Assembly (NCBI RefSeq): GCF_900094795.1
Contig: NZ_FMBC01000001.1
Coordinates: 186,001 to 250,000 of the forward strand
DNA length: 64,000 nucleotides
From: Kosakonia oryziphila
Lineage (GTDB): Bacteria > Pseudomonadota > Gammaproteobacteria > Enterobacterales > Enterobacteriaceae
Reading direction: 5' to 3'
This document shows positions 1 to 64,000 of the stretch, in pieces (the stretch's first letter is position 1; each line of letters begins with the position of its first letter). The notes below the pieces were generated by a model. That model was not told where the DNA came from and searched no databases. It saw nothing but the letters and a program-made list of their open reading frames with translations. The translations under genes and the position numbers were made by a program.

Positions 1-2
1 AG

Positions 3-671
3 GGGATGTTTTTCAACGTACCGTTGCTGGTGGTCTGGATCCTGATTGGCGTGCTATGTATTGGCGCGGGTAAGGTGCGTCTGCATTACCACGCTTACCT
101 GAAGGCGGCGGTACATAATGACAGCCATGCCCATAAAGCAATGGCGAATGAGCTAACACTGATACACGGCGTGCCGCCGGGATGCAATGAGCATGAGTTT
201 TTACGCGAACTGCAAAACGCGCTGGTCTGGATCAACTTCCGCTTTTATCTGGCCCCGCTGTTCTGGTTTATTGTCGGCGCATACTGGGGGCCGGTACTGT
301 TGGTAGGTTATGCGTTTTTGCGTGCCTGGCAGTCGTGGTTGGCGCGTTACCAGACACCTAACGAACGTCAGCAGTCAGGCATTGATGCCATTTTACATGT
401 GCTGGACTGGGTGCCTGTCAGGCTGGCTGGCGTGGTGTATGCGCTGGTTGGGCACGGCGAAAAGGCGTTGCCTGCCTGGTTTGCTTCCCTTGGGGACGGC
501 CATACATCGCAATACCAGGTGCTGACGCGCCTCGCACAGTTCTCACTGGCGCGCGAGCCGCATCTGGACAAAGTCGAGACGCCGAAAGCCGCAGTGTCGA
601 TGGCGAAAAAAACCTCGCTGGTGCTGGTCGTTGTGGTCGCGTTGTTGACGATTTACGGCACACTGATCTGA
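3..671 (+). CDS. ampE: AmpE inner-membrane protein, 5' end missing
   Basis: The frame is open from the window edge and ends at a TGA at 669-671. About 222 codons are visible against about 284 in the K-12 protein, so roughly the first 60 residues lie outside the window. The ATG at position 6 aligns inside the K-12 protein and is not the start. Visible are membrane segments near the left end, around [16 protein letters not shown], and at the C-terminus ([10 protein letters not shown]). AmpE is a predicted ATP-binding-type membrane protein encoded with ampD, the anhydro-muramyl amidase, and linked to beta-lactamase induction and cell-wall sensing. Its biochemical activity is not established. Confidence 0.93.
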
Positions 672-704
672 TAGCGTGCCAGAATTTTACTGATTATCCG
701 CAGC

Positions 705-729
705 CGGGATGCCGAAATCAGGTATCCCG
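705..729. terminator. Hairpin downstream of ampE
   Basis: CGGGATGCC and GGTATCCCG form a 9-bp stem with one G-T pair and a 7-nt loop. Only a weak T-rich tract follows on the + strand. It may end ampE transcription, or be the terminator of the decayed gene remnant on the opposite strand. Confidence 0.4.
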
Positions 730-737
730 TGTTCTTG

Positions 738-840
738 TCAGCGAATCGTTTTCAGACGAGTTATAGCGATCAGGATTGCGCCCATCAGCGGGTCGGTAAC
801 CGCATCAATCTATGCCGACCAGCGCCGGAGCGAAACCAAG
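738..840 (-). pseudogene. Probable remnant of a GPH-family sugar/cation symporter
   Basis: Reading the minus strand from about 840 gives YLGFAPALVGI, then a frame shift into IDAVTDPLMGAIL and a stop codon (TGA, complement of 738-740). The pattern (F/L)xPALVG followed by DA(V/I)(T/N)DPLMG is the N-terminal signature of glycoside-pentoside-hexuronide symporters (MelB/YicJ type). Here the intervening residues are missing and the two pieces lie in different frames, with nothing recognisable beyond them. I recall that Salmonella carries transporters of this type between ampE and aroP, which would make this a deletion scar. The match is short, so identification is tentative. Confidence 0.4.
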
Positions 841-856
841 GTAACGTTGGATAATA

Positions 857-881
857 CCCCTCTCCCGAGCAGAGAAAGGGG
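857..881. terminator. Imperfect CCCCTCTC hairpin after aroP
   Basis: An imperfect inverted repeat, CCCCTCTC against GAGAAAGGGG, starts 15 bases beyond the aroP stop and is followed on the minus strand by TATTAT. It probably serves as the aroP terminator. It resembles the other CCCTCTCC/GGAGAGGG hairpins in this window at 42592 and 53265. Confidence 0.45.
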
Positions 882-895
882 TGTTCAGACAAGGA

Positions 896-2269
896 TTAAC
901 TGGCTTTTACGGTTTTTGCACTTTTCTGTTTGAACAGATAGCCGACACCCAGTACAGCAATCCATACCGGGATCAGATAGACCGAAATTCCCATGCCAGG
1001 CGTCATCAGCATGATCACCAGCACTGCGGCCATAAACAGTAGGCAGATCCAGTTACCCAGCGGATAGAACAACGCCGGGAAGCGAGGCGTCACGCCCTGC
1101 AACTGTTTCGCACGACGGAAACGCATATGCGCCAGGCTGATCATCGCCCAGTTGATTACCAGTGCGGAAACTACCAGCGCCATCAGCAGACCGAATGCCG
1201 ATTCCGGTGCGAAGTAGTTGATCAGCACACACAACGCGGTAAAGAGCGCGGAAGTCAGGATGGTGTTTACCGGTACGCCGCGTTTATCAACTTTTTGCAG
1301 TACCTTGGGCGCATTGCCCTGCTTTGCCAGGCCAAACAGCATACGGCTATTGCAGTAAACGCAACTGTTATAAACAGAGAGGGCGGCAGTCAGCACCACA
1401 ATGTTCAGCGCATTGGCGACGAAGGTATCGCCCAGTTCGTGGAAAATTAGCACAAACGGGCTGGTATCTGCCGTTACACGGGTCCACGGCATCAGCGAGA
1501 GCAGCACCGCCAATGAGCCAACATAGAAAATCAGGATACGATAGATAACCTGGTTGGTGGCTTTTGGAATGCTCTGTTCCGGGTTATCGGCCTCTGCGGC
1601 GGTGATCCCTACCAGCTCAAGGCCACCAAACGAGAACATAATGATCGCCATCATCATCACCAGTCCACCGATACCATGCGGCAGGAAGCCGCCCTGTTCC
1701 CACAGGTTACGTACGGTCGCCTGCGGGCCAGCGCTACCGCTGAACAGCAGCCAACCGCCGAAAATGATCATGGCGACGACCGCGAATACCTTAATAATGG
1801 CAAACCAGAACTCCATCTCACCAAACACTTTCACGTTGGTCAGGTTGATGGCGTTAATGATGACAAAGAAGGCCGCAGCAGAGACCCAGGTCGGGATTTC
1901 CGGCCACCAGAATTGAATATACTTCCCGACCGCAGTCAGTTCCGCCATCGCCACCAGTACATACAGCACCCAGTAGTTCCAGCCAGAAGCAAAACCGGCA
2001 AAGCTACCCCAATATTTATAAGCAAAGTGGCTAAATGAACCGGCTACTGGCTCTTCTACGACCATTTCGCCCAACTGACGCATGATCAGAAAGGCGATAA
2101 AACCTGCAATGGCGTAGCCCAGAATAATACCGGGACCGGCAGATTGAATGACCGATGCGCTGCCCAGAAAAAGGCCGGTCCCAATAGCGCCACCCAGCGC
2201 AATAAGCTGAATATGGCGGTTCTTAAGGCCGCGCTTTAGCTGATCGCCGTGCTGTTGACCTTCCATCAT
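896..2269 (-). CDS. aroP: Aromatic amino acid:H+ symporter AroP
   Basis: General aromatic amino acid permease importing Phe, Tyr and Trp across the inner membrane. It belongs to the amino acid-polyamine-organocation superfamily (AAT family) with about 12 hydrophobic helices. The conserved GAIGTGLFLGS stretch lies in helix 1. The frame is open upstream to 2473, but the start is placed at the ATG at 2269 (MMEGQQHG), which gives 457 residues as in K-12 and has GAGG just upstream. The extra upstream residues are polar and not membrane-like. It is divergent from pdhR. TyrR boxes lie in its promoter region, consistent with the known repression by TyrR with aromatic amino acids. Confidence 0.97.
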   Translation of the reverse strand: MMEGQQHGDQLKRGLKNRHIQLIALGGAIGTGLFLGSASVIQSAGPGIILGYAIAGFIAFLIMRQLGEMVVEEPVAGSFSHFAYKYWGSFAGFASGWNYWVLYVLVAMAELTAVGKYIQFWWPEIPTWVSAAAFFVIINAINLTNVKVFGEMEFWFAIIKVFAVVAMIIFGGWLLFSGSAGPQATVRNLWEQGGFLPHGIGGLVMMMAIIMFSFGGLELVGITAAEADNPEQSIPKATNQVIYRILIFYVGSLAVLLSLMPWTRVTADTSPFVLIFHELGDTFVANALNIVVLTAALSVYNSCVYCNSRMLFGLAKQGNAPKVLQKVDKRGVPVNTILTSALFTALCVLINYFAPESAFGLLMALVVSALVINWAMISLAHMRFRRAKQLQGVTPRFPALFYPLGNWICLLFMAAVLVIMLMTPGMGISVYLIPVWIAVLGVGYLFKQKSAKTVKAS

Positions 2270-2311
2270 GAAACCTCGTGTGTGGTTATTATGTTTACGC
2301 TGTCGTTTGCG

Positions 2312-2351
2312 TGTAATAAATAAATTCCATTTTTGTATTTTATTGTTTACG
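2312..2351. promoter_or_regulatory. Tandem TyrR boxes upstream of aroP
   Basis: The TyrR consensus is TGTAAA-N6-TTTACA. A strong match, TGTATT-N6-TTTACG, lies at 2334-2351. A weaker one, TGTAAT-N6-ATTCCA, lies at 2312-2329 and keeps the invariant G and C. The two start 22 bases apart, about two helical turns, which suits the strong-plus-weak arrangement by which TyrR represses aroP in E. coli. Confidence 0.65.
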
Positions 2352-2708
2352 AATTGCTGGCGTAATTTTTCGCCTGACTCTTTCGTAGTGCCAAGAATAG
2401 TGGTAAGTGCGCGTGAATGCATCTGCTTTATGAAGCGATGATGACGACTGATGAAAAAGAAACCGTTTGCCACTACTCCAACTACTCCCTTCTCGAACGC
2501 TTATTTTATTATTATGCAAATTAAATGCATAAAAAATCAAAAATGAACCAACTGAATCGGTTCATATGTCTTAGTCAGCGTTTCGGGAAAGTTAAAACTG
2601 CCTCTTTCGAGGTAAATGAGATATTTGTGCAAGGTTACATTTTTGAAACGTTATTTCTGTACGATCGTTAAAATGTGCGTGGTTTCCTGATTTCAATCAA
2701 AACCTGTA

Positions 2709-2737
2709 TGGACATGAGGTGAATACTTTGTTACTTT
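2709..2737 (+). promoter_or_regulatory. pdhR operon promoter
   Basis: TGGACA (2709-2714), a 17-bp spacer and TACTTT (2732-2737) make a reasonable sigma-70 promoter. Its start point would be near 2744, just before the PdhR operator at 2754. Confidence 0.6.
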
Positions 2738-2753
2738 AGCGTCAAGAACGTGA

Positions 2754-2770
2754 AATTGGTAAGACCAATT
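2754..2770. promoter_or_regulatory. PdhR operator
   Basis: AATTGGT-AAG-ACCAATT is a perfect inverted repeat and equals the known PdhR box. It sits just downstream of the predicted pdhR transcription start, so bound PdhR would block the operon. Pyruvate releases PdhR from DNA. Confidence 0.9.
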
Positions 2771-2800
2771 TACTCCGGCGAATGGCAGAGACAGGGAACC

Positions 2801-3565
2801 ATGGCCTACAGCAAAATCCGCCAACCAAAACTATCCGATGTGATTGAGCAGCAACTGGAGTTTTTGATTCTCGAGGGGACTTTACGTCCCGGTGAAAAAC
2901 TTCCTCCAGAGCGCGAACTGGCGAAACAGTTCGATGTTTCTCGTCCTTCACTGCGCGAGGCCATTCAGCGCCTCGAAGCGAAAGGTCTGCTCCTTCGTCG
3001 CCAGGGTGGCGGGACTTTTGTCCAGAGCAGTCTGTGGCAGAGCTTCAGCGATCCGCTGGTAGAACTGCTCAACGATCATCCCGAATCCCAATTTGACCTG
3101 CTTGAAACCCGCCATGCGCTAGAAGGCATAGCGGCTTATTACGCAGCGCTGCGCAGCACAGATGAAGACAAGGCGCGTATTGGCGAGTTGCACCAGGCGA
3201 TTGAACTGGCGCAGCAGTCCGGGGATTTAGACGCGGAGTCCAGCGCTGTCGTGCAGTATCAAATTGCCGTAACCGAAGCGGCGCACAATGTCGTGCTGCT
3301 TCATTTGCTACGCTGCATGGAGCCCATGTTGGCGCAAAACGTCCGGCAGAACTTCGAATTGCTGTACGCACGCCGGGAGATGCTCCCGCTGGTCAGTAAT
3401 CACCGCTCAAGTATTTTTGCGGCGATCATGGCCGGGCAGCCGGAAGAGGCGCGTGAAGCGTCGCACCGCCACCTGGCATTTATCGAAGAGATTTTGCTGG
3501 ACAGAAGCCGTGAGCAGAGCCGTCGTGAACGCTCGCTGCGTCGGTTAGAGCAGAGAAAGAATTAA
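2801..3565 (+). CDS. pdhR: Pyruvate-sensing transcriptional repressor PdhR
   Basis: GntR-family (FadR subfamily) repressor of the pyruvate dehydrogenase operon and of respiratory genes such as ndh and cyoA, with pyruvate as the inducing ligand. The N-terminal winged helix-turn-helix covers about residues 10-75 ([44 protein letters not shown]). The C-terminal helical FCD ligand domain covers about 95-225. The start at 2801 (MAYSKIRQ) gives 254 residues as in K-12. An ATG-less extension to 2750 would run through the operator. AGGGA precedes the chosen start. It is the first gene of pdhR-aceEF-lpd and is autoregulated through the box at 2754-2770. Confidence 0.97.
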
Positions 3566-3727
3566 GATTTTCTGGTGCAATTTGTGCCGGAAGAGTTGTA
3601 ACACCAGCGCCAAACTTTAGAGCGCGGCAACTAAACGCAGAACCTGTCTTATTGTGTCTTTTTCGAAGGGCTCAATGGGACAGGTTCCAGACAAATCAAC
3701 GTATTAGATAGATAAGGAATACCCCCC

Positions 3728-6391
3728 ATGTCAGAACGTTTCCAAAATGACGTGGATCCGATCGAAACTCGCGACTGGCAACAGGCGATCGAATCGGTCA
3801 TCCGTGAAGAAGGTGTTGAGCGTGCTCAGTATCTGATTGACCAGCTCCTTTCTGAAGCCCGCAAAGGCGGTGTGAAAGTGGCAGCTGGCACAGGGGCGAG
3901 CAACTATATAAACACTATTGCCGTTGAAGATGAGCCGGAATACCCTGGCAATCTGGAACTGGAACGACGTATTCGTTCAGCTATCCGCTGGAACGCAATC
4001 ATGACGGTTCTGCGTGCCTCTAAAAAAGACCTTGAGTTGGGCGGCCACATGGCTTCCTTCCAGTCTTCTGCGACCGTATATGAAGTTTGCTTCAACCACT
4101 TCTTCCGCGCCCGTAACGAGAAAGATGGCGGCGATCTGGTTTACTTCCAGGGCCACATCTCTCCGGGTATCTACGCGCGTGCGTTCGTCGAAGGTCGTTT
4201 GACTGAAGAGCAGATGAACAACTTCCGTCAGGAAGTGCACGGCAAGGGCCTGTCATCTTATCCGCACCCGAAACTGATGCCGGAATTCTGGCAGTTCCCG
4301 ACCGTATCCATGGGTCTGGGCCCAATTGGTGCGATCTACCAGGCGAAGTTCCTGAAATATCTGGAACACCGCGGTCTGAAAGATACCTCTGAACAAACCG
4401 TTTACGCTTTCCTTGGCGATGGCGAGATGGATGAGCCGGAATCCAAAGGTGCGATCACTATCGCCACCCGTGAAAAACTGGACAACCTGTGCTTCATCAT
4501 CAACTGTAACTTGCAACGTCTGGATGGCCCGGTCACTGGTAACGGTAAAATCATCAACGAACTGGAAGGCATCTTTGCTGGTGCTGGCTGGAACGTGATC
4601 AAGGTGATGTGGGGTTCCCGTTGGGACGAGCTGCTGCGTAAAGATACCAGCGGTAAACTGATCCAACTGATGAACGAAACCGTTGATGGTGACTACCAGA
4701 CCTTCAAATCCAAAGACGGCGCCTACGTTCGTGAGCACTTCTTCGGTAAATATCCGGAAACTGCAGCGCTGGTCGCAGACTGGACTGACGAGCAGATCTG
4801 GGCGCTGAACCGTGGTGGTCACGATCCGAAAAAAATCTACGCTGCACTGAAAAAAGCGCAGGAAACCAAAGGTAAAGCGACTGTTATCCTGGCCCATACC
4901 ATTAAAGGTTACGGCATGGGTGATACCGCTGAAGGTAAAAACATTGCCCACCAGGTTAAGAAAATGAACATGGACGGTGTGCGTTATATCCGCGACCGTT
5001 TCAATGTTCCGGCAACCGATGAGCAGGTTGAAAACCTCTCTTACCTGACCTTCCCGGAAGGTTCTGAAGAGTATAAATACCTACATGAACGTCGCCAGGC
5101 GCTGAAAGGTTACCTGCCGTCTCGTCAGCCGAACTTCACCGAGAAGCTGGAACTGCCTGCGCTGGCTGATTTCTCCCAACTGCTGGAAGAGCAGAACAAA
5201 GAGATCTCTACCACTATCGCTTTCGTTCGTGCCTTGAACGTGATGCTGAAGAACAAATCGATCAAAGATCGCCTGGTGCCGATCATCGCCGACGAAGCGC
5301 GTACTTTCGGTATGGAAGGTCTGTTCCGTCAGATTGGTATTTACAGCCCGAACGGCCAGCAGTACACCCCGCAGGACCGTGAGCAGGTTGCTTACTACAA
5401 AGAAGACGAAAAAGGTCAGATTCTGCAGGAAGGTATCAACGAACTGGGTGCTGGCGCATCCTGGCTGGCGGCTGCGACCTCTTACAGCACCAACAACCTG
5501 CCGATGATCCCGTTCTACATTTACTACTCCATGTTCGGGTTCCAGCGTATCGGCGACCTGTGCTGGCAGGCTGGCGACCAGCAGGCTCGTGGCTTCCTGG
5601 TAGGGGGGACTTCCGGTCGTACAACGCTGAACGGCGAAGGTCTGCAACACGAAGATGGCCACAGCCACATTCAGTCGCTGACTATCCCGAACTGTATCTC
5701 TTACGATCCGGCTTACGCGTACGAAGTTGCTGTCATCATGCATGACGGTCTGGAGCGTATGTACGGCGAGAAACAAGAGAACGTTTACTATTACATCACC
5801 ACGCTGAACGAAAACTACCACATGCCGGCAATGCCGGAAGGTGCTGAGGAAGGTATCCGTAAGGGTATCTACAAACTCGAAACCGTTGCAGGTAGCAAAG
5901 GTAAAGTTCAGTTGCTGGGCTCCGGTTCTATCCTGCGTCACGTGCGTGAAGCAGCGCAGATCCTGGCGAACGACTACGGCGTGGGCTCTGACGTGTACAG
6001 CGTCACTTCCTTCACTGAACTGGCGCGTGATGGCCAGGATTGCGAGCGCTGGAACATGCTGCACCCGCTGGAAACTCCGCGCGTTCCGTACATCGCTCAG
6101 GTGATGAACGACGCTCCGGCAGTGGCATCGACTGACTATATGAAACTGTTCGCTGAGCAGGTTCGTACTTATGTACCGGCTGATGATTACCGCGTACTGG
6201 GTACTGACGGCTTCGGTCGCTCTGACAGCCGTGAAAACCTGCGTCACCACTTCGAAGTTGATGCTTCTTACGTGGTGGTAGCAGCGCTGGGCGAACTGGC
6301 TAAACGTGGCGAAATCGACAAGAAAGTGGTGGCGGAAGCAATCACCAAATTCAACATCGATGCAGAAAAAGTTAACCCGCGTCTGGCGTAA
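3728..6391 (+). CDS. aceE: Pyruvate dehydrogenase E1 component
   Basis: Homodimeric thiamine-diphosphate enzyme that decarboxylates pyruvate and reductively acetylates the lipoyl groups of AceF. At 887 residues it equals the K-12 length. The ThDP/Mg2+ motif begins with GDGEMDE at residue 230 and runs to the NCN stretch about 30 residues on. The start has AAGGA at 3714-3718. A 162-bp gap separates it from pdhR, and it lies 14 bases before aceF, so the two are cotranslated at matching level. Codon use is that of a highly expressed gene. No odd features. Confidence 0.98.
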
Positions 6392-6405
6392 GAGGTAAAG
6401 AGATA

Positions 6406-7260
6406 ATGGCTATCGAAATCAATGTACCGGACATCGGGTCTGATGAAGTTGAAATCACCGAGATCCTGGTCAAAGTGGGCGACACCGTTTCCGCTGAACA
6501 GTCGCTGATCACCGTAGAAGGCGATAAAGCCTCTATGGAAGTCCCGTCTCCGCAGGCTGGTATCGTTAAAGAGATCAAAGTCTCTGTTGGCGATAAAACC
6601 GAGACCGGCAAACTGATCATGATTTTCGATTCCGCCGATGGTGCAGCAGCCGCTGCACCTGCTAAGGCAGAAGAGAAGAAAGACGCGGCCCCGGCTGCTG
6701 CTCTGGCCGCTGCGGCTGCCAAAGAAGTTAACGTACCTGATATTGGCGGCGACGAAGTTGAAGTGACCGAGATCCTGGTCAAAGTAGGCGACACCGTTGC
6801 GGCTGAACAGTCTCTGATCACCGTAGAAGGCGACAAAGCCTCTATGGAAGTTCCGGCGCCGTTTGCCGGAACTGTTAAAGAGATCAAAATCAATACTGGC
6901 GACAAAGTCTCCACTGGTTCCTTGATCATGATCTTCGAAGTTGCAGGCGCTGCTCCGGCAGCGGCTCCGGCACAGGCGGCTGCACCGGCTGCGGCAAGCG
7001 CGCCGGCAGCAGCTTCTGGCCCGAAAGAGGTTAATGTACCGGATATCGGCGGTGACGAAGTTGAAGTGACCGAAGTACTGGTCAAAGTGGGTGACAAAGT
7101 CTCTGCTGAACAGTCATTGATCACCGTAGAAGGCGACAAAGCGTCTATGGAAGTTCCGGCTCCGTTCGCCGGTACGGTGAAAGAGCTGAAAGTGAACGTG
7201 GGCGATAAAGTCTCCACCGGCTCTCTTATCATGGTGTTTGAAGTGGAAGGCGCGGCACCT
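6406..7260 (+). repeat. Three tandem lipoyl-domain repeats inside aceF
   Basis: Three direct repeats of about 240 bases, starting near 6406, 6721 and 7024, share long identical stretches around the lipoyl-lysine codons. They are internal gene repeats maintained by function. They could recombine to change the number of lipoyl domains. Confidence 0.9.
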
Positions 7261-8295
7261 GCCGCCGCTCCGGCTGCTGCTGCGGCTCCGGCTCCTCAGG
7301 CGGCAAAACCGGCTGCTGCACCGGCTCCGGCGAAAGCTGAAGGCAAATCCGACTTTGCTGAAAACGACGCTTACGTCCACGCGACGCCGCTGATCCGCCG
7401 CCTGGCGCGTGAATTCGGCGTTAACCTGGCGAAAGTGAAAGGCACCGGCCGTAAAGGTCGCATTCTGCGCGAAGATGTTCAGGCTTACGTGAAAGATGCG
7501 ATCAAACGCGCTGAATCCGCGCCTGCCGCTGGCGCAACCGGTGGTTCTCTGCCGGGCCTGCTGCCGTGGCCGAAAGTGGATTTCAGCAAGTTTGGTGAAA
7601 TTGAAGAAGTGGAGCTGGGCCGCATCCAGAAAATTTCTGGTGCTAACCTGAGCCGTAACTGGGTGATGATCCCGCACGTTACGCATTTCGATAAAACTGA
7701 TATCACCGATCTGGAAGCCTTCCGTAAACAGCAAAACGCTGAAGCTGAGAAGCGCAAACTGGACGTGAAATTCACCCCGGTTGTCTTCATCATGAAAGCC
7801 GTTGCTGCGGCGCTTGAGCAAATGCCACGCTTCAACAGCTCTCTGTCTGAAGATGGTCAGAAGCTGACGCTGAAAAAATACATCAACATCGGTGTTGCGG
7901 TGGATACGCCGAATGGTCTGGTTGTTCCAGTCTTTAAAGACGTGAACAAGAAGAGCATTACCGAACTCTCCCGCGAGCTGACTGTCATCTCCAAAAAAGC
8001 GCGTGATGGCAAGCTGACCGCTGGCGAAATGCAGGGTGGTTGCTTCACCATCTCCAGCATCGGCGGCCTGGGCACCACCCACTTCGCGCCGATTGTGAAT
8101 GCGCCGGAAGTCGCTATCCTGGGCGTCTCCAAATCTGCAATGGAGCCGGTCTGGAACGGTAAAGAGTTCATGCCGCGCCTGATGATGCCGATTTCGCTCT
8201 CCTTCGACCACCGTGTGATTGACGGTGCTGATGGTGCGCGCTTTATCACCATCATCAACAATATGCTGTCGGACATCCGCCGTCTGGTGATGTAA
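6406..8295 (+). CDS. aceF: Dihydrolipoyl transacetylase (PDH E2)
   Basis: Core of the pyruvate dehydrogenase complex, transferring acetyl from lipoyl to CoA. Three lipoyl domains are visible with modified lysines in GDKASMEV at residues 41, 144 and 245, joined by Ala/Pro-rich mobile linkers. They are followed by the peripheral-subunit-binding domain (around [16 protein letters not shown], about 324-360) and the catalytic domain ending in HRVIDGADG with active-site His602. At 629 residues it is one shorter than K-12, the difference lying in linker or repeat regions. It follows aceE by 14 bases and is closed by a strong terminator. Confidence 0.98.
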
Positions 8296-8300
8296 TCGAG

Positions 8301-8328
8301 AAAGCCGGCCAGACGGCCGGCTTTTTTC
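8301..8328 (+). terminator. aceF terminator
   Basis: AAAGCCGGCC-AGAC-GGCCGGCTTTTTT is a GC-rich hairpin with a T run, 5 bases after the aceF stop. It separates aceEF from lpd, which also has its own promoter. Read-through would still supply some lpd. Confidence 0.9.
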
Positions 8329-8389
8329 TGATAATCTCATTGGGCTTTTGGGGTTATCAGGGGCAAAGGACAAATCGTTTGCCGTTTGT

Positions 8390-8417
8390 TGTTTCAAATT
8401 TGTTAACATTTTTGTAA
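8390..8417 (+). promoter_or_regulatory. Possible ArcA direct repeats upstream of lpd
   Basis: TGTTT (8390), TGTTA (8401) and TGTAA (8413) form three ArcA-like elements spaced 11 and 12 bases apart, in the AT-rich stretch where the separate lpd promoter is expected. ArcA is known to repress lpd without oxygen. Core promoter hexamers are not clear, so only the repeats are claimed. Confidence 0.4.
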
Positions 8418-8498
8418 ACTGCGGGCGGATAGAACGTCCCGGTGGATGAAGGGCGACACGAAGTACCCCTGACCGCCGGAAATCAATAAGAGGTCATG

Positions 8499-9923
8499 AT
8501 GAGTACTGAAATCAAAACTCAGGTCGTGGTACTTGGGGCAGGCCCGGCAGGTTACTCTGCTGCCTTCCGTTGCGCTGATTTAGGTCTGGAAACCGTCATC
8601 GTTGAACGTTACAGCACCCTCGGCGGTGTTTGTCTGAATGTAGGTTGTATCCCTTCTAAAGCGCTGCTGCATGTAGCAAAAGTTATCGAAGAAGCCAAAG
8701 CGCTGGCTGAGCACGGTATTGTTTTCGGCGAGCCGAAAACTGATATCGACAAAATTCGTACCTGGAAAGAGAAAGTGATCACCCAACTGACCGGTGGTCT
8801 GTCGGGTATGGCGAAAGGCCGTAAAGTCAAAGTGGTCAACGGTCTGGGTAAATTCACCGGAGCGAACACGCTGGAAGTTGAAGGCGAAAACGGCAAAACC
8901 GTGATCAACTTTGACAACGCTATTATCGCGGCGGGTTCCCGTCCGATTCAGTTGCCGTTCATTCCGCACGAAGATCCACGCGTATGGGATTCCACCGATG
9001 CGCTGGAGCTGAAATCCGTACCGAAACGTATGCTGGTTATGGGCGGCGGTATCATCGGCCTGGAAATGGGTACCGTGTACCATGCGCTGGGTTCAGAGAT
9101 CGACGTGGTTGAAATGTTCGACCAGGTTATCCCGGCAGCAGATAAAGATATCGTTAAAGTCTTCACCAAACGCGTCAGCAAGAAATTCAACCTGATGCTG
9201 GAAACCAAAGTGACTGCCGTTGAAGCGAAAGAAGACGGCATTTACGTTTCCATGGAAGGCAAAAAAGCGCCTGCTGAAGCGCAGCGTTATGACGCCGTGC
9301 TGGTGGCTATCGGTCGTGTACCGAACGGTAAAAACCTCGATGCTGGCAAAGCAGGCGTTGAAGTGGACGATCGTGGCTTCATCCGCGTTGACAAACAGCT
9401 ACGCACCAACGTGCCGCACATCTTTGCTATCGGCGATATCGTCGGTCAGCCGATGCTGGCGCACAAAGGCGTGCATGAAGGTCATGTGGCCGCTGAAGTT
9501 ATCGCCGGTAAAAAACACTACTTTGATCCGAAAGTTATCCCGTCTATCGCTTACACCGAGCCAGAAGTTGCATGGGTTGGTCTGACTGAGAAAGAAGCGA
9601 AAGAGAAAGGCATTAGCTACGAAACCGCCACCTTCCCGTGGGCTGCTTCTGGTCGTGCTATCGCTTCCGATTGCGCGGACGGTATGACCAAACTGATTTT
9701 CGACAAAGAGACTCACCGCGTTATCGGTGGCGCGATTGTCGGCACCAATGGCGGCGAGCTGCTGGGTGAAATCGGTCTGGCGATCGAAATGGGTTGCGAC
9801 GCGGAAGATATCGCGCTGACCATTCACGCGCACCCGACGCTGCATGAATCTGTTGGCCTGGCCGCAGAAGTGTTCGAAGGAAGCATCACCGATCTGCCGA
9901 ACCCGAAAGCGAAAAAGAAATAA
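8499..9923 (+). CDS. lpd: Dihydrolipoamide dehydrogenase (E3)
   Basis: FAD- and NAD-linked disulfide oxidoreductase shared by pyruvate dehydrogenase, 2-oxoglutarate dehydrogenase and the glycine cleavage system. The FAD motif GAGPAGY is at the N-terminus, the redox disulfide C45/C50 lies in GGVCLNVGCIPSK, an NAD motif GGGIIGLEMG follows, and the catalytic HAHPTLHE is near residue 445. Two consecutive ATG codons occur at 8496 and 8499. The second gives 474 residues as in K-12 and better spacing (5 nt) from AGAGG. It is transcribed both with aceEF and from its own promoter. A strong terminator follows. Confidence 0.98.
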   Translation: MSTEIKTQVVVLGAGPAGYSAAFRCADLGLETVIVERYSTLGGVCLNVGCIPSKALLHVAKVIEEAKALAEHGIVFGEPKTDIDKIRTWKEKVITQLTGGLSGMAKGRKVKVVNGLGKFTGANTLEVEGENGKTVINFDNAIIAAGSRPIQLPFIPHEDPRVWDSTDALELKSVPKRMLVMGGGIIGLEMGTVYHALGSEIDVVEMFDQVIPAADKDIVKVFTKRVSKKFNLMLETKVTAVEAKEDGIYVSMEGKKAPAEAQRYDAVLVAIGRVPNGKNLDAGKAGVEVDDRGFIRVDKQLRTNVPHIFAIGDIVGQPMLAHKGVHEGHVAAEVIAGKKHYFDPKVIPSIAYTEPEVAWVGLTEKEAKEKGISYETATFPWAASGRAIASDCADGMTKLIFDKETHRVIGGAIVGTNGGELLGEIGLAIEMGCDAEDIALTIHAHPTLHESVGLAAEVFEGSITDLPNPKAKKK

Positions 9924-9940
9924 GTTTTCGCAGACAATAG

Positions 9941-9965
9941 ACGCCTCTTCGGAGGCGTTTTTTTT
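9941..9965 (+). terminator. lpd terminator
   Basis: ACGCCTC-TTC-GGAGGCG followed by nine T is a strong intrinsic terminator closing the PDH operon, so the next gene needs its own promoter. Confidence 0.93.
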
Positions 9966-10009
9966 GCGCTAATTTTGTCAGGTGACAGCTTTTTTCACTG
10001 CCAATGGTA

Positions 10010-10036
10010 TAAATATTACGCAGATTTTGCCGATAG
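10010..10036 (+). promoter_or_regulatory. Sigma-28 (FliA)-like promoter
   Basis: TAAATATT (10010-10017), exactly 11 bases, then GCCGATAG (10029-10036). The flagellar sigma-28 consensus is TAAAGTTT-N11-GCCGATAA, so 13 of 16 positions match with the exact spacing. It lies between the lpd terminator and the next gene, about 45 bases before its start. A sigma-70 extended -10 (TGG then TATAAA at 10008-10013) overlaps it. Both readings are inference from sequence. Confidence 0.6.
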
Positions 10037-10080
10037 TAACGACTATAGCCATTCCTGGCGAGATAAGGAGTTCTATCGTC

Positions 10081-11493
10081 ATGATCACCGGACTTAATCT
10101 CTCATCGCTCTCATCAGCAATGGGAGTGGCGTCAACTTCCCTGGCGAGCACCACGGTGCGTACAACTTCCAGTGCCGCCACGTCTGTCGAAACACCCTCT
10201 TCGACAAAAGTGATGTTTGGCAGCCAGACGTCTGATATTGCAGCAGTCTACAGCCTGTCGCCGAAAAAAATCAGCGCGACTTCACCACAAGATTCCGTGA
10301 TGAAGGGGTTATTGCAGGCCGCCGTCGACAGTAACTCATTATCCCCTTTAGGCAGTATTGGCAGCACATTGCTAAACAATCTGAAAGAGAGTCGTACCGA
10401 TGCCACCCACGCCGTTGCCAGCGTCACTGTGGGAGCGGCAGGTCAGCAATCTGCGGTTTCGCTGGATATTGTGACGCAATCGGGGTCTACCTTGCACCTC
10501 AGTATTGCGCAGAAAAATGATGGTGTTGTGGCGGAGCTAAAAACCGACGGCGAAGCACTGAATGACGATGAAGCCGCAGCCGTCGCGAACCTGGGCGCAT
10601 CGCTTGAGAAAGCGCTAAGCGGACTGGGGCAAAATCCGCCGAAAATCGATATTTCCGGGCTAACTAACTTTGACAGCAATGTGTTGAAATCTGTGGATTT
10701 AAAAACGGATGTTCGCGCTGATGATACTTCAGTACAGTCGCTGAATTTCCATGCCAGCACTACCGAACGCTATGTCGCCTATCAGGATAAGGATTTCTCG
10801 CTGAAAGTGAGCAGCGACCTGTCAAATCCAACATTGGCTGGTGACTATGCTCAGCAGCAGGCCACGTTAAGCGCCTACGATACTAAGTTTGATAAGGCTC
10901 GCTCGACCGGGCATGGCGATCGCGATCAGATGGCGGCACTGAAGTCGGTATTCCGCGCGTTAAACACCACCGCCAGCGCTGAGCGTACCGCACTTACGGT
11001 TGGTGCTGATATTCGCGTTGATAACAGCGGGCAGTCGCGACTGAGCGGGTTGAACGATTTCTCGCTGTCGCTGACGCAGAGTGATAAATCGACCAACCCT
11101 GCGCGCGAAGATGAAAAAGATCGTTTCTCTTATGAGGCATCCCAGTCGACGACACAAAACGTGCTCAGCGACGGTTCAAAAAGCGTAAAACAGACCTCGC
11201 GTAGCCACATTAGCGCAGCCTGGCATGAAGCGCTTGATCCCTCGATTCCGCTGGCGCTGAATAAGATGAAGTCGTCACAGAACTACACCTATCATCTGCT
11301 GGAGAATGATGAAGAGAGTTCTACCACGCTGAATTATAACAGCCATGGGATGCTTGCTTCAGTGGGGCACAACGAACAAGTAAACAACCGTGAAACGGTG
11401 AAAAAATATGTGCGCGGCGAGCTGGTGGATCAAACGATCATGCCGGTGCAATATGCGCGTAGTAACGTGCTTTCGCTGCTGAAGTCCGCATAA
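10081..11493 (+). CDS. Unrecognised Ser/Thr-rich protein, possibly flagellar regulon
   Basis: A 470-residue protein I do not recognise, at the place where K-12 has yacH, to which it bears no resemblance. The start is the ATG at 10081 with AAGGAG 10 bases upstream; the frame is open to 9982. There is no Sec signal peptide or membrane helix. The first 45 residues are almost all Ser, Thr, Ala, Gly and Leu (MITGLNLSSLSSAMGV...), like the disordered export signals of flagellar type III substrates. It has no cysteine and a single tryptophan. The middle (about 100-260) alternates short hydrophobic strands with Ser/Thr/Asp. The C-terminus contains RETVKKYVRGELVDQ. A sigma-28-like promoter precedes it and a terminator follows, so it is a single-gene unit. 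A role in motility or secretion is inference only. Confidence 0.85.
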   Translation: MITGLNLSSLSSAMGVASTSLASTTVRTTSSAATSVETPSSTKVMFGSQTSDIAAVYSLSPKKISATSPQDSVMKGLLQAAVDSNSLSPLGSIGSTLLNNLKESRTDATHAVASVTVGAAGQQSAVSLDIVTQSGSTLHLSIAQKNDGVVAELKTDGEALNDDEAAAVANLGASLEKALSGLGQNPPKIDISGLTNFDSNVLKSVDLKTDVRADDTSVQSLNFHASTTERYVAYQDKDFSLKVSSDLSNPTLAGDYAQQQATLSAYDTKFDKARSTGHGDRDQMAALKSVFRALNTTASAERTALTVGADIRVDNSGQSRLSGLNDFSLSLTQSDKSTNPAREDEKDRFSYEASQSTTQNVLSDGSKSVKQTSRSHISAAWHEALDPSIPLALNKMKSSQNYTYHLLENDEESSTTLNYNSHGMLASVGHNEQVNNRETVKKYVRGELVDQTIMPVQYARSNVLSLLKSA

Positions 11494-11505
11494 CCCTGTC
11501 ATAAC

Positions 11506-11530
11506 AAAACGGCTCAGCGGAGCCGTTTTT
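11506..11530 (+). terminator. Terminator of the unrecognised gene
   Basis: AAAACGGCTC-AGCG-GAGCCGTTTTT, 13 bases after the stop codon, is a strong hairpin with a T tract that isolates the gene from acnB. Confidence 0.9.
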
Positions 11531-11635
11531 CATGGTTTTTAGCGTCGATTCTGTTTCGTTAAAACCCTCTGTAGCCTGCATTATTCCGTCCTTAACGATT
11601 CAGCAAGTATTTAATGTTGCTTTTTTGTAAACAGA

Positions 11636-11664
11636 TTAACACCCCCTGAAAATCCTGCTATGCT
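11636..11664 (+). promoter_or_regulatory. acnB promoter
   Basis: TTAACA (11636-11641), a 17-bp spacer and TATGCT (11659-11664) form a good sigma-70 promoter about 100 bases before the acnB start. Confidence 0.7.
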
Positions 11665-11765
11665 GCCCGACGCGGTTCGCGGATTTACCCTACAAACTGC
11701 TGTCTCACAGGAGCGTGAAGAGAAACGCCTGCCGCATTATGACAATGAGAGCGAGGAGAACCGTC

Positions 11766-14363
11766 GTGCTAGAAGAATACCGTAAGCACGTAGCTGAACG
11801 TGCCGCTGAGGGGATTGCGCCAAAACCATTAGATGCAACCCAGATGGCAGGCCTTGTCGAGCTGCTGAAAAGCCCGCCTGCTGGCGAAGAAGAATTCCTG
11901 ATTGATCTGCTGACTAACCGTGTCCCGCCGGGCGTTGATGAAGCCGCTTATGTAAAAGCGGGTTTCCTTGCCGCTGTCGCCAAAGGCGAAGCCACCTCCC
12001 CACTGGTTACCCCTGAAAAAGCCATCGAACTGCTGGGCACCATGCAAGGGGGTTACAACATCCATCCGCTGATTGATGCGCTGGATAACAATAAACTGGC
12101 GCCGATTGCTGCCAAAGCGCTGTCCCATACGCTGCTGATGTTCGATAACTTCTACGATGTGGAAGAGAAAGCCAAAGCAGGCAATGCCTGGGCGAAACAA
12201 GTAATGCAATCCTGGGCCGACGCCGAGTGGTTCCTTAACCGTCCAGCTCTGGCGGAAAAAATTACCGTTACCGTCTTCAAAGTGACGGGCGAAACCAACA
12301 CCGACGATCTCTCTCCGGCACCAGACGCCTGGTCGCGTCCGGATATCCCGCTGCACGCGCTGGCGATGCTGAAAAATGCCCGCGAAGGCATTGAACCGGA
12401 TCAACCAGGTGTTGTTGGCCCGATCAAACAGATCGAGCAACTGGCGAAAAAAGGTTTCCCGCTGGCGTACGTTGGTGACGTCGTGGGTACCGGTTCTTCC
12501 CGTAAATCTGCCACCAACTCCGTACTGTGGTTTATGGGCGACGACATTCCTCATGTGCCGAACAAACGCGGCGGCGGCCTGGTGCTGGGCGGCAAAATCG
12601 CGCCTATCTTCTTCAATACTATGGAAGATGCCGGTGCGCTGCCGATCGAAGTGGATGTCAGCAGACTGAACATGGGCGACGTGATTGACGTTTACCCGTT
12701 CAAAGGTGAAGTGCGCAACCATGAAACCGGTGAACTGCTGGCCAGTTTCGAACTGAAAACCGATGTGCTGATCGATGAAGTACGTGCTGGTGGCCGTATT
12801 CCGCTGATTATTGGCCGTGGCCTGACCACCAAAGCGCGTGAAGCGCTGGGGCTGCCGCACAGCGACGTATTCCGCCAGGCAAAAGATGTGGCAGAAAGTA
12901 ACCGCGGTTACTCGCTGGCGCAGAAAATGGTGGGCCGTGCCTGTGGCGTTGCGGGTGTCCGTCCGGGAGCTTATTGCGAACCGAAAATGACCTCTGTCGG
13001 CTCCCAGGACACCACCGGCCCGATGACCCGTGATGAACTGAAAGATCTGGCGTGCCTGGGCTTCTCTTCCGATCTGGTGATGCAGTCCTTCTGCCATACC
13101 GCTGCGTATCCGAAGCCGGTTGACGTCACTACGCACCATACGCTGCCGGACTTCATTATGAACCGTGGCGGTGTTTCCCTGCGTCCGGGCGATGGCGTGA
13201 TCCACTCCTGGCTTAACCGCATGCTGCTGCCGGATACGGTCGGTACCGGTGGTGACTCCCACACCCGTTTCCCGATCGGCATCTCTTTCCCGGCGGGTTC
13301 CGGCCTGGTAGCGTTTGCCGCCGCGACCGGCGTCATGCCGCTGGATATGCCGGAATCGGTGCTGGTGCGCTTTAAAGGTAAAATGCAGCCGGGCATCACG
13401 CTGCGCGATCTGGTGCATGCTATCCCGCTGTATGCCATCAAACAGGGTCTGCTGACCGTTGAGAAGAAAGGCAAGAAAAACATCTTCTCCGGCCGCATTC
13501 TGGAAATCGAAGGCCTGCCGGATCTGAAAGTCGAGCAGGCGTTTGAGCTTACCGATGCGTCCGCTGAACGTTCCGCTGCTGGTTGTACCATCAAGCTGAA
13601 CAAAGAGCCGATTGTTGAGTACCTGAGCTCCAACATTGTGCTGTTGAAGTGGATGATTGCAGAAGGCTACGGCGACCGTCGTACGCTGGAACGTCGTGTC
13701 CAGGGCATGGAAAAATGGCTGGCAAATCCGCAACTGCTGGAAGCCGATGCTGACGCAGAATATGCGGCGGTGATTGACATCGATCTGGCGGAAATCAAAG
13801 AGCCGATCCTCTGTGCGCCGAACGATCCGGATGATGCGCGTCTGCTGTCTGACGTGCAGGGTGCCAGCATTGATGAAGTGTTCATCGGTTCCTGCATGAC
13901 CAACATCGGACACTTCCGTGCCGCCGGTAAGCTGCTGGACAGCCATAAAGGTCAGTTGCCGACCCGGCTGTGGGTGGCACCGCCAACCCGTATGGATGCT
14001 GCGCAACTGACGGAAGAGGGCTACTACAGCGTGTTCGGTAAGAGCGGCGCGCGTATCGAGATCCCGGGTTGTTCCCTGTGCATGGGTAACCAGGCGCGTG
14101 TGGCCGATGGCGCAACGGTGGTTTCGACCTCGACGCGTAACTTCCCGAACCGTTTAGGTACCGGTGCAAATGTCTACCTGGCCTCTGCGGAACTGGCTGC
14201 GGTTGCAGCGTTGATTGGTAAACTGCCGACGCCGGAAGAGTACCAGACCTATATTGCTCAGGTTGATAAGACGGCGGTGGATACCTATCGTTATCTGAAC
14301 TTCGACAAGCTTAATCAGTACACCGAAAAAGCCGACGGTGTGATTTTCCAGACTGCCGTCTGA
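11766..14363 (+). CDS. acnB: Aconitate hydratase B / 2-methylisocitrate dehydratase
   Basis: Main TCA-cycle aconitase, interconverting citrate and isocitrate. Its apo form binds mRNA. The start is the GTG at 11766 (LEEYRKHV), with GAGGAG upstream, giving 865 residues as in K-12; the frame is open to 11715. An N-terminal HEAT-like domain is followed by the swivel domain ([15 protein letters not shown]). The [4Fe-4S] ligands are C710 (GSCMTN), C769 and C772 (GCSLCMGNQ). It is monocistronic, with its own promoter and terminator. Confidence 0.98.
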
Positions 14364-14679
14364 GTGACAAGCCACCCTTTGGGGTGGCTTTTACTCCCCG
14401 CCTCACTGCGCAAATAAGTTTCATTTAAGCGCAGAAAAAGTTTCTCAAACCTTGCCATTTTCATAAAAAAACCAGGCTGCTTACGTGCCGCATTAACCGG
14501 GCGCGGGGACGATGTTTGCCCGTCTCAAACCGATTGGCCATCGGGTGTCGGCCCGACGAGCGATTTCTGCGCAGACAGCCGGATATTTTGCAACGCTTCA
14601 GGTCGCTACGCTGTTTTTCTTGTATTGTGCTGCGATAATTACTGCATAGGCGGTTTCAGGCCTGCAAGAGGAAGCAACT
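14364..14679. other. acnB-yacL intergenic region
   Basis: This 316-base gap starts with the acnB terminator (14369-14393: AAGCCACCC-TTTG-GGGTGGC plus T run). The remainder has no gene I can support. GATAAT at 14634-14639 could be the yacL -10 box, but no convincing -35 is visible. Confidence 0.6.
14369..14393 (+). terminator. acnB terminator
   Basis: AAGCCACCC-TTTG-GGGTGGCTTTT is a 9-bp stem with a T tract, 5 bases after the acnB stop. Confidence 0.93.
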
Positions 14680-15042
14680 ATGGATTACGAATTTCTGCGC
14701 GATGTCACCGGAACCATTAAGGTGCGCATGTCGATGGGGCATGAGGCAGTTGGGCATTGGTTCAATGAAGAAGTGAAAGAGAACCTGGCTCTGCTGGACG
14801 AAGTTGAGCAGGCGGCAAAAACGGTAAAAGGCAGCGAGCGATCCTGGCAGCGTGCCGGGCATGAATACACGCTGTGGCTGGATGGCGAAGAAGTGATGGT
14901 GCGTGCCAACCAACTGGAGTTTTCCGGCGATGAGATAGAAGAGGGAATGAGCTACTACGATGAAGAGAGTCTCTCACTGTGCGGCGTGGAAGACTTTTTG
15001 CAGGTGGTCGCAGCCTATCGTCAGTTTCTGAAACAACGCTAA
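14680..15042 (+). CDS. yacL: YacL, UPF0231 family protein
   Basis: A small soluble protein of 120 residues, the K-12 length, rich in acidic residues ([18 protein letters not shown]). Its function is unknown. AGAGGAAG precedes the ATG. It is convergent with speD and separated from it by a short hairpin. Confidence 0.93.
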
Positions 15043-15044
15043 CC

Positions 15045-15062
15045 GGGAGCCTCCTTGCTCCC
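15045..15062. terminator. Hairpin between yacL and speD
   Basis: GGGAGC-CTCCTT-GCTCCC lies between two convergent genes and could stop transcription from both sides. There is no clear T tract. Confidence 0.5.
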
Positions 15063-15070
15063 TTCGCGCG

Positions 15071-15865
15071 TTACACGGCCGGGATATTTCGGCCATAGTA
15101 GATCTCGCGCATCTCTTTCCAAAGTGCTTCGGTGATCTCTTTGCGCTCTTCGGGTGTCAGATCTTCCGGCCTGGTATGGAACATATAGTGCTTCAGGTCG
15201 AACTCCTTCAGCAACATTTTGGTATGGAAGATGTTTTCCTGATAAACGTTAACGTCCACCATGTCATACAGAGATTTTATGTCATCAGACATAAAGTTCT
15301 GAATCGAATTAATCTCGTGATCGATAAAGTGCTTCATACCGTTAACGTCACGCGTAAACCCGCGAACGCGATAATCGACGGTAACAATATCGGACTCAAG
15401 CTGGTGGATCAGGTAATTCAGCGCTTTCAGCGGTGAAATCACGCCGCAAGTAGACACTTCTATGTCGGCGCGGAACGTACACAAGCCGCCTTCCGGGTGG
15501 CTTTCCGGGTAGGTATGTACGCAGATGTGGCTCTTATCCAGATGCGCCACCACTGCTTCCGGCAGCGGACCGGGGTGCTCTGTTTTGTCTATCGACTGCG
15601 GATCGACCGGTTCTTCGCTCACCAGTATGGTGACACTTGCGCCCTGCGGTTCGTAATCCTGACGGGCAATATTCAGAATATTGGCACCGATAATGTTACA
15701 GGTTTCCGTCAGGATCTCGGTCAAACGATTGGCATTATAGAGTTCATCAATGTAAGCAATATAGCCGTCACGCTCTTCTGTGGTTTTGGCGTAGCAGATG
15801 TCGTAGATACAAAAACTCAGGCTTTTGGTCAGGTTGTTAAAGCCATGTAGTTTAAGCTTTTTCAA
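15071..15865 (-). CDS. speD: S-adenosylmethionine decarboxylase proenzyme
   Basis: Pyruvoyl enzyme supplying decarboxylated AdoMet for spermidine synthesis. At 264 residues it is the K-12 length. The proenzyme self-cleaves between K111 and S112 (LDKSHICVH), and S112 becomes the pyruvoyl group. C140 ([10 protein letters not shown]) is the conserved catalytic cysteine. It lies 20 bases after speE in the same transcription unit, so both steps of spermidine formation are coupled. Confidence 0.97.
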
Positions 15866-15885
15866 TTTTTATCACCCCCTTAGAG

Positions 15886-16746
15886 TCACTGTGCAGACAG
15901 CGCGTCTTGCAGATATTGTGGCAGAGCGAATGCTGCGGTATGAATCGCCGGATTGTAGTAACGGCAGGTGAGTGCGGCATTGTGGAAACGGGCGGCGATG
16001 ATCTCGGTTGAAAGATGGCGCAATACCTCGTTATCCGTGGCCCAGGCGAAGGTCATAATACCGCCGTAATAGGTCGGTACTGCGGCCTGGTAGAAGCTGA
16101 CGTCGCTAAAATAGTGGCGCAGCTTGCGGTGGCTACCGACGGCTTCGTCCTGTTGCAGGAAGCTGACGCCATTTTGCGCGACAAAGATCCCGCCAGCATT
16201 CAGACAGCGTTTGCAGCCTGCGTAGAACGCTGAAGTAAACAGACTCTCGCCGGGACCAATAGGATCGGTACAGTCAGAAATGATCACGTCGAACGTCTTG
16301 TCGGTCTGATTAACAAAATTGACGCCGTCATCGATCACTAACTGGAAACGCGGATCATCATACGCGCCCGCGTTGTGCTTCGGCAGATACTGGCGACAGA
16401 AAGAGACGACGCCCGCGTCGATTTCCACCATGGTGATGGTTTCGATGTTTTTGTGGCGGGTCACTTCACGCAACATTGCGCCGTCGCCGCCGCCGATGAT
16501 CAGCACATGTTTTGCGTGGCCGTGCGCCAGCAGAGGAACATGGGTCATCATTTCGTGGTAGATAAATTCGTCGCGTTCAGTGGTTTGCACCACACCATCC
16601 AGTGCCATTACGCGGCCAAAGGCGGCGTTCTCGAAAATGATCAGATCCTGATGATCGGTCTTTTCGTGATAAAGCACCTTATCCACGGCGAAGTACTGAC
16701 CAAAATGGTCATGCAGCGTCTCTTGCCACATCGTTTTGTCGGCCAT
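15886..16746 (-). CDS. speE: Spermidine synthase (putrescine aminopropyltransferase)
   Basis: Transfers the aminopropyl group from decarboxylated AdoMet, the SpeD product, to putrescine. The Rossmann-type motif [12 protein letters not shown] and the catalytic region [13 protein letters not shown] are present. The start is the ATG at 16746 (MADKTMWQ), preceded by AAAGGAG. A frame extension to 16767 is rejected because it runs through the ribosome-binding site. The protein has 286 residues, close to the 288 of K-12. It is the first gene of speE-speD. Confidence 0.97.
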
Positions 16747-16840
16747 TGGTTGCTCCTTTGTTAACACCCGCGAAACGGGGGCAACATAATAGCTAACTCT
16801 GCTCGTGGTTGCACGGTCAGAGTTTAACCATGTCGACAGC

Positions 16841-17188
16841 TTACTTCACGTAGGCGAGCAGGCTTAAGGAGTCGCGGGCCAGCGCTTTGCATTTTTTGGC
16901 GGTGGGAATGTCAATACCGCTCAAATCGCGGTAGCTATCTTCGCCAAGCGACTTCATATCCCATGCATCGTAGTTGCTGAGATCCCACTGGTTTTGCTGA
17001 GCGAAAAATACCAGCGCACGGCGGATCTGCCCGTTGGGTAAGTTGTTATAACCACAGTCATTTTTCAGAAAGACAAACACTGCCGTGAGATCGGCCATGT
17101 CCTCGGCTTCGGATTCGCTTAGCGCATAACTGTTCACGGAGACAGCCAGCAGGCTGCCAAGGAGTATTGTTCTGAAAAACGTCTTCAT
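16841..17188 (-). CDS. yacC: YacC, PulS/OutS-like exported protein
   Basis: A 115-residue protein with a clear N-terminal signal peptide ([22 protein letters not shown]) and a mature part resembling the PulS/OutS pilotin family, which assists type II secretin targeting. Two cysteines remain in the mature part (NDCGY and KKCKA) and could form a disulfide. The signal lacks a lipobox, unlike true lipoprotein pilotins. The start at 17188 is chosen because the signal peptide begins there; the frame is open to 17428. Function is unproven. It is divergent from cueO. Confidence 0.9.
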
Positions 17189-17264
17189 TATTTCTACCAC
17201 GGTGTAACGGAATTTAAACGTTAGCACAGTCCGCATAAGGCGACGATATTTATTATCTCTTTTC

Positions 17265-17295
17265 TTGACCTTCCGGCAGGGGAAAGGTTTATGCT
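17265..17295 (+). promoter_or_regulatory. CueR-controlled cueO promoter
   Basis: TTGACC (17265-17270) and TATGCT (17290-17295) are separated by 19 bases, the over-long spacer typical of MerR-family targets. Within it is the inverted repeat ACCTTCC (17268-17274) and GGAAAGGT (17281-17288), matching the CueR operator. Copper-bound CueR would twist the spacer and activate transcription. Confidence 0.85.
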
Positions 17296-17328
17296 CAAAA
17301 TATCGTCTGCAACAGATAAGGAAATGCC

Positions 17329-18915
17329 ATGCAACGCCGAGATTTTTTGAAATATTCCGCCACGCTGGGCGTGCTAAGCGCACTACCGTTGTGGAGCCGC
17401 CCGCTGTTTGCCGCAGAACGTCCAGCATTGCCTATACCCCCCTTGCTCAGTCCCGATGCGCAAGGGCGTATCGCGCTGACGGTGCAATCAGGAGAAACGC
17501 TGTTTGGCACCAACAAAGCCACCACCTGGGGGTACAACGGCGCACTGTTAGGGCCAGCGTTGCAATTGCGTCAGGGGCAACAGGTGACGGTTGATATTAG
17601 TAACACCCTCGCAGAAGAGACGACCGTGCACTGGCACGGGTTGATAGTGCCTGGCGATATTGACGGTGGGCCTCAGGGAGTCATCAAAGCTGGAGGTCGT
17701 CGTTCTGTTACTTTTACACCCACGCAGCAGGCCGCGACCTGCTGGTTCCATCCGCATCAGCATGGCAAAACTGGCCATCAGGTCGCAATGGGGCTGGCGG
17801 GGCTGGTGCTAATAGAAGATGACGCTATTCGCCAGTTGCGGCTACCGACGCAGTGGGGCATTGATGATGTACCGGTCATTGTGCAGGACAAGAAGTTTAC
17901 CACGCAGGGGCAGATCGATTATCAGTTAGATGTGATGAGTGCCGCAGTCGGCTGGTTCGGCGATACGCTGCTAACCAATGGTGCTATCAACCCACAACAT
18001 GCCGCTCCGCGCGGCTGGCTGCGTCTGCGCTTGCTGAATGGGTGTAACGCGTGCTCGCTGAACTTCTCGACCAGTGATAAGCGCCCGTTGTATGTAGTGG
18101 CGAGCGATGGCGGTTTATTAAGTGAACCGGTTAAAGTGAGCGAACTGCCAATGTTAATGGGTGAGCGTTTTGAAGTGCTGGTGGATACGCGCGATGGTAA
18201 ACCCTTTGATATTGTGACGCTGCCGGTGCAGCAGATGGGGATGACGGTCGTACCGTTCGATAAACCGCAGCCGGTATTACATATTCAACCGCTACAGATT
18301 ACCGCTTCTGGTACTTTGCCGGATTCACTGGTCTCAGTGCCGGGTTTACCTGCGCTGACAGGCTTAACGCAGCGGACGTTGCAGTTATCGATGGATCCGA
18401 TGCTCGACATGATGGGCATGCAGGCGCTGCAGAAGAGATATGGCGATAGCGCGATGGCCGGGATGATGATGGGGAGCGGGCAAATGGGACATGGTCAGAT
18501 GATGAACATGGATCATGGGAAGATGATGAATATGGACCATGGTCAGATGAATCACGGCTCGCAGGAGTTTGATTTCCACAGTGCCAACCGCATCAACGGT
18601 AAGGCTTTCGATATGAATACGCCCGCTTTCGCGGCAAAAAAAGGGGAGGATGAGCGCTGGGTGATTTCCGGCGTGGGCGACATGATGTTGCATCCCTTCC
18701 ATATTCACGGCACTCAGTTCCGTATTTTATCGGAGAACGGCAAACCACCGGTCGCACATCGTGCAGGCTGGAAAGACACCGTTAATGTCTATGGCGCGCG
18801 CAGTGAAGTGTTAGTCCGTTTTCAGCATGATGCACCGAAAGAGCATGCTTATATGGCGCACTGCCATCTGCTGGAGCATGAAGATACCGGCATGATGTTA
18901 GGGTTTACGGTGTAA
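17329..18915 (+). CDS. cueO: Multicopper oxidase CueO (cuprous oxidase)
   Basis: Periplasmic copper-detoxifying oxidase that converts Cu(I) to Cu(II). The Tat signal has the twin arginines in [10 protein letters not shown]. Copper ligands are visible in [21 protein letters not shown] and the C-terminal [12 protein letters not shown] (T1 site and trinuclear cluster). A Met/His-rich insert at about residues 378-411 covers the T1 site and binds Cu(I). It is longer than in K-12 and contains a repeated NMDHG unit. The protein has 528 residues against 516 in K-12 and clear sequence divergence. It is regulated by the CueR promoter upstream. Confidence 0.97.
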
Positions 18916-18945
18916 AAATCCATACCTTCAAACATCCGATCTGTC

Positions 18946-19044
18946 GGCCAGATAAGCGGCAGCGCCATCAAGCAAAAAGCCCGGAAGCTTATAGCTTACC
19001 GGGCTTCTACAATCAGCATGCCGGATGCGTAATCTCATCCGGCA
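18946..19044. repeat. REP/BIME-like repeats between cueO and gcd
   Basis: A REP-like piece (GGCCAGATAAGCGGCAGCGC, 18946-18965, extending to 18969) and a palindromic REP-like hairpin (TGCCGGATG ... CATCCGGCA, 19019-19044) flank a terminator. This is a typical short BIME between two convergent genes. Confidence 0.7.
18977..19006. terminator. Bidirectional terminator cueO/gcd
   Basis: AAGCCCGG-(n)-CCGGGCTT with an inner AAGCT/AGCTT pairing forms a long hairpin. On the minus strand it is followed by TTTTTG, so it mainly serves gcd. Confidence 0.8.
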
Positions 19045-19051
19045 TTTTCAC

Positions 19052-21442
19052 TTACTTTGCGTCATCCGGCAGCGCATAGGCCACGATATAGTCGCCCATC
19101 TTCGTGCCGAACGAACCGTGACCGCCTGCGGAAATGACAACATATTGCTTGCCATTCACTTCATAGGTCATTGGTGTTGCCTGGCCACCGGCCGGTAACC
19201 GGCCTTGCCACAGTCTCTCACCGTTGCTCATATTGTATGCGCGCAGGTAGTTATCTGCGGTTGCAGCGATAAACAGCACGTTACCGGCAGTGGAGATTGG
19301 GCCGCCCAGCATCGGCATCCCCATATTGAACGGTACAGGAATCGGCATCGGGAACGGCATACTGTCTTGCGGCGTACCAATACGTTTTTTCCATACTACC
19401 TGGTTGGTTTTCAGATCCAGGGCAGAAATGTAGCCCCATGCCGGTTGTTTACACGGCAGACCAAACGGTGACAGGAAAGGATTCAACGTCACGCCAAATG
19501 GAACGCCATACTGCGGCTGAATACCTGATTCCGTACCAGTTCCTTTTGCATCTTTAGGCGGTTCCATCGGGTTACCGGGGCCGCGTGGGATCAGCTTCGA
19601 CACAAACGGCAGCGCCATCGGGTTAGCAATGGCGACCTGACGGTCTGGATCGACAGAGATGCCGCCCCATTCGAACATACCCAGGTTACCCGGGAAGACC
19701 AGCGTGCCCTGTTCAGACGGCGGAGTGAAGATACCTTCATAGCGCAGTTGCTGGAACATCACGCGGCACACCAACTGGTCGAACATGGTGGCGCCCCACA
19801 TGTCCGCGCCGCTCAGGTTTTTCTTCGGACGGAAGCTCAGATCAGAGAAAGGCTGCGTTTTGCTGACGTAATCACCTTTCGCCGCGCCTTGCGGCACTGG
19901 TTTTTCCGGTGCCGGAACAACCAACTTGCCGTTGGTACGATCCAGCACAAAGATGTTACCAGTTTTCGCTGGCGCGTAGATGACCGGAATGGTTTTGCCG
20001 TTAACGGTAATATCCGCCAGCGTCGGCTGCGACGGCATATCCATATCCCACAAATCGTGGTGAACCGTCTGGTAGCTCCACACCAGCTTGCCGGTGGTGG
20101 CATTTAGCGCCACGATTGCACTGGCGTAGCGTTCCTGATCTGGCGTGCGGTTACCGCCCCAGATATCCGGCGTGGTAACACCCATCGGCAGATAGACTAA
20201 ATCCAGTTTTGCGTCATAGGCCGCAGGTGCCCAGGAGTTCGGCGAGTTAAAGGTGAAGGTATGTTCGTCCGACGGAATCGCGTTCGGATCTTTCGCGCCC
20301 GGGTCGAAGGCCCACAGCAGTTTGCCGGTGTTGACATCGAAACCACGGATAACACCAGAGGTTTCACGGGTAGAGTAGTTGTCGGTCACCGAGCCGGCAA
20401 TCACGATAGTTTTATCCGTGATGATCGGCGGTGAGGTTGGCTCATACAGGCCAGGCGTGGTGTCCGGCATGTTGGTTTGCAGATTCAGGATGCCTTTGTT
20501 GGCAAAGGTTTCACACGGCTTACCGTTGTCAGCGTTGAGGGCAAACAGACGGCCATCGTTCACTGGCAGGATAATACGGCGTGGACAATCGGCGATCACC
20601 TCCGGGCTGGCATTATCGGCACGCGCTTCATGGTAAGAAACGCCGCGGCAAGTGACATGCTGGAATGATTGATTGGCATTAAGTTGCGGATCGAAATGCC
20701 ACTTCTCTTTACCGGTTGCGGCATCAATGGCAAACAGACGCTGGTGCGCAGTACACAGATACAACGTGTCGCCGACTTTAATTGGCGTCACTTCATTGGT
20801 CAGTTCGCCCGGATCGGTTGGCAGCTTCAGGTCGCCAGTACGGAACACCCAGGCTTCCTTCAGGTTCTTCACGTTTTCGGCGTTGATCTGCTTCAGCGGC
20901 GAGTAACGCTGACCTTCCTGGTTGCGGCCATAGGCAGGCCAGTCGCCATCCGCTACCTGCGAAATAGGTGCGGCTGGCGTTGAATCGGCGCTCAGGGTGC
21001 CATTCACTTCTTGCGGATCGTTAAAGCCCGCCCAGGTGAGGAGCCCGCCGCTAATCAGCAGGGCAACCACCAGCGCTGCGACGGCCCCGCCGGAAGGAAT
21101 AACCAGTCGCCGCCAGACAAAGGGAAGAATCAGCCAGATGCCAAAGAAGACGAGGATATCGCTTCGCGGCGTCAGCGCCCAGAAATCGAAACCGACTTCC
21201 CACACGCCCCAGATCATGGTGGCAAGCAGCAGCGCGGCATACAGCCACAGCGCAGCGCGTTTACCTTTCCACAGAAGCCAGGTGATACTCAGCATCACCA
21301 GACCGGCGATCGGGTAGTACCAGGAGCCACCAACAGCGACAAGCCAGGCGCCGCCGATTAGCAGGTACAGCCCGCAAAGCGCTGCAAACAGTGTTGTCAG
21401 CGTAATCAGAGGCCGTGACTGTTGATTTTTTGTTTCTGCCAT
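19052..21442 (-). CDS. gcd: Membrane-bound PQQ-dependent glucose dehydrogenase
   Basis: Oxidises glucose to gluconolactone in the periplasm and passes electrons to ubiquinone. Five N-terminal membrane helices (about residues 15-140) are followed by an eight-bladed beta-propeller carrying PQQ (tryptophan-docking motifs such as KLLWAFDPGAKDPN and KLVWSYQTVHHDLWDMD). Escherichia makes the apoenzyme and needs external PQQ; no PQQ synthesis genes lie here. The start is taken at 21442 (MAETKNQQ), giving 796 residues as in K-12; an in-frame ATG at 21451 is possible. A CRP site lies in the upstream region shared with hpt. Confidence 0.96.
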   Translation of the reverse strand: MAETKNQQSRPLITLTTLFAALCGLYLLIGGAWLVAVGGSWYYPIAGLVMLSITWLLWKGKRAALWLYAALLLATMIWGVWEVGFDFWALTPRSDILVFFGIWLILPFVWRRLVIPSGGAVAALVVALLISGGLLTWAGFNDPQEVNGTLSADSTPAAPISQVADGDWPAYGRNQEGQRYSPLKQINAENVKNLKEAWVFRTGDLKLPTDPGELTNEVTPIKVGDTLYLCTAHQRLFAIDAATGKEKWHFDPQLNANQSFQHVTCRGVSYHEARADNASPEVIADCPRRIILPVNDGRLFALNADNGKPCETFANKGILNLQTNMPDTTPGLYEPTSPPIITDKTIVIAGSVTDNYSTRETSGVIRGFDVNTGKLLWAFDPGAKDPNAIPSDEHTFTFNSPNSWAPAAYDAKLDLVYLPMGVTTPDIWGGNRTPDQERYASAIVALNATTGKLVWSYQTVHHDLWDMDMPSQPTLADITVNGKTIPVIYAPAKTGNIFVLDRTNGKLVVPAPEKPVPQGAAKGDYVSKTQPFSDLSFRPKKNLSGADMWGATMFDQLVCRVMFQQLRYEGIFTPPSEQGTLVFPGNLGMFEWGGISVDPDRQVAIANPMALPFVSKLIPRGPGNPMEPPKDAKGTGTESGIQPQYGVPFGVTLNPFLSPFGLPCKQPAWGYISALDLKTNQVVWKKRIGTPQDSMPFPMPIPVPFNMGMPMLGGPISTAGNVLFIAATADNYLRAYNMSNGERLWQGRLPAGGQATPMTYEVNGKQYVVISAGGHGSFGTKMGDYIVAYALPDDAK

Positions 21443-21499
21443 AAAAGACACTCATCCAGATTGTTAAATTTTTGATAGCAATTAATTATAGTCATTAAC

Positions 21500-21521
21500 A
21501 AATGTGATCGTTGTCACAAAA
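21500..21521. promoter_or_regulatory. CRP site between gcd and hpt
   Basis: TGTGA (21503-21507), six bases, TCACA (21514-21518) is a perfect CRP core in an AAA...AAA context. It sits about 60 bases upstream of gcd and 130 upstream of hpt, so cAMP-CRP probably controls gcd and perhaps both genes. Confidence 0.8.
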
Positions 21522-21560
21522 TGCGCTTTCTTGTTCGATAGCCAATGGAAATCAATTTGC

Positions 21561-21569
21561 TGGTATACT
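21561..21569 (+). promoter_or_regulatory. hpt promoter, extended -10
   Basis: TGG followed by TATACT (21564-21569) is an extended -10 element about 80 bases before hpt. The -35 region is poor, as is usual for this promoter type. Confidence 0.5.
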
Positions 21570-21646
21570 TTGCATCTTAATTTTCAATACTTCGGGTAAT
21601 TACCTGGGGTTGAGTGATTTACCCTTTAAATCAAATGGTTAGTAAA

Positions 21647-22183
21647 ATGAAACACACTGTGGAAGTGATGATCCCGGAAGCGGAGATCAAAGCGCGTATC
21701 GCTGAGCTGGGTCGTCAAATCACTGAGCGTTACAAAGATAGCGGCAGCGAAATGGTGCTGGTGGGTCTGCTGCGCGGATCATTTATGTTCATGGCGGATT
21801 TGTGCCGTGAAGTGCAGGTTTCTCACGAAGTCGATTTTATGACCGCCTCCAGCTACGGCAGCGGTATGTCCACCACGCGTGATGTGAAAATCCTGAAAGA
21901 TCTTGATGAAGATATTCGTGGTAAAGATGTGTTGATCGTCGAAGATATTATTGACTCCGGCAATACACTGTCGAAAGTGCGTGAAATTCTTAGCCTGCGC
22001 GAACCGAAATCGCTGGCGATCTGTACGCTGCTGGATAAACCTTCCCGCCGTGAAGTGGACGTGCCGGTGGAGTTCGTCGGCTTTGCGATTCCGGACGAGT
22101 TTGTAGTGGGCTACGGGATTGATTACGCCCAGCGCTACCGCCATCTGCCGTATGTCGGCAAAGTGGTTCTGCTGGACGAATAA
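21647..22183 (+). CDS. hpt: Hypoxanthine phosphoribosyltransferase
   Basis: Purine salvage enzyme converting hypoxanthine (and less well guanine) plus PRPP to IMP/GMP. The PRPP-binding motif [14 protein letters not shown] is at about residues 97-110. The start at 21647 (MKHTVEVM) gives 178 residues as in K-12. The frame is open to 21614 through weaker alternatives (MVSKM). The ribosome-binding site is weak at all of them. It is divergent from gcd and convergent with can. Confidence 0.96.
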
Positions 22184-22187
22184 AAAG

Positions 22188-22206
22188 TCGGGGCCACTGG
22201 CCCCGA
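22188..22206. terminator. can/hpt hairpin terminator
   Basis: TCGGGGCC-ACT-GGCCCCGA is a perfect hairpin between convergent genes. A run of five T follows only on the minus strand, so it is a full terminator for can and a weaker one for hpt. Confidence 0.85.
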
Positions 22207-22210
22207 ATGA

Positions 22211-22873
22211 TTATTTGTGGTTGTTGTGTTTCTTGCTGAGGTTGGAAACGCCCTGGCGATAACGCTGCTCCAGCAATTCGCGGTTGGTGGCGCTCACTTC
22301 CAGATCGCGCAGCAGGCCGTCGTGAATGCCGTAGGCCCAGCCGTGAATTGTCACTTTCTGACCGCGTTTCCAGGCGGATCGCATGATCGTTGAATGCCCC
22401 AAGTTGTAAACCTGTTCCATGACGTTCAGTTCGCATAGGGTATCGAAGCGGCGCTCTGCCGGTATCTCGCCGAGCAGCGAGCTATGTTTAAACCAGATAT
22501 CGCGGATGTGTAGCAGCCAGTTGTCGATAAGCCCAAGCTCAGGATTTTCAACCGCCGCCTGCACGCCGCCGCAGCCGTAGTGCCCGCAGATGATGATGTG
22601 TTCGACTTCCAGCACGTCCACCGCGTACTGCACAACGGAGAGGCAGTTCAGATCGGTATGAATCACCAGGTTGGCGACATTACGGTGAACAAACAGTTCG
22701 CCAGGTTCGAGGCCGGTAAGTCGCTCGGCCGGTACGCGGGAATCGGAGCATCCAATCCAGAGGAAACGCGGTTTTTGCGCTTGTGCCAGTGTGGCAAAAA
22801 AACCGGGATCTTCTTCCACCAGCATTTTTGACCATAGTGCGTTATTGCTGATGAGTGTATCTATGTCTTTCAT
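22211..22873 (-). CDS. can: Beta-class carbonic anhydrase
   Basis: Interconverts CO2 and bicarbonate and supplies bicarbonate for biosynthesis in air. At 220 residues it is the K-12 length. The zinc ligands are C42 and D44 (GCSDSRVP) and H98 and C101 (CGHYGCGG), as in E. coli Can. It is divergent from yadG across about 100 bases. Confidence 0.97.
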
Positions 22874-22975
22874 GGAAGTGGATGACCTGTAACGGTTGAC
22901 GCGTTGCGCTAATATAGGTGAACTCTTCCTCTTTTAAAACTACACATCGAGTGTAAAAAAGGTAAGCGATATTTC

Positions 22976-23902
22976 ATGACCATTGCACTGGAGCTTGAGC
23001 AGCTTAAAAAAACTTATCCGGGCGGCGTTCAGGCGCTGCGCGGTATTGACCTGAAAGTAGAAGCCGGGGATTTCTATGCACTTCTTGGGCCAAATGGCGC
23101 AGGGAAATCCACTACCATCGGCATCATCAGTTCTCTGGTCAATAAAACGTCTGGACGCGTCAGTGTCTTTGGCTATGACCTGGAAAAAGACGTGGTCAAC
23201 GCCAAACGCCAGCTGGGGCTGGTCCCGCAGGAGTTTAACTTTAACCCGTTTGAAACCGTCCAGCAGATCGTGGTGAACCAGGCGGGCTACTACGGTGTGG
23301 ATCGCAAAGAAGCGCTGGTGCGCAGCGAAAAATACCTGAACCAGCTCGATTTGTGGGAAAAACGCAATGAACGCGCGCGGATGCTCTCCGGCGGTATGAA
23401 GCGTCGCCTGATGATCGCCCGCGCACTGATGCATGAACCGAAACTGCTGATTCTCGATGAGCCGACGGCAGGCGTGGATATTGAACTGCGTCGTTCCATG
23501 TGGGGCTTTCTGAAAGATCTGAACGATAAAGGCACCACCATTATCCTCACCACCCACTATCTGGAAGAGGCGGAGATGCTGTGCCGCAATATCGGCATCA
23601 TTCAGCGCGGTGATTTGATCGAAAACACCTCGATGAAAGCGCTGCTCTCCAAACTGAAATCGGAAACTTTTATTCTCGATTTGGCGCCGAAGAGCCCGTT
23701 GCCGAAGCTGGATGGGTACCAGTACCGTCTGGTGGATACTTCCACGCTGGAAGTCGAAGTGCTGCGCGAGCAGGGGGTGAACAGCGTCTTCAGTCAGCTC
23801 AGCGCACAGGGGATACAGGTGCTGAGTATGCGTAACAAAGCCAACCGTCTCGAAGAGTTGTTTGTCACGCTGGTTCATGACAGAAAAGGAGAACTCGCAT
23901 GA
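22976..23902 (+). CDS. yadG: ABC exporter ATP-binding subunit YadG
   Basis: ATPase of an ABC-2 type exporter with Walker A GPNGAGKST, signature LSGGMKRR and Walker B LLILDEPTAG. At 308 residues it matches K-12. The C-terminal part after about residue 220 is typical of DrrA/CcmA-like subunits. Its stop codon overlaps the yadH start by 4 bases, indicating translational coupling. The substrate is unknown. Confidence 0.95.
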   Translation: MTIALELEQLKKTYPGGVQALRGIDLKVEAGDFYALLGPNGAGKSTTIGIISSLVNKTSGRVSVFGYDLEKDVVNAKRQLGLVPQEFNFNPFETVQQIVVNQAGYYGVDRKEALVRSEKYLNQLDLWEKRNERARMLSGGMKRRLMIARALMHEPKLLILDEPTAGVDIELRRSMWGFLKDLNDKGTTIILTTHYLEEAEMLCRNIGIIQRGDLIENTSMKALLSKLKSETFILDLAPKSPLPKLDGYQYRLVDTSTLEVEVLREQGVNSVFSQLSAQGIQVLSMRNKANRLEELFVTLVHDRKGELA

Positions 23903-24669
23903 TGCAGCTCTATTGGGTGGCTCTGAAGAGTATTTGGTACAAAGAGATCCAGCGTTTCATGCGGATCTGGGTGCAAACGCTGGTGCCGCCAGTGATCACC
24001 ATGACGCTCTATTTTATTATTTTCGGCAATCTGATCGGTTCGCGGATTGGTGAAATGCACGGTTTCACCTACATGCAGTTTATTGTGCCGGGGCTTATCA
24101 TGATGGCGGTGATCACCAATGCTTATGCCAACGTCGCATCGTCGTTCTTCAGCGCCAAGTTTCAGCGCAATATTGAAGAACTGCTGGTCGCGCCGGTTCC
24201 GACACATGTGATTATTGCAGGCTATGTTGGCGGCGGTGTGGCGCGCGGGCTGTGTGTCGGTATTCTGGTTACTGCTGTTTCGCTGTTTTTCGTGCCGTTT
24301 CAGGTGCATTCATGGCTGTTTGTCGGTTTAACGCTGTTGCTGACCGCTGTGCTGTTTTCGCTGGCGGGTCTGCTGAATGCGGTGTTTGCCAAAACCTTTG
24401 ACGACATCAGCCTGATCCCAACCTTTGTGCTGACACCGTTGACCTATCTGGGTGGGGTATTTTACTCCCTGACGCTGCTGCCACCGTTCTGGCAGGCGCT
24501 GTCACACCTGAACCCGATAGTCTATATGATTAGCGGCTTCCGTTTTGGCTTCCTCGGCATTACCGACGTTCCGCTGTTCACCACTGTTGCCGTGCTGGTG
24601 GTATTTATCATCGCTTTCTATTTGATTTGCTGGTACTTGATTGATCGCGGCCGCGGGCTACGCAGTTAA
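23899..24669 (+). CDS. yadH: ABC-2 exporter membrane subunit YadH
   Basis: Six-helix permease of the ABC-2 family, 256 residues, partner of YadG. The family-typical LTPLTYLGGVFYSL segment is at about residues 180-195. In K-12 yadI (a PTS EIIA protein) follows; here a terminator follows directly. Confidence 0.95.
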   Translation: MMQLYWVALKSIWYKEIQRFMRIWVQTLVPPVITMTLYFIIFGNLIGSRIGEMHGFTYMQFIVPGLIMMAVITNAYANVASSFFSAKFQRNIEELLVAPVPTHVIIAGYVGGGVARGLCVGILVTAVSLFFVPFQVHSWLFVGLTLLLTAVLFSLAGLLNAVFAKTFDDISLIPTFVLTPLTYLGGVFYSLTLLPPFWQALSHLNPIVYMISGFRFGFLGITDVPLFTTVAVLVVFIIAFYLICWYLIDRGRGLRS

Positions 24670-24678
24670 TCTCTTCGG

Positions 24679-24706
24679 GCTGGCTCTCCTGCACAAGAGA
24701 GCCAGC
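24679..24706 (+). terminator. yadGH terminator
   Basis: GCTGGCTCTC-8 nt-GAGAGCCAGC is a perfect 10-bp stem followed by TTGTCTT, 10 bases after the yadH stop. Confidence 0.85.
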
Positions 24707-24798
24707 TTGTCTTAACGGGCTATTTTTTGTTTTATTCCGGCCTTTGAATATGTGTAGTTTTGTTACACTAATGACAGTCTCTCAACCCGGTTCGTCTC

Positions 24799-26043
24799 AT
24801 GTCGCGCTTGATTACCCTTCTGCTGCTGCTGATTACCTGTAGCACTTCTGCCAGCATTGTCAGTGAACAGCGCATTCCTGCACACTATATGCAAACCACC
24901 GAAGATGCCAATATCTGGGCGCAGGTCGGCGACAAAGTGGTGACGGTCGGAAATATTCGCGCCGGGCAAATTCTGGCGGTAGTGCCGGGCGCAGAGGATT
25001 ACTATGCCTTTCGCTTCGGCTTTGGCAGCGGATTTATCGATAAAGGCCATCTGAGCGAGGTGAAAGGTAATCAGCGCGTTGAGGACAGCCTTGGCGATCT
25101 TGATAAGCCGCTGAGTAACCAGAATTTGGTCACGTGGCAGGATACGCCGCTATATACGGCACCGGATAACCGCAGCGAACAGTTTGGTACGCTGGCGGAA
25201 AATCTGCGTTATCCGATTATTGATAAACTGAAAGATCGCCTGAATCAGACCTGGTTCCAGATCCGCATCGGCAACCGACTGGCCTGGGTAAGCAGCCTGG
25301 ATGCACAGGAAGACAGTGGTATTCCTGTGCTGACCTACCATCACATTCTGCGCGACGAGGAAAATATCCGTTTTCGCCATACCTCCACTACCACGTCGGT
25401 GCGCGCTTTTACTAACCAGATGAACTGGCTACGTGATCAAAGATATACCACGTTGTCGATGTATCAGCTGGAAGGCTATGTGCGTAACCGGATGAACCTG
25501 CCCGCACGTTCGGTGGTGATCACCTTTGATGACGGCCTGAAATCGGTCAACCGTTATGCTTATCCGATCCTGCGCGAATACGGTTTTAAAGCGACAGCAT
25601 TTATTATCTCATCGCGCATCAAACTGAAGCCGCAGAAATGGGATCCAAAGTCGTTACAGTTTATGAGTGTGTCGGAACTGAACAGCATGCACGACGTGTT
25701 TGACGTGCAGTCGCATACGCACTTCCTGCATCGGGTGGATGATGGTATGCACCCGATATTGCTCAGCCGTAATTACCACAACATTCTGTTTGATTTTAAA
25801 CGCTCCCGCCGGGCGCTGGCGCAGTTCAACCCGCATGTGCTCTATCTTTCATACCCGTTTGGCAGTTATAACGACATCGCGATAAAAGCGGCCGATGACG
25901 CTGGTTTTCATCTGGCGGTAACGACCGTACGCGGGAAAGTGAAGCCGGGCGATAACCCATTCTTGCTGAAGCGTTTGTATGTGCTAAGAACGGATTCGCT
26001 GGAAACGATGGCGCGGCTGATCAGTAACCAGCCGCAAGGGTAG
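24799..26043 (+). CDS. yadE: YadE, putative polysaccharide deacetylase
   Basis: A 414-residue exported protein with signal peptide ([19 protein letters not shown]). The N-terminal half resembles SH3-like modules. The C-terminal half is a polysaccharide deacetylase (NodB-like) domain with TFDDGLKS near residue 243, SHTHFLH and the later LSYPFGSY segment, matching the Asp-Asp and His-x3-His metal-binding pattern. It could act on a periplasmic or surface glycan; the substrate is unknown. It ends 5 bases before the convergent panD stop with no terminator between. Confidence 0.9.
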
Positions 26044-26048
26044 GGGAA

Positions 26049-26429
26049 TCAGGCAACCTGAACCGGCACGGCTTTCGCAGTGCGTTTCATTTCGTTGTCG
26101 CCGTCAAAATAGGCCACTTTCGGCTGCCAGCTACGGGCAACCTCATCCGGTACAGTAACGTAGCTGGCAATAATCAGTATATCGCCCACATCAGCGCAGT
26201 GCGCCGCTGCGCCGTTAACCGAAATAATTCTGGAACCGCGTTCCCCGGCAATCGCGTAGGTTGAGAAGCGTTTGCCGTTGGTCACGTTATAGATATCGAT
26301 GGCTTCATATTCGAGAATACCAGCCGCCTCAAGGAAATCCTGGTCAATGGCGCAGGAGCCTTCATAGTGCAGGTCGGCCTGTGTCACTTTGACGCGGTGG
26401 AGCTTGCCTTGCAGCATTGTGCGAATCAT
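26049..26429 (-). CDS. panD: Aspartate 1-decarboxylase proenzyme
   Basis: Makes beta-alanine from aspartate for pantothenate. At 126 residues it is the K-12 length. The proenzyme is cleaved between G24 and S25 (HYEGSCAID), which produces the pyruvoyl group on S25; cleavage and activation depend on PanM (PanZ), not encoded here. It is separate from panBC, with 133 bases between. In K-12 rpnC (yadD) lies in that gap; here it is absent. Confidence 0.96.
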
Positions 26430-26460
26430 GAGTTAAACCTTCATTACGGATAAGTCAGCT

Positions 26461-26504
26461 AAAAATGAGGGGCGGCATCCTGCATTTCCCCCGCATGCTC
26501 ATTT
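26461..26504 (-). terminator. Possible panC terminator
   Basis: On the minus strand AAATGAG and CTCATTT pair around an inner GGGG/CCCC stem and end in a T run (26461-26465). This imperfect hairpin would end panBC transcription before panD. Confidence 0.45.
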
Positions 26505-26562
26505 CACTTCACTCCCGCAGACCGTAAAAGCCTTAACGAGAATGGAGTCTCTGGCGAAATTT

Positions 26563-27426
26563 TTACCCTGCCTGGTGGGCAAGTTCAACCACTTTATTGT
26601 CGATAAGGCGCGCCTGGCCGAGCCATGCCGCCATTAAAATCACTGCCCGCTGGCTTTTGGCTGAGAGCGCTTCCAGCGTGTCGGCGTCGCGGATTTGAAT
26701 ATCGTCAGCGCGCAGACCCGCATCGTTGATTTCCTGGGCTGCAATGGCGATCAGCTCTTCTTCGTCGCTTTCGCCTGCCTGCAATTTCTCTGCAAGGGCA
26801 TTCATCACTTTGCTCAGTGCCGGAGCTATTTTACGCTCGTCAGCGGTGAGATAGCCGTTACGTGAACTCAGTGCCAGACCATCTTTCGCACGCACCGTCG
26901 GTACGCCGACGATCTCAATGTCATAGCCCATATCGGCAACCATTTTGCGGATCAGTTGCAACTGTTGGTAATCCTTCTCACCGAAGCAGGCGATATCCGG
27001 CTGTATCAGATTAAACAACTTACTGACGATGGTGGAAACGCCACGGAAATGCCCCGGACGGCTGGCACCCTCCAGCATGGTGGAGAGTCCCGGTACGTCA
27101 ACATAGGTTTGACCTTCGGTGCCCTGCGGGTAGATATCGGCAGGTGCAGGCGCAAAGACAAAATCCACCTTGCGCTTGTTCAGCTTCTCGCAATCATCCT
27201 GCAAGGTCCGCGGGTAACGCACCAGGTCGTCCGGGCGGTCGAATTGCATCGGGTTAACAAAAATGCTCACTACTACCACGTCGGCGCGGGCTTTCGCTTC
27301 ATCGACCAGCTTCATATGGCCATCGTGCAGGTTACCCATGGTCGGGACCAGTGCAATGCGTTTCCCTTCCTGATGTAGTCGGCGAATATGCTGACGCAGC
27401 AGCGGGAGGGTTTCAATAATCAACAC
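26563..27426 (-). CDS. panC: Pantothenate synthetase
   Basis: Joins pantoate and beta-alanine with ATP in the cytoplasm. The nucleotidyl-transfer motif is [11 protein letters not shown] and the KMSKS-like loop is ALSSRNGYL. The protein has 287 residues, four more than K-12, with an extended C-terminal end (ELAHQAG). It lies 11 bases after panB, whose product provides the pantoate precursor. Confidence 0.96.
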
Positions 27427-27437
27427 AACAGGACTCC

Positions 27438-28229
27438 TTAATGGAAACTGTGTTCTTCGCCCGGATAGATACCGGACTCGACTTCGGCAACATACTGCCT
27501 GACCGCTGCGCGCATGTCGCCTGCTTCATTGAGGAAATTTTTAGCAAATTTAGGAATATGGCCGCCAGTGATACCAAAAGCGTCATGCATAACCAGAATC
27601 TGCCCGTCGGTAACATTGCCTGCGCCAATGCCAATCACCGGAATGGTTAATGCGGCGGTAATGCGCTGCGCCAGCTCAACCGGCACACACTCCAGCACCA
27701 GCAGTTGCGCTCCTGCGGCTTCCAGCGCCAGCGCATCGTCAAGCAGTCCCTGAGCCGCGTCGCCGCGACCCTGAACTTTGTAGCCGCCGAAAATATTAAC
27801 GGATTGCGGCGTCAGGCCGAGATGGCCGCACACCGGCACCGCGCGTTCGGTGAGCATTTTTACCGTCGGTGCCAGCCAACGACCGCCTTCGATTTTCACC
27901 ATATTGGCGCCTGCGCGCATTACGATGGCGGAATTCTCAAAGGCCTGTTCTGGTGTGGCATACGCCATAAACGGCAGATCGGCGAGTAGCAGACATGCCG
28001 GAGCACCACGGCGTACCGCTTGTGTGTGATAAGCGATATCTGCCACGGTAACGGGCAGGGTGGAGTCATGACCTTGTACCGTCATCCCTAACGAATCGCC
28101 AACCAACATCACGTTGATCCCTTCTTCGGCAAACAGTTTGGCGAAGCTGTAATCGTAAGCGGTGATTGTCGCGAAGCGTTTCTTATCCTGTTTACACTTA
28201 TGCAGCCAGGAGATGGTGGTAGGTTTCAT
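27438..28229 (-). CDS. panB: Ketopantoate hydroxymethyltransferase
   Basis: First committed step of pantothenate synthesis, adding a hydroxymethyl group from methylene-THF to 2-oxoisovalerate. The Mg2+-binding [19 protein letters not shown] region is at about residues 42-60. The start at 28229 (MKPTTISW) follows AGGA; the frame is open to 28280. It has 263 residues, one fewer than K-12. It is followed by panC and sits about 100 bases after folK. In K-12 the yad fimbrial operon separates folK from panB. Confidence 0.96.
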
Positions 28230-28329
28230 AGTATTTCCTGATAGTTCAAAGCGTGTTTTGGCGCATTCTATCAGTAACACTCAGGTGGGCAATGATTTTA
28301 GGCCATCCCAAAGAGGCGGCAGGAGAAAA

Positions 28330-28809
28330 TTACCAGGCGTCGGGTTTTGGCGCGTTGAGCTGTTCCAGCGTGGCGCGCAACGAAGTGCCATCCGGGAAGT
28401 GCAGATCGGGGGCGATTTCAAACAGCGGCCACAGCATAAAGCCTCGGTTTTTCATATCGTAATGTGGAACAGTCAGGCGCTGCGTATTCAGTGTTAAGGC
28501 ACCAAACAGCATGATATCGAGATCGAGTGTGCGTGGCCCCCAGCGCTCCGCTTTACGTACGCGGCCCTGTTGCAACTCAATCCGTTGGGTGTGATCGAGC
28601 AGCGCTTCCGGCGCAAGCGTTGTTTCCAGCGCCACAGCCGCATTGAGATAATCCGGTTGATCCGGCGGCCCGAGCGGGGGAGTGCGATAGAGCGAAGAGA
28701 CCGCCACAATGCGGCTTTGCGGGATTTCGCCGAGGGCGGCAATCGCCGCGTTAACTTGATCAAGCGGCGATGCGAGATTGCTGCCCAGCGCGATGTAAGC
28801 GAGGGTCAC
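28330..28809 (-). CDS. folK: HPPK, dihydropterin pyrophosphokinase
   Basis: Transfers pyrophosphate from ATP to 6-hydroxymethyl-7,8-dihydropterin in folate synthesis. At 159 residues it equals the K-12 length. The conserved ALGSNL start, the substrate loop [11 protein letters not shown] and the [12 protein letters not shown] motif are all present. It overlaps the pcnB stop by 4 bases and is the downstream gene of pcnB-folK. Confidence 0.97.
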
Positions 28810-30203
28810 GCACTGCCCTCACGGCGCGGCGTACGTTTGCGAGGACGACGGTGACGGCGGCGTTCGGCTGGCTCTTCGCCTAAATCATCCAGCATATCTT
28901 TTTGTGTGGGCGGCGCAGAAACCTGGAATTCGCCCCACCATTTCGCCAGACGTTGCAGCTCGCCGTTGTTTTCCGCTTCGGCGCGCAGCGCCAGCAGATC
29001 GTAAGCGGCGCGGAATTTTGGATGCTCCATCAGCTTCCAGGCGCGTTTGCCCTGGCGACGAGACATGCGCAACTGAAGCTGCCAGATATCACGGATAAGC
29101 GCCGTAATGCGTTTGGGAATGGCCAGCGAACGGCAGGCTTCATCCAGCACATCATTCATCGCCAGCGCGAACGCATCGTAATAGGCAAACCCGCCTTCCT
29201 GTGCAATGCGCTGCGCATCCTCCAGCAGCGGATACCAGAACATAGCGGCAAACAGGAACGCCGGGTTGACGCGCATATCATTGTGGATACGGTTGTCGGT
29301 ATTCTTCAGCACCTGATCAATAATGCACTCCATCGGGCTATCACCTTTTTCGGTGAAGTAGCGGGTGATGGTCGGGAACAGGGGCTGGAACAGGCCATAT
29401 TCGCGCAGCAAGCGGTAGGTGTCGTAACCATAGCCCGCCTGCAATAGCTTGAGAGATTCCTCAAACAGACGCGCGGGCGGAACATCGTTAATTAATGTGG
29501 CAAGACGCGGGATCGGCTCGGACGTCTCTTCGCTGATGCGCATCCCCAGCTTGGCGGCGAAGCGCACCGCGCGCAGCATGCGCACAGGATCTTCACGATA
29601 GCGGGTTTCCGGGGTGCCAATCAGGCGAATCACGCCCTCTTCCAGATCGCGCATACCACCGACGTAATCGCGCACGGTAAAATCGGCAACGCTGTAATAA
29701 AGGCTATTAATGGTGAAGTCGCGACGCTGGGCATCTTCTTCGATGGAACCGAAGATATTGTCGCGCAGCAGCATGCCGTTCTGGCCGCGCTGGGAAATAG
29801 AGCGATCGGTTTGCTGTTCGTCGTGGTGTCCACGGAAGGTGGCGACTTCAATGATTTCTGGGCCAAACATAACGTGTGCAAGACGGAAACGGCGGCCGAC
29901 CAGCCGGCAGTTGCGGAACAGTTTGCGTACCTGATCCGGCGTGGCGCTGGTTGTGACGTCAAAATCTTTTGGTTTTTTGCCCAGCAATAAATCGCGCACG
30001 CCGCCGCCTACCAGGTAAGCGTCGTAGCCCGCTTTATTCAGACGATAGAGCACCTTGAGCGCATTTTCACTGATATCTTTGCGGGAAATAGCGTGCTGCT
30101 CACGCGGAATAACCGTCATCTGCGGTTGAGCCAGCGCCTCGACGGCGATGCTCTCTTCGCGGCTTAGCACCTTGCGGCAAAAATTAGCGACTCGGGTAAA
30201 AAT
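28806..30203 (-). CDS. pcnB: Poly(A) polymerase I, with AUU start codon
   Basis: Adds poly(A) tails that mark RNA for decay and controls plasmid copy number through antisense RNA turnover. It is a class II nucleotidyltransferase with [10 protein letters not shown] and DFDVTT (catalytic Asp pair), and the RNA-binding and Arg/Lys-rich C-terminus ([15 protein letters not shown]). The start is the ATT at 30203 ([10 protein letters not shown]), preceded by CCGAGGTGTACT, giving 465 residues exactly as in K-12. There an AUU start is documented and keeps expression low. An in-frame ATG at 30224 would overlap the ribosome-binding site and is rejected. Confidence 0.93.
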
Positions 30204-30251
30204 AGTACACCTCGGTAGTGTCAAACGTCAGGACAAAAAAATAGCGGCTAA

Positions 30252-31154
30252 TCATAGCTCAGCGCGACGCATTTGAGAATGATGTATTAACATCTGCCCC
30301 TCTGGCACGCGGGAAAGTGACCAATTTTCGACCGCCCGGTTCAGCAACGCTTCGCTGCTGAGATCCTGCCACTCATTTGTTACATCCTGGTTCAGAAATT
30401 GTAAAGCCCTGATTATTATGGGGCGAGGATCGCCGCCAGACAAGGCAGGGGCATGGTTTTGCTTGGAGAGCTTATTCCCTTGCTCGTTAAGCGCCAGCGG
30501 TAGATGAATATACCCTGGAACAGGCCAGCCAAGCTGCTGGTAGAGCGATATTTGCCGTACAGTCGGTTCAATCAGATCCGCGCCGCGAACGATCTCCGTT
30601 ACGCCCTGGAAATGATCGTCAACCACGACGGCCAGGTTGTAAGCGAATAACCCATCACGACGATGAATAATGAAATCTTCCCGCGCCAGTTTTTCATTGG
30701 CCATAATGCGGCCACGTAACCGATCGTCAAAATGTAGCACCGGCTGATGTTGCAATAGACGTAGTGCAGCATTTTCCGGGCCGTTGTGGCGGGTGCGGCA
30801 ATAACCATCATAGATGCCGCCGATACTCTGGATACGCGCGCGGGTGCAGGTACAGAAGTAACTTAAACCGTCACGTTGCAAAGTGGCGAGCACTTCACGG
30901 TAGGCATCATATCGTTGCGATTGCCACAACACCTCACCGTCCCAGAGCAGACCATAGTGTTCTAGCTGACGCAAAATCGTCGCTGCTGCGCCGGGAACCT
31001 CACGAGGGGGATCAATATCTTCGATACGGACGAGCCAGACGCCCTGATTGGCGCGGGCTTGTAGGTAGCTGCCAAGTGCAGCAATCAATGAACCAAAGTG
31101 CAGTTCACCGGAAGGAGATGGCGCAAAGCGCCCAATATAGTGTGATTCAGGCAT
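30252..31154 (-). CDS. gluQ: Glutamyl-Q tRNA(Asp) synthetase
   Basis: Paralog of glutamyl-tRNA synthetase that places glutamate on queuosine in tRNA-Asp; it lacks the anticodon-binding domain. The class I motif is [14 protein letters not shown] and the KMSKS variant is KLSKQ. Zinc ligands are in the [19 protein letters not shown] segment. The start is the ATG at 31154 ([10 protein letters not shown]), giving 300 residues. A TTG four codons upstream is possible but less likely. The C-terminus is clearly diverged from K-12. It is downstream of dksA and separated from it by hairpins. Confidence 0.94.
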
Positions 31155-31176
31155 ATCGACAGGCAAAAGAATATAG

Positions 31177-31195
31177 GGCGGGAGTCACTCCCGCC
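31177..31195 (-). terminator. dksA-gluQ intergenic terminator
   Basis: GGCGGGAG-TCA-CTCCCGCC is a perfect 8-bp stem. On the minus strand it is followed by CTATATTCTTTT, and it overlaps the gluQ leader. Such a terminator is known to reduce gluQ expression behind dksA. Confidence 0.75.
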
Positions 31196-31201
31196 GTATA
31201 A

Positions 31202-31227
31202 GACGCATCACGCCTAAGCGATGCGTC
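31202..31227. repeat. Second hairpin in the dksA-gluQ gap
   Basis: GACGCATC-10 nt-GATGCGTC forms a stable hairpin 18 bases after the dksA stop. It could stabilise the dksA mRNA 3' end. Confidence 0.65.
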
Positions 31228-31245
31228 GTCAGTGATAGCGGGGTA

Positions 31246-31701
31246 TTAACCCGCCATCTGTTTTTCGCGGATTTCCGCCAGCGTTTTACAGTCGATACAC
31301 AGATCGGCGGTCGGACGCGCTTCCAGACGACGGATACCAATTTCCACGCCGCAGGATTCACAGAAGCCGAAATCTTCGTCTTCTACTTTTTTCAACGTCT
31401 TCTCGATCTTTTTAATCAGCTTGCGCTCGCGATCGCGGTTACGCAGTTCGAGGCTGAACTCTTCTTCCTGAGCGGCACGGTCAACCGGATCCGGGAAGTT
31501 AGCAGCTTCGTCCTGCATATGCGTAACGGTGCGATCGACTTCATCCCTGAGTTGATTACGCCATGCTTCAAGAATTCGCTTGAAGTGCGCCAGCTGGGCT
31601 TCGTTCATATACTCTTCGCCTGGTTTCTCTTGATACGGCTCCACCCCAGCGATGGCGAGAATACTCAGGGACGATGTTTTACGGTTTTGCCCTTCTTGCA
31701 T
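31246..31701 (-). CDS. dksA: RNA polymerase-binding regulator DksA
   Basis: Works with ppGpp in the RNA polymerase secondary channel to repress rRNA and activate amino acid promoters. At 151 residues it is the K-12 length. Coiled-coil tip residues D71 and D74 (FPDPVDRA) are present, as is the zinc finger C114, C117, C135, C138. The start at 31701 (MQEGQNRK) follows AGGAGAAGC; the frame is open to 31719. A -35/-10 pair lies about 60-90 bases upstream. Confidence 0.98.
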
Positions 31702-31759
31702 GTTGCTTCTCCTTAACACGCACTATCGATCCCCGTGTCGGGGAAAAATCAGGCCGCTA

Positions 31760-31788
31760 TAAATAACAGATGCTTTTACAGATGGCAA
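31760..31788 (-). promoter_or_regulatory. Possible dksA promoter
   Basis: On the minus strand TTGCCA (31788-31783), a 17-bp spacer and TATTTA (31765-31760) make a moderate sigma-70 promoter. A leader hairpin CCCCG-TGT-CGGGG (31731-31743) follows before the start. Confidence 0.5.
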
Positions 31789-31875
31789 ATATCTAAACGT
31801 AACACTTGACAAGGCTGTGAGGAAAAGCGTATTTGCGCACGCGAACAAATCACTGACCCGTCAACTGCTTGCCCT

Positions 31876-32580
31876 TTATACTGTAAAAGGTAGCGGCAAC
31901 CTAAGAGTGATATTATCGGCAGAAAGTTCCGCTTTATAAGCGATAACTTCTACCCCCTGACGTTGTGCGTCACTCAATAATCGTGCGTATTCCTCGTCAA
32001 TATGGCGTGCTGGAGAAAAATGTTCAACGGCAGAGTGCAGGACGGCAAACAGAATTACCGCACGATCGCCGCTGGCCGCGACGCTCATTAACTCCCGCAG
32101 ATGCTTTTGTCCTCGCAGGGTGACGGCATCCGGAAAGTAGCCTGACTGCTGCTCGGCGAGCGTGACCGACTTCACTTCAATATAGCAGTTGCGGCGATCC
32201 TCTGCCTGTAACAAAAAGTCAATTCTGCTACGCTCCGCACCATATTTTACTTCGCTTTTCAGCGAGCTATATCCCGTCAGTTCCGCAAGGCGATCGGCGA
32301 GAATGGCTTCTTTTGTTAATGCATTGGCTTGCTGAGTGTTGACGCAAATAAATGCACCCTGCCGGGTTTGAGTCAATTCCCAGGTATGGGCATATTTGCG
32401 CTTCAGATTTGTCGAAGTGGAATACCACACCGTATCGCCTGGTGTCGCGCAACCCGTCATCGCTCCGGTATTAGGACAATGCAATGTCAGAGTCTCTCCT
32501 TCCGGGGTAATCACGTCCGCCAGAAAACGTTTATAGCGCTGGATCAGCGTGGCGGATTTAAGCGGCGGCATAAATTCCAT
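31876..32580 (-). CDS. sfsA: SfsA, sugar fermentation stimulation protein
   Basis: A 234-residue DNA-binding protein with a nuclease-like core (RSRIDFLLQ...[10 protein letters not shown] matches a PD-(D/E)xK pattern). It is linked to maltose metabolism by overexpression; true activity is unclear. The length is that of K-12. It lies 12 bases after thpR and is probably cotranscribed towards dksA. Confidence 0.94.
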
Positions 32581-32592
32581 AGGAAATCCTTA

Positions 32593-33126
32593 TTATTCTG
32601 TTTTAAGCGTCCAGCGGTTCAGTGGCGTGTAACGCGTGCGCCCCTGGATAAACTGCGATTCATACAGGGAAAATTCGTTGACCGGGAAAGACCAGCGAAA
32701 TCCCGGTGGCGGGATCGTCACCGCACGGTTGGCGTCACGCAGCAGCGTAATATGCGGATGAAACGGTTGGGGGCTTTGATAACACCCGCTGCGCGAAGCC
32801 TGTGCGCGTAGCATATCAGCCAGTTGCAGCAACCCGCGCGGCGGCTGGCGCGAGCCGAGCCAAATCACTCTGGAGCGCAGCCACTGGCCAGCGTCATCCA
32901 GATGAAGTGTAAAACCCGGCTGGTGAATGCGCCCGGCCAGTCCTTCCAGCGCGCGTTGCTTTTCCGCGCTGATGTCGCCGAGGAATGCCAGCGTCAGATG
33001 CAGGTTTGCTGCTGCCACTGGACGTCCGGCTTCGGGCGGAAAGTGTTGCGCGCGCCAGTGAATGATCTGTGTCTGGATGTCAGCAGGCAGTTCGATGGCG
33101 AAAAACAGCCTTTTTGATTCGGCCAT
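32593..33126 (-). CDS. thpR: RNA 2',3'-cyclic phosphodiesterase
   Basis: Small 2H phosphoesterase (formerly ligT), 177 residues, with the two H-x-T/S signatures HLTLAF and HPHITLL. It hydrolyses 2',3'-cyclic phosphates and can reversibly ligate tRNA halves in vitro. It is divergent from hrpB and upstream of sfsA. Confidence 0.94.
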   Translation of the reverse strand: MAESKRLFFAIELPADIQTQIIHWRAQHFPPEAGRPVAAANLHLTLAFLGDISAEKQRALEGLAGRIHQPGFTLHLDDAGQWLRSRVIWLGSRQPPRGLLQLADMLRAQASRSGCYQSPQPFHPHITLLRDANRAVTIPPPGFRWSFPVNEFSLYESQFIQGRTRYTPLNRWTLKTE

Positions 33127-33155
33127 GGCGTGTTCTCGGTAATGAATTAGGGCGA

Positions 33156-33164
33156 TGGTATACT
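33156..33164 (+). promoter_or_regulatory. hrpB promoter, extended -10
   Basis: TGG then TATACT (33159-33164), 36 bases before the hrpB GTG. No good -35 is seen. Confidence 0.45.
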
Positions 33165-33199
33165 AGCTGGCCTTCTTATGTGAATCCTCTGGAGCTTTT

Positions 33200-35629
33200 G
33201 TGTCCTCACTGCCGGTTGCTGCTGTTCTGCCAGATATCCTTGCTGCGTTACGTCCCTCTTCTCAGGTATTATTGAGCGCGCCGACCGGTGCCGGGAAATC
33301 CACCTGGCTGCCGTTACAACTGTTGCAGCAGGGGGAGGTCAATGGGCGGATTTTGCTGCTTGAGCCGCGTCGCCTTGCAGCGCGCAATGTGGCGCAGCGG
33401 CTGGCGGAACTACTGAATGAGAAACCCGGCGAGACCGTAGGTTACCGCATGCGTGCAGAAACCTGCGTAGGGCCGAACACGCGCCTCGAAGTGGTCACTG
33501 AAGGGATTCTAACGCGCCTTATCCAGCAGGATCCGGAACTGACCGGAATTGGGCTGGTGATCCTTGATGAATTCCATGAACGCAGCTTGCAGGCGGATCT
33601 GGCGCTGGCGTTGCTGCTGGATCTCCAGCAGGGGCTGCGCGACGATCTTAAACTGTTGGTGATGTCCGCCACGCTGGATAATGAACGTCTGCAAGCCCTT
33701 TTGCCGCAGGCGCCTGCTATCGTTTCTGCCGGGCGGGCATTCCCGGTCGAGCAACGATATCAGGCACTGGCAGCGCATCAGCGCTTTGATGAATCTGTGG
33801 CGCAGGTCGTTAGTGGATTGCTGCGCGAGGAACGCGGCTCTTTATTACTGTTTTTACCAGGCGTGAGCGAGATCCAACGCGTGCAAGAGCAACTGTCTGC
33901 CCGTGTCGGCAGCGATGTGCTGCTTTGCCCGCTCTATGGCGCATTGTCGCTCAGCGAGCAACGCAAGGCGATTCTGCCTGCGCCCGCCGGGCTGCGCAAA
34001 GTGGTGCTCGCCACTAATATTGCCGAAACCAGTCTGACCATCGAAGGTATTCGCCTGGTGGTGGACAGCGCGCAGGAGCGCGTGGCGCGTTTTGATCCCC
34101 GCAGCGGCTTAACCCGGTTGGTGACACAGCGTATTAGCGTGGCGTCGATGACGCAGCGCGCCGGTCGCGCCGGGCGTCTGGAAGCGGGGATTTGCGTACA
34201 TTTATTAAGTAAAGAGCAGGCTGAACGTGCGGCGGCACAAAGCAGCCCGGAAATTTTGCACAGCGATTTATCCGGTCTATTGATGGAATTATTACTCTGG
34301 GGATGCCAGGATCCTGCGCAACTTTGTTGGCTGGATCTGCCTCCGGCGACTAATCTGGCGGCGGCGCGCACGTTGCTCACGCAACTGCGGGCACTGGAAG
34401 AGGGACGTTTAACGGCGTTTGGTCAGCGGATGGCCGCGCTGGGTAACGATCCGCGCCTGGCCGCAATGCTGGCGACGGCTGAAGGGGATGACGAGATCGC
34501 GACGGCGTCAATGCTGGCCGCCATCCTTGAAGAACCGCCTCGTGGCGGAAACAGTGATTTGAGCGCGGCCTTTTCGCGCACGCAGCCAAACTGGCAGCAG
34601 CGTGCGCACCAGCTTGCTCGTAGGCTGAAAAGTCGCGGAGGAGACGTGGATATCAGCGCGGTGGCACCGCTGCTTGCCGGGGCGTTTGCCGATCGTATTG
34701 CGCGCAGGCGCGGGCAGGAAGGGCGTTATCAACTGGCGAACGGTATGGGGGCGACGCTGGATGCCGACGATGCACTAAATCGCCATGAGTGGCTGCTCGC
34801 ACCGTTGTTATTGCAGGGAAGTCAGTCACCGGATGCGCGCATTTTACTTGCCCTGCCGCTCGATATTGAGGTGCTGATCGCCCGCTGCCCGCAACTGTTG
34901 CAGCAATCGGATACCGTCGAATGGGACGAGGCGCAAGGCACGTTAAAAGCCTTTCGCCGCAGCCGGATTGGCCAGTTAACGGTGAAAGTGCAGCCGCTGG
35001 CTAAACCCTCAGAAGATGAACTGCATCAGGCGATGCTTAACGGCATCCGCGAGAAAGGTTTGCAGGTTCTGAACTGGACGCCGGAGGCTATGCAGTACCG
35101 TTTACGTTTACACTGCGCGGCGAAATGGCTGCCGGAAGAGGGCTGGCCAGCCGTGGATGAGGCCTCTTTACTGGAGAATCTGGAGCAGTGGTTACTGCCG
35201 CAAATGGGCGGTATCCGATCGCTGCGCGATTTAAAAGCGCTGGATGTTACGCAGGCATTACAAAACACCCTGGTATGGTCATTACGTCAACGGCTGGATA
35301 GTGAACTGCCGGGGCATTACACTGTGCCGACGGGAAGCCGGATTGCCATCCGTTATCATGAAGATAACCCACCGGCGCTGGCGGTGCGCATGCAGGAGAT
35401 GTTTGGCGAAGCGGCCACACCGACGATTGCTCAAGGGCGCGTCGCGCTGGTGCTGGAGCTGCTTTCCCCGGCGCAGCGGCCGTTGCAAATTACGCGTGAT
35501 TTAAGTGCATTCTGGAACGGCGCTTATCGTGAAGTGCAAAAAGAGATGAAAGGGCGCTATCCGAAACATGTTTGGCCGGACGATCCGGCGAATACTGCGC
35601 CGACCCGGCGTACGAAGAAGTATTCGTAA
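33200..35629 (+). CDS. hrpB: DExH-box helicase HrpB
   Basis: ATP-dependent helicase of the DEAH family. Walker A is APTGAGKST, motif II is LDEFHERS, motif III is MSATLD, and motif VI is QRAGRAGR. A C-terminal HrpB-specific domain follows, ending in a basic tail (RRTKKYS). At 809 residues with a GTG start at 33200 after CTGGAG, it equals K-12. The RNA or DNA substrate is unknown. Confidence 0.96.
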   Translation: MSSLPVAAVLPDILAALRPSSQVLLSAPTGAGKSTWLPLQLLQQGEVNGRILLLEPRRLAARNVAQRLAELLNEKPGETVGYRMRAETCVGPNTRLEVVTEGILTRLIQQDPELTGIGLVILDEFHERSLQADLALALLLDLQQGLRDDLKLLVMSATLDNERLQALLPQAPAIVSAGRAFPVEQRYQALAAHQRFDESVAQVVSGLLREERGSLLLFLPGVSEIQRVQEQLSARVGSDVLLCPLYGALSLSEQRKAILPAPAGLRKVVLATNIAETSLTIEGIRLVVDSAQERVARFDPRSGLTRLVTQRISVASMTQRAGRAGRLEAGICVHLLSKEQAERAAAQSSPEILHSDLSGLLMELLLWGCQDPAQLCWLDLPPATNLAAARTLLTQLRALEEGRLTAFGQRMAALGNDPRLAAMLATAEGDDEIATASMLAAILEEPPRGGNSDLSAAFSRTQPNWQQRAHQLARRLKSRGGDVDISAVAPLLAGAFADRIARRRGQEGRYQLANGMGATLDADDALNRHEWLLAPLLLQGSQSPDARILLALPLDIEVLIARCPQLLQQSDTVEWDEAQGTLKAFRRSRIGQLTVKVQPLAKPSEDELHQAMLNGIREKGLQVLNWTPEAMQYRLRLHCAAKWLPEEGWPAVDEASLLENLEQWLLPQMGGIRSLRDLKALDVTQALQNTLVWSLRQRLDSELPGHYTVPTGSRIAIRYHEDNPPALAVRMQEMFGEAATPTIAQGRVALVLELLSPAQRPLQITRDLSAFWNGAYREVQKEMKGRYPKHVWPDDPANTAPTRRTKKYS

Positions 35630-35739
35630 GCCCGGCTGAGCAGCGCGGTGCGCTAAAAATTGAGAGATTTCTTCTTCTGCCCACTGGCAAAAGAACTGAG
35701 AATCAGGCCCTTGCGCCTGAATGTTGCGGAGAGTAAAGC

Positions 35740-38271
35740 ATGGCGGGGAATGACCGCGAGCCAATTGGACGTAAGGGGAAACCTGTGCGTCCGGCGAAAG
35801 AAAAAATCAGTCGTCGCCGACTCCGGGAAGAGGAGTACGACGATTACGACGATGATGATGATGAGGATGAAGAACCGATGCCGAAAAAAGGTAAAGGCAA
35901 AGGCGGGAAGCCACGCGGCAAACGCGGTTGGTTCTGGCTGCTGTTGAAAATTTTCATCATTTTAGCCGTGCTGTGCGCTATTTATGGCGTTTATCTGGAT
36001 CAAAAAATCCGCGCCCGTATCGATGGTAAAGTGTGGCAGTTGCCGGCTGCGGTTTATGGTCGCATGGTCAACCTTGAGCCGGATATGGCGATCAGCAAGA
36101 ACGAAATGGTAAAACTGCTGGAAGCCACGCAGTACCGCCAGGTGACGAAGATGACGCGTCCCGGCGAGTTTACCGTGCAGGCGAAAAGCATTGAGATGAT
36201 CCGTCGCCCGTTTGATTTCCCGGACAGCAAAGAGGGGCAGGTGCGCGCGCGGCTGACCTTTGACGGCGATCGTCTGGAAACCATCGAGAACATGGACAGT
36301 AATCGCCAGTTCGGTTTCTTCCGTCTCGACCCGCGCCTTATTACGATGCTCTCTTCACCGAATGGTGAGCAGCGTCTGTTCGTGCCGCGTAACGGTTTCC
36401 CGGACCTGCTGGTGGATACGTTGCTGGCGACCGAAGACCGTCATTTCTATGAACATGACGGTATCAGCTTCTATTCCATTGGCCGTGCAGTACTAGCCAA
36501 CCTGACCGCCGGACGCACGGTGCAAGGGGCAAGTACGCTGACGCAGCAGTTGGTGAAGAACCTGTTCCTCAGTAGCGAACGGTCATACTGGCGTAAAGCC
36601 AACGAAGCCTATATGGCGCTGATTATGGATGCCCGCTACAGCAAGGATCGTATTCTTGAACTGTATATGAACGAGGTTTACCTCGGTCAGAGCGGCGACA
36701 ATGAGATCCGTGGCTTCCCACTGGCGAGCCTCTACTATTTTGGCCGTCCGGTGGAAGAGCTGAGTCTCGATCAGCAGGCGTTGCTGGTGGGGATGGTGAA
36801 AGGGGCGTCGGTTTATAACCCGTGGCGTAACCCGAAACTGGCACTGGAGCGTCGTAACCTGGTGTTGCGTCTGCTGCAAGAGCAAAACGTCATCGATCAG
36901 GAACTGTATGACATGCTGAGCGCTCGTCCGCTGGGCGTACAGCCGCGTGGCGGGGTGATTTCACCTCAACCGGCGTTTATGCAGATGGTGCGTCAGGAGT
37001 TGCAGGCGAAGCTCGGCGATAAAGTGAAAGATCTCTCCGGCGTGAAGATTTTCACTACCTTTGATTCTGTTGCGCAGGATGCGGCAGAAAAAGCCGCTGT
37101 GGAAGGTATTCCGGCGCTGATCAAGCAGCGCAAACTGAGCGATCTTGAAACAGCAATGGTGGTGGTAGACCGCTATACCGGCGAAGTTCGGGCTATGGTT
37201 GGTGGCGCGACGCCGCAATTCGCAGGTTATAACCGTGCTATGCAGGCGCGCCGCTCTATTGGTTCACTGGCGAAACCGGCAACCTATCTGACGGCGCTGA
37301 GCCAGCCGAATGTGTACCGCCTCAACACCTGGATTGCCGATGCGCCAATCTCTTTGCGGTTGTCGAATGGACAGGTCTGGGCGCCGCAGAACGATGATCG
37401 CCGTTTCAGCGGCCAGGTGATGCTGGTGGATGCGCTGACACGTTCGATGAACGTGCCGACGGTAAACCTCGGGATGGCGGTTGGTCTGCCAGCGGTAACG
37501 GATACCTGGCTGAAACTGGGCGCGCCGAAAGATCAGCTCACCGGAATGCCGTCGATGCTGCTCGGTGCGCTAAACCTGACGCCGATTGAAGTGGCTCAGG
37601 CGTTCCAGACCATCGCCAGCGGCGGTAACCGCGCGCCGCTTTCCGCATTGCGTTCAGTGATTGCGGAAGACGGTACGGTGCTGTATCAGAGCTTCCCGCA
37701 GGCCGAACGTGCAGTTCCGGCACAGGCGGCTTACATGACGCTGTGGACCATGCAACAGGTGGTTCTGCGCGGTACGGGACGCCAGTTGGGCGCGAAATAT
37801 CCGGGTCTGCATCTGGCTGGCAAAACCGGTACCACTAACAATAACGTTGATACCTGGTTTGCCGGTATCGACGGACGCGAAGTGACCATTACCTGGGTTG
37901 GCCGCGATAATAACCAGCCGACGAAGCTTTATGGTGCAAGCGGTGCAATGGCGATTTATCAGCGTTACCTGGAAAACCAGTCGCCGATCCCGCTGGATCT
38001 GACGCCGCCGGAAGACATCACCACAATGGGTGTCGACGACATGGGCAACTTTGTCTGCGGCGGTGGCGGTTCGCGTTCACTGCCGGTCTGGACAACCAGC
38101 CCGGATACGCTGTGCCAGCAGAATCAGGTACAGCCGCAAACTGGCAATCCGTTTGATCAGTCAACGCAGCCGCAGCAGCCGCAACAACAGCAACCTCAGC
38201 AACAGCCGCAGCAACAGCAGAAAAGCGATGGCGTCGCAGGTTGGATCAAAGAGATGTTTGGCAGTAATTAA
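35740..38271 (+). CDS. mrcB: Penicillin-binding protein 1B
   Basis: Bifunctional peptidoglycan glycosyltransferase and transpeptidase anchored by one helix (about residues 65-87). An acidic cytoplasmic tail ([13 protein letters not shown]) precedes it. The GT51 catalytic Glu is E232 ([13 protein letters not shown]). The transpeptidase motifs are S509 (SLAKP), S569-x-N571 (SMN) and K695 (KTGTT). An internal ATG at 35878 (Met47) would give the short gamma form known in K-12. The protein ends in a Gln/Pro-rich tail. It has 843 residues against 844 in K-12 and is closed by a terminator. Confidence 0.97.
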
Positions 38272-38276
38272 CCCTG

Positions 38277-38306
38277 AAAACTCCGGTCGTAAGGCCGGGG
38301 TTTTTT
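38277..38306 (+). terminator. mrcB terminator
   Basis: AAAACTCCGG-TCGTAAGG-CCGGGGTTTTTT is a strong hairpin 5 bases after the mrcB stop. Confidence 0.9.
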
Positions 38307-38455
38307 CATTTTCGCTATGGCAAACGTTCAGATAGCGACCTCTTAAACACCTTTTAACCCCGTGTTTTTTATCTGGTTATTTCTTAATCCCCCTGGCGTC
38401 CTCGCGCAGCTTACTGCTTGCTATGCGCGCAATGCTTCACATATTATGTTTCGCT

Positions 38456-38474
38456 CATAATAATAATTATCGTT
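38456..38474 (+). promoter_or_regulatory. Fur box upstream of the fhuA remnant
   Basis: CATAATAATAATTATCGTT matches 13 of 19 positions of the Fur consensus (GATAATGATAATCATTATC). It lies about 40 bases before the fhuA start, where the K-12 fhuACDB operon has its Fur site, so iron still controls this operon. Confidence 0.7.
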
Positions 38475-38511
38475 TACGTTATCGTTAATTCATTGATTCA
38501 GAGATAAACCA

Positions 38512-38877
38512 ATGGCGCGTCTAAAAACTGCTCAGTTAGCCAACACTTCGGCGCAGGTACCTGAACATATGGCGTCACTGTGGGGCGACTACACCTTCTA
38601 CAACGGCGCGTTATCTGGTCTGACATTAGGAACCGGCAGATACCTCACCAGTTCAAGCTGTGGCGGTCTGGCGAACATCTTTAAGGTGGGCAGCTACACG
38701 GTTGTTGATGCACTGGTGCGCTACGCTTTGGCGCGTGTTAGCCTGGCGGGCTCCAACGTCGCGCTTCACGTGAATGATCTGCTCGATCATGAATGCGTTG
38801 CCAGTTGCTTCAGCAAGTACGGCTGCTTCTGGGGCGCAGAACGTCAGGTGGTGACGACCACCAGCTTCCGCTTCTAA
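38512..38877 (+). pseudogene. fhuA: fhuA with a large in-frame internal deletion
   Basis: A 121-codon frame begins with the FhuA start (MARLKTAQ, K-12 MARSKTAQ) and jumps directly to the C-terminal barrel (AQVPEHMASLWGDYTFYNG...) ending in the correct terminal FRF. Compared with the 747-residue K-12 receptor, about 620 codons are missing: the signal peptide beyond residue 8, the plug and most of the 22-strand barrel. The remaining C-terminus is also altered at normally conserved places (for example SSSCGGLANIF for SSYGDPANSF). It has no signal peptide and cannot form a receptor. The Fur promoter, start codon and reading frame are intact. Confidence 0.9.
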
Positions 38878-38888
38878 TCTTTCATCGG

Positions 38889-38910
38889 GCACGGTTCGCC
38901 GTGCTCTTTT
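38889..38910 (+). terminator. Hairpin between fhuA remnant and fhuC
   Basis: GCACGG-TTCG-CCGTGC followed by TCTTTT forms a tight UUCG-type tetraloop hairpin. It would lower transcription from the fhuA promoter into fhuCDB, giving less importer than receptor in an intact operon. Confidence 0.6.
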
Positions 38911-38924
38911 ATAAGTTGGCAATC

Positions 38925-39722
38925 ATGCAGGAAAACAGATCGCTTCCCGATACCACCTTTCAACTGACCAAGGTTGCTTTTAGCGTGCCTGGACGTACGT
39001 TGCTGCATCCTCTCTCCCTGACGTTTCCGATGGGGAAAGTCACCGGCCTGATTGGCCATAATGGCTCGGGCAAATCCACGCTGCTGAAAATGCTCGGCCG
39101 CCATCAGCCGCCTTCTGCTGGCGACATTCTGCTCGATGGGCAACCGCTGGAGAGCTGGAACAGCAAGGCGTTTGCCCGCAAAGTGGCTTATCTGCCGCAG
39201 CTGCTGCCACAGGCAGAAGGGATGACGGTGCGTGAGTTGGTGGCGATTGGCCGTTACCCGTGGCACGGTGCGCTGGGGCGTTTTGGCGTAGCCGACAGAG
39301 AAAAAGTGGAAGAGGCAGTAGCGCTGGTCGGGCTCAAGCCGCTGGCGCACAGGCTGGTGGATAGCCTCTCCGGCGGAGAGCGTCAGCGGGCGTGGATTGC
39401 GATGCTGGTGGCACAGGACAGCCGCTGCCTGTTGCTGGATGAACCGACCTCGGCGCTGGATGTCGCACATCAGGTTGATGTGCTGGCGCTGGTGCACTGC
39501 TTAAGCCAGCAGCGTGGGTTGACGGTGATTGCTGTGCTGCACGATATCAATATGGCGGCGCGTTACTGTGACTATCTGGTGGCGCTGCGTGGTGGTGAAA
39601 TGATTGCCGAAGGGACTCCGGACGCGCTGATGCGTGCTGATACTCTTGAACATATTTATGGTATCCCGATGGGCATCCTGCTGCATCCGGCGGGTGCGGC
39701 ACCAGTGAGTTTTGTCTACTAA
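38925..39722 (+). CDS. fhuC: Hydroxamate siderophore importer ATPase FhuC
   Basis: ABC ATPase powering uptake of ferric hydroxamates. Walker A is GHNGSGKST, the signature is LSGGERQR and Walker B is CLLLDEPTSALD. The start at 38925 (MQENRSLPD) gives 265 residues as in K-12; the frame is open upstream through the fhuA remnant. It shares the single-base TAATG overlap with fhuD. Downstream of the deleted fhuA it remains intact. Confidence 0.97.
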   Translation: MQENRSLPDTTFQLTKVAFSVPGRTLLHPLSLTFPMGKVTGLIGHNGSGKSTLLKMLGRHQPPSAGDILLDGQPLESWNSKAFARKVAYLPQLLPQAEGMTVRELVAIGRYPWHGALGRFGVADREKVEEAVALVGLKPLAHRLVDSLSGGERQRAWIAMLVAQDSRCLLLDEPTSALDVAHQVDVLALVHCLSQQRGLTVIAVLHDINMAARYCDYLVALRGGEMIAEGTPDALMRADTLEHIYGIPMGILLHPAGAAPVSFVY

Positions 39723-40612
39723 TGGCCGATCAACACTCGATTAGCCGTCGTCGCTTACTGACAGCGATGGCGCTCTCTCCTCTGCTGTGGCACTTGCGCA
39801 GCGCTCGTGCGGCAACCGTTGATCCGTACCGTATTGTGGCGCTGGAATGGCTACCGGTGGAGTTGCTGTTGGCGCTGGGCATCACGCCATATGGTGTTGC
39901 TGATGTTCATAATTACAACCTATGGGTTAACGAACCGTCGCTGCCCGCTTCGGTGATTGACGTCGGTCTGCGTACCGAACCGAACCTCGAATTACTCACG
40001 CAGATGAAACCCTCGCTACTGGTTTGGTCGGCGGGGTACGGCCCGGATGAGGCCAAACTGGCGAAGATCGCCCCTGGGCGCGGTTTTACCTTCAGCGACG
40101 GTAAACAACCGTTGGCGCTGGCCCGACGTTCGCTGAACGAAATGGCGCAAATGCTGAATCTGGAAGCCGCAGCAAAAAAACATCTCGATCAGTTTGATGC
40201 GCTAATTAACGGGATAAAACCGCATTTTGCCCGGCGCGGCGATCGTCCGTTATTGATGATTACTCTGCTCGATCCACGCCATGTGTTGGTGTTTGCCGAG
40301 AATTGCCTGTTCCAGGCGGTACTTGATCAACTGGGCGTGCGCAATGCCTGGCAGGGGGAAACCACCTTCTGGGGTAGCGTGACGGTCGGTATCGACAGGT
40401 TGGCGGCGTACAAAGATGTGGATGTGCTCTGTTTCGATCACGGTAATGAACAGGATATGCGCAAGCTGATGGCGACGCCGTTGTGGCAGGCGATGCCGTT
40501 TGTCCGGGCTGGCCGATTCCAGCGCGTTCCGGCGGTCTGGTTCTATGGCGCGACACTGTCGGCGATGCACTTCACCCGCGTGCTGGATAACGCGCTGGGA
40601 GGCCGGGCATGA
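39722..40612 (+). CDS. fhuD: Hydroxamate siderophore-binding protein FhuD
   Basis: Periplasmic binding protein for ferrichrome, coprogen and aerobactin. The signal peptide has a Tat-like motif (SRRRLLTAMAL). At 296 residues it is the K-12 length, with the long central helix of the class III fold. It starts within the fhuC stop (TAATG) and overlaps fhuB by 4 bases. Fully open, so it can still serve other receptors such as FhuE or IutA if present elsewhere. Confidence 0.97.
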   Translation: MADQHSISRRRLLTAMALSPLLWHLRSARAATVDPYRIVALEWLPVELLLALGITPYGVADVHNYNLWVNEPSLPASVIDVGLRTEPNLELLTQMKPSLLVWSAGYGPDEAKLAKIAPGRGFTFSDGKQPLALARRSLNEMAQMLNLEAAAKKHLDQFDALINGIKPHFARRGDRPLLMITLLDPRHVLVFAENCLFQAVLDQLGVRNAWQGETTFWGSVTVGIDRLAAYKDVDVLCFDHGNEQDMRKLMATPLWQAMPFVRAGRFQRVPAVWFYGATLSAMHFTRVLDNALGGRA

Positions 40613-42585
40613 GTCAGCGTATTGCACGTTTACCGGCCTTTTTGTTGGCATTGCTGTTTATCGCAGCCGTCTGGCTGACCTGGAGCAACTTAAATGTTGC
40701 ACTGCCGCACGCGCAGTGGAGGCAGGCGTTTCATGCTCCCGATATTAATCTGATCGATCAGATGCTGTTCCATTACAGCCTGTTGCCGCGTCTGGTCGTC
40801 TCGCTGTTGGTAGGTGCAGGGCTTGGGCTGGTTGGTGTGTTGTTCCAGCAGGTATTGCGTAACCCGCTGGCCGAACCGACCACGCTGGGCGTGGCGACCG
40901 GCGCGCAGTTGGGCATCACGATTACGACGCTATGGACAATTCCAGGCGCCTCGCAGTTTGCCGCGTTGATTGGCGCTGGCGTCGTGGGCGCGCTGGTGTT
41001 TGGCGTGGCCTGGGGAAAACGCTTGTCGCCGGTGACGCTGATCCTCTCCGGTCTGGTAGTCAGCCTCTATTGCGGCGCGATCAACCAGTTGCTGGTGCTG
41101 TTTCACCACGATCAATTGCAAAGCATGTTTTTGTGGAGCACCGGAACGCTGACGCAAACCGACTGGCGCGTGGCACAAAGTCTGTGGCCGCAGTTAGTCG
41201 GCTGCACTGTGCTGACGTTGCTGTTGCTGCGCCCGCTCACACTGATGGGACTGGACGATGGCGTTGCGCACAATCTGGGGCTTGCGTTGTCGATGGCGCG
41301 ACTGGCCGCACTGACGCTGGCGATTGTTCTAAGCGCGTTGTTGGTGAATGCGGTGGGGATTATCGGTTTTATCGGCCTGTTCGCGCCGCTGCTGGCAAAA
41401 ATGTTCGGCGCACGTCGTTTGCTGGCGCGTCTGTTATTAGCGCCGCTGATTGGCGCACTGATCCTCTGGCTCTCCGATCAGATCATCTGGTGGTTGACGC
41501 GGGTGTGGATGGAAGTCTCCACCGGTTCGATCACCGCGCTGATTGGCGCACCACTGCTGCTGTGGCTGTTGCCGCGTCTGCGGAGTATGAATACGCCCGC
41601 CATGGATGCCTGGGACAATGTTGCGACTGAACGTCAGCAGGTGCAGTGGTTTGCGCTGGGTGGGCTGGTGGTGCTGTTGCTGGTGATGTGGGCGGCGCTG
41701 GCTTTTGGTCGCGATGCGCAAGGCTGGCACTGGGCCAGCGGTACGCTGTTGCAGGAGTTACTGCCGTGGCGCTGGCCGCGCATTATTGCCGCGCTGACCG
41801 CTGGGGTGATGCTGGCTGTCGCCGGTTGCATTATTCAGCGCCTGACCGGTAACCCGATGGCCAGCCCGGAAGTATTAGGGATCAGCTCTGGTGCCGCCTT
41901 TGGCGTGGTGCTGATGCTGCTCTTCGTTCCCGGTAATGCGTTTGGCTGGTTGATGCCTGCCGGGAGCCTTGGCGCGGCGCTGACGCTGTTGATCATTATG
42001 ATCGCCGCCGGGCGCGGCGGATTCTCGCCGCACCGCATGCTGCTGGCGGGGATGGCGCTCAGTACCGCCTTCACCATGCTGCTGATGATGTTGCAGGCCA
42101 GCGGGGATCCGCGTATGGCGGCGATCCTGACGTGGATTTCCGGTAGTACTTATAACGCCTCGGGCGAGCAAGTGCTGCGTAGTGGCGTGATGATGGTGAT
42201 CCTGCTGGCATTGACACCGCTTTGCCGTCGCTGGCTGATGATTTTACCGCTCGGCGGCGATACGGCGCGCGCGGTTGGTCTGGCGCTGACATCTTCACGC
42301 ATCGCGTTGTTGTTGCTGGCTGCGGCATTGACGGCTACCGCGACGATGACCATAGGCCCGTTGAGTTTTGTGGGGCTGATGGCGCCACATATCGCGCGGA
42401 TGATGGGATTCCGTCGTACGATGCCGCATATCGTTATTTCGGGGCTGGTTGGGGGAATATTGCTGGTGTTTGCTGACTGGTGCGGACGGATGCTGATGTT
42501 TCCGTTCCAGATCCCGGCGGGATTGCTGTCGACGTTTATCGGCGCGCCGTACTTTATCTATTTGCTAAGAAAGCAGAGCCGCTAA
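40609..42585 (+). CDS. fhuB: Hydroxamate importer permease FhuB
   Basis: A 658-residue inner-membrane protein formed of two fused FecCD-type halves, each with about ten helices; the boundary is near residue 330. The EAA-like loops are in both halves. The length is two short of K-12. It is the last gene of the fhu operon. Confidence 0.96.
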   Translation: MSQRIARLPAFLLALLFIAAVWLTWSNLNVALPHAQWRQAFHAPDINLIDQMLFHYSLLPRLVVSLLVGAGLGLVGVLFQQVLRNPLAEPTTLGVATGAQLGITITTLWTIPGASQFAALIGAGVVGALVFGVAWGKRLSPVTLILSGLVVSLYCGAINQLLVLFHHDQLQSMFLWSTGTLTQTDWRVAQSLWPQLVGCTVLTLLLLRPLTLMGLDDGVAHNLGLALSMARLAALTLAIVLSALLVNAVGIIGFIGLFAPLLAKMFGARRLLARLLLAPLIGALILWLSDQIIWWLTRVWMEVSTGSITALIGAPLLLWLLPRLRSMNTPAMDAWDNVATERQQVQWFALGGLVVLLLVMWAALAFGRDAQGWHWASGTLLQELLPWRWPRIIAALTAGVMLAVAGCIIQRLTGNPMASPEVLGISSGAAFGVVLMLLFVPGNAFGWLMPAGSLGAALTLLIIMIAAGRGGFSPHRMLLAGMALSTAFTMLLMMLQASGDPRMAAILTWISGSTYNASGEQVLRSGVMMVILLALTPLCRRWLMILPLGGDTARAVGLALTSSRIALLLLAAALTATATMTIGPLSFVGLMAPHIARMMGFRRTMPHIVISGLVGGILLVFADWCGRMLMFPFQIPAGLLSTFIGAPYFIYLLRKQSR

Positions 42586-42591
42586 TCTTTT

Positions 42592-42614
42592 CCCTCTCCC
42601 CACCGGGGAGAGGG
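42592..42614. terminator. Bidirectional hairpin fhuB/hemL
   Basis: CCCTCTCCCC-ACC-GGGGAGAGGG is a perfect 10-bp stem between convergent genes, preceded by TTTTC on the + strand. It resembles the hairpin at 53265. Confidence 0.75.
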
Positions 42615-42621
42615 CTGTTAC

Positions 42622-42651
42622 AGGCCGGGTAAGGCGCGTCCGCCATCCGGC
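42622..42651. repeat. REP element before hemL 3' end
   Basis: AGGCCGGGTAAGGCGCG, then TCCGCCATCCGGC, is a REP sequence, common in intergenic gaps between convergent Escherichia genes. Confidence 0.8.
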
Positions 42652-42659
42652 AAAAAACA

Positions 42660-43940
42660 TTACAGCTTCGCGAAAACGCGGCGTGCGGCATCGATAGTGT
42701 TATCGATATCCTCTTCACTGTGCGCTACAGACATAAAGCCCGCTTCAAACGCTGATGGCGCAAGATAGACACCTTCTTCCAGCATCAGATGGAAGAAACG
42801 CTTAAAGCGTTCAACGTCGCATTTCACCACATCCTGATAGCAGGTAACGGCTGGCGCATCGGTAAAGAACACACCAAACATGCCGCCTACGTGGTTAACG
42901 ACCAGCGGAATGCCCGCCTGCTGCGCAGCTTCTAACAGACCGTCGGCCAGTTGCGTGGTCAGCTCGGTTAGCGTGGAGTGAACGCCCGGCTGCGCCACTT
43001 CGGTCAGGCAGGCATAGCCCGCTGCCATCGCAATCGGGTTGCCAGAGAGTGTTCCGGCCTGATAGACCGGGCCGGTCGGCGCCAGTACGTCCATCACCTC
43101 ACGGCGACCACCAAACGCACCTACAGGCATGCCGCCGCCGATAATTTTACCCAGACAGGTCAGATCCGGCTCCACGCCGTAATAAGCCTGTGCGCCTGCC
43201 AGCGCAACGCGGAAACCCGTCATCACTTCGTCAATGATCAACAGCGCGCCGAATTCATCGCACAGCGCGCGCAGGCCCGGCAGAAATTCTGGCTGCGGCG
43301 GTACGCAGTTCATGTTGCCGGCAACCGGCTCAACGATGATACAGGCGATATCCTTAGGATACTGTTCGAAAGCCGCGCGGACGGAATCGAGATCGTTATA
43401 GGTGCAGGTCAGCGTGTGTTTGGCAAAATCGGCCGGAACGCCCGGCGAGTTCGGCTGGCCTAAGGTTAACGCGCCGGAACCGGCTTTCACCAGCAGGCAG
43501 TCGGCATGGCCGTGGTAGCAACCTTCGAATTTGATGATTTTGTCGCGGCCGGTAAAACCGCGCGCCAGGCGGATGGCGCTCATGGTGGCTTCCGTACCGG
43601 AGTTCACCATACGTACCATATCCATGGTGGGTACCAGTTCGGTCACCAGTGCGGCCATTTTGACTTCCATCTCCGTTGGTGCGCCAAAGCTCAGACCACG
43701 ACTGGCAGCCTCAATAACAGCGTTGCGAATGGCCGGATGGTTGTGTCCAAGCACCATAGGTCCCCAGGAACCGACATAATCGATATAAGCTTTACCGTCA
43801 GCGTCATACAAATAAGCACCGTCAGCATGCTCGATAAACAGCGGCGTACCACCGACACCGGTAAAGGCGCGTACCGGTGAATTGACTCCGCCGGGGATCA
43901 GTTCGCGCGCTGCGTTAAAGAGTTCTTCAGACTTACTCAT
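42660..43940 (-). CDS. hemL: Glutamate-1-semialdehyde 2,1-aminomutase
   Basis: PLP enzyme forming 5-aminolevulinate from glutamate-1-semialdehyde, the C5 route to haem. At 426 residues it equals K-12. The PLP lysine is in [10 protein letters not shown] (K265 in K-12) and the family motif [16 protein letters not shown] is near residue 120. It is divergent from clcA. Confidence 0.97.
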
Positions 43941-44109
43941 CTTTCATTCCTGGTTCGTGGAAAATTCAATGCCGGTCATTCTATGTGATTACGCGAATGT
44001 TATGAAAGTTTTGCCTGGATGAAACGACATATTTTGCAGGACATTCCCCCGCGACGCGGCGGCAGTCGCTGGTTACAATACTTCTTTTGTATGATCTATA
44101 GAAAATCAG

Positions 44110-45516
44110 ATGCAAGCAGAGACCCCTTCATTCGAACAACAACAAGTTGAGTTGCGCCGCCGACGGAATATTGTCCGCCAGATGCTGCAACGCGATAAAA
44201 CGCCGCTGGCAATTTTAGTGGTGGCCGCAATAGCCGGTGCGCTGACGGGTTTGGTTGGCGTAGCGTTTGAGAAAGCTGTCAACACGGTGCTGAACGTACG
44301 TATCGGCGCGCTGGGGCAAGTGGCGAACAGTGCGCTGGTCTGGCCGATGGCGTTTATCGGTTCGGCGTGTCTGGCGATGATTGGCTACTGGCTGGTACGG
44401 CGCTTTGCGCCGGAGGCGGGCGGTTCCGGTATCCCCGAAATTGAAGGTGCACTGGAAGAACTACGCCCGGTGCGCTGGTGGCGCGTGCTGCCAGTGAAAT
44501 TCATCGGTGGCATGGGAACGCTGGGTGCGGGTATGGTGCTGGGGCGTGAAGGGCCGACGGTGCAGATCGGTGGCAATATTGGACGAATGGTGGGCGATCT
44601 GTTTCGCCTGCGCAGCGGTGAAGCCCGCCATACGTTGCTGGCGACCGGTGCAGCAGCAGGACTTTCAGCAGCCTTTAACGCACCGCTGGCGGGCATCCTG
44701 TTTATCATTGAAGAGATGCGCTCGCAGTTTCACTACAACCTGATCTCGATTAAAGCGGTGTTTACCGGTGTGATTATGTCGAGCATTGTGTTCCGGTTAT
44801 TTAACGGTGAAGCGGCGGTGATCGATGTCGGCAAACTCAGCAATGCGCCAGTGAACACGTTATGGCTCTATCTGCTGTTGGGGATGGTGTTTGGTTGTGT
44901 CGGGCCGCTGTTTAATGCCTTAGTGCTGCGTACCCAGGATCTGTTTCTGCGGCTTCATGGCGGGCACATCGGGATGTGGGTATTGATTGGTGGTATCGTT
45001 GGTGGCGCATGCGGTGTTTTGGGGCTGGTTGCACCGGCACTTTTCGGTGGCGGTTTTGCCCTAATCCCGATAGCAACGGCGGGCAATTATACTATGGGCA
45101 TGCTGTTGTTCATTTTCCTTGCCCGCGTTGTCACTACATTGCTCTGTTTTAGTTCCGGCGCACCGGGCGGTATTTTCGCGCCAATGCTGGCGCTGGGCAC
45201 GGTGCTGGGGATGGCGTTCGGCAGTGCGAGCGCGATTTTCTTCCCGCATTATCAGCTAGATGCCGGGACGTTTGCCATTGCTGGCATGGGGGCATTACTG
45301 GCGGCGTCGTTACGCGCGCCGCTGACCGGGATCGTGCTGGTTCTGGAAATGACAGACAACTATCAGCTTATATTGCCAATGATCATTACCTGCCTTGGTG
45401 CGACACTGTTAGCGCAGTTTCTTGGCGGTAAACCGCTCTATTCCGCTATTCTGGCACGTACGCTTGCCAGGCAATCTGCCAGCACGGAGCATCATATGGA
45501 GCGGGAGAATACTTGA
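44110..45516 (+). CDS. clcA: H+/Cl- exchange transporter ClcA
   Basis: CLC antiporter that helps survival in extreme acid. The selectivity motif GSGIPE contains S106. The gating glutamate is E147 (GREGPT) and the internal proton glutamate is E202 (IIEEMR), equal to E148 and E203 in K-12. It has 468 residues against 473, with diverged termini. Confidence 0.96.
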
Positions 45517-45541
45517 ACGATTTAGTTGCATACTGGATAAT
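45513..45541 (+). promoter_or_regulatory. erpA promoter
   Basis: TTGAAC (45513-45518), a 17-bp spacer and GATAAT (45536-45541) form a good sigma-70 promoter overlapping the clcA stop. IscR is known to regulate erpA, but I cannot define its site here. Confidence 0.65.
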
Positions 45542-45598
45542 AGCCGAAAAGATCGGGTTAATATTTGCCCAGATCGCAGTATCAATTGGGAGTAAGAC

Positions 45599-45943
45599 AT
45601 GAGTGATGACGTAGCGTTGCCGCTGGAGTTTACCGACGCAGCAGCCAACAAAGTAAAGAACCTGATTGCGGACGAAGATAACCCGAATCTGAAGCTGCGT
45701 GTCTACATCACCGGTGGTGGTTGCAGCGGCTTCCAGTACGGTTTTACCTTTGATGACCAAATCAATGATGGTGATATGACCATTGAGAAACAGGGCGTTG
45801 GCCTGGTGGTTGACCCGATGAGCCTGCAATATCTGGTAGGCGGCTCGGTAGATTATACCGAAGGCCTGGAAGGTTCCCGTTTCGTGGTAACTAACCCGAA
45901 TGCAACCAGCACCTGCGGCTGTGGTTCCTCTTTCAGTATCTGA
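45599..45943 (+). CDS. erpA: A-type Fe-S cluster carrier ErpA
   Basis: Delivers [4Fe-4S] clusters to apoproteins such as IspG and IspH and is essential in air. At 114 residues it is the K-12 length. Cluster-binding cysteines are C42 (GGCSGFQY), C106 and C108 (CGCGSS). GGGAG precedes the start. Confidence 0.97.
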
Positions 45944-45963
45944 GAACCGTTTGTTGCCTGTAG

Positions 45964-45992
45964 AAAAGCCGCGTTTATCGACGCGGCTTTTT
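45964..45992 (+). terminator. erpA terminator
   Basis: AAAAGCCGCGT-TTATCG-ACGCGGCTTTTT is a strong hairpin with a T run, 20 bases after the stop. Confidence 0.9.
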
Positions 45993-46102
45993 GTTTTCAC
46001 CAATTCTGGAGTGCCTGTCATTGGCTCTGCGTCGCGTCATACTAATTAACGAACTGCCAATAGCAGAACAATCTGCTACTGAGGCGCTAATCAGGCTACC
46101 AA

Positions 46103-46726
46103 TCAGCGCCCGGAATCATCCAGTGCAAAGGTTGGTAACTTCAGGTGCCAGCGAATTGCCGCCAGGCGAATAACCAGCGTCACCACCATGCCCAGCATAC
46201 TGGCGGTTTCCAGCGGTATGGCAAAGAAGTAAAATGCCGTGGCGTGAACAATCCCCCCGGCGATACAGGCCGTCGCGTAGATTTCGGTGCGCAGGATCAT
46301 CGGCACTTCGCGCGCCAGTACATCGCGAATAATCCCGCCGCCAACGCCGGTCAATACGCCCATACAGATAGCGATAAGCGGTCCGGTTTCGGCGATAAAG
46401 GCTTTGTTGACGCCAATACCGACAAAAACCGCTAATCCCACTGCATCCAGTACTGGCAGGATCCATTTGGGCAAACGCCGGGGCTGACGCACAAGCACAA
46501 TCGTCAACATGCAGGTCACCATGGCGACGACGAGATCGGTTGGATCTTTCACCCAGAATACCGGGCCGTGCGCCAATGCCATATCGCGGATGGTCCCGCC
46601 GCCAACCGCCGTCACAACGCCAAGCACCAGCACGCCGAAGGGGTCCATACGTAATTTCCCGGCCAGCAAAACGCCCGAGATCGCAAACACGGCGGTGCCA
46701 ATAATATCCAGCCAGTAAACCAGCAT
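46103..46726 (-). CDS. yadS: YadS, TRIC/UPF0126-type membrane protein
   Basis: A 207-residue inner-membrane protein with seven hydrophobic segments and the conserved glycine-rich motifs GGGTIRDM and GVGGGIIRD in two repeated halves, as in prokaryotic TRIC cation channels. It lies 14 bases after btuF and is probably cotranscribed. The physiological role is not established. Confidence 0.92.
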   Translation of the reverse strand: MLVYWLDIIGTAVFAISGVLLAGKLRMDPFGVLVLGVVTAVGGGTIRDMALAHGPVFWVKDPTDLVVAMVTCMLTIVLVRQPRRLPKWILPVLDAVGLAVFVGIGVNKAFIAETGPLIAICMGVLTGVGGGIIRDVLAREVPMILRTEIYATACIAGGIVHATAFYFFAIPLETASMLGMVVTLVIRLAAIRWHLKLPTFALDDSGR

Positions 46727-46740
46727 GGTTGATTCCCCAG

Positions 46741-47541
46741 TTATTTCACCTGCGCAAGGGCAGTACAGAGTTGTTGAGCGGCAAGGATAATACGCGGGCT
46801 TGCCCGTTCAAACCAGTCACCGTGCAGAGAAATAATCGGTACATTCAGCTGTTTTTGCCAGAACTGTTCAATTTTGGGGATTTCATCCGGTTCTCCCGCC
46901 ACAACAATCGCCTGAGGCTGCCGCGCAAGCACCTGTTCACGGCTTACCTGCGGCCACGGCACATGGCTGGCAGCGAAAATATTCTCCCCGCCGCAAAGCT
47001 CCAGAACCTCGTTCTGAATTGACCCTTTTCCGCTGGTAAACAGCGGTTGCGCGCCAAATTGCAGAAAGACCCGTTTTTTGGGCTGGCTGGCATAGCGGGA
47101 TTTTAGCGTCTGGTATTCAGCAAGCAGATGTTGAGCCGCTTGTTCTGCCTGTTGCGGCCTTGGGCTGTAGAGTGCCAGCTTATGCAGCGTATCTGCCACC
47201 TGCTCAATGGTAATGTTATCCACCCACATTACGGTGATACCGAACTGTTTTAGCTGGTTGACCTGACGTTCCGTATTGCCACCGCGCCATGCCAGGACCA
47301 GATCGGGCTTCAGCGCGACAATACGTTCGAGGTTGATGCCTTGCCAGCTGGCGACCTGCTCAATTTTTGCCGCTGTGGAGGGGTAATCAGAATAGCTGCT
47401 GACAGCTACGGGAGTGATGCCTGCGGCAAATGCAAGTTCTGTATTGGCCGGAGAGAGGGAAATGACGCGCGGCGCGGCGAACAACCACGCCGGTATCAGA
47501 ACAAGCAGGGCGGCAAGCACCCTGAAAAAGTGATTAACCAC
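46741..47541 (-). CDS. btuF: Vitamin B12-binding periplasmic protein
   Basis: Delivers cobalamin to BtuCD. The signal peptide is [18 protein letters not shown]. The start is the GTG at 47541 (VNHFFRV), which overlaps the mtn stop by 8 bases and gives 266 residues as in K-12; the frame is open to 47568. The conserved core [16 protein letters not shown] and [10 protein letters not shown] is present. Coupled to mtn and followed by yadS. Confidence 0.95.
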
Positions 47542-48232
47542 GAGCCAGTTTCTGCACCAGAGTTTCAACCATCAGGCTGGACTGCTTCGCCGCCACAGCC
47601 AGGAATTCATCAAAGCTGAGATGAGACTGCTGATCGGCAACGTCTGAGATGGCGCGCACAACAACAAACGGAATGCCATAGTTGTGGCAAACGTGAGCAA
47701 TGGCGGTGGCTTCCATTTCTACGGCAATCGCCTGCGGGAAGTTATGACGGATTTTTGCCAGGCCAACGGAGCCGTTAATAAAGGCATCACCACTGACAAT
47801 CAGCCCGCGCACAGCATGCAGATCCAGCTCACTGATGCAGGCCTCCGCCGCAGCAATCAGTTTGTCATCGGCTTTAAACCCTACAGGGCAGCCAGGAAGC
47901 TGACCATACTCATAACCGAATGCTGTGACATCGGCATCGTGATAACGCGCCTCGTCAGATACCACGATATCGCCCACTTTCAGCGTCGATGCAAGGCCAC
48001 CAGCGGAACCGGTATTGATAATCACGTCCGGATGGCAACGTTCCAGCAGCAGGGTCGCGCCCATCGCTGCGGCAACTTTACCAATGCCAGATTTCAGCAG
48101 CGCGATGTCTGTGCCATTCAGCGTACCGGTGTAGATTTCGCTGCCGCCAACGTTGAACGTTTGACGGTTTTCGATTTTGTCACGCAGCAGCGTAACTTCT
48201 TCTTCCATTGCACCAATAATGCCAATTTTCAT
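47534..48232 (-). CDS. mtn: 5'-methylthioadenosine/S-adenosylhomocysteine nucleosidase
   Basis: Removes adenine from MTA and SAH, recycling by-products of methylation, spermidine synthesis (SpeE) and quorum sensing. At 232 residues it equals K-12. The N-terminal [10 protein letters not shown] contains catalytic E12, and AISDVADQ carries catalytic D197. It is divergent from dgt. Confidence 0.97.
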
Positions 48233-48339
48233 GGAGATACTCGCTAATGTGATAGGACAGAATTACGTTTCCAGGGCATAGTCTATCATGGCATACAGGA
48301 TTGTAATGATATCCCGTGACGCTTCGCACAGGAGAGGAA

Positions 48340-49854
48340 ATGGCAGAGATCGATTTTCGCAACAAGATAAACTGGCGCCGCCGCTATCGTTCGCCGCAGG
48401 GGGTGAAAACTGAACGTGAAATTCTGCGTATTTTTGAAAGCGATCGCGGGCGGATTATCAACTCTCCTGCTATCCGGCGCTTGCAGCAAAAAACCCAGGT
48501 TTTTCCGCTGGAGCGAAATGCGGCGGTTCGTACGCGATTGACGCACTCTCTGGAAGTACAGCAAGTGGGGCGCTATATCGCCAAAGAGATCCTTAGCCGT
48601 CTGAAAGAGCAGCACCTGCTGGAAACTTACGGTCTGGATGAGTTGACCGGGCCCTTCGAGAGTATCGTCGAAATGGCCTGTCTGATGCACGATATCGGCA
48701 ACCCGCCATTCGGTCATTTTGGCGAAGCGGCCATTAATGACTGGTTCCGCCAGCGTTTGTCACCGGATGATGCTGTTGGACAGCCATCATCTGATGATCG
48801 CTGCGAAGTGGTGGCGTTACGTCTGCGCGAAGGGGAAGATGAACTTAACGCGCTGCGCAGCAAGGTACGTCACGATTTAAGTCATTTTGAAGGTAATGCA
48901 CAGGGTATTCGTCTGGTGCATACATTAATGCGAATGAATCTGACCTGGGCGCAGGTGGGCTGTATTTTAAAATATACCCGTCCGGCGTGGTGGGTAGGAG
49001 AACCGCCAGTTTCGCACAGTTATTTAATGAAAAAACCGGGTTATTATTTTTCCGAGGAAGCGTATGTTGCGCGCTTACGTAAAGAATTAGATCTTGATAT
49101 TTACAGCCGCTTTCCTTTGACGTGGATAATGGAGGCCGCCGACGATATCTCTTACTGTGTCGCCGATCTGGAAGATGCCGTTGAGAAACGTATTTTCACT
49201 GCCGAGCAACTTTACCAACACCTTTATGATGCCTGGGGGCAACATGAAAAAGGCTCGCTGTTTGCTCAGGTTGTCGAAAATGCGTGGGATAAATCCCGTG
49301 TTAATTCCCTGAGCCGCAGCGCAGAAGATCAGTTCTTCATGTATTTGCGTGTGAATACACTGAATAAACTGGTGCCTTATGCAGCACAACGATTCATTGA
49401 TAATCTACCGGAAATTTTCAGCGGAAAATTCAACTATGCTTTGCTGGAGGATGATAGCGACTTCAGCCAACTACTTGAATTATATAAAAATGTCGCCATT
49501 AAAAAAGTATTCAGTCATCCGGATGTCGAGCAACTGGAATTACAGGGGTATCGCGTGATTAGTGGGCTTCTCGAAATTTACCGCCCATTGTTGCAATTAT
49601 CACTGGCGGATTTTACCGAGCTGGTGGAAAAAGAACGTTTGCGTCGCTTCCCGATAGAATCACGCCTGTTTCATAAGCTTTCTACGCGCCATCGGCTCGC
49701 ATATGTTGAGGCGGTCAGCAAATTATCACCCGATGCTTTGACGTATCCGGTGCTGGAGTATTATCACCGTTGTCGGTTAATTCAGGACTATATTAGCGGT
49801 ATGACAGATCTATATTCATGGGACGAATATAGACGGATGATGGCCGTGGAATAA
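48340..49854 (+). CDS. dgt: Deoxyguanosinetriphosphate triphosphohydrolase
   Basis: Hydrolyses dGTP to deoxyguanosine and triphosphate. The HD-domain metal motif [12 protein letters not shown] is at about residues 114-127. The start at 48340 (MAEIDFRNK) follows AGGAGAGGAA; an in-frame GTG at 48316 is less likely. It has 504 residues against 505 in K-12. Confidence 0.96.
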
Positions 49855-49866
49855 CCTGTTTGAATT

Positions 49867-49890
49867 GTAAAGGCCGTCAATAAATTTTTA
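49867..49890 (+). promoter_or_regulatory. Possible CpxR region upstream of degP
   Basis: GTAAA at 49867-49871 and the inverted TTTAC at 49887-49891 lie directly upstream of the sigma-E promoter, where CpxR activates degP in K-12. The second direct half-site is degenerate. Confidence 0.35.
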
Positions 49891-49913
49891 CTTTTTCCAG
49901 ACACTTGATTTCT

Positions 49914-49940
49914 GAACTTCAGGCTATAAATCGACTCTGA
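49914..49940 (+). promoter_or_regulatory. Sigma-E promoter of degP
   Basis: GAACTT (49914-49919), 16 bases, TCTGA (49936-49940) is an exact sigma-E promoter pattern. It makes degP responsive to misfolded outer-membrane proteins. Confidence 0.88.
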
Positions 49941-49989
49941 GTGATACATACACAGCAGTTTGAGTTAATTTGTAATGAGATTGAGAGAC

Positions 49990-51423
49990 ATGAAAAAAAC
50001 CACGTTAGCAATGAGTGCATTGGCTTTGAGTTTAAGTTTAGCGCTGTCTCCTCTGTCGGCTATGGCAGCGGAAACGGCATCTTCAGTCACCACATCGCAG
50101 CAAATGCCAAGCCTCGCGCCGATGCTGGAAAAAGTTATGCCATCGGTCGTGAGTATCAATGTTGAAGGCAGCACCACGGTAAACACACCGCGTATGCCAC
50201 GCAACTTCCAGCAGTTCTTTGGTGATAATTCACCATTCTGCCAGGATGGATCACCGTTCCAGGGTTCTCCGTTCTGCCAGGGCGGTCAGGGTGGTCAGGG
50301 CGGTGGCGACAGCCAGCAGCAGAAATTTATGGCGTTGGGTTCCGGGGTCATTATTGACGCAGCGAAAGGCTATGTCGTTACTAACAACCACGTCGTGGAT
50401 AACGCGAATACTATCAAGGTACAACTGAGCGATGGGCGCAAATTTGACGCCAAAGTCGTGGGTAAAGATCCGCGTTCTGATATCGCGCTGATTCAAATCC
50501 AGGATCCGAAAAACCTGACGGCGATTAAGATTGCCGATTCTGATGCGTTGCGCGTGGGCGATTACACCGTGGCGATTGGTAACCCGTTTGGCCTGGGTGA
50601 AACCGTGACTTCCGGGATTGTTTCTGCACTGGGTCGTAGCGGCCTGAATGCAGAAAACTATGAAAACTTTATCCAGACCGATGCGGCGATCAACCGCGGG
50701 AACTCCGGCGGTGCGCTGGTGAACCTGAACGGTGAGCTGATTGGTATCAACACCGCAATCCTTGCGCCGGATGGCGGTAATATCGGTATTGGTTTCGCCA
50801 TCCCAAGTAATATGGTGAAAAACCTCACCGGACAAATGGTTCAGTTCGGTCAGGTTCGCCGTGGTGAACTGGGTATTATGGGCACCGAGCTAAACTCTGA
50901 GCTGGCGAAAGCGATGAAAGTTGATGCGCAGCGCGGGGCGTTTGTCAGCCAGGTTATGTCGAATTCTGCCGCCGCGAAAGCGGGGGTGAAAGCAGGCGAC
51001 GTGATTACTTCGCTTAACGGCAAGCCTATCAGCAGCTTTGCCGCACTGCGTGCTGAAGTGGGGTCAATGCCGATTGGTAGTAAAGTTGATCTGGGCATGT
51101 TGCGTGATGGCAAACCAGTGAACATTACGCTGGAACTGCAACAGAGCAGCCAGAACCAGGTTGATTCCAGCACTATTTTCAGCGGAATTAATGGCGCGGA
51201 AATGAGCAATAAAGGCAAAGATGGTGGCGTGGTGGTGAATACGGTGAAAGCCAACTCCCAGGCGGCGCAGATTGGCCTGAAAAAAGGTGATGTCATTGTT
51301 GGCGCTAACCAGCAGCCGGTGAAAAATATCGCCGAGTTGCGCAAAATTCTCGACAGCAAACCTTCCGTACTGGCGTTGAACATTCAGCGTGGTGATAGTT
51401 CCATTTACTTGTTGATGCAGTAA
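49990..51423 (+). CDS. degP: Periplasmic serine protease/chaperone DegP
   Basis: HtrA-family protease degrading misfolded envelope proteins. A signal peptide of about 26 residues ends in AMA-AET. The catalytic triad is H134, D164 and S239 (GNSGGA) in precursor numbering. The LA loop has a CQ-rich insert with two cysteines (PFCQDGSPFQGSPFCQ). Two PDZ domains follow (about 285-375 and 390-470). The start at 49990 (MKKTTLAMS) gives 477 residues, three more than K-12; the frame is open to 49975. Confidence 0.97.
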   Translation: MKKTTLAMSALALSLSLALSPLSAMAAETASSVTTSQQMPSLAPMLEKVMPSVVSINVEGSTTVNTPRMPRNFQQFFGDNSPFCQDGSPFQGSPFCQGGQGGQGGGDSQQQKFMALGSGVIIDAAKGYVVTNNHVVDNANTIKVQLSDGRKFDAKVVGKDPRSDIALIQIQDPKNLTAIKIADSDALRVGDYTVAIGNPFGLGETVTSGIVSALGRSGLNAENYENFIQTDAAINRGNSGGALVNLNGELIGINTAILAPDGGNIGIGFAIPSNMVKNLTGQMVQFGQVRRGELGIMGTELNSELAKAMKVDAQRGAFVSQVMSNSAAAKAGVKAGDVITSLNGKPISSFAALRAEVGSMPIGSKVDLGMLRDGKPVNITLELQQSSQNQVDSSTIFSGINGAEMSNKGKDGGVVVNTVKANSQAAQIGLKKGDVIVGANQQPVKNIAELRKILDSKPSVLALNIQRGDSSIYLLMQ

Positions 51424-51429
51424 TCTGCC

Positions 51430-51461
51430 AGACCCTCTTCCTCCGCGTCGGGGAAGAGGGG
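51430..51461 (+). terminator. Hairpin after degP
   Basis: CCCTCTTCC and GGGAAGAGGG form a stem of about 9 bp around a 9-base loop, a few bases after the degP stop. There is no strong T tract, so the effect may be partial. Confidence 0.55.
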
Positions 51462-51582
51462 CCTCCTTCCGTTTTGTGAAGCTTTCCACAACTCCATACT
51501 TCCGAATGTTGCTTTGTGCATTTGCACAGTGATTGCCATGACTTTCTCCCATATGCTTGGACTCTGCACAGGGGAGGGGTAC

Positions 51583-52740
51583 ATGGCTGGCTGGCATCTT
51601 GATACTAAAATGGCACAGGATATCGTAGCGCGGACGATGCGTATCATCGATACGAACATTAACGTCATGGATGCACGTGGTCGCATCATCGGGAGTGGCG
51701 ATCGTGAACGAATTGGTGAATTGCACGAAGGTGCGCTATTGGTTCTCTCCCAGGGGCGTGTTGTCGATATTGACGATGCGGTCGCCCGCCATCTCCATGG
51801 TGTACGTCAGGGCATCAACTTGCCGCTACGTCTTGAAGGCGAAATTGTTGGCGTTATCGGTCTGACCGGCGAGCCGGAAACGTTACGCAAATATGGCGAA
51901 CTGGTCTGTATGACTGCCGAAATGATGCTGGAACAGTCTCGTCTGATGCATCTGCTGGCGCAGGATAGTCGCCTGCGCGAAGAACTGGTGATGAATCTGA
52001 TCCAGGCTGAAGAGCACACACCGGCGTTAACTGAGTGGGCGCAGCGCCTCGGCATAGATTTAAATCAACCGCGTGTTGTTGCGGTGGTTGAAGTAGACAG
52101 CGGCCAGTTGGGTGTGGATAGCGCAATGGCTGAGCTACAACAACTGCAAAATGCGCTGACAACACCGGAACGCAACAACCTGATTGCGATTGTCTCGCTG
52201 ACTGAAATGGTCGTGCTGAAACCGGCGCTTAATCAATTTGGTCGCTGGGATGCGGAGGATCACCGCAAACGTGTAGAACAGTTGATTACCCGTATGAAAG
52301 AGAATGGCCAGTTGCGCTTTCGTGTCGCGCTGGGCAACTATTTCACCGGTCCGGGCAGCATCGCCCGATCGTATCGCACGGCGCGTACCACCATGATGGT
52401 GGGCAAACAGCGTATGCCGGAAAACCGCAGTTACTTTTACCAGGATTTAATGCTACCGGTATTGCTCGATAGTTTGCGCGGCGGCTGGCAGGCTAATGAA
52501 CTGGCGCGTCCATTGTCTCGTTTAAAAGCGATGGACAACAACGGATTACTACGCCGTACGCTGGCGGCCTGGTTTCGTCACAATGTGCAACCGCTGGCAA
52601 CATCGAAGGCGCTGTTTATTCACCGAAACACGCTGGAATATCGTCTGAATCGTATTTCTGAACTGACGGGACTTGATTTAGGCAATTTCGATGACAGGTT
52701 GCTGCTGTACGTGGCGCTGCAACTGGATGAACAACATTGA
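51583..52740 (+). CDS. cdaR: Sugar diacid regulator CdaR
   Basis: Activator of glucarate, galactarate and glycerate use (gar and gud genes), which lie elsewhere. At 385 residues it equals K-12. The N-terminal sugar-diacid recognition domain covers about 1-135 and the C-terminal PucR-type helix-turn-helix is HRNTLEYRLNRI. The start at 51583 (MAGWHLDTK) follows GGGGAGGGG; the frame is open to 51514. Confidence 0.96.
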   Translation: MAGWHLDTKMAQDIVARTMRIIDTNINVMDARGRIIGSGDRERIGELHEGALLVLSQGRVVDIDDAVARHLHGVRQGINLPLRLEGEIVGVIGLTGEPETLRKYGELVCMTAEMMLEQSRLMHLLAQDSRLREELVMNLIQAEEHTPALTEWAQRLGIDLNQPRVVAVVEVDSGQLGVDSAMAELQQLQNALTTPERNNLIAIVSLTEMVVLKPALNQFGRWDAEDHRKRVEQLITRMKENGQLRFRVALGNYFTGPGSIARSYRTARTTMMVGKQRMPENRSYFYQDLMLPVLLDSLRGGWQANELARPLSRLKAMDNNGLLRRTLAAWFRHNVQPLATSKALFIHRNTLEYRLNRISELTGLDLGNFDDRLLLYVALQLDEQH

Positions 52741-52741
52741 T

Positions 52742-52778
52742 ATTTCGCCGAGTGAGGGAAGACTCCACCCGGCGAAAT
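52742..52778. terminator. Bidirectional hairpin cdaR/yaeH
   Basis: ATTTCGCCG and CGGCGAAAT pair around an inner GTG/CAC stem, filling the gap between two convergent genes. Confidence 0.7.
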
Positions 52779-52782
52779 GGAC

Positions 52783-53172
52783 TTATTTATTGCGGGTCAG
52801 CTTCTCAAGATCGGATTCGATTTCATTAATCTTATTGGTCACTACGCTTTCAAGATGGCGCAGATCGTCAAGGATCTTACGTTTCAAATCGACTTCAGTG
52901 CGATCGCGCTGGCAGATTTGATCCAGCTCATCAATCACATAGCGCAGGTTAGGACTGATCTCCTGCACCTCTTTATAACCCTGTCCTATACCGTCGGCGA
53001 CGACTGTTTTGCGCTGGCGGGGGTATTTGAATTTGACGCTCTTTGCAAAAAACTCGCCTTTGTCCTTATGAAAATAGATTTTCAGAATATCGTTGTTCGC
53101 TTCCTGGCGGAGGCTATAGCGATCGATTTCATCAGGATTGGTGATGCCTAAACTTTTCAGATTATCGTACAT
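52783..53172 (-). CDS. yaeH: YaeH, UPF0325 family protein
   Basis: A 129-residue soluble protein, charged and helical, closely matching K-12 YaeH ([10 protein letters not shown]). Function is unknown. In K-12 yaeI separates it from dapD; here only about 120 bases do. Confidence 0.93.
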
Positions 53173-53264
53173 AGCGGTACCCTTAAGCTCAACATAACCT
53201 ATGAATAATTAACGAAAAAATCTATTTTTGCCACATGAAAATGCAAAAAAGGCGGGATATATCA

Positions 53265-53287
53265 CCCTCTCCCAAACAGGGAGAGGG
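53265..53287. terminator. dapD downstream hairpin
   Basis: CCCTCTCCC-AAACA-GGGAGAGGG lies 7 bases beyond the dapD stop on the minus strand. It is a perfect 9-bp stem without a strong T tract and is the same kind of hairpin as at 42592. Confidence 0.65.
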
Positions 53288-53293
53288 AAAGAC

Positions 53294-54118
53294 TTAGTCG
53301 ATAGTGCGCAGCAATTCGTTAATACCTACTTTGCCACGAGTTTTGGCATCAACTTTTTTCACGATTACAGCGCAATACAGGCTGTATTTACCATCTTTTG
53401 ACGGCAGGTTGCCTGAAACAACCACGGAGCCAGCCGGCACACGACCGTAATGCACTTCGCCAGTTTCACGATCGTAAATTCGTGTGCTCTGGCCGATATA
53501 AACGCCCATCGAGATAACCGAACCTTCTTCAACGATAACGCCTTCCACCACTTCTGAACGCGCACCGATAAAGCAGTTATCTTCAATGATAGTCGGGTTT
53601 GCCTGTAATGGCTCCAGAACACCACCAATACCGACGCCGCCAGAGAGGTGAACATTCTTACCAATCTGCGCGCAGGAACCTACGGTCGCCCAGGTATCCA
53701 CCATCGTACCTTCATCAACGTATGCGCCGATGTTCACGTAAGACGGCATCAGCACAGTATTGCGGGCAATGAATGCGCCTTGACGAACCGCTGCTGGCGG
53801 AACTACGCGGAAACCTTCTTTCTGGAAGCGCGCTTCGTCATAGTCGGCAAATTTCATCGGCACTTTATCGAAGTAGCGGCTTTCCGCACCGTCGATAACC
53901 TGGTTATCGTTAATGCGAAAAGAGAGCAGAACGGCTTTTTTCAGCCATTGATGAGTGACCCACTGGCCTTCGACTTTTTCTGCGACACGCAGTGCGCCGG
54001 AATCGAGCAGGGCAATAACCTGATTTACCGCTTCACGGGTTACGGTATCCACATTTGCCGGGGTAATCTCTGCGCGACGCTCGAAAGCCGCTTCAATAAC
54101 GTTCTGTAACTGCTGCAT
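53294..54118 (-). CDS. dapD: Tetrahydrodipicolinate N-succinyltransferase
   Basis: Succinylates tetrahydrodipicolinate in the lysine and diaminopimelate pathway. At 274 residues it is the K-12 length. The left-handed beta-helix hexapeptide region covers about 110-235. It is downstream of glnD, 32 bases away. Confidence 0.97.
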
Positions 54119-54150
54119 TGTTTACTCTTTCCATCAGTGTAAAAAATCAA

Positions 54151-56826
54151 TCACCCTTTATCGTTTGGATTGAGGGCCTCTGTCAACCGTTGTTGTACCT
54201 CCTTTTGCAGCACATTATTAAGGCCACGCCGGTCGGCAGTTGCGATTATGAATAAATCTTCTACTCGCTCACCAATGGTTGTAATTCTGGCGCCATGTAG
54301 CGAAATTCCCAGATCCGCGAACACTTGACCGACCCGCGCCAATAGGCCTGGCTGATCAAGAGCAATCAACTCCAGGAACGATTTTCTGTCGGTGTGTGTC
54401 GGCAGGAAATTCACCTCAGTATCTACAGTAAAATGGCGTAGTTTAGCCGGCTGGCGACGCGGTTGCGGCGGCTGCCAACTGCGCTGGGTAATCGCCTGTT
54501 CAAGCCCGAAGCAGATAGCATCGTGACGATCGGCGGAGAGCGGGCTGCCGTCCGGTTCCAGTACAATGAAGGTATCCATCGCCATGCCGTCGCGCGTGGT
54601 AAATATTTGCGCGTCATGGACGCTGAGGTTGCGTCTGTCGAGTTCGGCGCAGACGGCGGCAAACAGATAGGGACGGTCCGGGCTCCAGATAAAAATCTCG
54701 GTGCCGCCGCGCGTGGCCTGTGGGCTGAGTAAAATCATCGGTTTGCTCAGATCATGTTGCAGCAAGTGTCGCGCATGCCAGGCAAGCTGATTTGGGCTGT
54801 GGCGAACAAAATAGTTAGCGCGGCAGCGCGCCCAGATCTGATGCAGTTGTTCTTCATCAATATTGTCCATCCGCAGCAGCGCCAGCGCCTGCAACTGATG
54901 GTGGCGCACACGTTCGCGCATATCCGGCGTGTTTTGCATGCCACGGCGAAGCTGTTTTTCGGTAGCGAAATAGAGTTCGCGCAACAGACTCTGTTTCCAG
55001 CTATTCCACAGGGTTTCATTGGTGGCGCAAATGTCCGCAACGGTCAGGCAGACAAGAAAGCGCAGGCGGTTCTCCGTTTGCACCACTTCGGCGAACTGTT
55101 TGATCACTTCCGGATCCTGAATGTCGCGGCGCTGGGCGGTGACTGACATCAGCAAGTGATGACGTACCAGCCAGGCAACGAGCTGGGTTTCCCGCGAATT
55201 CAGTCCGTGTAATTCCGAAAATTTCAATACATCCTGCGCGCCGAGCACCGAGTGATCTCCGCCGCGACCTTTGGCGATATCATGGAACAATGCTGCAATC
55301 AGTATCAGCTCCGGGTGCGTCAGGCGAGGCCACAGCTCCACGCATAAGGGGTGTTTATTGCGCGTCTCTTCTTTGCCGAAGCTCTCCAGTTTCAGCAGCA
55401 CGCGGATGGTATGTTCATCCACGGTATAGGCGTGGAACAGGTCAAACTGCATCTGGCCCACAATGTGCGACCACTGCGGCATATAAGCCCACAGTACGCT
55501 ATGGCGGTGCATAGGCAACAGCCCGCGGCTGACCGCACCGGGGTGGCGAAGCATACTGAGAAAAATCGAGCGCGCTTCCGGGATATAGCACAGCGGCTGT
55601 GTCAGATGGCGACGCGCGTGGCGCAGATGGCGCAGGGTGGTGGAGTAGATCCCGGTAATAGTGCTGTTGCGTACCATGATGTAAAACATGCGTAAAATCG
55701 CCTGCGGCTCGCGAATGAACAGCGTCTCATCGCGCAGGTCGATCAGCGTACCGCGCAACTGGAACTCATCATCAATCGCGCGCGGCTTTTCATCAGCAGT
55801 CAGCGCCAGAATGGCTTCGTCAAAGAGTTGCAGCAGCATCTGATTCAGCTCGCTGACGCGGCGCGTGACGCGGAAGAAATCTTTCATCATATGCTCAACT
55901 GGCTGATTACCTTCACCTACGTAATTCAGACGTTGGGCAACGCTGAGCTGCCGATCAAAAAGCAGACGGTTGTCGTAGCGATTTAGCTCCAGATGTAGCG
56001 CAAAGCGGATCCGCCACAGCAGATGCAAACACTCATTCAGCTCATTGCGTTCGGCTTCGGTCAAAAATCCGAAGCCGACCATTTCATCCAGCGATGTCGC
56101 GCCAAAATGACGGCGAGCGACCCACTGCAACGTATGGATGTCGCGCAACCCGCCAGGGCTACTTTTTATATCCGGCTCAAGATTATAGCTGGTGCCGTGA
56201 TAGCGCTGGTGGCGCTCATTTTGCTCCACCACTTTGGCCGGGAAGAAGGTTTCGGAAGGCCAGAAGTCATCGCTAAAGATGTGCTTTTGCAGTTCCAGGA
56301 ACAGCGCGACATCGCCAATCAGCAGCCGAGATTCAATCAGGTTTGTGGCGATTGTGAGGTCTGATAAACCCTCCTGCAAACACTCATTCAGCGTGCGTAC
56401 GCTATGGCCGACTTCCAGTTTCACATCCCACAGCAGCGTCAGTAGCTCGCCAATCTTCTGTGCCTGTTCATCGGGCAGCTTGCTACGGCTGAGTATCAGC
56501 AGGTCGATATCCGATAAGGGGTGCAATTCACCCCGACCGTAACCGCCTACCGCAACCAGTGCGATATCGCCGACTTCACCGAAACCATACTCCAGCCACA
56601 AGCGCTGCAAAAGTTGATCGATAAATTCGGTGCGGGCTTCAATCAGTTGTTCTGCGGAAATGCCCGCGTCGAAAACGTGCCCCAGCCACTGCTGAAAGGT
56701 ATCAATGTGCGCTTTAATGCTGGCGCACTGCAATTCGTCTTGAGACCAGGTACCTGGATACGCCGGCTGGCCTGGGAGGGTGGGTTGTACTGTACTGACA
56801 AACTGTTCGGAAGAGATATTACTCAT
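54151..56826 (-). CDS. glnD: Bifunctional uridylyltransferase/uridylyl-removing enzyme
   Basis: Glutamine sensor that uridylylates PII (GlnB, GlnK). The N-terminal nucleotidyltransferase has [10 protein letters not shown] and SDIDLLIL. The central HD domain is [12 protein letters not shown]. Two C-terminal ACT domains follow (about 710-890). The start at 56826 (MSNISSEQF) gives 891 residues against 890 in K-12; a GTG 9 bases upstream is possible. It is followed by dapD. Confidence 0.96.
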
Positions 56827-56928
56827 TATCGCCACCCATTCGGCATGCGGGGTTATGTAGAGACAAATTAAAAGAGATGGTAAGAAATGAAAAGTCGTTT
56901 ATATCTATGACGCTGGCAGAAAAAGGGC

Positions 56929-56957
56929 AAAAAAAACGGCCCGCAAAGCGGACCGTT
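56929..56957 (-). terminator. map terminator
   Basis: On the minus strand AACGGTCCG-CTTT-GCGGGCCGTTTTTTTT is a hairpin with a long T run, 22 bases after the map stop. Confidence 0.88.
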
Positions 56958-56979
56958 GAGGTAGCTGAAGCACGCCAAC

Positions 56980-57771
56980 TCAGGCGGCAGTCAGCACCGC
57001 GTCGATGGTGTCATCTTTACGCAGCGTCAGGATCTCACAACCAGTTTCTGTCACCACGATGGTATGTTCATATTGCGCCGACAGGCTGCGGTCTTTGGTT
57101 TTTACCGTCCAGCCATCTTTCATGGTGCGAATTCGGTAATCACCAGCATTGACCATCGGTTCAATTGTGAAAGTCATACCGGCCTGCAACACAACGCCGC
57201 CGTCGTCTGCGTCATAGTGCAGAACCTGCGGCTCTTCGTGGAAGACTCGGCCAATACCGTGGCCGCAATATTCTCGCACCACGGAAAAGCCCTGCGCTTC
57301 AACGTATTTTTGGATCGCTGCGCCCAGCGTACGCAGACGGATACCCGGTTTCACCATACGCAGTGCCAGGTAAAGGCTCTCTTGGGTGACGTGGCACAGG
57401 CGCTCGCCCAGAATGCTCGGTTTGCCGACAATAAACATTTTGGACGTGTCGCCGTGATATTCATCTTTGATGACGGTCACGTCGATATTGACGATATCGC
57501 CATCTTTCAGGTGTTTTTCGTCATCCGGAATGCCGTGGCAAACCACTTCATTAATAGAGATACATACGGATTTCGGGAAGCCGTGATAACCGAGGCAGGC
57601 GGAGATCGCATGCTGCTCGTTAACGATGTAGTCGTTGCAGATGCGATCCAGCTCGCCAGTGGTGATGCCCGGTTTAATATGCGGAGCGATCATTTCGAGC
57701 ACTTCGGCGGCGAGACGGCCGGCGACGCGCATTTTTTCGATTTCTTCAGGAGTTTTAATAGAGATAGCCAT
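56980..57771 (-). CDS. map: Methionine aminopeptidase
   Basis: Removes the initiator methionine from nascent proteins. Metal ligands are D97, D108 (GDTS), H171 (GHGIG), E204 (TIEPM) and E235, with H79 in the active site. It has 263 residues against 264 in K-12. It is divergent from rpsB. Confidence 0.97.
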   Translation of the reverse strand: MAISIKTPEEIEKMRVAGRLAAEVLEMIAPHIKPGITTGELDRICNDYIVNEQHAISACLGYHGFPKSVCISINEVVCHGIPDDEKHLKDGDIVNIDVTVIKDEYHGDTSKMFIVGKPSILGERLCHVTQESLYLALRMVKPGIRLRTLGAAIQKYVEAQGFSVVREYCGHGIGRVFHEEPQVLHYDADDGGVVLQAGMTFTIEPMVNAGDYRIRTMKDGWTVKTKDRSLSAQYEHTIVVTETGCEILTLRKDDTIDAVLTAA

Positions 57772-57801
57772 GGATTGAGTCCGTCAGTGTCGAATTTTTC
57801 G

Positions 57802-57810
57802 ACTATACCA
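57802..57810 (-). promoter_or_regulatory. map promoter, extended -10
   Basis: On the minus strand TGG then TATAGT (57807-57802), 30 bases before the map start, with TTACCA 18 bases upstream as a possible -35. Confidence 0.5.
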
Positions 57811-57891
57811 GGTTAGTGCTGTCAATGGTAACAGTCAGGTGCGGCTTGTGCCAAATTGAGAATCGGTAGCAGCACGCTGCGTCAACAACTA

Positions 57892-57921
57892 TTGGTTTCC
57901 TGCGGCATTTTGTGGTATAAA
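57892..57921 (+). promoter_or_regulatory. rpsB promoter
   Basis: TTGGTT (57892-57897), an 18-bp spacer and TATAAA (57916-57921) with an upstream TGG (extended -10). The start region GCGCGCC is GC-rich, as in promoters under stringent control by ppGpp and DksA. Confidence 0.75.
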
Positions 57922-57927
57922 GCGCGC

Positions 57928-58806
<879 letters not shown>

Positions 58807-58857
58807 TAAGGCACGCTCTCTGAGCCCCTTATTGAGCAGGTAGTACCGAGTTTGGTT

Positions 58858-58884
58858 AGGGGGCCTGTTTATGGCCCCCTTTTT
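58858..58884 (+). terminator. rpsB-tsf attenuator
   Basis: AGGGGGCC-TGTTTAT-GGCCCCCT plus T run lies in the 140-base gap between rpsB and tsf. It probably ends part of the transcripts, so that tsf is made at a set ratio. Confidence 0.8.
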
Positions 58885-58946
58885 CACTTTTAAGCCTGTT
58901 TGGTTCCTGTAACCGTGCAGGTCATATCTCTCCCGAGGATTAAAGA

Positions 58947-59798
58947 ATGGCTGAAATTACCGCATCCCTGGTAAAAGAGCTGCGCGAACGTACTGGCGCA
59001 GGCATGATGGATTGCAAAAAAGCGCTGACTGAAGCGAATGGCGACATCGAGCTGGCGATCGAGAACATGCGTAAATCTGGTGCGATCAAAGCGGCGAAAA
59101 AAGCAGGCAACGTTGCTGCTGACGGCGTGATCATCACTAAAATCGACGGCACCTACGGCATCATTCTGGAAGTTAACTGCCAGACTGACTTCGTTGCTAA
59201 AGATAGCGGTTTCCAGGCATTTGCGAACAAAGTTCTGGACACAGCTGTTGCTGGCAAAATCACTGACGTTGAAGTTCTGAAAGCACAGTTCGAAGAAGAG
59301 CGTGTAGCGCTGGTTGCTAAAATCGGTGAGAACATCAACATCCGTCGCGTATCTTCTCTGGAAGGTGATGTTCTGGGTTCTTACCAGCACGGCGCGCGTA
59401 TCGGTGTTCTGGTTGCGGCTAAAAACGCTGACGACGAGCTGGTTAAACAGCTGGCTATGCACATCGCTGCAAGCAAGCCGGAATTCGTTAAACCGGAAGA
59501 CGTGTCCGCAGAAGTGGTAGAGAAAGAGTACCAGGTTCAGTTGGATATCGCCATGCAGTCTGGCAAGCCGAAAGAAATCGCAGAGAAAATGGTTGAAGGC
59601 CGCATGAAGAAATTCACCGGCGAAGTTTCTCTGACTGGCCAGCCTTTTGTTATGGAGCCGAGCAAAACCGTTGGTCAGCTGCTGAAAGAGCACAATGCTG
59701 ACGTGACTGGCTTCATTCGCTTCGAAGTGGGTGAAGGCATCGAGAAAGTTGAGACTGACTTTGCAGCAGAAGTTGCTGCCATGTCCAGGCAGTCTTAA
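58947..59798 (+). CDS. tsf: Elongation factor Ts
   Basis: Nucleotide exchange factor for EF-Tu, 283 residues as in K-12. The conserved motifs [16 protein letters not shown] and the TDFVAK segment contact EF-Tu. It is cotranscribed with rpsB and closed by a strong terminator. Confidence 0.98.
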
Positions 59799-59802
59799 TC
59801 AT

Positions 59803-59834
59803 AAAAAGGAGCCGCCTGAGGGCGGCTTCTTTTT
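59803..59834 (+). terminator. tsf terminator
   Basis: AAAAAGGAGCCGCC-TGAG-GGCGGCTTCTTTTT is a strong intrinsic terminator just after the tsf stop. Confidence 0.93.
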
Positions 59835-59943
59835 ATGCCCTTCATCTGAAAATCAGCCAGCACACTAGTGTTTGCGCTGGCAGGCGACGTATCATACGCC
59901 AGTATTAAACCCGTCCAATTGTTGACAGTCTCAGGAAAGAAAC

Positions 59944-60669
59944 ATGGCTACCAATGCAAAACCCGTCTACAAACGCATTCTGCTTAAGCTTAGCGGCGAA
60001 GCGCTCCAGGGAGCAGAAGGCTTCGGTATTGACGCAAGTATTCTCGACCGTATGGCGCAGGAAATTAAAGAGCTGGTTGAACTGGGTATTCAGGTTGGTG
60101 TAGTGATTGGTGGTGGTAACCTGTTTCGTGGGGCTGGTCTGGCGAAAGCGGGGATGAACCGTGTTGTGGGCGACCACATGGGTATGCTGGCGACGGTTAT
60201 GAATGGCCTGGCAATGCGTGATGCGTTACATCGCGCCTATGTGAACGCGCGTTTGATGTCTGCTTTTCCGCTGAATGGCGTCTGTGATAACTACAGTTGG
60301 GCAGAAGCGATCAGCCTGTTGCGTAATAATCGCGTAGTGATTTTTAGTGCAGGTACTGGTAACCCGTTCTTCACTACCGATTCCGCAGCGTGTCTGCGCG
60401 GCATCGAAATCGAAGCCGATGTGGTATTGAAAGCAACGAAAGTTGACGGTGTGTACACTGCCGATCCGGTACAGGATCCGACTGCCACCCTGTGTGAGCA
60501 ACTGACCTATACCGAAGTGCTGGACAAAGAACTGAAAGTGATGGATCTGGCAGCCTTTACGCTGGCTCGCGACCACAAATTGCCTATTCGCGTATTTAAC
60601 ATGAACAAACCTGGCGCGCTGCGTCGCGTTGTCATGGGCGAAAAAGAAGGCACATTGATTACGGAGTAA
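59944..60669 (+). CDS. pyrH: UMP kinase
   Basis: Hexameric bacterial UMP kinase making UDP, 241 residues as in K-12. It belongs to the amino acid kinase fold, with LKLSGEAL at the N-terminus and GGGNLFRG near residue 57. CAGGAAAG precedes the start. Confidence 0.98.
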
Positions 60670-60818
60670 TTCCCGTAAGCAATAAATAAAGGTAAGATTC
60701 CGCTTTAATTTATTAAGCAGTCCTTTCTGGCATCTTTGCGGTGCCATTAATTGAACAGACTATACTTAGCACACCCGCCGTATGGCCTGTCTGCGACAAG
60801 ATTTCAAGGATCCGTAAC

Positions 60819-61376
60819 GTGATTAGTGATATCAGAAAAGATGCTGAAGTACGCATGGAAAAATGCGTTGAAGCGTTCAAAACCCAAATCAGCAAAGTGC
60901 GCACTGGCCGCGCTTCCCCGAGCCTGCTGGATGGCATCGTTGTGGAATATTACGGTACGCCGACTCCGCTGCGTCAGCTGGCCAGCGTAACGGTGGAAGA
61001 TTCCCGTACTCTGAAAATCAACGTGTTCGATCGTTCCATGAGCCCGGCTGTTGAGAAAGCGATTCTGACTTCTGACCTTGGCCTGAACCCAAGCTCCGCA
61101 GGTAGCGATATCCGTGTTCCGCTGCCCGCGCTGACGGAAGAACGTCGTAAAGATCTGATTAAAGTTGTACGCGGTGAAGCTGAGCAGGCGCGTGTTGCAG
61201 TACGTAACGTCCGCCGTGACGCGAACGATAAAGTAAAAGCGTTGCTGAAAGATAAAGAAATCAGTGAAGATGACGATCGTCGTTCACAGGATGACGTGCA
61301 GAAGTTGACCGACGCTGCGATCAAAAAAGTGGAAGCGGCGCTGGCGGACAAAGAAGCAGAACTGATGCAGTTCTGA
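60819..61376 (+). CDS. frr: Ribosome recycling factor
   Basis: Splits post-termination ribosomes together with EF-G. The start is the GTG at 60819 ([10 protein letters not shown]) after AAGGA, giving 185 residues as in K-12; the frame is open to 60741. The three-helix bundle signature [11 protein letters not shown] and VRNVRRDAN are present. Confidence 0.98.
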
Positions 61377-61391
61377 TTCGAAAAACCGACT

Positions 61392-61446
61392 AAAACGCCG
61401 TACAGAGAGCCAATCCGGTGGCTTTGCTGGCGGCGTTTTGCTTTTT
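61392..61446 (+). terminator. frr terminator
   Basis: An outer AAAACGCCG/CGGCGTTTT stem encloses an inner AGAGCCA/TGGCTTT hairpin, followed by GCTTTTT. It ends 26 bases before the dxr start. Confidence 0.8.
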
Positions 61447-61471
61447 ATCCTCGCAACATTGTGAGCGTTTA

Positions 61472-62671
61472 ATGAAGCATTTAACCCTTCTGGGCTCAAC
61501 GGGGTCTATTGGTTGCAGCACACTTGATGTGGTACGCCATAACCCTGAACGCTTTTCGGTTACTGCGCTTGTCGCGGGTAAGAACGTTGCCCGTATGATT
61601 GAGCAGTGTCTTGAATTCTCTCCTCGTTTCGCCGTAATGGACGACGCGCATAGTGCACAACAAGTGAAGCTGGCATTGCGTGAGCATGGTTGCCGTACTG
61701 AATTGCTCAGTGGTCAGCAAGCAGCCTGCGAAATGGCCGCGCTAAATGGCGTCGATCAAGTAATGGCAGCGATTGTAGGCGCAGCCGGACTGGTGCCTAC
61801 ACTGGCCGCTATTCGTGCCGGTAAAACCGTGTTACTGGCCAATAAAGAGGCGCTGGTTACCTGCGGGCGTCTGTTTATGGAGGCGGTGAAAGCGAGCGGT
61901 GCGCGGCTTTTGCCGGTTGATAGCGAGCATAACGCGATTTTTCAGAGTTTACCGGAAACAATTCAGCAGAACCTGGGGTACGCTGATCTTGAGTTGAATG
62001 GAGTTTCGTCTATTCTGCTTACCGGGTCTGGTGGCCCGTTCCGGGAGACGCCGCTGTCTGATTTGGCAGCAATGACGCCGGATCAGGCATGTCGTCATCC
62101 GAACTGGTCAATGGGACGTAAAATCTCCGTTGATTCCGCCACCATGATGAATAAAGGTCTGGAATACATTGAAGCACGCTGGTTGTTTAATGCCGCTGCC
62201 CGCCAGATGGAAGTGCTGATTCACCCGCAATCAGTGATCCACTCCATGGTCCGCTATCAGGATGGCAGTGTTTTGGCGCAGTTGGGTGAGCCGGATATGC
62301 GTACACCCATTGCGCATACAATGGCGTGGCCTGAGCGTGTGCTGTCTGGCGTCAATGCCCTCGATTTTTGCAAACTGAGTTCATTGAGTTTCGCGGAGCC
62401 TGATTTCGATCGCTATCCTTGTCTGAAACTGGCTATTGATGCCTCCGATGAAGGGCAGGCTGCGACAACGGTGCTGAACGCAGCAAACGAGGTGACTGTC
62501 TCGGCATTCCTGGCATCTGCCATCTGTTTTACAGATATCGCTACCCTTAATCTGTCTGTGCTTGAGCAGATGGATTTGCGAGAGCCGCAGAGTATTGATG
62601 ATGTACTTGCTGTGGATGCGCAAGCTCGTGAGGTTGCGCAAAAACAAGTGATGCGCCTCGCAAGCAAGTGA
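61472..62671 (+). CDS. dxr: 1-deoxy-D-xylulose 5-phosphate reductoisomerase
   Basis: Second step of the MEP isoprenoid pathway, NADPH-dependent, and the target of fosmidomycin. The NADPH motif [12 protein letters not shown] is at the N-terminus. Metal and substrate residues are in [11 protein letters not shown] and [13 protein letters not shown]. It has 399 residues against 398 in K-12, with visible divergence towards the C-terminus. The start at 61472 (MKHLTLLGS) is chosen over a longer frame that begins in the frr terminator. Confidence 0.97.
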
Positions 62672-62698
62672 TATTACAGTCATGAGTAACGGTGCTAT

Positions 62699-62727
62699 TT
62701 GTTAGCGTTGGGCTTCGGTGATATAGT
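62699..62727 (+). promoter_or_regulatory. Promoter upstream of uppS-cdsA
   Basis: TTGTTA (62699-62704), a 17-bp spacer and TATAGT (62722-62727) form a good sigma-70 promoter. A hairpin terminator lies between it and uppS, so attenuation is possible. Confidence 0.6.
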
Positions 62728-62769
62728 CTGCGCCACAAAATTGCCAGTTTACGATATGGCTGATTGAGT

Positions 62770-62795
62770 AAGCCGTGGTTTACGCGGCTTTTTTG
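62770..62795 (+). terminator. Hairpin between dxr and uppS
   Basis: AAGCCG-(n)-CGGCTTTTTT is a short hairpin with a T run, downstream of the promoter at 62699. It could end dxr transcripts or attenuate uppS. Confidence 0.65.
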
Positions 62796-62853
62796 CGTAA
62801 GGGCTTTGTATTCCTGAGTGCCGCTAAATCCTTTTCAGGGACTAAAACGCGTT

Positions 62854-63612
62854 ATGTTGTCAGCCAACCAACCGACAAGCGAAAATTTGCCAACACATGG
62901 CTGCCGCCATGTTGCGATAATCATGGATGGCAATGGTCGCTGGGCAAAAAGACAGGGGAAACTTCGTGCCTTTGGTCACAGGGCTGGAGCAAAGTCTGTT
63001 CGCCGCGCTGTCTCATTTGCCGCCAACAATGGTATCGATGCACTGACGCTTTATGCTTTTAGTAGTGAAAACTGGAATCGCCCGGCGCAGGAAGTGAGCG
63101 CGCTGATGGAGCTGTTTGTGTGGGCGCTGGATAGTGAAGTAAAAAGCCTGCACCGCCACAATGTGCGCTTGCGTATCATTGGTGATACCAGTCGTTTTAA
63201 TATGCGTTTGCAGGAGCGTATCCGCAAAGCAGAAGCGTTGACCGCCCAGAATACTGGGCTGACGCTGAATATCGCAGCGAACTATGGTGGTCGCTGGGAT
63301 ATTGTTCAGGGAGTCCGGCAATTAGCCGTGCAAGTGCAGGAAGGGCTGTTACGCCCGGATCAAATTGATGAAGGAACGCTTAATAAGCAAATCTGCATGC
63401 ATGAGCTGGCTCCCGTTGATTTAGTGATTAGGACTGGTGGAGAACATCGCATAAGTAACTTTTTACTTTGGCAAATTGCCTATGCCGAACTTTACTTTAC
63501 TGATGTTCTTTGGCCCGATTTTGATGAACAAGACTTTGAAGGTGCGCTGCATGCCTTTGCTAATCGAGAGCGTCGTTTCGGCGGCACCGAGCCTGGTGGC
63601 GAAAACGCCTGA
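62854..63612 (+). CDS. uppS: Undecaprenyl diphosphate synthase
   Basis: Cis-prenyltransferase making the C55 lipid carrier for peptidoglycan and O-antigen (ispU in K-12). The active-site Asp is D25 in [26 protein letters not shown] and [14 protein letters not shown] are conserved. The start at 62854 (MLSANQPT) gives 252 residues; a longer frame begins at 62818 but lacks homology. The ribosome-binding site is weak. It is 12 bases ahead of cdsA. Confidence 0.96.
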
Positions 63613-63624
63613 TGGGGGTAGCTT

Positions 63625-64000
63625 TTGCTGAAGTATCGCCTGATTTCTGCTTTTGTATTAATTCCCATAGTTATCGCAGCTCTTTTTTGGTTGCCGCTGG
63701 TGGGTTTTGCGATCGTTACGCTCGCTGTTTGTATGCTTGCTGCGTGGGAGTGGGGGCAACTAAGCGGTTTTTCGTACCGTTCTCAGCGGGTTTGGCTGGC
63801 GGTATTGTGCGGGCTGCTATTGGCGCTCATGTTGCTGTTGTTGCCACAATATCATAATAATATCCATCAACCGCTGGTGAAATTCTCGCTTTGGGCCTCG
63901 CTGGCCTGGTGGGTAGGCGCTCTGTTGTTGGTACTGAGCTATCCGGCATCTGCTGTGCTGTGGCGCAACTCCAGAGTCTTGCGTCTTGTGTTTGGCATAT
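63625..64000 (+). CDS. cdsA: CDP-diglyceride synthetase, 3' end missing
   Basis: Makes CDP-diacylglycerol for phospholipids. The start is the TTG at 63625 (LKYRLISAFVLIP), preceded by GGGGGT and used in K-12 as well. About 125 codons are visible out of 285, covering the first hydrophobic helices. The conserved C-terminal CDP-binding signature lies beyond the window. It is cotranscribed with uppS. Confidence 0.94.
   Translation, partial: MLKYRLISAFVLIPIVIAALFWLPLVGFAIVTLAVCMLAAWEWGQLSGFSYRSQRVWLAVLCGLLLALMLLLLPQYHNNIHQPLVKFSLWASLAWWVGALLLVLSYPASAVLWRNSRVLRLVFGI

Follow-up and report, generated by a model that had tools for sequence, protein, structure and literature searches.

A gene between lpd and acnB in Kosakonia belongs to an unnamed family preceded by a predicted FliA promoter

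Introduction

According to the part of PMC4183435 used here, flxA, yjcZ and ynjH of E. coli are FliA-dependent accessory genes located outside the flagellar clusters. The gene described in this study resembles them in being a single gene apart from the flagellar operons with a putative FliA promoter of its own. To our knowledge, the roles of flxA, yjcZ and ynjH are unsettled. Our family is set apart from these three by its length (470–531 aa), by the absence of cysteine from most members and by the lack of a Pfam domain in the window protein.

A second point of comparison is provided by the export substrates of the flagellar type III apparatus. The export signals of FlgD, as described in part of PMC8983047, are non-polar residues at positions 2–5 and a gate motif at 36–40. 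The protein studied here is similar to such substrates in lacking cysteine, in its acid-poor N-terminus rich in Ser, Thr, Asn and Ala, in its non-polar start and in a motif near residue 40. It differs from FlgD-type substrates in sharing no Pfam domain with them, in lacking a Phe-type gate motif and in being encoded outside flagellar operons, and is a candidate substrate only. The third comparison is positional: the lpd-acnB interval which harbors our gene is filled in E. coli, for example in strain J53, by yacH. However, yacH lies on the opposite strand, and our protein has no Pfam match to the DUF3300 domain of YacH or to any other.

Results

A single-gene unit in the lpd-acnB interval

The window analyzed is a stretch of 64,000 nt from Kosakonia oryziphila (NCBI RefSeq assembly GCF_900094795.1, contig NZ_FMBC01000001.1, positions 186,001–250,000 of the forward strand). 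The gene at 10081–11493 is a single-gene transcription unit between two terminator-like sites in the interval between lpd and acnB (Table 1). An initial annotation, made from the sequence alone, had placed a cysteine-free ORF of 470 codons flanked by terminators between these two genes, and this description was borne out. It had also taken the genus for Escherichia, which was mistaken, as the host is a Kosakonia and the nearest named relative of the gene is found in K. sacchari SP1 (93% protein identity). Relative to SP1 the gene appears to be under purifying selection (dN 0.031 and dS 0.274), and thus it looks real. A blastn search in distant mode, within the sensitivity of that program, gave no match to the gene in a collection of 5,426 E. 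coli genomes.

Table 1. Coordinates in the window of the gene, its borders and the predicted parts of its product
Feature	Position	Strand	Basis
Upstream border, terminator-like site after lpd	9939..9960	+	9-pair stem with 5 GC pairs, 4-base loop, T run
Predicted FliA (sigma-28) promoter, TAAATATT - 11 bases - GCCGATAG	10010..10036	+	13/16 consensus positions; present before relatives
Ribosome binding site AAGGAG	10065..10070	+	sequence read
Gene for 470-aa protein of unnamed family, ATG at 10081	10081..11493	+	no Cys, no hydrophobic segment, purifying selection
Residues 1–49, candidate type III export signal, predicted disordered, Ser/Thr/Ala-rich, acid-poor	10081..10227	+	pLDDT <50, composition, motif
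Residues 48–298, predicted folded domain of two four-strand units plus helices	10222..10974	+	model mce5eabef5356 of these residues alone, pLDDT 85.8, pTM 0.86
Residues 320–470, predicted long antiparallel beta strands with invariant SQNYxY	11038..11490	+	model me9b6a8bf8325; alignment A1
Downstream border, terminator-like site	11506..11529	+	10-pair stem, 4-base loop, T-rich tail

FliA-like sites in the window and elsewhere in the genome

The half-sites TAAATATT (10010–10017) and GCCGATAG (10029–10036) are separated by an 11-base spacer. Compared with the consensus TAAAGTTT-N11-GCCGATAA, the box has the exact spacing and agrees at 13 of 16 positions, as initially annotated, but lies 44 bases upstream of the ATG and not 45. 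In 1000 dinucleotide shuffles of the upstream 150 bases, its score was never attained. Two matrices were used for scoring. The 13-site matrix was assembled from E. coli FliA sites picked from part of Table 2 of PMC4183435, among them motA, fliD and yjcZ, which bear no visible star there, with fliA and ves left out; the stricter 11-site matrix took the starred sites of that part of the table, including fliA. Because both were built from published E. coli sites, circularity was avoided. The window box scored 16.2 bits with the 13-site matrix and 13.9 bits with the 11-site matrix, the latter being lower than the lowest E. coli site in that matrix (16.8 bits), although those sites are its training set. 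FliA itself is encoded in the genome (TIGR02479, over the cut-off). A sigma-70 element overlapping the box had also been proposed. The TATAAA sequence does overlap the box, but a simple sigma-70 scan of 9500–12000 listed no site there, its sole site preceding acnB.

This genome has 11 copies of the exact core TAAA-N15-GCCGATA, one of them at the window gene. Seven of the 11 precede flagellar or chemotaxis genes as judged by Pfam, namely three encoding chemoreceptors (MCPs) and one each for FlgM, MotA, a YjfB-type protein and an EAL protein like PdeH; the others are located before a KTSC gene (one) and inside ORFs (two). When up to one mismatch was allowed, 227 sites were found against 93 for the reversed pattern, and therefore a weak site alone has little meaning. 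The KTSC-domain gene, which encodes 77 aa (L052 1501–1793; G000 contig 39, from 86438) and whose exact core belongs to a box matching at 13 of 16 positions, is a possible second FliA target in this genome.

Family searches and distribution

At E values up to 1, neither Pfam, NCBIfam and PHROGs nor the PDB sequences contained a match to the window protein. When 27 members were searched singly against Pfam, weak matches were scattered over eight families in one or two members each (best E 0.009), none of them flagellar; flagellin, hook-associated and rod domains of Pfam were found neither in the window protein nor in the 27 members. There was likewise no match in PDB with the family alignment as a profile, none in phage records with the relative L021 as query, and no description of the family in the titles and abstract openings listed by literature searches. 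The gene had been called unrecognised, which holds for Pfam, NCBIfam, PHROGs, PDB sequences and the alignment searches.

All of the 15 Kosakonia genomes searched match the family. Among 295 sampled Enterobacteriaceae genomes 24 match, of which 23 are true carriers: 22 with an intact gene, distributed over ten genera, and G028. The remaining match, in G292, is astE according to its neighbours as read by eye, and was dropped from the family. G028 is a frame-shifted assembly in which lpd, aceE, aceF and the family gene are all in pieces (L049). As lpd, aceE and aceF are broken too, the fragmentation is probably an effect of sequencing quality and not gene decay. In the wider samples, the family was carried by 4 of 394 genomes of the order, none of them outside Enterobacteriaceae and one being our own; by 1 of 274 genomes of the class, which is our own, with two weak matches (E 0.04 and 0.5) ignored; and by 6 of 398 genomes of the phylum, again including our own, three of these carriers belonging to other families. 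Plasmid members were found in 14 Pantoea records, two Paraburkholderia records and one of Pseudomonas silvicola. The last (L086 6001–7287, plasmid p1) is frame-shifted, with six stops in the frame read, and has a FliA box matching at 14 of 16 positions upstream.

Identity among the members falls to 29%. By eye, the gene occupies about a dozen neighbourhoods, both chromosomal and plasmid-borne, and two divergent forms of the family coexist in genus g25. These neighbourhoods are unrelated, and the pattern suggests that the gene has spread horizontally among gamma- and beta-proteobacteria as a single gene together with its own promoter.

FliA (TIGR02479) exceeds the cut-off in all 22 intact carriers, but also in 188 of all 295 sampled genomes, and only ten genomes of at least 3 Mb in this sample have no strong FliA match. 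Since so few large genomes are devoid of FliA, the co-occurrence says little, and we set it aside as evidence. All three carriers from other families also encode FliA, which is weakly informative.

The FliA box precedes most members of the family

We compared upstream regions of the family with those of control ORFs. The control ORFs were called mechanically, and some of their starts are therefore wrong. The counts for the family refer to 34 members, or to 37 when three distant members are added, and in both sets near relatives are counted repeatedly; L005 and L032 apparently represent the same genome. The G028 pieces, G292, the frame-shifted L086, 9 of the 17 plasmid records, the duplicates L033–L035, L097 and L098 and the later loci L105–L117 were left out of them.

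At a threshold of at least 10 bits, the 13-site matrix identified a FliA box in 35 of 37 family regions and in 2 of 248 controls (AUC 0.987), and the 11-site matrix in 32 and 3, respectively (AUC 0.991). With the 13-site matrix, lowering the threshold to 7 bits gave 35 family regions and 13 controls, and 5 bits gave 36 and 24. The two top-scoring controls with either matrix are chemoreceptor (MCP) genes. By plain consensus, at least 13 positions matched in 25 of 34 members and in a single control of 223, which is also an MCP gene, while at least 11 matched in all 34 members and 16 of the 223 controls. The shuffling p value was at most 0.05 in 30 of the 34 members taken singly and exceeded 0.05 in L006–L009. 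The 34 members form 17 clusters at 75% identity, and 16 of these hold a member scoring at least 10 bits with the 11-site matrix. In the later loci L105–L117, two of which come from genomes counted before, 12–14 of the 16 box positions matched in 13 of 13.

Two members are exceptions under both matrices, L100 (1.8 and 6.1 bits) and L091 (6.3 and 6.6 bits), and L007–L009 miss the 10-bit threshold under the 11-site matrix only (8.7–9.6 bits). L100 (genome G1136; region upstream of 1435) is a full-length member with no recognisable FliA box, although its genome encodes FliA; by eye, the upstream stretch contains the end of an apparent tRNA gene. MCP genes with a FliA box of their own are located near the family gene at two loci from two genera, 0.7 kb upstream of it at L038 (4570–6510) and, with one ORF between, 3.8 kb upstream at L041 (1137–3080).

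In a sequence logo of the 17 cluster representatives, 11 of the 16 element positions carried at least 1.2 bits, and the spacer and flanks did not exceed 0.5 bits; this is partly so by construction because the logo was built from the best-matching sites. The GTATAAA sequence overlapping the box was present in 3 of the 17 representatives, as well as in the window and several Kosakonia relatives, and this frequency speaks against a sigma-70 start shared across the family.

Composition, N-terminus and predicted structure of the protein

Cysteine is absent from 35 of the 37 members (the 34 and three more; 33 of the 34), the other two having one each, and from 4 of 60 control ORFs of 400–560 aa. In our own genome, the flg cluster encodes seven cysteine-free rod and hook proteins, named by eye, and the cytoplasmic FliA as well as CheY and CheW (by eye) are also cysteine-free. 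The N-terminus had been described as rich in Ser, Thr and Ala, and indeed residues 2–45 contain 52% S/T/A/N and 1.9% D/E versus 25% and 10% in the window ORFs; 28 of the 34 members pass a joint cut on both values, compared with 11 of the 237 controls. The protein starts with the non-polar MITGL. Of the 37 members, 36 carry the motif S-x-x-V-x-hydrophobic with its start at positions 34–42 (residues 41–46 in the window protein), as do 2 of the 237 controls, although the motif was derived from the family itself. The gate motif of rod and hook subunits has the consensus Phe-x-x-x-hydrophobic. Residues 1–50 of the window protein lack it, their sole Phe, F46, beginning FGSQT, and we therefore did not file the protein as a rod or hook substrate. 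The peak 19-mer average of hydrophobicity (0.94, Kyte-Doolittle) falls short of what a membrane helix or a Sec core requires, confirming the initial reading on this point.

The AlphaFold model of the whole protein (me9b6a8bf8325) has a pLDDT of 79.5 and a pTM of 0.78, with residues 1–49 below 50, and predicts long antiparallel strands for most of residues 326–465. Foldseek searches of PDB and of viral models yielded no match at E 0.001. In VIA-align, the whole model matched TonB-dependent transporters and porins with Z scores reaching 9.4 at an rmsd of about 8–14 angstrom, whereas the model of the N-domain had no Z of at least 5, its best being 4.4 with mostly MHC-like chains. We read the VIA-align matches as a common hairpin pattern and not as kinship. 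No convincing fold relative of the models was found, which does not by itself prove a new fold, and no match of Foldseek or VIA-align pointed outside the cell.

Discussion

The box counts of family and controls make it very likely that the gene belongs to the FliA-controlled late flagellar regulon. Co-regulation with motility had been proposed from a single site; it is now strongly supported beyond such evidence, because the FliA box precedes relatives in unrelated neighbourhoods. If the FliA-like site were instead fortuitous or inactive, the gene would be non-flagellar and transcribed from the overlapping TATAAA as a sigma-70 −10 element. The overlap seen in the window and several Kosakonia relatives, the three consensus positions missed by the window box and the abundance of one-mismatch cores in the genome would all fit this explanation. 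However, the low frequency of GTATAAA among the representatives, the near absence of information immediately 5′ of the box and the result of the sigma-70 scan speak against it, and the difference between 35/37 and 2/248, with a matrix drawn from part of the published table, is not due to chance. We regard a sigma-70 origin as very improbable.

Once the hook is complete, the anti-sigma factor FlgM exits the cell and FliA becomes active. We propose that the gene is a lone late (class 3) gene of the flagellar regulon with a sigma-28 promoter of its own, which FliA-RNA polymerase, as the conserved sequence suggests, would then transcribe alongside the flagellin, motor and chemoreceptor genes. The disordered, acid-poor N-terminus may guide the protein into the flagellar type III export gate; the cysteine-free body would traverse the channel and fold outside into a beta-rich domain, which could act at the flagellum or farther out, the filament and surfaces being possible targets. 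No export chaperone was found among the neighbouring ORFs. Composition and predicted disorder fit export by the flagellar apparatus, whose chances we put at about even. The proposal as a whole, in which the product of this class 3 gene is a late flagellar cargo acting outside the cell, depends mainly on the export step, and we give it barely better than an even chance.

The main competing explanation is that the protein is FliA-dependent but stays in the cytoplasm, where it would adjust motility, chemotaxis or the transition between a swimming and an attached state like the FliA-driven YcgR and YhjH of E. coli. The FliA box is equally good evidence for this, several products of the FliA regulon reside in the cytoplasm, where cysteine-free proteins also occur, and the export signal is a candidate only. 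Nevertheless, a cytoplasmic role leaves unexplained why cysteine is absent from nearly all members despite their divergence and why the disordered, acid-poor N-terminus carries one conserved motif, and Pfam detects no signalling domain such as EAL or PilZ; we consider this role a substantial possibility that falls appreciably short of even. Export by the Sec route as a porin-like outer-membrane or secreted beta-barrel, to which the Z scores with transporters and porins might point in spite of their large rmsd, is extremely improbable, as the protein is without a hydrophobic segment suited to a signal peptide, Foldseek returned no match at its threshold and the N-domain model reached no Z of 5.

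Returning to the late-cargo proposal, its broadest form is that the gene is a mobile, self-promotered flagellar cargo, which joins the late regulon of a motile host and exports a new beta-rich protein directed at surfaces, hosts or competitors. We put this forward tentatively, as not far below an even chance. An unnamed family with a FliA promoter nearly everywhere it is found suggests that horizontal transfer supplies the flagellar regulon with accessory genes. Should export prove true, a non-structural protein would join the cargo of the flagellum, and the family would offer a natural export signal made of two short conserved elements for studying how the gate chooses its substrates.
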